This document shows positions 1 through 33,591 of a DNA stretch of 33,591 nucleotides, in pieces. Position numbers and translations under genes: made by a program. The stretch is from Isosphaera sp. (GTDB taxonomy: Bacteria; Planctomycetota; Planctomycetia; Gemmatales; Gemmataceae): contig PNKH01000084.1 of assembly GCA_013822345.1 (NCBI GenBank), positions 1-33,591 of the forward strand, given 5' to 3'. Below the pieces are notes generated by a model that ran no database searches, was not told where the DNA came from, and saw nothing but the letters and a program-made list of their open reading frames with translations. Numbering within the stretch: position 1 is the stretch's first letter; the number at the start of each line of letters is the position of its first letter.

Positions 1-28
1 ACCGGCTGGCTGGCGTGCTGTCCGGTAA

Positions 29-586
29 CTTCTGGCTGCCTACTTAGAGGTCGGGTGGTACGGGGGCGGGAAGCGAACGGTCCGGACGCTCGACGGCACC
101 GGGCACGGGTACAAGGGCGGCGCGGGGCTGGTCCCGGTCCGCTGGGTGTTCGTCCGGGACGTGAGCGGCACGCACCGCGACGAGTACTTCTTCACCACCG
201 ACCCGAGCCTGACGCCCGCGGCCGTCATCGGCCACTCCTGCGGTCGGTGGAACATCGAAACCACGTTCCAGGAAGCCCGGTCGGCGCTCGGCCTGGAGAC
301 CACGCGCGGGTGGCGAGAGAAGACCGTGTTGCGTGCCGGCCCGTGCCTGTTGGGGCTGTACTCGGTGGTCGCGGTCCTGTTCCACGCACTGCCGGGGTCG
401 AAGCGGACCGGGGCGGTGACGTGGCCCGGCAAGGCAACCGTCACGTTCTCCGACGCCCTGTGCGCCGTCCGCCGGTGGCTGTGGGCCGAGGCCGTTCTGC
501 CACAGGCCGGGGATGGCAACGCCCTCCAGAAACTGCCCGAACCCATCCGCGAACTGCTGCTCACCACGCTCGCGCCGGCGGCCTGA
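29..586 (+). pseudogene. IS4/IS701-like DDE transposase, C-terminal remnant
   Basis: The frame is open from just after a TAA at 26-28 to the TGA at 584-586. It reads the C-terminal part of a transposase with a tryptophan-tyrosine-triple-glycine stretch, then VRWVFVRDVSGTHRDEYFFT and GRWNIETTFQEARSALGLET. The second block carries the R-x3-E arrangement typical of the last catalytic Glu of IS4-superfamily transposases; the usual Tyr before it is Cys here. A complete protein of this family would be about 400 residues, so roughly half is absent. The in-frame stop at 26-28 suggests the upstream part was frameshifted or lost, although the window edge hides the rest. The first ATG in this frame is at 146, inside the conserved block, so it is not a credible native start. 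No terminal inverted repeat could be identified downstream. The family call is from motif recall only. Confidence 0.75.
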
Positions 587-928
587 ACACCCAGAATCGG
601 CATCAGTCGAGCTTACAGCTTGCCCCCCAGCCGGACTCGTCGCCGGCCGAACTCGACCGCCTGCTTGGTGACGAGCTGTCCGCCCGGTCCGGTCCGATCT
701 GGCCCGTCGGTCCTCGGCGACCCACCCAGCAGCGCGCGGATGAAGCCGGCCGCTCGCCGCCACGGCCCGCACCCAGCGGAGCGCCGACCGATCCGCTCAC
801 CGGCCGCGGACCTACGGCCCCAAGACGGAGCCCGCCCCGATGCCGCGGGCTCCGTCTTGGGGGAGCGGCGTTGCCGAGTACGGGGCCGTCTGGTATGGCC
901 GACCGCTCCTTCCTCCACGGAGGCCCCC
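587..928. other. Intergenic region with one long hairpin
   Basis: This 342-bp stretch separates the transposase remnant from the TPR gene. The frames open across it lack conserved motifs and look like high-GC artefacts. The one clear element is the perfect 18-bp hairpin at 818-862. The promoter of the TPR gene should lie between that hairpin and the TTG start at 929, but I see no convincing -35/-10 pair. Confidence 0.6.
818..862. repeat. Perfect 18-bp inverted repeat (hairpin)
   Basis: The arm CCCCAAGACGGAGCCCGC (818-835) is exactly complementary to 845-862, with a 9-nt loop. It has no T-run on either side, so it is not a classical intrinsic terminator for either strand. It could be a REP-like palindrome or a factor-dependent terminator after the transposase remnant. 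It is unrelated in sequence to the hairpins at 26434 and 29946. Confidence 0.8.
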
Positions 929-2590
929 TTGAACGCACTCGTTGTCGCCACCCTGTCGGCCGTTGCGGCACTTACCTCCGCCGAACCCCCGACCGCGGCC
1001 CGTGTCGCGGTCCTGGCCCGGCTCCCGAGCGAGGCGCAAACCCTGTCCCTGGGCGTCGTCGACGGGGCCTTCCGGTTCGACGCCGACACCCCGCTCGGCC
1101 GGGCCGAGGTGGCCCGGGCGCGGGCGGCGGTCGACCGCAACCCGGCCGACCCGGACGCCCTGTCCGACCTGGCCACGGCCCTGGAACGGGTCGGGGACCG
1201 GCCGGCGGCGGAGGGGATCGCCCGGCGGCTGGTTGACGTCCGGAAGGCCGGGGCGGCGAAGGCTCCCAACGACCCGAAGGCCCAGGGCTGCCTGGCCACG
1301 GCCCTGCTGTGCGCCGGGGACCGGGCCGGCGCCGAGGCGGCCGCCCGGCGGGCGGTGAAGCTCGCGCCGGACGAGCCGGGGCCCCGGGTCACGCTCGCGT
1401 GGGTCCTGCTCGGGCCCGACCGGGCCGGGGCGGTCGCCGCCTTGGACCAGGCCATCGCCCTGTCCCCGGCCGACGAACTCGACCTCCGGCTGGTCCGGGC
1501 CTGGCTGCGGGCGGACGCGGCGATGCGGGCGCTCAACGGCGACGGCCCGGCCGGCGGGGGCGCGTTCGGCCGGGTGGCGGCCGCGGCCCGGGTCCGCACC
1601 GCCCTCCGCGAGGCGGACGACCTGCTGGCCGAGGCGGCGAAGCGACTCAAGGCCCAGGACGGCAAGTGCGGGCAGACGACCCGGGACCGGTGCCTGGGGT
1701 TGCTGATGACGCGCGACCTGGTCCGGTTCGCCGCCCGGAACCTGGCCGGCGGGGGCGGGGGGGCGGGCCGGGACCCGGTGCTGACGGACGACACCGTCGA
1801 CCTGATCCGCCAGATCGTCCCCCCGACCTCGGACGACCCGGTCCGGCTGCTGTTCGCCGCCTTCGCCGAGAGCGGGGCGGTCCCGGGGGCCGGCCCCGAC
1901 GAGCCCGCGCCGGCGGCCCGGCAGGCGGCCGCCCCGTACCTCCGGCGGCTCGCGGCCCTGTCCGGCGGGACGGACCCGGCCGCGGCCGCCACCGCCGCGT
2001 TCCTCCACGGGCTCGGCCACGACCTGCTCGGGGACGCCAAGGCGGCCGAGGCCGCGTACCGGGACGCGGTCCGGATCGAGCCGCGGTTCGACCTGGCGTG
2101 GCGGGGGCTGATCAAGGCCGCGGCGGACCGGGAGGACGCCCCCGGGCGGCTGGCCGTCGCCCGGGCGTGGGCCGACCGGGCCGGGACCCCGGCGGCGTGG
2201 CTGGCCCTGGCGAGCGCCCGCGCCGGCGCGGCCGACTGGGCGGCCGCCGAGGAGGCCGTCCGCACCGGACTCGGGAAGCACCCCGGGGACCCGGCCCTGC
2301 TGCTGGCGAAGGTCGCCTGCCGGCTCCGGTCCGCAACCCCGTGGTCCGAGGCCCAGGAGAAGGACGTGTTGGAGGCCGTCGGCGCGGCCAGCACCGGGGT
2401 GGACCGGTCCGCCGACCGCGACCTCAGGGGAGAGTTCAACCGGACCGTGGCGCTGGTGGCGGCCCGGGTCGGGGAGCCGGCCCGGGGGCGGGAGTTCGCC
2501 GAGGAGTACGCCCGGACGGCCGACGACGCGGCCGACTCCCGGGCGGTGCTCGCCCTGTTCCCCGAGCGACCGGCCGACAAGGGCAAGTAA
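929..2590 (+). CDS. Secreted TPR-repeat protein
   Basis: A 553-residue protein starting at TTG 929, chosen because GGAGG at 919-923 lies 5 nt upstream and because this start exposes a clean signal peptide, MNALVVATLSAVAALTSA, directly before EPP. The mature part is Ala/Gly/Arg-rich and helical, with TPR-like units. One run is near residues 70-180 (DALSDLATALERVGD, AQGCLATALLCAGDRAGAE, RVTLAWVLLG). Another is near 345-450 (FLHGLGHDLLGDAKAAEAAY, WLALASARAGAADWAAAEEA). No enzymatic domain is visible. TPR proteins of this sort act as protein-protein scaffolds, here presumably in the periplasm. A longer frame extends upstream to 620, but that part reads as Pro/Arg-rich non-coding translation and has no SD-linked start. 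The gene is convergent with the CsrA-receiver gene, 34 bp from its stop. Specific function unknown. Confidence 0.85.
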   Translation: MNALVVATLSAVAALTSAEPPTAARVAVLARLPSEAQTLSLGVVDGAFRFDADTPLGRAEVARARAAVDRNPADPDALSDLATALERVGDRPAAEGIARRLVDVRKAGAAKAPNDPKAQGCLATALLCAGDRAGAEAAARRAVKLAPDEPGPRVTLAWVLLGPDRAGAVAALDQAIALSPADELDLRLVRAWLRADAAMRALNGDGPAGGGAFGRVAAAARVRTALREADDLLAEAAKRLKAQDGKCGQTTRDRCLGLLMTRDLVRFAARNLAGGGGGAGRDPVLTDDTVDLIRQIVPPTSDDPVRLLFAAFAESGAVPGAGPDEPAPAARQAAAPYLRRLAALSGGTDPAAAATAAFLHGLGHDLLGDAKAAEAAYRDAVRIEPRFDLAWRGLIKAAADREDAPGRLAVARAWADRAGTPAAWLALASARAGAADWAAAEEAVRTGLGKHPGDPALLLAKVACRLRSATPWSEAQEKDVLEAVGAASTGVDRSADRDLRGEFNRTVALVAARVGEPARGREFAEEYARTADDAADSRAVLALFPERPADKGK

Positions 2591-2624
2591 CCTTCGGGAG
2601 TCCGGCCCCGCGCCCTCGGGTGGC

Positions 2625-3380
2625 TCAGTTGCTGGCCGCCGGGGACGACACGCACCGCTGGACCGCGTCCCACAGGGTGTGGGGGTTGAGCGGCTTCGGG
2701 AACCACCCGTCGATCCCCCCAGGGCCGGTGAAGACCCCCATCTCCTGGGGCGGGGTGCCGCTCACGCCGAACACCCGCAGGTCGGCGAGCCGGGGCTCCG
2801 CCCGGATCGCCCGGAGGGTGGACGGGCCGTCGCAGCGCGGCATCCGCATGTCGAGCAGGACGACGTCCGGCCGGTCGTGGGCGGCCAGGTAGTCGAGGGC
2901 CTCCACCCCGTCCGCGGCGGTCGCGCACTCGCACCCGTTCATCCCGAGCAGGCCGGCCAGCAACTCCCGCTCGTTCGCGTCGTCCTCGACCAGCAGCGCC
3001 CGCGGCCGCGGGCCGGCGGCCGCCGGCCGCGGGGCCACCAGGGCGGCGACCGCGTCGCGGTCGAGGGCCTGCAGGGCGTCGAACACCCGGCCCAGGGTCG
3101 CCTCGGCCTCGGCCGGGTGGCCGGCCTCCCGCTGCCGCCGGAAGAGGTGGAGGGCCAGGCTGATCTTGCTCAGCCGGTTGCGCAGCTCGTGGGTCGGGGA
3201 CGGCCCGGCCGGGCGGGCCTGCGGGGGGGCGTCGCCGAGTTCCTGCCTCAGCACCCGCAACTCCGGCGGGGCGTCGATCCCGATCCGGGCGACGGTGCCG
3301 TTGATCCGGAGCAGGTGAACGGTGACGCCGATGGACGGGAATGCGATACTCTCGCTCGCGCGGCGGGACAGGACGAGCAT
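2625..3380 (-). CDS. CsrA / HisKA-like helix / receiver-domain fusion protein
   Basis: A 251-residue protein. Residues 1-50 are a full CsrA fold opening with MLVLSRRASESI; the RNA-contact residues L4, R6, R7 and the later Arg in VLRQEL (R45) are all present. Residues 62-108 form a helical segment beginning THELRNRLSKISLAL, which copies the H-box of histidine kinases (His64), but no ATP-binding domain follows. Residues 126-245 are a response-regulator receiver: acidic pair D133/D134 in LLVEDD, phospho-acceptor D177 in VVLLDMRMP, switch Ser208 and conserved Lys229 in FPKPLN. ATG 3380 has GGAGG 9 nt upstream and restores the exact CsrA N-terminus; a longer frame to 3431 does not. CsrA binds GGA-containing hairpins in mRNA leaders, so this looks like a phosphorylation-controlled RNA-binding regulator (inference). 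It lies 102 bp downstream of the giant hybrid kinase, a plausible partner. Confidence 0.88.
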   Translation of the reverse strand: MLVLSRRASESIAFPSIGVTVHLLRINGTVARIGIDAPPELRVLRQELGDAPPQARPAGPSPTHELRNRLSKISLALHLFRRQREAGHPAEAEATLGRVFDALQALDRDAVAALVAPRPAAAGPRPRALLVEDDANERELLAGLLGMNGCECATAADGVEALDYLAAHDRPDVVLLDMRMPRCDGPSTLRAIRAEPRLADLRVFGVSGTPPQEMGVFTGPGGIDGWFPKPLNPHTLWDAVQRCVSSPAASN

Positions 3381-3482
3381 GACGGGGCCTCCGTTCCCGT
3401 GGGGAAAGCACGGCCGCGGCCGTGCGGACATCCTTCGTCTACGGGTATGGTCTGGGCGTCGGGGGCGGCTGTCAAGGAAAAA

Positions 3483-7544
<4,062 letters not shown>

Positions 7545-7599
7545 CGCTCCCTCCTGCTCCGGCCTCTCCGTTGATCGTAGTCGCGGCCCCGGGGTCGGC

Positions 7600-9003
7600 T
7601 CAAACCCCCATCTCCTGGTAACTCCGGGCGATCTTCCGGATGGCCACCGCGTAAGCCGCGGTCCGCAAATCCGGTGCCCGTTTACGGGTGTGCCACTCCT
7701 CGCGGATTTCCTGGTACGCCCGCCGCATCGTATCGTCCAACCCGGACCGGATGACATCCAGTTCGTCCGCCCCGGCCCGCAGCCGGGCGGCCGCCTCCGG
7801 TGGCAGCGGCCGGCCGACCGCCGCCTCGATCGCCGCGACCGCCCGGTCGGCCCGCAGCTCGTGGATGCGGCGGTCCATCCGGCCGAACCGGATGTGCGAC
7901 AGGTTCTTGATCCACTCGAAGTACGACACCGTCACCCCGCCGGCGTTCAGGTAGAAGTCCGGGATGACGACCACCCCCCCGGCCCGGCAGGATCTCGTCC
8001 GCCTCGAACGTGACCGGGCCGTTCGCCGCCTCGGCCACCAGCCGCGCCCGGATGCGGTGGGTGTTGGCGGCCGTGACCTGGTTCTCCAGGGCGGCCGGGA
8101 GGAGGATGTCGCAGTCGGCCTCCAGCGCGGCCGCCCGGTCGGGGTCGAACCGTGCCCCGGGGAACCCCTTCAGCCCGCCGGTTTCCCGCCGGTGCTCGGC
8201 CAGCCTCTCGATGTGGAGGCCGGCCGCGTCGAACACCGCCCCGTCCCGCTCGATCACCCCCACCACCCGCGCCCCGTCCTCCTCGGACAGGAACTTGGCC
8301 GCGTGGTAGCCGACGTTCCCCAGCCCCTGGACGATCACCCGCTTGCCGGCGAGCGTGCCGGTCAGCCCGGCCCGGGCGGCGTCCTCGGGGTGGCGGAAGA
8401 ACTCCCGCAGCCCGTACTGGACGCCCCGGCCGGTGGCCTCCACCCGCCCGCGGATGCCGCTCTGGGTGGCCGGCTTGCCGGTCACGCAGGCCAGGGCGCT
8501 GATGTCGTCCGGGAACATCCGCCGGTACTCGTCGGCCACCCACGCCATCTCCCGCGGCCCGGTCCCGATGTCCGGGGCCGGGACGTTCACGCTCGGGCTG
8601 ATGAAGTGCCGGCGGGCCAGCTCCCGGGTGAACGCCCGGGTGATCGCCTCCAACTCGTCCGCGGTGTACTGGGCCGGGTCGAGGCACAGCCCGCCCTTCG
8701 ACCCGCCGAACGGGATGTCCACCACGGCGCACTTGTACGACATGAGGGCGGCCAGGGCCTCGACCTCGTCCTGGTCCACCACCGGGGCGTACCGGATGCC
8801 GCCCTTCGTCGGCAGCCGACGAACACCTGGTACTGGCCGCGGATGCGGACCGGGAACCGCACCTGGTACACGGCCCGGCAGTGCTTCATGACGGCCGCCA
8901 GCCCGGGGTCGAGGCCGACGGCGGCGGCCGCCCGGTCGAACATCCGGTGGACGCTCCCCAGGAAGGACGACGGCCCGGCGGGGCGAAGGTTCCGTTCCGG
9001 CAC
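7600..9003 (-). pseudogene. Glu/Leu/Phe/Val dehydrogenase, broken by two lesions
   Basis: Three pieces in two frame changes add up to a glutamate dehydrogenase-type enzyme of about 460 residues (oxidative deamination of Glu to 2-oxoglutarate with NAD(P)). Piece one (GTG 9003 with AGGAGG upstream) runs to GQYQVFVG. Piece two begins PTKGGIRYAPVV and contains FGGSKGGLCLDP, VPAPDIGTGPREMAW and the Rossmann motif VIVQGLGNVG. Piece three begins VVIPDFYLNAGGVTVSYFEW and ends at 7600. Lesion one (8805-8823) removes the segment normally reading like YRVQHN..RG before PTKGG, about 28 nt, and shifts the frame. Lesion two is a run of seven G on the coding strand (7974-7980) where six would restore the frame. 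Everything else is well conserved with native codon use, so the damage is recent or is a sequence/assembly error. It is placed between the PepSY-like protein and the hybrid kinase. Confidence 0.85.
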
Positions 9004-9048
9004 GGGTCGTCCTCCTGGTGGTGGGACTTGGGGGCGGGGGACGGCGCC

Positions 9049-10035
9049 TCACCTCGGGTTCTTTTCCCCTTCCCCGGCCGGGTCGGTCCGGACCGCGAGG
9101 ACCTTGCCGGTCCCCGCGTCGACGATCACCTCGAACCCGCCGGCCCGCCCGGGCACGACCACCTCGACCTCGTACACGAGGTAGCCGTGCAGCGCCTCCA
9201 ACTCGACCTCGACGGCCGTTTTCGCGCCGTCCCCGGGGACGGCGGCCACGGCCACCTTCGCGGCGTCGGCCAGCGACACCTTGGCGAGGGCGGCGAGTTC
9301 GGCCTTCGTCTTGTCGCCGGCCACCCGAACCGACCCCTCCCACTTCGGCTTCTCGGCCGGCTTGTCGCCGCCCGCCGGCCCTGCGGACCGCTCCAGCTCC
9401 AGCCCGATCTCCGCCTCCAGCCGGAACGCCTTCGCCCGGAGGAGGTCCGGCTCGGCCACCGCCCCCTGCTCGAACTGCTTTGCGAGCAACCTCTCCACCT
9501 CCTTCGCCTCCTTCACGACCCGCTCCCGGACGGCGACCCGGTCGGCGGGCGACCCGGCCAGGTCCAGCTCGGCCGCGAGCTGCTCGAGCGCGGCCCGGTG
9601 GAAGTCGACGAGCGTGATGTGGCCACGGTTGAACCGCTCGCGGGCGAAGTCGGTGACCTTGCGGAGGGCCGTGAGCCGCTCCTTCCGCAGGGCGTCGATC
9701 CGGGGGTCGGGCTTCGCGTCGGTCGCTCCCACCCGGGCGAGGGCGAAGCGGGCGACGGCCAGGTCCCGCTCGGCCGCGAGCAGGGCGACCTCGGCCGCCG
9801 TCACCACGGAGCGGGGGACGACAGCCCCGACCTTACCGCCGTGCAACTCGCGGGCGCGGTCCAAGTCGGCCCGGGCCGCCGCGACCTTGGCCTCGCCCAG
9901 CCGAACCTCCGCCTCCGCCGCCCCCCGCTCCAGGGCCCGGACCTTCGCCCCGTCCGGGTCCGCGGCTGCCCACCCCGGCGAGCCCACCACGAGCACCGCC
10001 CCGGCCAGCAGAACCCATCCGCTTTGAGTCGCCAT
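9049..10035 (-). CDS. Secreted coiled-coil protein with C-terminal PepSY-like domain
   Basis: A 328-residue protein from ATG 10035, 6 nt after GGAGG; a GTG one codon earlier is also possible. Residues 1-25 form a signal peptide (GWVLLAGAVLVVGSPGWAAA). Residues 30-215 are long amphipathic helices rich in Ala, Glu, Arg and Leu (AEVRLGEAKVAAARADLDRA, FARERFNRGHITLVDFHRAA), resembling the helical hairpins of TolC-type proteins or adaptors. Residues 235-325 resemble a PepSY domain: a helix KVSLADAAKVAVAAVPG, then strands with LVYEVEVVVPGRAGGFEVIVD and the closing DAGTGKVLAV. PepSY domains are periplasmic modules thought to inhibit or chaperone peptidases and to occur beside ion- or redox-linked proteins. 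The gene starts 27 bp after the stop of the cation ATPase, suggesting cotranscription. The combination of helical region and PepSY is not one I recognise by name. Confidence 0.8.
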   Translation of the reverse strand: MATQSGWVLLAGAVLVVGSPGWAAADPDGAKVRALERGAAEAEVRLGEAKVAAARADLDRARELHGGKVGAVVPRSVVTAAEVALLAAERDLAVARFALARVGATDAKPDPRIDALRKERLTALRKVTDFARERFNRGHITLVDFHRAALEQLAAELDLAGSPADRVAVRERVVKEAKEVERLLAKQFEQGAVAEPDLLRAKAFRLEAEIGLELERSAGPAGGDKPAEKPKWEGSVRVAGDKTKAELAALAKVSLADAAKVAVAAVPGDGAKTAVEVELEALHGYLVYEVEVVVPGRAGGFEVIVDAGTGKVLAVRTDPAGEGEKNPR

Positions 10036-10062
10036 CACGCACCTCCGTCGGTCACCGGGACA

Positions 10063-12825
10063 TCAGCCCCCCCGCGGGGGGCCGTCGCGGCCGCCAGGCC
10101 GCGGGCCGATCAGCTTGGACAACTCGACCACGGCGAACGGCACCAGCGACAGCCCGGCGATCAGCCCCCACTCGCCGGCCGTCGGGTACGCCTCCACCCC
10201 GAACACCGGGTGCAGGGCCGGCACCAGGACGACCGCCAGCTGCAGGGCGGCGGACACCCCGACCGCCAGCACCAGGGCCGGGTTCGTCCACACCCCGAGC
10301 CCGGCCGCCGTCCGCTCCCGGCTGCGGCAGGCGAAGGCGTACAGCAGCTGGGCGAACCCGAGGACGCAGAAGGCGACCACCTGGGCCTCGGCCAGGTTCT
10401 CCGGGTCGCCCCCCCACACGAGCCAGAACCCGGCCAGCGCCGCGGCCGCCGACACCGCCCCGTGGGCGACGATCCGGCGGGCGTCGGCCCACCCGACGAG
10501 CGGCTCGCCCGGCCGCCGCGGCTTCCGCCGCATCACCCCCGCTTCCGGCTTCTCCACCCCCAGGGCCAGGGCGGCCAGCCCGTCCGTCACCAGGTTCAGC
10601 CACAGGATCTGGACCGCCAGCAGCGGGACCGGCCAGCCGGCCACCACCGCCGCGAACATCACCAGCAGCTTGCCGGCGTTCCCGGCCAGCAGGTACGTCA
10701 CGAACTTCTGGATGTTGTCGTAGATGCCCCGGCCTTCCTCGACCGCGTTCACCACGGACGCGAAGTTGTCGTCCGTCAGGACCATTGCCGACGCCTCTTT
10801 CGTCACGTCGGTCCCGGTCACCCCCATCGCCACCCCGATGTCCGCCGCCTTCACCGCCGGGGCGTCGTTCACCCCGTCCCCGGTCATCGCCGCCACCTCC
10901 CCGTTCGCCTTCAGCGCCCGGACGATCCGCAGCTTGTGCTCGGCCGTCACCCGGGCGTACACGGCGGTGGCCCGGACCACGGCCCGCAGGTCGGCGTCGG
11001 TCATCACTTCCAACTCGCGGCCGGTGACGACCCGGTCGGCCGGGCCGGCGATCCCGAGCTCCCGGGCGATGGCCAGGGCCGTGTCCGGGTGGTCGCCGGT
11101 GATCATGACCGGGCGGATCCCGGCCGCCCGGCACCGGCCGACCGCCTCCCGGGCCTCGTCCCGCGGCGGGTCGATCATCCCGACCAGCCCGGCGAACACC
11201 AGGTCCCGCTCGACCGCCTCGCCCTCGGCCGGGTCGGCCCCTTCGCGGTAGGCCAGGGCGATCACCCGCAGCGCCCGGCCGGCCATCCCGGCCGCCGCGG
11301 CCTGGATGGCGTCGTGGTGGTGGCCGGCGAGCAGCTCGATCCGCCCGCCCCACCGGACGGTGCTGCACTTGCCGAACACCACCTCCGGGGCGCCCTTGGT
11401 GTACACCACGCACCGCCCGTCCGGGCCGCGGACGACGACCGACATGCACTTCCGGTCGGAGTCGAACGGGACCTCGGCGACCGGCTCGTACCCGGCCCCG
11501 CCGGCCGCCACCCCGGCCTTCCCGGCGGCCACCACCAGGGCCGCCTCGGTCGGGTCGCCGACCGCCTGCCACCCGGCCCCGTCGGGGGCCGGCACCACCT
11601 TCGCGTGGTTGCACCACGCCCCGGCGGCGAGGGCCTTCACCAGGTCCGGGTCGCGCGCCGGACGGTCGACCGCCCCGTTCATCCGCCCGGCCGGGACGAA
11701 CTCGCCGTCCGGCCCGTACCCGCTGCCGGTGACGTCGTATCGGCCGCCGCCGGCGAACACCTCCCGGACGGTCATCTCGTTCTTGGTCAGCGTCCCGGTC
11801 TTGTCGGAGCAGATGACGGTCACCGACCCGAGCGTCTCGACGCTCGCCAGCCGGCGGATCAGGGCGTTTCGCCGGACCATCCGCTGGAGGCCGAGGGCCA
11901 GGGTGATGGTGACCACCGCCGGCAGCCCCTCCGGCACCGCCGCCACGGCCAGGCTGACGGCCAGCCGGAACGTGTCCAGCAGCCCGCCGCCGCGGAGCAG
12001 TTGCAGGGCGGCGATCACCGCCACCAGGACCAGGCACAGCAGGACCAGGTGCTTGCCGAGCCGGGCCAGCCGCTTCTGGAGCGGGGTCGGCTCGGTCGGC
12101 TGGGCCTTGAGCAGCCCGGCCAGCCGGCCGAGCTCGGTGCCCATCCCGGTCGCGACCACCACCCCGGTCGCCTTCCCGCCGGCGACGACCGTCCCCAGGT
12201 ACGCCATGTTCCGCCGGTCCCCGAGCGGGGCGTCGGCGGGGAGCACCGCGGGCGGGTCCTTGTCGGCCGGGGCGGACTCCCCGGTGAGCGCCGCCTCGGT
12301 CACCCGGAACCCGAACCCGCGGACCAGCCGGATGTCGGCCGGGACCTGGTCCCCGGCCTCCAGCTCGACCCGGTCCCCGGGCACCAGGTCCCGGGCCGGG
12401 ACGACCCGCAGGGCCCCGCCGCGGACCGCCTTGGCGGTCGGGGCGGACATCCGGCGGAGGGCGGCCAGGGCGCTCTCGGCCTTCCGCTGCTGGACTAACC
12501 CGAGCAGGGCGTTCAGCACCACGATCGCCATGATGGCCACGAAGTCGGCCCACTCCCCGAGCGCCGCGGCGACCGCACCGGCGGCCAGCAGGAGCCAAAC
12601 GACCGGCTCGGTGAACTGGTCGAGCATCTGCCGCCACGCCGGGGTCGGCGGGGTCTCGGCCAGGGCGTTCGGCCCGTGGCGCTGTTGGAGCGGCCGGACG
12701 GCCGCCTCCGGCAGCCCCCGGTCGGGGTCCGAGCCGAGGCCGGCGAGCACGTCCGCGGCCGGCCGGGCGTGGGCCGGCCGCCGGCTCTCGTCGGTGTCGG
12801 GCTCGGTGGCGGTCGCGGGGGTCAC
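10063..12825 (-). CDS. P2-type cation-transporting ATPase
   Basis: A 920-residue P-type ATPase. It has an N-terminal cation-ATPase domain (about 20-70), the actuator motif TGES (181-184), M4 motif [11 protein letters not shown] (295-305), phosphorylation site CSDKTGT (Asp341), nucleotide-binding KGAP (477-480), and hinge motifs MITGDHP and TGDGVNDAP (648-656). The C-terminal transmembrane domain reaches to about 905. Six hydrophobic segments follow the hinge, giving ten overall as expected for P2. Compared with SERCA, the M4 Glu (E299), M5 Asn (N716) and M6 N-L-V-T-D (744-748) are kept, but the M5 Glu is replaced by Lys719 ([10 protein letters not shown]). The transported ion therefore cannot be assigned: Ca2+ is possible by family, but the altered site argues for caution. 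GTG 12825 was chosen for GAGGA 7 nt upstream; the frame continues to 12978 without homology. It is followed after 27 bp by the PepSY-like gene. Confidence 0.92.
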
Positions 12826-12904
12826 GGCCTGGTCCTCGTGAGGTGGTCGCGGGAAACGGACGACCCGGCGGGGCGCGCCCCGCCGGGTCGGTCGGCGGGC
12901 GGCT

Positions 12905-13219
12905 TCAGTCGAAGTCGAACAGCCGGCTGAAGAACCCCTCCCTCTTCTTCGGCGGGTACTGGCCCGGCGGGTAGCCACCCTGCGGGGCGTACCCGGGCTG
13001 GGGCGGCGGGCCGCCGTGCTTCCGGCGGTCGTCCCCCCAGTCGCTGTCGTCGTCGTCGCGGTCGCGGTCGTACCCGACGTACCGGGCCGTCCGGTCGATG
13101 ATCTTCTCCAGCTCGCCGCGGTCGAGCCACACCCCCCGGCAGCGGGGGCAGTAGTCGATCTCGATCCCCTGGCGGTCGGCCGCCATCAGGGCGGTGGTGC
13201 AGACCGGGCAGGTCTTCAT
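12905..13219 (-). CDS. zf-TFIIB-type zinc-ribbon protein
   Basis: A 104-residue protein. The first 42 residues form a zinc ribbon with two Cys pairs, MKTCPVCTTALMA and YCPRCRGVWLDRGELEKII, matching the zf-TFIIB family including its typical GVWLDRGEL tail. A charged Asp/Arg-rich segment (DRDRDDDDSDWGDDRR) and a Pro/Gly/Tyr/Gln-rich linker follow, ending in the aromatic motif FFSRLFDFD. The ATG at 13219 has GGAGG 6 nt upstream. Members are small proteins of uncertain function, often beside stress or membrane genes. Here it sits 79 bp upstream of the cation ATPase and 63 bp downstream of the TerB-like gene, on the same strand as both. A role in transcription, metal sensing or protein binding cannot be decided from sequence. 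Confidence 0.85.
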   Translation of the reverse strand: MKTCPVCTTALMAADRQGIEIDYCPRCRGVWLDRGELEKIIDRTARYVGYDRDRDDDDSDWGDDRRKHGGPPPQPGYAPQGGYPPGQYPPKKREGFFSRLFDFD

Positions 13220-13282
13220 CGCGTACCTCCGGTTAAGGGTTCACGGGCCGGCACAGTCGCCGGCCGGCCCGACCTCCGACGC

Positions 13283-13657
13283 CTACTTCACGCACTCGGC
13301 GAACAGGGCCTCGAACTCCGGGCAGGTGCGGGCGGCCTCGCCCCGCAGCTCCCGGAGCAACTTCTTCTCCCGGTCGGTCACCCTCCCGTCGGCGGTGATC
13401 ACCCGCCGCAGCCAGGCCGCCTCCTCGGGGCCGATCGCCCCGTCGGCGAGGACGTGCCGCTTGATCGCCCGGTAGAAGAACGTCTCGAACCCGGGGGAGA
13501 CCCGCTCCACCCGCTTGTGCAGCTCGACCAGGAACTCGGCCTCCTCCCGGTCGACGACCCCGTCCCCGTAGATCAGCTCGGTCAGGGCCTCGATCTCCCG
13601 GCCGTCGATCCGGCCGTCGGCCAGCACCTTCTCCTTCAGCTCGCGCAGCGTGGGCAT
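13283..13657 (-). CDS. TerB-like (tellurite-resistance family) helical protein
   Basis: A 124-residue all-helical acidic protein. It contains repeated helix-loop units of the TerB type, each with a D-G-x-I/V-x-x-x-E loop: LADGRIDGREIEALTELI, YGDGVVDREEAEFLVEL, LADGAIGPEEAAWLRRVI, TADGRVTDREKKLLREL. These acidic loops resemble metal-binding sites, and TerB-family proteins are linked to metal and oxidative stress. ATG 13657 has GGAGG 7 nt upstream and starts the homologous part exactly; a longer frame to 14056 overlaps the HPF gene in another register and is discarded. No signal peptide or membrane segment, so cytoplasmic. It sits between the HPF-like and zinc-ribbon genes with gaps of 77 and 63 bp. 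The substrate or partner is unknown. Confidence 0.82.
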   Translation of the reverse strand: MPTLRELKEKVLADGRIDGREIEALTELIYGDGVVDREEAEFLVELHKRVERVSPGFETFFYRAIKRHVLADGAIGPEEAAWLRRVITADGRVTDREKKLLRELRGEAARTCPEFEALFAECVK

Positions 13658-13734
13658 GTCCGCCTCCGGTTCGGGTGCGGTCCGGGGGGTGACCGGCGAC
13701 CTGCTCGCCGGCCCCGCCCGGCCCGTGTCCGCCC

Positions 13735-14058
13735 CTACGGGCGGGGGTGGGAGAACAGGCGGGCCCGGACGAGCCGGCGGACGACCGCCCGGCCGACCCG
13801 GTCGGCCGCCCGGTCGATCAGCGCGTCCAGGTCGGCGTCCGCCTCCTCCACCACGACCGGCCCGTGGCCCGGCAGCTCGACCACGACCCGGCACCGCTTG
13901 TCCACCCCGCCCCGCGGCCCGTTCACGTCGGACAGGTGGACGGCCACCTGCCCGACCCGGTCCCCGAACCGGCCGAGGGCGAACCCGAGCCGCCGCCCGG
14001 CCCGCTCCCGGGCGGCCGCGTCGACCACCAGCCCGTGCCCGTGGATGTTCAGCCACAT
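13735..14058 (-). CDS. Short HPF/RaiA-type ribosome hibernation factor
   Basis: A 107-residue protein with the S30AE/HPF pattern: N-terminal strand WLNIHGHGLVVD, helix AAARERAGRRLGFALGRFGD, strand VGQVAVHLSDVNGPRGGVDK, strand CRVVVELPGHGPVVVEEAD, and a C-terminal helix with DALIDRAADRVGRAVVRRL. Such proteins bind the 30S decoding region and silence ribosomes in stationary phase. It lacks the C-terminal dimerisation domain of long HPF, so it is the short form. ATG 14058 begins the first strand; upstream GGAG lies at a usable distance, and a longer frame to 14199 is rejected because it crosses the divergent promoter. It is the first gene of the leftward string, opposite the NhaR-like regulator with 127 bp between them. 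It is divergent from the E. coli proteins, so the exact ribosomal role is inferred. Confidence 0.83.
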   Translation of the reverse strand: MWLNIHGHGLVVDAAARERAGRRLGFALGRFGDRVGQVAVHLSDVNGPRGGVDKRCRVVVELPGHGPVVVEEADADLDALIDRAADRVGRAVVRRLVRARLFSHPRP

Positions 14059-14121
14059 GACTCCGCTCCGTAGTCGGTTTCCGAACTCGCCCGTCCCCGC
14101 ACCCATTCGTACGCCGCGGGG

Positions 14122-14127
14122 TACAAT
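14122..14127 (+). promoter_or_regulatory. Candidate -10 box of the LysR-family gene
   Basis: TACAAT is one mismatch from the sigma-70 -10 consensus and is one of few AT-rich hexamers in this GC-rich window. It lies 64 nt before the GTG start at 14186. No good -35 hexamer is found 16-18 nt upstream, so a regulator-dependent or extended promoter is possible. Confidence 0.4.
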
Positions 14128-14130
14128 CAG

Positions 14131-14146
14131 GACAAATCGATTAGTC
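14131..14146. promoter_or_regulatory. Palindromic operator candidate in the divergent promoter region
   Basis: GACAAATCGATTAGTC is a 16-nt palindrome with one mismatched pair around the core AATCGATT (14135-14142). It sits just downstream of the candidate -10 box at 14122, where a bound autoregulator would block transcription start, and between the HPF-like and LysR-like genes. Binding by the LysR-like protein is inferred from position only. Confidence 0.4.
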
Positions 14147-14185
14147 GCGTCGCACACCCCGGGAAAACCGATGGGAGGGCGGACC

Positions 14186-15097
14186 GTGGACTGGCTCAAT
14201 TACCACCACCTGCACTACTTCTGGGTGGCCGCCCGGGAGGGGAGCGTGACCCGGGCCTGCGAGGTCCTTCACCTGTCCCAGCCGACCGTCAGCGGGCAGA
14301 TCCGGGAGCTGGAGAAGGCCATCAAGGCCCCGCTGTTCGCGAAGAGCGGGAGGGGGCTGGTCCTGACCGAGACCGGGCAGGCGGTGTTCCGGTACGCGGA
14401 CGACATCTTCGCCCTCGGGCGGGAGCTGATGGACCTGGTCACCGGCCGCCCGGTCGGCCAGCCGGTGCGGCTGCGGGTCGGGGTGGTGGACGTGCTGCCG
14501 AAGCTGATCGCCCACCTCCTGCTCGAGCCGGCGCTGCGGCTGCCGGACCCGGTCCGGGTGGTGTGCGTGGAGGGGAAGCTGGACCGGCTGGCGGCGGAGC
14601 TGACCATCCACAACCTGGACGTGGTCCTGTCCGATACCCCGCTCCCGCCGACCGTCAAGGCGAAGGTGTACACCCACCTGCTCGGGGAGTCCGGGGTCGT
14701 CGTCGTCGGCGCGCCGAAGCTGGCGGAGGCGCTCAAGCCGGGGTTCCCGAAGTCGCTGGACGGGGCCCCGTTCCTCCTGCCGACCGAGGGGACGGTCCTC
14801 CGCCGGTCCCTGGACCAGTGGTTCGACGCCCAGGGCGTCCGCCCGGTCGTCCGCGGGGAGTTCGAGGACAGCGCGCTCCTGAAGACGTTCGGCCGGGCCG
14901 GGGAGGGGGTGTTCGCCGTCCCGGCGGCGGCCGAGCGGGACGTCCGCCGGCACTACGGGGTGCGGCGGGTCGGGCGGGCGGCCGGGCTGCGGGAGCGGTT
15001 CTACGCCGTCTCGGTCGAGCGGAAGCTGAAGCACCCGGCGGTGGTCGCCATCTCCGAGCAGGCCCGGCGGAGCCTGCCCGATTCGACCCGGGTTTAG
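14186..15097 (+). CDS. nhaR: LysR-family regulator, NhaR-like
   Basis: A 303-residue LysR-type regulator. The N-terminal winged helix-turn-helix (about 1-65) reads LNYHHLHYFWVAAREGSVTR, then LHLSQPTVSGQIRELEKAIK and FAKSGRGLVLTETGQAVFRY. This is strikingly close to E. coli NhaR, which also shares the later FGRAGEGVFAVPAAAE-like block and a C-terminal HPAV. Residues 90-300 form the two-lobed effector domain. GTG 14186 was chosen because GGAGG lies 7 nt upstream and the product then starts MDWLNYHHL, as in NhaR; an in-frame ATG at 14171 is the alternative. NhaR senses Na+ and activates the Na+/H+ antiporter gene nhaA in E. coli, but no antiporter is in this window. Its divergent neighbours include a cation ATPase, so control of the leftward stress genes is a reasonable hypothesis. 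Confidence 0.88.
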   Translation: MDWLNYHHLHYFWVAAREGSVTRACEVLHLSQPTVSGQIRELEKAIKAPLFAKSGRGLVLTETGQAVFRYADDIFALGRELMDLVTGRPVGQPVRLRVGVVDVLPKLIAHLLLEPALRLPDPVRVVCVEGKLDRLAAELTIHNLDVVLSDTPLPPTVKAKVYTHLLGESGVVVVGAPKLAEALKPGFPKSLDGAPFLLPTEGTVLRRSLDQWFDAQGVRPVVRGEFEDSALLKTFGRAGEGVFAVPAAAERDVRRHYGVRRVGRAAGLRERFYAVSVERKLKHPAVVAISEQARRSLPDSTRV

Positions 15098-15139
15098 GCC
15101 CGGCCGGAGGGCGGCTTTTCCGATGCGTCGGGCGGAATA

Positions 15140-15174
15140 ACCGATCGGTCGGCCGGCCCGGGCGGAGTTACAGT
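15140..15174 (+). promoter_or_regulatory. Candidate promoter/operator of the Ser/Thr kinase gene
   Basis: The 124-bp gap between the LysR-like gene and the kinase gene holds a perfect 10-bp palindrome ACCGATCGGT (15140-15149) and a weak -10-like TACAGT (15169-15174), 47 nt before the ATG at 15222. No -35 match is visible. Evidence is positional only. Confidence 0.25.
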
Positions 15175-15221
15175 GGGGTGAGGGGCCGCTCGACCGGCCC
15201 GCGCCCACCCCGGAGCCCTCC

Positions 15222-16850
15222 ATGCCCCCGGCCGTGCTACGTACCCCGCCGCACCCGGCGGGGGAGGTCCAGATCGGGCCGGACGGGGAGATGTTGCTCG
15301 CCCTGGACGGGGACCCGCAGTTCCCCCAGCTGCCCGGGTACGAGGTGATCCGCGAGCTCGGGCGGGGCGGGATGGCGGTCGTCTACCTGGCCCGGCAGAC
15401 CGGGCTCAACCGCCCGGTCGCCCTCAAGGTCGTCCTGGCCGGGGCCCTCGCCACCCCCGCAGACCGGCAGCGGATGCGGCGGGAGGCGGAGGCGGTGGCC
15501 CGGCTGCGGCACCCTAATGTGGTCCAGATCCACGACATCGGGGAGCACGCCGGCTGTCTGTACCTGTCCCTGGAGTACGTCGGCGGCGGGTCCCTCGACC
15601 GTAAGTTGGCGGTCCGCCCGCTCCCGCCGGACGAGGCCGTCCGGCTGGTCGGGCGGCTCGCCGCGGCGGTCCAGACGGCCCACGCTCACGGGATCATCCA
15701 CCGCGACCTGAAGCCGGCCAACGTCCTGCTCGACGCCGGCGGGGTGCCGAAGGTGACCGACTTCGGGCTGGCCGTCCGGCAGGACGAGCCGGACCGGCTG
15801 ACGGCGGCCGGGCAGGTTCCCGGGACCCCGAGCTACATGGCCCCGGAGCAGGCGCTGCCCCGGCCGGAGATGATCGGCCCGGCGACCGACGTGTACGGGC
15901 TCGGGTGCATCCTGTACGAGTGCCTGACCGGCCGCCCGCCGTTCGCCGCACCGACCGCGCTGGCGACGATGTGGCAGGTGGCCCACGCCGAGGCCGTTCC
16001 CGTCCGCCGGCTCCAGCCGGGCGTCCCGGCGGACCTGGAAACCATCTGCCTGAAGTGCCTGGAGATGGACCCGTCCCGGCGGTACGCCACGGCCCGGGAG
16101 CTGGCCGAGGACCTCGCCCGGTTCCGGGCCCGGGAGCCGATCCGGGCGCGCCCGGTCCGCCCGGCCGAGCGGGCGTGGCGGTGGGCCCGGCGGAACCCGG
16201 TCGTCCCGCTCCTGGCCCTGACCCTCGGGCTGATGACCCTGTCGGTCGCCGGTCTGACGGCGTGGAGCGTCTACCACGCCCACCAGGTGGCCGGCCACCT
16301 GCGGGAGCGCGAGCTGTACCTGCACGGGATGCGGGGCACCTTGCTGAGGCTGGACGAGGCCCAGGCCCGGTGCTCCGAGCTGGCGGCGGCGACCGGGGAC
16401 CCGGGGTGGGCGGCCCGCCACCGCGAGGCCGCCGCCGAAGCGGCCCGGCACCGGGCTGCCGCCGTGCTGGCCCCGGAGGCGGTCGAGGCGGCCGGCCTGG
16501 AGACCGCCGCCGCCCAAGTCGAGGAGGGGGACCGGCTCGCACTGTCCCTGGCCCAGGGCGGGCGGGCGGGCGACGCCTGGCGCCTCCTCCAGGGCGGCGA
16601 CCACGGCCGCGCCCGGGAGGAGTACGCGGCCGCCGTCGCGCGGTTCGGGGACCGGGTGGACGAGGCGGCCGACACCGAGCTGCGGCAGGTCCAGGCCGAG
16701 ACCCTCTGGTCGCTGGCGTCGGCCACCGCCGTCGCCGGGCTGGTCGGCGCGTCCCTCCTGGCCGGGTGGCTGGTCGGCCTCCGGCGCCGGGGGACGGGAA
16801 TCGACCGCCGCGGGTGCGAGCTCCGGGTCGGTCCGCACGCCGGGGCTTGA
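15222..16850 (+). CDS. Membrane Ser/Thr protein kinase with extracytoplasmic helical sensor
   Basis: A 542-residue Hanks-type kinase. The kinase domain (about 40-305) has the Gly loop ELGRGGMAVVYLA, Lys69 (VALKVV), the catalytic HRDLKPAN (Asp162, Asn167), DFG (180-182) and APE (207-209), so it should be active. A basic stretch (RAWRWARRN) precedes a transmembrane helix at about 327-350. Residues 352-490 are an Ala/Glu-rich helical region (RLDEAQARCSELAAATGD, AREEYAAAVARFGDRVDEAA) like the four-helix-bundle ligand domains of chemoreceptors. A second membrane helix follows at about 496-519, then a short basic tail. The helical domain should therefore face outside with the kinase inside. ATG 15222 has GGAG 6 nt upstream. 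The gene ends only 5 bp from the convergent TolC-like gene. Substrates are unknown; such kinases are numerous in planctomycetes. Confidence 0.92.
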   Translation: MPPAVLRTPPHPAGEVQIGPDGEMLLALDGDPQFPQLPGYEVIRELGRGGMAVVYLARQTGLNRPVALKVVLAGALATPADRQRMRREAEAVARLRHPNVVQIHDIGEHAGCLYLSLEYVGGGSLDRKLAVRPLPPDEAVRLVGRLAAAVQTAHAHGIIHRDLKPANVLLDAGGVPKVTDFGLAVRQDEPDRLTAAGQVPGTPSYMAPEQALPRPEMIGPATDVYGLGCILYECLTGRPPFAAPTALATMWQVAHAEAVPVRRLQPGVPADLETICLKCLEMDPSRRYATARELAEDLARFRAREPIRARPVRPAERAWRWARRNPVVPLLALTLGLMTLSVAGLTAWSVYHAHQVAGHLRERELYLHGMRGTLLRLDEAQARCSELAAATGDPGWAARHREAAAEAARHRAAAVLAPEAVEAAGLETAAAQVEEGDRLALSLAQGGRAGDAWRLLQGGDHGRAREEYAAAVARFGDRVDEAADTELRQVQAETLWSLASATAVAGLVGASLLAGWLVGLRRRGTGIDRRGCELRVGPHAGA

Positions 16851-16855
16851 CGGCG

Positions 16856-18523
16856 TCAGGGGAGCGGCCGTGGGGGCGGTAGCGCGTCCGGCGGGGGGGT
16901 GAGCGGTTCCGTCTTCGGCAGGACGCGCCCGCCGACCCCGGGGTCCGGGGTGTCGATCCCGAGCACCGCCCGGTAGTTGGCGACCGCCCCGAGGTACGCC
17001 CCGAGCAGCGTCACCACCCGCACCCGGGCCTCGGCCGCCGCGATCTCCTGCAGGTTCAGCTCCACCAGGTTCGCCTGCTCCTTCTGGAACCGGACGGTCT
17101 CGAACCGGAGCACCCGGTTCGCCTGCCGCAGCTCCTCCCGGGCCCGGTCGAGCCGCTGGTACGTCAGGACCAGCTCCGACACGGCGTCCTGCACCTGGGC
17201 GGTGATCTCGTCCCGGGCGTACCGCTCCTGGCCCAGCAGCTGGGCGAGCTGACCCTCGGCGGTCCGGGCCAGGCCCCGGGCCGTCCGGAACGGGTACGGC
17301 ACGTCCAGCGTCGCCCCGACCTCGGCCACCGTCCGGTCGGTCCGGAAGATCCCCTCCCCGGTGAACGTCTTCTTCGAGAACCCGACGTCCTGGGCGGCGT
17401 TGGCGAACACGTTCAGCCCCGGGGTCGCCTGGTTCCGGGCCAGCTGCAGCTCGACGGCCCGCCGCTCCTTCTCCAGCTGGAACCGGACGAGCTCGGGCCG
17501 GGCGGCCAGGGCGGCCTCGACGTCGGCCCGCAGCCGGGCCGGGTCCGGGGCCGGGGGCTCGGCGTCGATGAACCGCGGGAGGAGCCAGTCGGCCGGGGGG
17601 ACGACCGGGTCCGCGCTCCCGATCCGGAGGAACAGGGAGAGGCGGAGGGCCGCCTGCTGGAGGTTCCGGTCGGCGGCCAGGGCCGCCTCCTCACGGCTGG
17701 CGATCAGCCGGCGGTTCAGGGCGTCCACCTGCTCGGGGACGGCCCCGGCCTTGAACTGCACGTCGATCGCCCGCTGCCGGTCCCGGGCCAGTTCGAGCAG
17801 GTACCGGGCGACCTGGTACTGGCCGCCGGCCGTCTCCCACGCCCAGTACGCCTGGGCGGCGTTCCGGAGGAAGTCGAGCCGGGCCCGGCGGACGACCGGG
17901 TCGGCCAGTTGCTCGGTGATCTGGGCGGCCCGCAGCCGGGCCCGGCGGGGGTCGATCGCCCGGTCCCGCAGCAGGGGGACGGTGAGCCCGGCCCGGAACT
18001 CCCCCCCCTCTGCGGTCTTCAGCCCGCCGTTGTACACCGGGAAGTTCCCCAGCCCCCGCCGGTACCCGGCGAACGCCCCCAGCCCGCCGAACGGGATCGG
18101 CTGCTCGACCGCGGCGTCGAGCCGGCCGTTCGAGAAGGTGCCGTTCTGGTCGGACCCGCGGACCCGGAGGACGGGGTCGAACTGGCCCTCGGCGGTGAGC
18201 CGCTGGCCGGCCGCGATCTCCCGCTCCTGCTCGATCGCGTACAGCAGGGGGAAGTGGTCCTGGACGCCGGTGAGGACCTCCCGGAGGGTGAGCGGGGCGG
18301 CCGGGTCCGGGCGGGGGCGCGGGCCGGCGGGCGGCTCCGGGGCCGGCGGGGTGGGGAGGTCGGCCGGGGGCGGGGGCGGGCCGAGGACCGGCAGGAGGGT
18401 CGGCTCGCGGATGAACGCGCCGGGCGGCAGCGGGCTCTGCGTGGCGCACCCGGACGCCCCCCCCAGGGCGGCCAGCAGCCCGCGGCCCAGCACCCGGGAC
18501 GTCCGTGTCCCCAAGCGTAGCAT
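16856..18523 (-). CDS. TolC-like outer membrane factor (lipoprotein)
   Basis: A 555-residue outer membrane efflux protein. The N-terminus has a lipobox-like signal (LLAALGGASGC, Cys26), then a Pro-rich linker (PPPPPADLPTPPAPEPPAGP) and a two-fold repeated OEP region of long helices and short strands. Examples are LTLREVLTGVQDHFPLLYAI, LRAAQITEQLADPVVRRARL, AVPEQVDALNRRLIASREEA, PELVRFQLEKERRAVELQLA and ELVLTYQRLDRAREELRQAN. TolC-family trimers form the outer-membrane and periplasmic channel of type I secretion and tripartite pumps. ATG 18523 lies 17 bp past the stop of the HlyD-like gene, with only a G-run as SD, so translation is probably coupled. Last gene of the ABC-HlyD-TolC operon. The C-terminal PLTPPPDALPPPRPLP tail is low complexity. 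Confidence 0.88.
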   Translation of the reverse strand: MLRLGTRTSRVLGRGLLAALGGASGCATQSPLPPGAFIREPTLLPVLGPPPPPADLPTPPAPEPPAGPRPRPDPAAPLTLREVLTGVQDHFPLLYAIEQEREIAAGQRLTAEGQFDPVLRVRGSDQNGTFSNGRLDAAVEQPIPFGGLGAFAGYRRGLGNFPVYNGGLKTAEGGEFRAGLTVPLLRDRAIDPRRARLRAAQITEQLADPVVRRARLDFLRNAAQAYWAWETAGGQYQVARYLLELARDRQRAIDVQFKAGAVPEQVDALNRRLIASREEAALAADRNLQQAALRLSLFLRIGSADPVVPPADWLLPRFIDAEPPAPDPARLRADVEAALAARPELVRFQLEKERRAVELQLARNQATPGLNVFANAAQDVGFSKKTFTGEGIFRTDRTVAEVGATLDVPYPFRTARGLARTAEGQLAQLLGQERYARDEITAQVQDAVSELVLTYQRLDRAREELRQANRVLRFETVRFQKEQANLVELNLQEIAAAEARVRVVTLLGAYLGAVANYRAVLGIDTPDPGVGGRVLPKTEPLTPPPDALPPPRPLP

Positions 18524-18540
18524 GCAACCCCCCCCAGTGC

Positions 18541-19980
18541 CTACTTCCGCTCGACCGGGCCGAGCCGGCTCCCGTCGTCCTTGTCCTTCACCGGGCGGGC
18601 CGGCGGGAACCCGTTCAGGAGCCGCCACAGCTCGTACCCGAGCCGCACCTCGGCCACCAGCACCCACCCCTGGGCCCGCACCCCCTGGCGGAGCAGGTCC
18701 TCCTCCGGCCACGGCGGGGCCCCCGGCATCGGCTCGACCAGGATGCGGAACTTCCCCTGCGGGTCGCCCGTCCGGTCCACCAGGTACACCCGCCCCTCGA
18801 ACGTGCCGGCCGCTGCCTCCGGGTAGGCGGCGAACTGGACCGCCGCCCACCCCTCGAACTGCACCAGCACCCGGTCCCCCTTGCGGACGAGGGGCAGGTC
18901 GTTCCCGTCGATGAAGAGTTCGGCGACGATAGCCGGGTAGTCCTTCGGGGTCAAGGCGTGGGAGGCGAGGACCGTCCCCGGCCCGCCGGCCGCCGCCCCG
19001 GCCGCCGGCGGGGCCGGGAACCGCGGCTGCACCCCCTCCTTGATGTCCGGCACCAGGATCGCGAGCTGGGTGCCGGGGGACACCACCTGCCCCCCGGCCT
19101 CGGCGTTCGCCAGGATGCGCAAGACGGTCCCGTCCACCGGGGCGGCGATGAACTGGTTCTTCTGCCGCTCGACCTCAGTCTCGATCATCTGGTACTGTTG
19201 CTCGACGAGGTCGCGGTCGGCCCGGGCCGACTTGAGGGCGGCCTCCTCGCTCTCGATCGACGCCTGGGTCCGCTTCTCCAGCGCGTCCCGGTTCGCCACA
19301 GCCCCCTTGTGCGTTTCCTCGGCCAGCTTGATCCGGGCCTCGACCAGCGGGACGTGGGCCTTGGCCCGCTTGTACTGGCGGTCGGCCTCCTCGACCTGGT
19401 CCTTGGACACGACCTTACCTTCCTTGCTGTTGAACTGCTCCTGGGCCCGCTTCAGGACGTACTGCTGCCGCTCCTCGTCCGCCTGGGCCTGGTTCAGCTC
19501 CTGCTTCACCACCAGGACGCTGGCCGCCATCTGCTCGATCCGGAACCCGGCCTCGTTGAGGAGGACCGGCCGCTCGTCCTTGATCAGGTCGAGCCGCCGC
19601 TCGTGGTCCTTGACCCGCCCGTCGGCCAGGGTCAGCCGGTTCAGGGCGAGGAGCTTCTGCTCCTGCAGCCGCTCGAGCCGCATCGGGTCGTTGTCGGCCA
19701 GGTCCACCAGCCGCTGCCCGGCCTTGACCTCGTCCCCCTCGTTCACGTGCCACTTCATCACCCGCCCGGGGATCGGGGAGAGGATGAACTGCGGGCGGAG
19801 GACCGGGTTGAACGCGATCGCCCGCCCGGTCCCGTGCACCGTCTGGGTCCACGGGGCGAGCCCCAGGAGCGGGACGGCGACCAGCAGGGCGAACAGGATC
19901 AGCCACGCGAACCGCCGCACCGACCGCGGGGTGCGGGCGAGCTGGAGGGACGGGAGAACGGGGGTCCGGGTCGGGGTCAT
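18541..19980 (-). CDS. HlyD-family membrane fusion protein
   Basis: A 479-residue periplasmic adaptor. A single membrane anchor lies at about 24-43 (FAWLILFALLVAVPLLGL). A biotinyl-lipoyl-like half-domain follows (LSPIPGRVMKWHVNEGDEVK), then a long coiled-coil hairpin at about 105-280 (QEQKLLALNRLTLADGRVKD; ALKSARADRDLVEQQYQMIE). The second half of the barrel-sandwich is FIAAPVDGTVLRIL and GGQVVSPGTQLAIL. A C-terminal beta-barrel region contains DLPLVRKGDRVLVQFEGW. It would bridge the inner-membrane ABC exporter and the TolC-like channel. ATG 19980 lies 22 bp after the exporter stop without a clear SD, suggesting translational coupling. The insert PAPPAAGAAAGGP near residue 325 is low complexity. 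The exported substrate is unknown. Confidence 0.92.
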   Translation of the reverse strand: MTPTRTPVLPSLQLARTPRSVRRFAWLILFALLVAVPLLGLAPWTQTVHGTGRAIAFNPVLRPQFILSPIPGRVMKWHVNEGDEVKAGQRLVDLADNDPMRLERLQEQKLLALNRLTLADGRVKDHERRLDLIKDERPVLLNEAGFRIEQMAASVLVVKQELNQAQADEERQQYVLKRAQEQFNSKEGKVVSKDQVEEADRQYKRAKAHVPLVEARIKLAEETHKGAVANRDALEKRTQASIESEEAALKSARADRDLVEQQYQMIETEVERQKNQFIAAPVDGTVLRILANAEAGGQVVSPGTQLAILVPDIKEGVQPRFPAPPAAGAAAGGPGTVLASHALTPKDYPAIVAELFIDGNDLPLVRKGDRVLVQFEGWAAVQFAAYPEAAAGTFEGRVYLVDRTGDPQGKFRILVEPMPGAPPWPEEDLLRQGVRAQGWVLVAEVRLGYELWRLLNGFPPARPVKDKDDGSRLGPVERK

Positions 19981-20002
19981 TGCGGGCCGCGGGGGTTGGG
20001 GG

Positions 20003-22276
20003 TCAGTGGTGGCCGGTGCCGTTCGGGCGGCCGTGGGCGTGCCCGTGCCCGTGCCCGTGCCCGCCGCCCGGCCGGTCCAGCCGGATCACCCGGTCGCACA
20101 GGGCGGCGACCTCGTCCGAGTGGGTGATGATGAGCAGGGTCCAGTGGTTGTCCCGGCTCAGGATGCCCGGGATGACCGTCTCCCGGATGTCCTGGTCCAT
20201 GTGGTCCAGGGACTCGTCCAGGATCAGCAGCCGGGGCTGGCCGACGATCCCGCGGGCGAGCATCAGCCGGTTCGCCTGCCCCAGGGAGAGCGGGTGCCCG
20301 CCCGGCCAGAGCATCGTGTCCAGCCCGTCCGGCAGCTCCTGGACGGTGGCCAGCAGGCCGACCCGGCGGAGGGCGTCCCGGACGTCGGACACGGTGACCG
20401 CGTCCCGTCCCATCCGGACGTTCTCCAGCACCGTCCCCTCGAACACCTCGATCCGGTCGACCAGGGCGACGTGCTCCCGGACGGTGTCCAGGTGCAGCTC
20501 GCGGAGGTCCGTCCCGTCCAGCTCGACCCACCCGCTGCCCGGGGCCCGGAGGCCGAACAGGATGTCCACCAGGGTGCTCTTCCCGGCCCCGTTCGGCCCC
20601 ATCAGGGCGACCCGCTCGCCCGGGGCGATCGCCGCCGACACGTGGGACAGGGCGTCCCGGTGCCCGCCGTCGTAGGCGAAGCTGACATCGTGGACGGTGA
20701 CCGCGGCCCCGTCCGTCCGGGCGGCGTGCGGCCGGCCCCCGCCCCGCTCCAGCGGCAGGTCCAGCAGGTGCCCGAGCTTGTCCACCGCGGCCAGCATGTC
20801 GTAGTACGCCTCCAACTGCTTCCCGAGCTTGGTGAAGGTGGCGACCACCAGGGTGACCACGATCTGGGCGGCGACCAGCTCGCCGAGCAGGAGCCGGCCT
20901 TCGATCACCAGCAGCCCGCCGATCGCCAGCAGGGCGACGTTCGCCACCGCCTGGAGCAGGAGGGCGAACCCGATCTGCCGCATCAGCACCCGGAAGTGGT
21001 CGGCCCGGGCGAGCAGGTACCGGCGGGTCAGGGTGTCGGTCCGCTCCAGGGCGTACCGCGGCCCCCCGGCCATCTTGAACGCGATCGGGTGGCGGGCGAT
21101 CTCCTCCATCCACCCGGCGACCGCGTACTTGCAGATCGACTCCCGGACGGCCGTCCGCACCCCGCCGCGGCCGAGGACGGCGAACAGCAGGGCCAGGGCC
21201 GCGACCAGGAACAGGTCGAACCCGAGCAGGTACACGTGGTAGAACCCGAGCAGCAGGAGCCCGATCAGGATCTGCAGGGCGATAGTGACCCCGTCCAGGA
21301 GCAGGGTGGCGGCCGCCTTCTGGACGGTGAGGACGTCGAAGAACCGGTTCACCAGCTCCGGCCCGTGCTGCCGGTCGAACGCGGCCAGGTCGACCCGCGG
21401 GAGCCGGTGCCCGAGGTCGGCCGCCACCCGGACGAACAGCCGCCGCTGGATGAACTCGACGGCGATCGACTGGAAGAAGGTGAGCAGCCCGGCCACCCCG
21501 AGGGCGACGAACAGGGCCACGCACAGGACGATCAGCTGCTGGACCAGGGTCCCGAGGGCGACGGTGTTCACCACCGCCATCGCCACGACCGGGGTGGCCA
21601 GGGTGAACACCCCGACACCGACGGCGAACAGGATGACGACCCACAGGTCCCGGCGGTCCGGGCGGAGCAGCCCGAGCAGCCGGCGGAACGGGGGGAGGTG
21701 GGGGTGGTGGGCGGCGTGCGCCCCGTGCCCGCCGTGCCCCCCCGCGGGGTGGGCGTCCTCCGCCGGGGACGCCGGCCGGGCGGACGCCTCGGCCACGGTC
21801 GAGACGGGCTCGGCCAGGAACCACTCCAGGACCACGTCCGGGCCGGTCGCCCCGAGGGTCCGGGCGAGTTCCTCAGCCGACAACCACCCGGACGGGCCGT
21901 CCGGGCCGAGCCGGGCCAGGCGGCCCCTGCCCCCCCCGGCCTCGGCGAGCAGGAACCACCGGGCCGACCCGCCCGGGGTGACCGCGAACACGCCCAGCGG
22001 GACCCCCTGGCCGACCAGCCGGACGGCCTCCCGGACGGACAGCCGGCGGCCGATCAGGTCCATTCCCAGGGCGGCCGCCGCGTGCCCCATCCGGAGCCGG
22101 GCGGCCCGGGACTCGGTCGGCGGGATCTCCCGCTCGGCCGCCCGGACGGCCTGGGCCGCCCGGGTCGGGTCGAACTCGACCCCGGCCGCCGCGGCCAGGG
22201 CCTCGAGGAGGGACAGGGTGACGGTCTGCGGGGCGGAGGCGGCCGGCTCGGCCAGCCCGGACGGGCGGTCGCTCAT
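20003..22276 (-). CDS. ABC exporter (type I secretion type) with His-rich segments
   Basis: A 757-residue fused ABC exporter. Residues 20-155 resemble the C39-like N-terminal domain of peptide exporters but contain no Cys, so no protease activity is expected. Residues 195-500 are the transmembrane domain with about six helices. The nucleotide-binding domain has Walker A GPNGAGKST (560-568), Walker B LLILDES (Glu688) and His719. Two motifs deviate: the Q-loop Gln is Asp607 (VALVDRIEVFEGT) and the signature is LSLGQ (663-667) instead of LSGGQ. There are two His-rich stretches, at 179-193 (GGHGGHGAHAAHHPH) and the C-terminal tail from about 738 (GGGHGHGHGHAHGRP). ATG 22276 has GGAG 7 nt upstream. 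First gene of the operon with the HlyD- and TolC-like genes. It could export a protein or peptide or, given the His clusters, respond to metal; neither is shown. Confidence 0.92.
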   Translation of the reverse strand: MSDRPSGLAEPAASAPQTVTLSLLEALAAAAGVEFDPTRAAQAVRAAEREIPPTESRAARLRMGHAAAALGMDLIGRRLSVREAVRLVGQGVPLGVFAVTPGGSARWFLLAEAGGGRGRLARLGPDGPSGWLSAEELARTLGATGPDVVLEWFLAEPVSTVAEASARPASPAEDAHPAGGHGGHGAHAAHHPHLPPFRRLLGLLRPDRRDLWVVILFAVGVGVFTLATPVVAMAVVNTVALGTLVQQLIVLCVALFVALGVAGLLTFFQSIAVEFIQRRLFVRVAADLGHRLPRVDLAAFDRQHGPELVNRFFDVLTVQKAAATLLLDGVTIALQILIGLLLLGFYHVYLLGFDLFLVAALALLFAVLGRGGVRTAVRESICKYAVAGWMEEIARHPIAFKMAGGPRYALERTDTLTRRYLLARADHFRVLMRQIGFALLLQAVANVALLAIGGLLVIEGRLLLGELVAAQIVVTLVVATFTKLGKQLEAYYDMLAAVDKLGHLLDLPLERGGGRPHAARTDGAAVTVHDVSFAYDGGHRDALSHVSAAIAPGERVALMGPNGAGKSTLVDILFGLRAPGSGWVELDGTDLRELHLDTVREHVALVDRIEVFEGTVLENVRMGRDAVTVSDVRDALRRVGLLATVQELPDGLDTMLWPGGHPLSLGQANRLMLARGIVGQPRLLILDESLDHMDQDIRETVIPGILSRDNHWTLLIITHSDEVAALCDRVIRLDRPGGGHGHGHGHAHGRPNGTGHH

Positions 22277-22310
22277 CGTTACTCCAACACGCTGCGTGGG
22301 GTCCGCTACC

Positions 22311-22316
22311 ATTCTA
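22311..22316 (-). promoter_or_regulatory. Candidate -10 box of the secretion operon
   Basis: On the minus strand this reads TAGAAT, one mismatch from TATAAT, 34 nt before the ABC exporter ATG at 22276. The -35 region is GC-rich (TGCGAC at a 17-nt spacing) and weak. Confidence 0.4.
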
Positions 22317-22502
22317 CCCGGCCCCGCCGCCCGGGTCGCAGCCGCCGGGCGTCAGTCCTGTTGCCGCGCCGGCGACCGACTCGCGGCCGTCGGTCCGGGC
22401 GACCTCGAACGCCGGGCGGGAGATCGTCTCGCACCTCTTCCGGCTGGTAAGTTTGAGGCACGGGGCGAGACCGGGCGTCCCTTGAAGCTGGGGAACGAGA
22501 AA

Positions 22503-22543
22503 AGGCCGGAAAACCAGCCCCTGGGAGGGTGATTCTCCGGCCT
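22503..22543. repeat. Imperfect intergenic hairpin
   Basis: AGGCCGGA (22503-22510) pairs with TCCGGCCT (22536-22543) across a 25-nt loop that itself contains a CCAG/CTGG mini-stem. It could belong to the end of the DUF2294 transcript or the far upstream leader of the exporter. No known riboswitch class was recognised. Confidence 0.4.
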
Positions 22544-22720
22544 ATGTCCGCCCCGGCGGGTCCCACCGCGGCAGCTGTCGGCGTGTGTCGGTGACCCGGT
22601 CGTCGCGGGCGGCGGGTGCCGCCCGGTCCGCCCCGGTCGTCAAGAATTGATACCCGGCGACCTCGGCACCGTCAACTCCGCGGCGGCGGGTGGTGGGGGG
22701 TCGCGTCCCACCTGCGCCCC

Positions 22721-23098
22721 TCACGACCCGGCAACGGCGGGCCGGCCTTCCAGGGTGAAGACGATGACCCGCTCGCCGGTCCGGGTGCTGACGTCCGTGT
22801 GCATACTCCGGACGGGGACCCCGACGATCTCCTGCACGGCGGAGTAGAGGAGCGGGGCGCCGGACTCGATGAGCTGCTGCCGGACCTGCTTGATCAGGTC
22901 CCGGCCGCGCGCCGGGTCGGGCGAGCCGACGAGCTTGTGCTCGGCCGGGGTGAGGACGTTCCGGAGCCGGACCACGACCAGGTCGTCGACCAGGAAGGCG
23001 CGGGCCTCCAGCGGGCCGCGGCCCATGTACTCCTTCTCGAACCGGACCACGGCCTGGCTGACCGCGTCCTCGATCGCGCCTCTCGTGTTGGCTGGCAC
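22721..23098 (-). CDS. DUF2294 family protein
   Basis: A 125-residue protein matching DUF2294. It has an N-terminal helix (AIEDAVSQAVVRFEKEYMGR), the strand block ARAFLVDDLVVVRLRNVLTP, helix PARGRDLIKQVRQQLIES, and the characteristic end GVPVRSMHTDVSTRTGERV followed by IVFTLE. The family is found across bacteria as small cytoplasmic proteins of unknown function. GTG 23098 was chosen because GAGG lies 6 nt upstream and the length then equals the family norm of about 120. A frame continuing to 23257 adds non-conserved residues. It is transcribed alone, leftward, about 440 bp upstream of the ABC exporter. No catalytic residues can be named. Confidence 0.82.
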   Translation of the reverse strand: MPANTRGAIEDAVSQAVVRFEKEYMGRGPLEARAFLVDDLVVVRLRNVLTPAEHKLVGSPDPARGRDLIKQVRQQLIESGAPLLYSAVQEIVGVPVRSMHTDVSTRTGERVIVFTLEGRPAVAGS

Positions 23099-23146
23099 GG
23101 CCGCCTCGACCCGCCGGAATGTGGGACCGACCCGCTCGGGGTGGCC

Positions 23147-23152
23147 ATTGTA
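23147..23152 (-). promoter_or_regulatory. Candidate -10 box of the DUF2294 gene
   Basis: Minus-strand TACAAT lies 48 nt upstream of the GTG start at 23098. It is the same hexamer as the candidate -10 box before the LysR-like gene. No convincing -35 sequence was found. Confidence 0.35.
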
Positions 23153-23458
23153 TGTCCCGCCCCGTGGGTTGCGGCCGACGGGGCGCGCCGAGGCTCCGCT
23201 CCTCAAGCCGATACGGGCGCTCGGGGTGACGGCCGGCAGCCGACTCCGAAAGGACACCGCCCGATGGACGGCTCCCGAGCGGCGAGCACCGCACCGCCGG
23301 GGGCCGAACCGGACCGACGGGTGGCGCCGGATCGCCCTGGCCCGGGGGCCGGGCGCGGCGGGGTTGGGCGACCGGCACGTTGGACCTGAACGGGGAGCCG
23401 ACGGTCAGCCGTGACAAGACGTTTGTGGCGACATGGTGTCCGGCGGGGAGTGATCCGG

Positions 23459-23659
23459 ATGGACGAGCCGAGCGGGTGGGCCGCCTTCTTCCGCACCGAC
23501 CCGGCGGCGACGGTGGATGTCCTCTCGGTCGTGGCCGACCGGTTCACACCGGTAACCACATTCCGGGACGGTAAGGAGATCGTCGGGGCTCGACGCCCCG
23601 GGCTGACCGGGTGGGAAATCCGGGCTGGGGCCGAACGCCCGCCCGTCTCGGCCGCTTGA
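23459..23659 (+). CDS. Possible small hypothetical protein
   Basis: A 66-residue frame starting MDEPSGWAAFFRTDPAATVD, with GGGGAG 8 nt before the ATG. The first 30 codons have the strong G/C third-position bias of real genes here; the last 30 do not. The product has no signal peptide, membrane segment or recognisable domain. It lies alone between the DUF2294 promoter and an insertion-element remnant, so it may be a truncated gene end or chance. Confidence 0.25.
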   Translation: MDEPSGWAAFFRTDPAATVDVLSVVADRFTPVTTFRDGKEIVGARRPGLTGWEIRAGAERPPVSAA

Positions 23660-23703
23660 CATGAAGGACATCCCGGAAACGGTAGGATGTCACTCGACCC
23701 CGA

Positions 23704-24860
23704 GTACGGGATCAAAGTCCCGGTTTTGCGATCCGGCCCGGCGGCCTGCCCCTGACCGGATGAAGCCCAGGATGGTGGTTCGGGCACTCACGGCCGCGGA
23801 GCGGCAGGCCCTGGTGCGGGGACTCAAGTCGGCCGACGGGTTCACCGTCCGCCGGTCCCAGATCGTCCCCGCCAGCGCCGCCGGGGACGGCCCGGCGGCC
23901 ATCGGCCGGGCCGTCGGGCTGACCGTCCGGGACGCGGTCCGGGCGTTCCACGCCGACGGGCTCGGGTGCCTGACCCGCAAGCCCCCGGTGGCCAAAACCC
24001 CGGCCGCCGCCTGGGGTCGGAGGCACGACCCCGACCTGAAGGACCTGCTCCACCGCCGCCCCCGGGAGTTCGGCAAGCCGACCACCCTGTGGACCCTCGC
24101 CCTCGTCGCCGACGTGTGCCACGCGAAAGGGGTGGGCGCCCCGGGTGCTCACGGCCGAGGGGATGCGGCAGGTCCTCAAGCGGTTGGGGATCGGGTGGAC
24201 GCGGGCGAGGCACGGGATCACCGGCCCGGACCCCGAGTGCGCCAAGAGAAAAGGCCCGGGACCGGCTGATCGCCCGGGCCGCCCGGGGGCCGGGGTGGGT
24301 GGTCGGGTTCCAGGACGAGTGCTGGTGGACCCGCCTCGCCCAGCCGGGGCTGTTCGCGTGGGCGGCCGACGACCCCTCTGGCTGGTCGGGAACGCCCGCC
24401 GCCCTCCGGGTCGCGGGCCGGAGGCGGTCGCCTGCTACGGGGTGCTGCGGCACGACACCGGCGGGATGCTGCTGCGGTTCTGCGACGGCCGGCCGGTGAG
24501 TGCGACCACCGAGGAGTACCCGGGGCGGGTGTGCGAGACGCTGGCGGCCGAGGGGAAGACGGTGCTCGTCCTCGTCCGGGACGCCGCCGCCTGGCACGTC
24601 GGCGGGCGGGTCCGGCGGTGGGTCGAGGCCCACAACCGGCGGGTCCGGCGGGCCGGGAGCGGGTGTCGGATCCGGGTGTGTGGGCTGCCGGTCAAGGCCC
24701 CGTGGCCGAACCCGGTCGAGCCGAAGTGGGTCCACGGCAAGCGGGCCGTGGTCGAGCCCGACCTCAAACTCACGGCCGACGAGTTGCGGCCGCGGGTATG
24801 CGACGACTTCGGGTGCGACCTGGAACCGCCGCTGGCAAAGCCAGCGGCTTGATCCCGCAC
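23704..24860 (+). mobile_element. IS630-family insertion sequence, decayed
   Basis: An element of about 1157 bp bounded by imperfect terminal inverted repeats. The left end begins GTACGGGATCAAAGTC; the right end, read inward, begins GTGCGGGATCAAGCCG. The first 12 positions agree at 11, and matches continue more loosely (GG..TTTGC) to about 30 nt. A TA dinucleotide follows the right end (24861-24862), as expected for IS630 TA insertion; the left flank is GA, perhaps a mutated duplication. The interior encodes a frameshifted IS630 transposase. It lies 30 bp beyond the stop of the DUF1501 gene. Confidence 0.75.
23760..24852 (+). pseudogene. IS630-family transposase, frameshifted
   Basis: Reading across three frame changes gives an almost complete IS630 transposase of about 360 residues. 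The first part, from ATG 23760, has the N-terminal helix-turn-helix (ALTAAERQALVRGLKSADGF; AAIGRAVGLTVRDAVRAFHA; FGKPTTLWTLALVADVCHA). The frame shifts near 24140 to VLTAEGMRQVLKRLGIGWTR, near 24240 to ARDRLIARAARGPGWVVGFQDE, and near 24375 to GVLRHDTGGMLLRFCDGRPV. The catalytic triad can still be seen: Asp in FQDECWW, Asp in LVLVRDAAAWH (family norm DNAxWH) and Glu in PWPNPVEPKW. The first shift lies in a C-run. The broken frames mean it should be inactive unless these are sequence errors. Confidence 0.82.
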
Positions 24861-24890
24861 TAGCGACGCGTCGCTCACCATGAGGGCGGT

Positions 24891-26360
24891 TTACCCGAAC
24901 AGGTCGAGCAGCGGCACGCCGGTGCTGAGCGGCTTCGACAGCCCGTCCCGGGTGACCCGCGACTCGTACGGCACCCCCAGCGCGTGGAAGATCGTCGCGC
25001 TCAGGTCCTGCGGCCTGACCGGCTTCTCCTTCACCGCCGCCCCGATCTTGTCCGACTCCCCGTACACCGCCCCGCCGCGGACTCCGCCGCCGGCGAGGAT
25101 CGCCGAGTAGCACGCCGGCCAGTGCTGCCGACCCGGCGTCGCCCCGCCGTTCTGGTTGATCCGCGGCGTCCGCCCGAACTCCCCGGCGACCACCACCAGC
25201 GTGCTCTCCAACATCCCGCGGGCGTCGAGGTCGGTCAGCAGCGCGGACAGGGCGGCGTCGAGGACCGGCAGGCACCACCCCATCCCGTAGGAGCCGTTGC
25301 CGAACGCGTTCCCCATCCCCATCTCGCCGCCGTGCATGTCCCAGCTCGAGCTCGGCGGGCCGCCGCCCTTCTGCCCCGGGGCCGGCCCGGTCCACCCGTT
25401 CACGGTCACGAACCCGACCCCGCTCTCGACCAGCCGGCGGGCCAGGAGCAGGTTCTGGCCGAGCGGGTTGCGGCCGTACCGGTCGCGGACCTTCGGCGCC
25501 TCCGCCTCCATGTCGAACGCCTTCCGCGTCCCCTCGGCGGTTGCCAGGTCGAACCCGCGGCGGTACACCCCCGGCCAGCCGTCCGGCCCCGGCCGCGACG
25601 CCGCGGCGTACTCCAGTTCCTCCTGCAGCCGGCTGCGGCCGAGCATCCGGGCCGGCGCCTCGGCGGGGAGGAGTGAGTCCGGCGCCTTGAACCCGGGGGT
25701 CGACGGGTTGCTCTCGGCCGTGCCGACGAACAGCGGGGCGAAGGTGGGGCCGAGTGACCCGCCGGTGCCGATGTTCGGGGCGCAGAACACCGGGTCGCCG
25801 ACGCACTTGATCAGCCAGACGTAGTTGGCGACGCTCTTCTGGCTCGGCCGGACCTTGGCCAGCACCGACCCGAGGTACGGGGCGTCGGCCGGGGCGGCAT
25901 GCTGCCCGGCGAGGGCGTTGTGCATCGCGTCGAAGTGGTTGCTGATGTTCCCCGGGTGGGTCATCGACCGGATCAGCGCGAACCGGTTGGCGAGCGCCGG
26001 CAGCTTCGTGTGCAGCTCGCTGATCCGCATCCCGGGGACGGCGGTGGCCGCCGGCTTGTACGGCCCGCGGATCTCGTCCGGGGCGTTCGGCTTCAGGTCC
26101 CAGGTGTCGAGGTGGCTCGGGCCGCCGCAGAGCAGGATGAAGATGCACGACTTCCCCGACGCCTTGCCGTCGCCGCCCGGAACCGTGCGGGCGGCGACGA
26201 GGCCGGGGGTGGCCAGGTTCAGGGCCCCGGCGGCGCCGAGCTGGAGGAGGCGGCGGCGCGAGACGGTGGGGGAGGTGTTGATGGGAGTGCTCCGGCAGGA
26301 GGGCCGCGGTGCGCGGTGGTCGGCGGGTGTCGGTCGGACCGGTGCATTGTCGTCCGCCAC
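24891..26360 (-). CDS. Tat-exported DUF1501 protein
   Basis: About 460-489 residues. A Tat signal SRRRLLQLGAAGALNLATPG is followed by the DUF1501 core: CIFILLCGGPSHLDTWDLKP, PGMRISELHTKLPALANRFA, SMTHPGNISNHFDAMHNAL, DMHGGEMG, VVAGEFGRTPRINQNGG and the end LSTGVPLLDLFG. DUF1501 belongs to the alkaline-phosphatase/sulfatase-like fold and in planctomycetes normally pairs with a DUF1549/DUF1553 cytochrome-type gene, which is absent here. The start is uncertain. GTG 26360 is the nearest in-frame conventional start I can support but has only a GGGG stretch as SD and gives a 36-residue leader before the Arg pair. An ATC at 26282 has GGAG exactly 7 nt upstream and would give a normal Tat leader. An IS630 remnant lies 30 bp downstream. 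Confidence 0.85.
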   Translation of the reverse strand: MADDNAPVRPTPADHRAPRPSCRSTPINTSPTVSRRRLLQLGAAGALNLATPGLVAARTVPGGDGKASGKSCIFILLCGGPSHLDTWDLKPNAPDEIRGPYKPAATAVPGMRISELHTKLPALANRFALIRSMTHPGNISNHFDAMHNALAGQHAAPADAPYLGSVLAKVRPSQKSVANYVWLIKCVGDPVFCAPNIGTGGSLGPTFAPLFVGTAESNPSTPGFKAPDSLLPAEAPARMLGRSRLQEELEYAAASRPGPDGWPGVYRRGFDLATAEGTRKAFDMEAEAPKVRDRYGRNPLGQNLLLARRLVESGVGFVTVNGWTGPAPGQKGGGPPSSSWDMHGGEMGMGNAFGNGSYGMGWCLPVLDAALSALLTDLDARGMLESTLVVVAGEFGRTPRINQNGGATPGRQHWPACYSAILAGGGVRGGAVYGESDKIGAAVKEKPVRPQDLSATIFHALGVPYESRVTRDGLSKPLSTGVPLLDLFG

Positions 26361-26433
26361 CGCCGCCCCGGTCAAGCAGTTTCTCGGCACTCGTGCGACC
26401 GTCTGACGCGGCCCTCGGTCAGGACGGCCGGGT

Positions 26434-26510
26434 GCCGGGCGAACCGCGACCGTCCGGGAGCGGGTGACGCCCACCGACACCCGCTCCCGGACGGTCGCGG
26501 TTCGCCCGGC
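26434..26510. repeat. Long REP-like hairpin, copy 1
   Basis: The arms 26434-26466 and 26478-26510 are perfectly complementary over 33 bp with an 11-nt loop. The left arm begins GCCGGGCGAACCGCGACCGT and ends GGGAGCGGGTG. It lies 20 nt beyond the stop of the 1126-residue paralogue gene and 73 bp upstream of the DUF1501 GTG. A near-identical hairpin lies at 29946-30017. No T-tract follows. Confidence 0.92.
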
Positions 26511-26530
26511 CGTTGCTTCCCGGGACCCGC

Positions 26531-29500
26531 TCACCCCAACCCTTGCCCGCGGAGGACGGCGGCGAGGTCCCGGTGCACCCGGCTGCGGATCAGGAACTCG
26601 TCGTCGTCCAGCCAGTCCCGGACGGCCGGGCCGAGCGCGAAGTCGTCAGTCACCACCGCCCGCACCACCGCGTCGACCAGGCGGAGCGGCTGGAGGGTGA
26701 AGTACCGGTTCGTCGACCCGGACACCTCGACCGGCCCGAGCCGCTGGAACAGCTCCTCCAGCCGGCCGTGCGCCACCCGGGTCGGGGCGGAACCCAGGGC
26801 CTCGGCGTAGGCGACGGCCAGGGGGGTGCGGGTCCGCGGGGTCGCAGCCGGGTCGAGGTACAGCGCGTCCCGCGCCTCGTCGAGCAGCCGCGTCCCCGCC
26901 TCCTCGTCGCCGGCCGCGAACCACCCGGCCGCCAGCGCCACGCCGAGCGGGTCGGCCCCCCGCGCCGACCGCCCCGGGTCGACGACCTGGAGTAGGGCGT
27001 CGGCCCCCGCGCCGGCCCGGCGGGCGGCCCGGAACGCCGGCCCGGCGGCCGCCAGCAGCGCCGGCCGGAGCCGGTCCCCGCCGGCGGTGAGCCGGCGGAC
27101 CAGGTCGGCGACCGCGGCCGGGGTGGGCGGGTCGAGGGCGGCCGCGGCGGCGAACCCGGCGGCCAGCATCCGCCCGCGGTAACGCACCAGCGCCGCCGGC
27201 CGCTCGTCGTCCGGCCACGGCCCGGCGGCGATCCACGCCTCGGCCCAGTCGACCGCCGCCGGGAGGAGGTCGAGCAGGCGGAGGACGGCGGCCTGGTCGA
27301 GCCGGGGCGCGTGCCCGAGGAGAGTGAGCACCACCCGCGGGACGGTGTCGGTAGCCGGGCGGTCGGCGCAGAGCCGGAGGAGGGCGTCGGCCTCGGTCGC
27401 GAGGTCCTCCGGCTCGGGCGACGCGGCCAGCACGCCGAGCCGCTCGCCGAGCCGGTCTGACCCGCGGAACGTCTTGCCGTCCGGGCCGCCGAACGCCCCC
27501 GGCCGGCCGCGCGGCTCCAACACCCGCGACTGCTCGCGGAGCCGCTCGGCGGCGTACCGGGCCAGCTCCGGGAGGGCGTCGAACCGGGCCCGGAGGTCGG
27601 GCGGGAGGCCGGGCTTCGGCGGCCGGCCCTCGACCGCGTCGCGCACCCGGAGGAGGAACAGGTCGCCGAGGGCGGCGTGCAACTTGGGGTCGGCCCCCGG
27701 CCCGGCCGCCGCGGCGACCGCCTTGCGGGCGCGGGCCGCCCAGTCCTTCGCCCGGGTCCGCTCCCCGAGGCACCCGAGGCCCCACGCGAGGAGGAACTGG
27801 GCGTAGGCCGCGGTGCCGTCCGTCTCGGCGTCGAGCCCGGCCCACCGGAGCACCCCGCCGCCGTGCTTCCGCACCCACCCGAGCACCGGCTCCCGGGCCC
27901 GCACCAGGAAGTCGCGGGCGGCCTGGAACCGGTCGGCGGTGGCCGTCCCGTGGAACCGGACGAACGACGGCTCGTCGAGGTCCAGCCCCGGCCCGCGGTC
28001 GCCGAGCCGGGCGAGGACCCGGTCGCGCCACCGGGCCAGGCCGAGGGCGTCCCCGTCGCACGCCCGGGCGGCCGCCAGCCGGGCCAGCCACGCCGCCCGC
28101 ACCGGCACCTCGTCGAACTGCCCGTCGAGCAGGGCGAGGAGGCGGGGGAGGGCGGCCACGTAGCCGGGGTCCGGGGCCGCCCCGGCCGCCGCGACGAACG
28201 CCGCGACCACCCGCCCGACCCCCGGCCGGCCCGGCTCGCCGAGCCACCGCTCGGGGTCGGGGGCGTCGCCGAACTTCCCCGCCCGCAGCTCGGCCGCGAG
28301 CCACTGGCCGAGCCACGCCGGGGGCGGGGTCGGAACCTCCCACACCGCGTTCAGCCAGCACACCGCGGCGTCGGCCGGGTTGCCGGTCGCCCCGTACGCA
28401 GCGGCGAGGTCGGCCCACCGCCCGGCCCGCCCGGCCGGGTCGAGCCGCGGCAGGTCGCGGTACACCCGGTCCTCCAGCTCGCGCCGCCGGGCCGCCCGGT
28501 CGCCGCCGTGCAGGAGGGCGTCCGGCGACGCGACCGCCCGTCCCCCGCGCCCGGCCGGCGGCGGGTCCGGGCGCGGCTCGGGCGTCGGGGTCGCCCGCGC
28601 CGGGAGCAGCCGGGCGACCAGCTTCCGGAGCGACTGCCCCCACCACCCCGGCGCCTCGGGCCGTTCGACCGCCGGCACGTCCGGTTCGTCCGCGAGGTCG
28701 ACGACCGGCTCGGGCTTCGCCGGTGGGTCGGTCGGGGCGGCGAACCGCGGCAGCGGGAACGGGTCGGCGCGCGGCGCGGCGGCGAGCACGCGGGGCGGCG
28801 GGGCTTCGTAGACCAGGCGGTCGGCGAGCGGCCGGAAGGCCGACGCCGGCACGCCGTGGGCGACCAGCCCGCCGGCCGCCGGCTCGACCCACACGACCCG
28901 GTCCGTCGCCGTTCCGAGCACCACGGCCAGCTCGCGCACGCGGGCGGCGGGCTTCAACACCCGGTCCGACGGGACGAACAGCCCGGGCACCCGCGGGTCG
29001 GCGGCGAACCCGCGGAGGAGCAGCGGCAGGGCCGGCGGCAGACGCTTCCCGGCCAGGCGGAGGACCAGCCGGGCGTCCGCCCCGGAAGCCACCGTCGCCA
29101 CCTCCAGCCGCCGCAGCAGGCGCTCGTCGGCGGTCCGGCAGAACGCCCAGAACTCGGCCGCCGCGTCCGGGCCGAGCACCCACAGCGACTCCTCGACCGG
29201 GACCGGCCGGGGGCCGAGCGTGAGGCGGACCGCAACCGGCGGGGGCGACGGGGCAGGGGGGGTGGGCGTGCCGCGCCGGGGCGACAGCCGGAACTCGTCC
29301 GCGGCGGGGGCCGGCACCTCGCCCGCTACCGCCCGCACCGACCGCGGCGGGTCGGCGAGCACGACGCCTCCGCCGGGGACCGGGAGCAGGTCGGGGGCCG
29401 GGTGCCGCCACCCGCACCGCACCCACACCCCCGCGGCCTGCTCGGCGTAAGCCGCCAGCCCCGCCTCCGGGTCGGCCGCGTCGCGGACCAGGCCCGGGGT

Positions 29501-29911
29501 CGTGGCCGCGACACTCACCCATCCGCACGCCGGGTCGGCGTCCGGCAGGCGCACCCCGACCGGGCCGCGGGTCTCGCGGCGGAGGCGGGCGACGAAGGCG
29601 GAGAGCCGCGGGGCGGGGACGACGACCAGGAACGGGCCGGCGGGCGGGTCGGAATCGGGTTGGAGGTCGAGGAGTTCGCCCCAGCTCCCGGCCGGGGCGG
29701 TCGGGACCGCGGCCGCGGCGTGGGTCCGCACCCCGAGGCGGGCGAGGGCGGCGAGCGACTCGCGCGGCACCGGCCCGGCCGGCTCGACCCACACCGGCCC
29801 GGCCGGGTCGTGGCCGGCGGCCGCCGAGGCGCGGGCGACGGCCGGCGGGACCAGCCCGCTCGTCAGGGCCAGCCGCAGGACGCTCGGGTTCGGGAAGCAC
29901 AGCGCCGGCAT
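26531..29911 (-). CDS. Large uncharacterised paralogue A (possible ternary-system bpX-type protein)
   Basis: A 1126-residue protein, collinear with the neighbouring gene at 30029-33550. It starts MPALCFPNPSVLRLALTSGL and has no signal peptide or membrane helix, so cytoplasmic. An N-terminal mixed alpha/beta part (1-390) is followed by a Pro/Arg-rich linker (about 395-470) and a long helical, TPR-like part (470-1126). Blocks shared with the paralogue include AAVCWLNAVWEVPTPPPAW, VPVRAAWLARL, LGLARWRDRVLARL, RLREQSRVLEP and the C-terminal VVTDDFALGPAVRDWLDDDE. No nucleotide-binding motif was found. ATG 29911 is fixed by alignment with the paralogue because no SD is present. I recall planctomycete MoxR-vWA-beta-propeller ternary systems with large accessory proteins of this style, but the link is unverified. 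Followed at 20 nt by hairpin copy 1. Confidence 0.78.
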   Translation of the reverse strand: MPALCFPNPSVLRLALTSGLVPPAVARASAAAGHDPAGPVWVEPAGPVPRESLAALARLGVRTHAAAAVPTAPAGSWGELLDLQPDSDPPAGPFLVVVPAPRLSAFVARLRRETRGPVGVRLPDADPACGWVSVAATTPGLVRDAADPEAGLAAYAEQAAGVWVRCGWRHPAPDLLPVPGGGVVLADPPRSVRAVAGEVPAPAADEFRLSPRRGTPTPPAPSPPPVAVRLTLGPRPVPVEESLWVLGPDAAAEFWAFCRTADERLLRRLEVATVASGADARLVLRLAGKRLPPALPLLLRGFAADPRVPGLFVPSDRVLKPAARVRELAVVLGTATDRVVWVEPAAGGLVAHGVPASAFRPLADRLVYEAPPPRVLAAAPRADPFPLPRFAAPTDPPAKPEPVVDLADEPDVPAVERPEAPGWWGQSLRKLVARLLPARATPTPEPRPDPPPAGRGGRAVASPDALLHGGDRAARRRELEDRVYRDLPRLDPAGRAGRWADLAAAYGATGNPADAAVCWLNAVWEVPTPPPAWLGQWLAAELRAGKFGDAPDPERWLGEPGRPGVGRVVAAFVAAAGAAPDPGYVAALPRLLALLDGQFDEVPVRAAWLARLAAARACDGDALGLARWRDRVLARLGDRGPGLDLDEPSFVRFHGTATADRFQAARDFLVRAREPVLGWVRKHGGGVLRWAGLDAETDGTAAYAQFLLAWGLGCLGERTRAKDWAARARKAVAAAAGPGADPKLHAALGDLFLLRVRDAVEGRPPKPGLPPDLRARFDALPELARYAAERLREQSRVLEPRGRPGAFGGPDGKTFRGSDRLGERLGVLAASPEPEDLATEADALLRLCADRPATDTVPRVVLTLLGHAPRLDQAAVLRLLDLLPAAVDWAEAWIAAGPWPDDERPAALVRYRGRMLAAGFAAAAALDPPTPAAVADLVRRLTAGGDRLRPALLAAAGPAFRAARRAGAGADALLQVVDPGRSARGADPLGVALAAGWFAAGDEEAGTRLLDEARDALYLDPAATPRTRTPLAVAYAEALGSAPTRVAHGRLEELFQRLGPVEVSGSTNRYFTLQPLRLVDAVVRAVVTDDFALGPAVRDWLDDDEFLIRSRVHRDLAAVLRGQGLG

Positions 29912-29945
29912 GCCCGGGAAGTGTAGTGCGCGGCGGCCGGGGTCT

Positions 29946-30017
29946 GGCGAACCGCGACCGTCAGGGAGCGGGTGGTTCTCTCCTCCGGCACCCGCTCCCT
30001 GACGGTCGCGGTTCGCC
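29946..30017. repeat. Long REP-like hairpin, copy 2
   Basis: The arms 29946-29974 and 29989-30017 pair perfectly over 29 bp with a 14-nt loop. The left arm GGCGAACCGCGACCGTCAGG differs from copy 1 by a single C-to-A change, matched by the complementary change in the other arm. It lies 11 nt past the stop of paralogue B and 34 nt upstream of the start of paralogue A, so it would be intercistronic if the two are cotranscribed. Confidence 0.92.
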
Positions 30018-30028
30018 CGGCTCGGATG

Positions 30029-33000
30029 TCACCCGTGGCCCTTCTCCAGCGCCGCCAGGTGCCGCCGCATGTCCGCGTGCACCCGCCGGCGGACGAGGTA
30101 CTCGTCGTCGTCCAGCCACCGCCGGCCGGCCGGGCCGAGGGCGAAGTCGTCGCTCACCACCGCCCGGACCACCTCCTCCACCAGGTTCAGGTGGTACCGG
30201 GAGTAGTACTGGGCGGTGGTCCAGTTGTTGTTGATCTTCTTCTCGTCCATCTTCCGGAACAGCTCGGTGATCCGGGCCAGCCCCGACTCCGACGGCCCCT
30301 GCCCGAGCGCCGCCACGTACGCCCGGGCCAGCGGGGTGTAGTCCTTCGGCTGGAACTTGGCCGCGCCGGACCCGAGCAGCTCGGTCCGGGCCTCGTCCAG
30401 GATCGGGGCGGCCCGGTCCTGCAGCCCGAACGTCAGCCACCCGGCCGCCAGGTTCAGGAGCGTCTGCAGGGCCGCCCCCCACGCCTCCGGCCGGGCCGCG
30501 TGCCGCCGCCGCAGCTCGGCCGGGGTCGCCCCGCGGAGCACCTCGGCGTGCAGCCGGGTCAGGAGCCGGTCGATCTCGTCCCGCAGCCCCAGCTTCTTCA
30601 GGCTCCGCAGACACTGCCCGGCGACCACGTTGATCAGGTTGAACCGGGCCTCCTCCGGGCGGGCGGCGACCAGCCCGGCGAACTCGTCCACCAGCCCCTT
30701 CACCAGGTCCCCGCGGTCGAAGTGACCGGCCAGGAACAGGGCCCGCTCGAGCAACTCGCCCAGCCGCCGGGTGGCGTACGGGGACTCGGCCGGCCCGGGC
30801 CCCGGCCCCCCGGCCAGGGCCGCCGGGACGTACTGCAGGAGCTCCACCGCGAACCCCTCCCCGGCCCGCGGGGCCAGCAGCAGGGTCTCGTGCAGCACCT
30901 CCTGCTGAACCTCCCGCGGCGCCCCGCCCCCGGCCCCCTGCCGGTACAGCCGGCGGACCCGGTCGGCGAGCCGGGCCGGGTCCCGGACGGCGTGCAGGTC
31001 GGACAGCTCCTTCCGCAGGGCGTCCTGGGTCCGGGTGAACAGGGCGTACGGGTCCAGCCGCTCCTGCGGCTCGATCACCCGGGACTGCTCCCGCAGCCGG
31101 TTGATGACGTACTCGGCCCGGGTGAACGGGTTGTTCGTCCCCCCGGCCTTCCCCTTCGCCCGGATGTCCTCCAGCTCGGCCACCAGCTCGGCCGCCAGCG
31201 GCCCGGTCCGGGGCAGCCCGGCCAGCACCTGGTCCACCCGGTACTTGTACGCCTTGAACAGGAAGTTCTGGGTCACCGCCGCCACCACCGCCTCGAAGTG
31301 CCGGGGGTCCTGCCACGCCGCCGGGACCGGCTTCTCCAGCTCCCTCCGGGCGTCCTCCACCAGGGCCCCGGCCCGCGTCCCCTCCTGCAGCCGGGCCAGG
31401 GCGTAGGCGAACAGCAGGTCCACGTAGGGCAGGTTCCGCAGCAGGTGGTCGCCGCCCTGGGCCTGGGCCCGGGCCGACCGCTCCACCCACCTCCGGACCT
31501 CGGCGTGCAGCTCCCCCGCCTTGTCCTTCACCACCCGCAGCCGCTCAGAGTCCTTGTGCCCGGAGAACCGCAGGAACCCGGGCAGGTCCCGCTCCGCCTG
31601 CAGCCCCTGTTCGAGGAGCCGCTGGAGCAGCCGGTCCCGCACCCGCGCCAGCCCGAGCACGTCCGCCCCGGCCAGCTGCGACAGCCGGTAGCCCGCGAGC
31701 CACACCGCCCGCACCGGCAGCGTCCCCTCGTACTTCTCCAGGTACGCCTGGACGGCCGGCAGCCGGGCGGTCAGCCAGGCCGGCACCGGGCTTTGCGCGG
31801 CCAGGGCCAGGAACCCGGCGACCACCGCCCGGCTGTCCTCCTGCGACGGGGCCGGGTTCGCCAGCCGCGTGTCGAACTCGTCCGCCTTCACCGCCCCGGT
31901 CGTCCCCGGCCACTCCGCCCGGGCCCACCCGGCGACCCACCCGGGCGGGGGCGGGTCGGCGTCCCACAGGGCGTTCAGCCAGCAGACCGCGGCCTCGGCC
32001 CGCGACCCCTCCCCGGCGTTGGCCGCCGCCAGCTCCGGCCACAGGGCGACCCGCCCGGGGGCGTCGAGCCCGCCGTCGACCTCCAGGAACTCCTTCTCCA
32101 GCGCCTCCCGGCGGAGCTTCCACTCGCTCGGCGGGCGCGGCGCCTCGGGGGCCGGCAGGAACGCGTCCGCCGGGCGGGCCGCGGCCGGCCTCCCCTTCGC
32201 GCCCTTCGCCGGGGCGGCCGGCCCGCGCGGGCCGCGCGGCTCGTCCTCGTCGCGCCCCTTCCCGTTCTTGTCCCCCTTGTCCGACTTCGGCTTCGGCCCC
32301 CCGCCCGGGTCCCTGCAGACGAAGTGGTCGAAGTCGAACCGGGTCGCCCCGACCCACGCGGCGAGCGGCTCCTGCTCCGCCTCGATGACGTAGTCGACCC
32401 AGTCCTCCAGCGACCGGAACGCCGCGTCCGGGACGCTCTGCGGGGTGAACCCGCCGTCCGCCCCCGGGTGGAGCCACACCACCTGGTCGGCGTCGTCGGC
32501 GAGGAGCTTCCGGACGGCGTCCCGGCGGAGGGTCGGGTGGAGCCGCCGGCCGACCGGGACGAACAGGTTCGGGAGCTTCCAGAACGGCTTGAAGGCGAGG
32601 GCGTCCTCCAGGGCCAGGGCCGGCGGGGCGAGCTTCGACGGGCGGGTCCGGAGCACCACCGTCCGCTTGCCGTCGGGGCCGGCGGCGACGGCGAACATGA
32701 GCCGCTGGGTGAGCCGGTCGTCCGAGTCGCGGACGAGGCCGTCGAGCTGGGCGACCGCGTCCCCGCCGAGCACCCACAGCTCGGGCACGTCGGCGGCGTT
32801 CCCGGCGGCCAGCCGGAGCGGGACGGACATCTTCCCCGGGGCGGCGGCCTCGGCCCACGCCCGCGGGGCGGCCGGGAGCTTGAACTGGAGGGCGTCGTAG
32901 ATGTCCTGGAACGGGGCGTCGTCCAGGTAGACCCACTCCCGCGGGGCGCGGACCAGCAGGAGTTGCCCGTCCGGGGCGCGGACCTGGCCGGCCAGCGGGT

Positions 33001-33550
33001 GGGCGTGGCCGGCCTCGACCCACACCCGCGGGGCCCGCTCCAGGTACGCCCGGACCGCCCCGGCCGTCCCGGCGGCCGACGGGTCGAGGGCCCGCAGCAG
33101 GGTGTAGTACGGCGGGCCGACGACGCGGAGCAGGACGCGGCGCGGGTCCGGGTCGCCGGGGGCGGCGAACCACCGGAACCCCTGCCGGTCGTTCCCGAGC
33201 CGGAGCATCTCTGCGGCGAGCGTCGGCAGATCGTCCGCGTCCGCCAGCTCGAACAGGACCGGGGCCTGGTTCGACACCACCGGGGTGCCGGACTCGCGGA
33301 CGACCGGCAGCACCTGCATCCAGCAGGACACGTCCTCGGGGGCGTCGGTGGCGTGCCGCTTCGACCCCTTCACCCCGAGCTTGTCGAGGCCCCGGACCGT
33401 CGCCTTCGCCAGGCCCGCCGCCGACTCCAGGTAGATCTTCCCGTCCGGGTCGAACGAGACCGCGGCCGGGGAGGTGGTGACCTCCGGCGGGACGACCCCG
33501 CCGGTCAGCGCGAGGCGCAGGGTGTCGGCGTTCGGGAACAGGAGGATCAT
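30029..33550 (-). CDS. Large uncharacterised paralogue B (possible ternary-system bpX-type protein)
   Basis: A 1173-residue protein starting MILLFPNADTLRLALTGGVV, without signal peptide or membrane helices. The N-terminal alpha/beta part (1-400) includes VSCWMQVLPVVRESGTPVVS, APVLFELADADDLPTLAAEM and VVGPPYYTLLRALD. A charged low-complexity linker (about 410-470, KPKSDKGDKNGKGRDEDEPR) follows, then a helical solenoid-like region with AEAAVCWLNALWDADPPPPG, ADVLGLARVRDRLLQRLLEQ, FTRAEYVINRLREQSRVIEP and the C-terminal VVRAVVSDDFALGPAGRRWL. Of the last 35 shared C-terminal positions, 27 are identical to paralogue A. No ATPase or nuclease motif is visible. ATG 33550 is supported by paralogue alignment; no SD is present. 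The gene is 41 bp from the window edge, so upstream partners are out of sight. Function unknown; assignment to a MoxR/vWA-type ternary system is a hypothesis. Confidence 0.8.
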   Translation of the reverse strand: MILLFPNADTLRLALTGGVVPPEVTTSPAAVSFDPDGKIYLESAAGLAKATVRGLDKLGVKGSKRHATDAPEDVSCWMQVLPVVRESGTPVVSNQAPVLFELADADDLPTLAAEMLRLGNDRQGFRWFAAPGDPDPRRVLLRVVGPPYYTLLRALDPSAAGTAGAVRAYLERAPRVWVEAGHAHPLAGQVRAPDGQLLLVRAPREWVYLDDAPFQDIYDALQFKLPAAPRAWAEAAAPGKMSVPLRLAAGNAADVPELWVLGGDAVAQLDGLVRDSDDRLTQRLMFAVAAGPDGKRTVVLRTRPSKLAPPALALEDALAFKPFWKLPNLFVPVGRRLHPTLRRDAVRKLLADDADQVVWLHPGADGGFTPQSVPDAAFRSLEDWVDYVIEAEQEPLAAWVGATRFDFDHFVCRDPGGGPKPKSDKGDKNGKGRDEDEPRGPRGPAAPAKGAKGRPAAARPADAFLPAPEAPRPPSEWKLRREALEKEFLEVDGGLDAPGRVALWPELAAANAGEGSRAEAAVCWLNALWDADPPPPGWVAGWARAEWPGTTGAVKADEFDTRLANPAPSQEDSRAVVAGFLALAAQSPVPAWLTARLPAVQAYLEKYEGTLPVRAVWLAGYRLSQLAGADVLGLARVRDRLLQRLLEQGLQAERDLPGFLRFSGHKDSERLRVVKDKAGELHAEVRRWVERSARAQAQGGDHLLRNLPYVDLLFAYALARLQEGTRAGALVEDARRELEKPVPAAWQDPRHFEAVVAAVTQNFLFKAYKYRVDQVLAGLPRTGPLAAELVAELEDIRAKGKAGGTNNPFTRAEYVINRLREQSRVIEPQERLDPYALFTRTQDALRKELSDLHAVRDPARLADRVRRLYRQGAGGGAPREVQQEVLHETLLLAPRAGEGFAVELLQYVPAALAGGPGPGPAESPYATRRLGELLERALFLAGHFDRGDLVKGLVDEFAGLVAARPEEARFNLINVVAGQCLRSLKKLGLRDEIDRLLTRLHAEVLRGATPAELRRRHAARPEAWGAALQTLLNLAAGWLTFGLQDRAAPILDEARTELLGSGAAKFQPKDYTPLARAYVAALGQGPSESGLARITELFRKMDEKKINNNWTTAQYYSRYHLNLVEEVVRAVVSDDFALGPAGRRWLDDDEYLVRRRVHADMRRHLAALEKGHG

Positions 33551-33591
33551 GGGAGCGGGCGTACTGGGGGTGCGGGGTGCGGTAACCGCGT

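Follow-up and report, generated by a model that had tools for sequence, protein, structure and literature searches.

Two tandem giant genes near the right-hand end of the window, by which we mean the whole 33,591-base stretch of DNA analysed here, probably encode paralogous X7 subunits of a planctomycete FtsH-type MoxR system ('fvm'), most likely serving as its large scaffold or adaptor arms. The window spans the whole of contig G000:C84, which ends at the window's right edge. The upstream genes were sought in the rest of the assembly and in relatives. In less GC-rich genomes genes were located by tblastn.

Both proteins, here called X7a and X7b, match Pfam PF20005 (fvmX7, 'FtsH ternary system domain X7'), with 393.4 bits for X7a and 175.6 bits for X7b against a curated cut-off of 24 bits. 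The first-pass annotation, made from the sequence alone, had proposed a profile search against ternary-system families, and for both giants that search gives fvmX7. It had also called the system uncharacterised; Pfam already names the family, and judged by their profile matches X7a and X7b are members of a catalogued family. VMAP and bpX domains gave no match in the giants (Pfam, E up to 1, with fvmX7 the sole family listed), and NCBIfam profiles returned nothing for either. Walker A, HExxH and D-x-S-x-S patterns are absent from both, in line with the earlier remark that neither has catalytic motifs. On these Pfam, NCBIfam and motif scans we reject the giants as VMAP or bpX proteins or as enzymes of any kind. 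In the papers that our search retrieved, the fvm families named in Pfam rest on one computational paper, which is also the source of the FtsH-ternary description (Kaur, Burroughs, Iyer and Aravind 2020, eLife 9:e52696, PMC7159879); our literature search found no experimental study of them.

The two open reading frames lie in tandem on the minus strand (Table 1). They share the motifs AAVCWLNA, RLREQSRV and LRLALT, and the best 35-residue stretch, in the C-terminal block, has 27 identities. The earlier description of the pair as otherwise widely diverged was mistaken: BLASTP aligns them over approximately their full length, with 394 identities in 1233 columns (32%; E 7e-98) and a score of 325 bits, against 27.3 bits for the best of 200 shuffled copies. 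The full-length alignment and the common Pfam family bear out the paralogy.

Table 1. Features of the giant gene pair and its surroundings (positions in the window)
Feature	Position	Strand	Basis
X7a, first giant paralogue, fvmX7 family	30029..33550	-	1173 aa ORF; PF20005 E 1.8e-117; AlphaFold mean pLDDT 85.5
X7a residues 1-403, alpha/beta head	32342..33550	-	fvmX7 profile residues 2-390; predicted secondary structure
X7a residues 404-473, disordered Lys/Pro-rich linker	32132..32341	-	pLDDT <50 over 403-463; sequence
X7a residues 474-1173, all-helical solenoid tail	30032..32131	-	AlphaFold; weak generic HEAT/importin-type solenoid matches
X7b, second giant paralogue, faster-evolving copy	26531..29911	-	1126 aa ORF; PF20005 E 2.3e-51; second-copy tree group
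X7b residues 1-368, fvmX7 head match	28808..29911	-	profile match
Near-perfect dispersed palindrome between X7a and X7b	29946..30017		hairpin z -10.4
Further copy of the same palindrome, downstream of X7b	26434..26506		hairpin z -12.8

In a one-contig genome of the same genus (G043) the gene order is radical SAM, X6, X5, FtsH, X3-analog, X7a, X7b, with the upstream genes named through Pfam. The same order runs unbroken in other relatives with longer contigs, and in the window's own genome the radical SAM, X6, X5, FtsH and X3-analog genes stand in this order at the left end of another contig (C62). This operon context of X7, with FtsH, X5, X6, the X3-analog and a radical SAM protein, is the FtsH-ternary context that had been guessed. 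The radical SAM gene (PF13353/PF04055) was found in the operon at 20 of 50 loci, many of which are truncated, and none was seen at X7 locus L191 of G309.

A MoxR AAA gene had been predicted near the giants, and in many relatives it is adjacent, including two loci where the tandem X7 pair is seen in full or in part (L162 and L166). Together with the fvmX7 match, this is the opposite of what would have refuted the earlier proposal. At 14 of 50 loci MoxR follows X7 at a distance of no more than 1 kb; many of the others are cut short. Of 13 MoxR sequences, 12 have the P-loop GPPGTAKS; the MoxR component of FtsH-type ternary systems often carries a GxxxTAKS P-loop (PMC7159879). A MoxR of this kind stands no more than 10 kb from X7 in 19 of the 43 genomes carrying both. 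In the window's genus it is not beside X7, and the counterpart in the window's own genome is on contig C160. Of the 61 genomes compared within the family, 43 have both X7 and GPPGTAKS MoxR, 14 have neither and 4 are discordant (Fisher p 4e-10), and by genus the counts are 27, 9 and 3 (p 2e-6); the genomes and genera counted are not phylogenetically independent. Three of the 46 genomes with X7 lack this MoxR, and one genome has the MoxR but no X7. Linkage alone does not explain the co-occurrence, because in 24 of the 43 genomes with both the two genes are not within 10 kb of each other in the assembly. The X7a and MoxR trees have several groups in common, the genes often being unlinked, and these congruent groups look like vertical inheritance. 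When open reading frames around MoxR and X7 were compared, others were common to at least three loci, of unlike kinds and in unlike places, some of them out of frame. One that is common to several loci is an ordinary MoxR.

The FtsH component has the FtsH-type AAA domain that marks this type of ternary system, as judged by Pfam, Walker motifs and alignment with solved FtsH. Pfam identifies an AAA domain and an M41 protease domain. All 28 sequences compared carry HExxH and Walker B, and 27 carry Walker A. An alignment of residues 259-697 with solved FtsH spans both the AAA and the protease part (E 1.6e-60); taken by itself, the AAA part gives better scores with VCP-like ATPases. Unlike the FtsH metalloprotease, the protein has an additional N-terminal region without a P-loop: the first 250 residues, which may have an AAA fold, lack Walker A in 28 of 28. 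The published FtsH-type system has an inactive second AAA copy at the FtsH N-terminus (PMC7159879). The operon FtsH is probably soluble, because the copy in the window's own genome has no strongly hydrophobic segment (maximum 19-residue mean 1.45).

The system agrees with the published FtsH ternary systems in fvmX7, fvmX6, fvmX5, the fvmX3-analog, the FtsH-type AAA, the GxxxTAKS MoxR and the radical SAM protein. It differs in the duplication of X7, in the unlinked TAKS MoxR of the window's genus, and in the M41 protease domain with HExxH, which is absent from the section of the paper describing those systems. Among the operon genes scanned with Pfam, the hits included no beta-propeller gene, which had been anticipated near the giants, and no Ubl-conjugation, caspase or EAD gene; Ubl-conjugation and caspase/EAD effectors are described for the complex type only and are not required for the simple type (PMC7159879). 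Limnoglobus roseus has a MoxR copy with a TAKS P-loop that matches bpMoxR (PF20030; E 9.5e-60), as in the beta-propeller ternary systems, but here FtsH and X proteins take part and no beta-propeller is recognised. RavA is the sole close solved relative of the MoxR (E 1.2e-37); in contrast to RavA-ViaA, no VWA_CoxE gene was found nearby in 11 of 11 genomes, and FtsH and the giant X proteins are additional.

The published ternary definition requires a vWA protein together with FtsH and MoxR, and the vWA of FtsH-type systems is described as highly divergent (PMC7159879). No VWA_2 match (E to 0.1) lies within 20 kb of the operon or of MoxR in three of three one- or two-contig genomes, the nearest being at about 24, 118 and 75 kb, although VWA profiles may miss a very diverged domain. 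The hydrophobic-D-x-S-x-S motif typical of vWA was found in none of 16 loci around the operon. X6 was ruled out as a hidden vWA: it is predicted to be all-helical and has no Foldseek match at E 0.001 (alignment of 18 of 22 copies, with L152, L167, L168 and L174 left out). An 862-aa frame behind MoxR in Limnoglobus roseus does have D-x-S-x-S, but it shows no vWA match (Pfam up to E 0.05; VWA_2 survey) and has no counterpart common to three loci at that place, and we weakly reject it. We also reject as part of this system a MoxR on contig C38 of the window's own genome, whose neighbours are a weak VWA_2 match, a giant DEAD-helicase protein and DUF6744. The proposed MoxR-vWA or FtsH-ternary assignment thus holds for the system itself, through profile, operon and MoxR, and is not supported for its vWA and beta-propeller parts.

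The AlphaFold model of X7 has an alpha/beta head, a disordered linker and a helical solenoid of ~700 residues, in agreement with the head, low-complexity linker and helical tail described earlier. Foldseek against HEAT/importin-type solenoids gave a best E of 1.6e-3 with TM under 0.2. VIA-align reached Z 12.7 over 209 residues, within the tool's 'common arrangement' range for helical repeats; it listed solenoids alone and barely probed the head, and the solenoid matches are generic. In a PDB profile search X7 matched designed helical repeats and, weakly, a few other entries. Because of this predicted shape, a scaffold or adaptor arm is the likeliest role. We infer a physical assembly with the following contacts, substrate handling and purpose. 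The X7 head and solenoid would dock partners (X6, X5, the X3-analog and clients) onto two AAA+ rings; the MoxR ring may remodel or disassemble the complex, and the probably soluble, protease-bearing FtsH would degrade or process the client. X7a and X7b may divide the labour.

A conflict system directed against invaders, with X7 as sensor or platform, MoxR and FtsH setting a threshold, and the radical SAM protein and a small protein (perhaps the X3-analog) making an effector that stops infection, is somewhat unlikely. Kaur et al. (PMC7159879), who proposed such a role, count the FtsH-type MoxR systems as conflict systems and name a radical SAM protein as effector in the simpler type, and X7b and the X3-analog are less conserved than FtsH. 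However, the same gene set recurs, with no variable effector recognised in the part of the neighbouring frames scanned, and 16 of 17 genomes in the genus, the window's own included, carry two X7 matches, some being cut by contig ends. The congruence of the X7a and MoxR trees despite frequent unlinkage also argues against it. PADLOC-DB matches none of the giants, X6 or the X3-analog; what FtsH hits there are homing-endonuclease models and AAA models of other kinds, and the matches of X5, radical SAM and MoxR are weak. On another reading the giants are not subunits but large structural proteins that depend for their assembly on FtsH and MoxR as a dedicated chaperone-protease pair, whose clients or cargo they would be. 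Their size, solenoid shape and conservation below that of FtsH and X5 fit this, as does the action of MoxR-type proteins in assembling other complexes (PMC7159879). Outside the family, however, X7 is patchy (8 of ~220 class-survey genomes, one of them under the cut-off), and therefore does not answer a general planctomycete structural need; we consider the client reading distinctly improbable.

It is highly unlikely that X7b is a decaying duplicate without its own function. Second copies group together in a quick tree, with longer branches than X7a, which suggests that the copy arose once and evolves faster. Long branches would also suit decay, and the second copy was not found beside X7a at L136 and L138 and is matched in pieces only at L149 and L166, with a frame of 804 aa at L166. 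Against this, the ten second copies whose match exceeds 2900 bases all have an uninterrupted reading frame, two X7 matches are nearly constant in the genus, and in G363 a copy ~2 Mb away still matches over residues 1-1125.

Taken together, the operon, the tie to one MoxR, an FtsH that bears a protease domain and the seeming absence of a vWA outline, in a form that can be tested, a machine of two AAA+ rings. They also question the label 'ternary conflict system' for the planctomycete branch, where the genes look like a vertically inherited machine present in nearly all of the window's genus. A bolder version, which we hold to be rather unlikely, is that in planctomycetes the system is vWA-less, that the duplicated X7 replaces the vWA co-chaperone as the link between the RavA-like ring of MoxR and the soluble protease ring of FtsH, and that in Gemmata and its kin the machine belongs to the vertically inherited core rather than to hypervariable immunity.

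Downstream of the X7 operon lies a DUF1501 gene (E 7.6e-76). The two copies of the dispersed palindrome (Table 1) are probably outside the protein system.

The first-pass annotation described two giant paralogous genes at the right end of the window, here X7a (1173 residues) and X7b (1126 residues). Both open reading frames were found at the positions it gave, the motifs quoted for them are common to both proteins, and the count of 27 identical residues out of 35 in the C-terminal block was confirmed. The paralogy stands; the statement that the proteins are otherwise widely diverged does not, as the alignment spans their full length, with 394 of 1233 aligned columns identical (BLASTP, E = 7e-98) and a score of 325 bits, against a maximum of 27.3 bits in 200 shuffles of the second protein.

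The profile search that the annotation had proposed places both giants in an FtsH-ternary family: Pfam PF20005, fvmX7 ("FtsH ternary system domain X7"), matches them with 393.4 and 175.6 bits, where the cut-off is 24 bits. Its other candidates, VMAP and bpX, were not matched by either protein in Pfam at E values up to 1; no Pfam family besides fvmX7 was found up to that value, and an NCBIfam search returned no match. In the window's taxonomic family, 46 of 61 genomes have a PF20005 match; none of 14 control genomes has one. Both the X7 family and the name of the system are already in Pfam and, given the very good match to the fvm models, we infer that planctomycete genes were probably in view when these were made. 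A literature search for "FtsH ternary" returned one paper and one for "fvmX" no relevant paper; no experimental study of these genes appeared among the papers listed, and the authors of PMC7159879 may already have noted the points made in this account.

The window is an entire contig (C84) of its source genome. In G043, a one-contig genome of the same genus, the genes upstream of the pair encode an fvmX3-analog, FtsH (AAA plus Peptidase_M41), fvmX5, fvmX6, a radical-SAM enzyme and an RNA 3'-phosphate cyclase (RTC), as assigned by Pfam, and this order recurs, whole or in part, in other relatives. The fvmX6 of the source genome lies on a separate contig, C62, whose left end carries the X3-analog, FtsH, X5, X6, radical-SAM and RTC genes in that order and in a single orientation. 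In a tblastn survey of 50 named loci with an X7a alignment, many of which end at contig edges, the X3-analog was found in 42, FtsH in 33 (including one on the opposite strand and one remote, incomplete match), X5 in 24, X6 in 22, the radical-SAM gene in 20, RTC in 15 (one of them distant), and a piece best matched by X7b in 16. All 50 record titles name planctomycetes, which is no proof of absence elsewhere because the locus scan used two peptide patterns. In Gemmata-like genomes RTC lies directly upstream of the radical-SAM gene (Table).

After excluding partial copies, one copy on the other strand and those with <50% identity, 28 FtsH copies from the 50 loci were compared. HExxH and Walker B are present in all 28, Walker A in 27 and HEAGH in 24; no copy has a Walker A motif in its first 250 residues. 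Residues 259-697 of the Limnoglobus roseus FtsH align with solved FtsH across the AAA and protease domains (E = 1.6e-60), but for the AAA stretch VCP-like ATPases give the better score (E = 8e-95). The FtsH of the source genome is probably soluble, judging from its hydropathy, as no 19-residue stretch exceeds a mean of 1.45. Its gene is split by an intein (Table).

In several relatives X7 is followed by a MoxR whose P-loop reads GPPGTAKS; the tblastn survey located this MoxR in 14 of the 50 loci. According to Kaur et al. 2020 (PMC7159879), GXXXTAKS is a common motif among systems of the FtsH and propeller types. Pfam assigns this protein to bpMoxR; among solved structures, RavA is its closest relative. 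All 15 genomes searched carry a close counterpart, which outside the query genome has 71-86% identity. Among the 61 genomes of the family sample X7 occurs in 46, this MoxR in 44 (E up to 1e-60) and X5 in 42; 43 genomes have both X7 and MoxR, 3 X7 only, 1 MoxR only and 14 neither (Fisher P = 4e-10), and by genus the counts are 27, 2, 1 and 9 (P = 2e-6), although the sampled genomes are related and these P values therefore overstate the evidence. The two genes lie within 10 kb of each other in 19 of the 43 genomes with both. The other 24 cases are due in part to broken assemblies, yet include the one-contig genomes G043, G008, G032 and G001. An additional, ordinary MoxR (P-loop GVAKT, not TAKS) occurs near the operon in 6 of the 50 loci with 84-91% identity and in two further loci with 43-52%; none was found in the examined stretches of the source genome or G043.

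The definition published in the same paper requires MoxR, vWA and FtsH together. The vWA gene anticipated by the annotation was searched for in three genomes assembled into one or two contigs (G051, G043 and G309), and a zone of 20 kb around both the operon and MoxR contained no VWA_2 match (E up to 0.1). The nearest VWA_2 match lies at ~24 kb in G051, at ~75 kb in G309 and, in G043, ~118 kb from MoxR and ~510 kb from the operon; VWA_CoxE matches in 11 genomes were no nearer. A scan for hydrophobic-D-x-S-x-S in 16 loci around Gemmata-type operons gave one match, reading unlike a vWA, and the X6 model is all-helical (pLDDT 92). Since PMC7159879 describes the vWA domains in such systems as highly divergent, one may have escaped detection, the X7 head being the foremost candidate. 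An AlphaFold2 model of X7a from 54 sequences (mean pLDDT 85.5, pTM 0.64) is mixed alpha/beta to about residue 403, disordered at 403-463 and helical thereafter to the end. Matches to solenoids (importin-beta, transportin, designed repeats) are of a generic kind; a Foldseek search gave no match at E = 0.001. On contig C38 of the source genome, a separate MoxR cluster (Table) may represent a mobile element or else an additional MoxR-vWA system.

Family membership and gene content of the system are direct observations; X7a and X7b most likely act as scaffold or adaptor arms in a machine with two AAA+ rings, and we infer its contacts and substrates. MoxR would restructure the complex and FtsH would unfold and cleave the client, with X6, X5 and the X3-analog as putative fixed partners, one of which the radical-SAM enzyme may modify. 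Kaur et al. (PMC7159879) assign systems of this type a role in biological conflict. That the gene set is constant, and retained almost throughout the window's genus, is no less consistent with a permanent cellular machine.

X7 occurs in 67 of 297 genomes of a class-wide sample, with two matches in 16 of the 17 genomes of the window's genus, the source genome included (the seventeenth is 82% complete). Outside its own family it was found in 8 of ~220 class-sample genomes, one of them under the cut-off; in a phylum-wide sample of 246 genomes X5 was detected in 10, again including the source genome. An X7 tree was built from 52 of 56 usable locus copies and the two window proteins (54 rows), with L143, L148 and both L167 copies dropped as redundant and L183 because of a stop. 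One change of label suffices for the 11 second copies (SH-aLRT 99) in this quick tree, in which amino-acid make-up is uneven and second copies matched piecewise are absent; X7b branches are longer. Between the source genome and G043, identity is 83-86% for FtsH and X5, 76% for radical SAM, 69% for X6, 64% for X7a, 58% for the X3-analog and lowest, 48%, for X7b. Trees of X7a and MoxR from 15 genomes, the former with two very long rows, share the groups G016+G056, the window's genus, G051+G034 and G024+G028+G039. They conflict over G032, which is placed with the window's genus by X7a and with G051/G034 by MoxR.

A dispersed palindrome has two copies in the window, which form very stable hairpins, and occurs at no fewer than about 45 further places in the genome (94 rows over both strands, a total that takes in the query and three further short matches). 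A further copy might sit in the stretch missing between contigs C84 and C62.

Locations of the features discussed (L, fetched loci; C, contigs of the source genome)
Feature	Location	Remark
X7a	window 30029-33550 (-)	
X7b	window 26531-29911 (-)	
Palindrome	window 29946-30017 and 26434-26506	~75 bp, nearly perfect
GPPGTAKS MoxR counterpart, source genome	C160:9716-10714	
GVAKT MoxR	L138:2361-3347	in L136, L137 and L138 adjoins RTC, other strand
GVAKT MoxR	L140, L145, L147	several kb behind X7b
FtsH, source genome	L061:354-3953 (C62)	Intein_splicing and LAGLIDADG_3 (Pfam), inserted in the AAA domain with WVGE before and SEENLR after; Ser first, VHN last
Tail of related intein (82%)	L141:3-242	one relative, identical FtsH site
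RTC upstream of radical SAM	L040:11922-13649; L061:6569-8143	
bpMoxR cluster	L186:5614-17567 (C38)	adjoins weak VWA_2 match, DUF6744, 1958-residue DEAD-helicase protein
X7b of G363	L189:7109-10540	~2 Mb from X7a, still matches over residues 1-1125
CheB, CheR, PAS, histidine kinase, response regulator fusion	window 3483-7757	one 1424-residue protein
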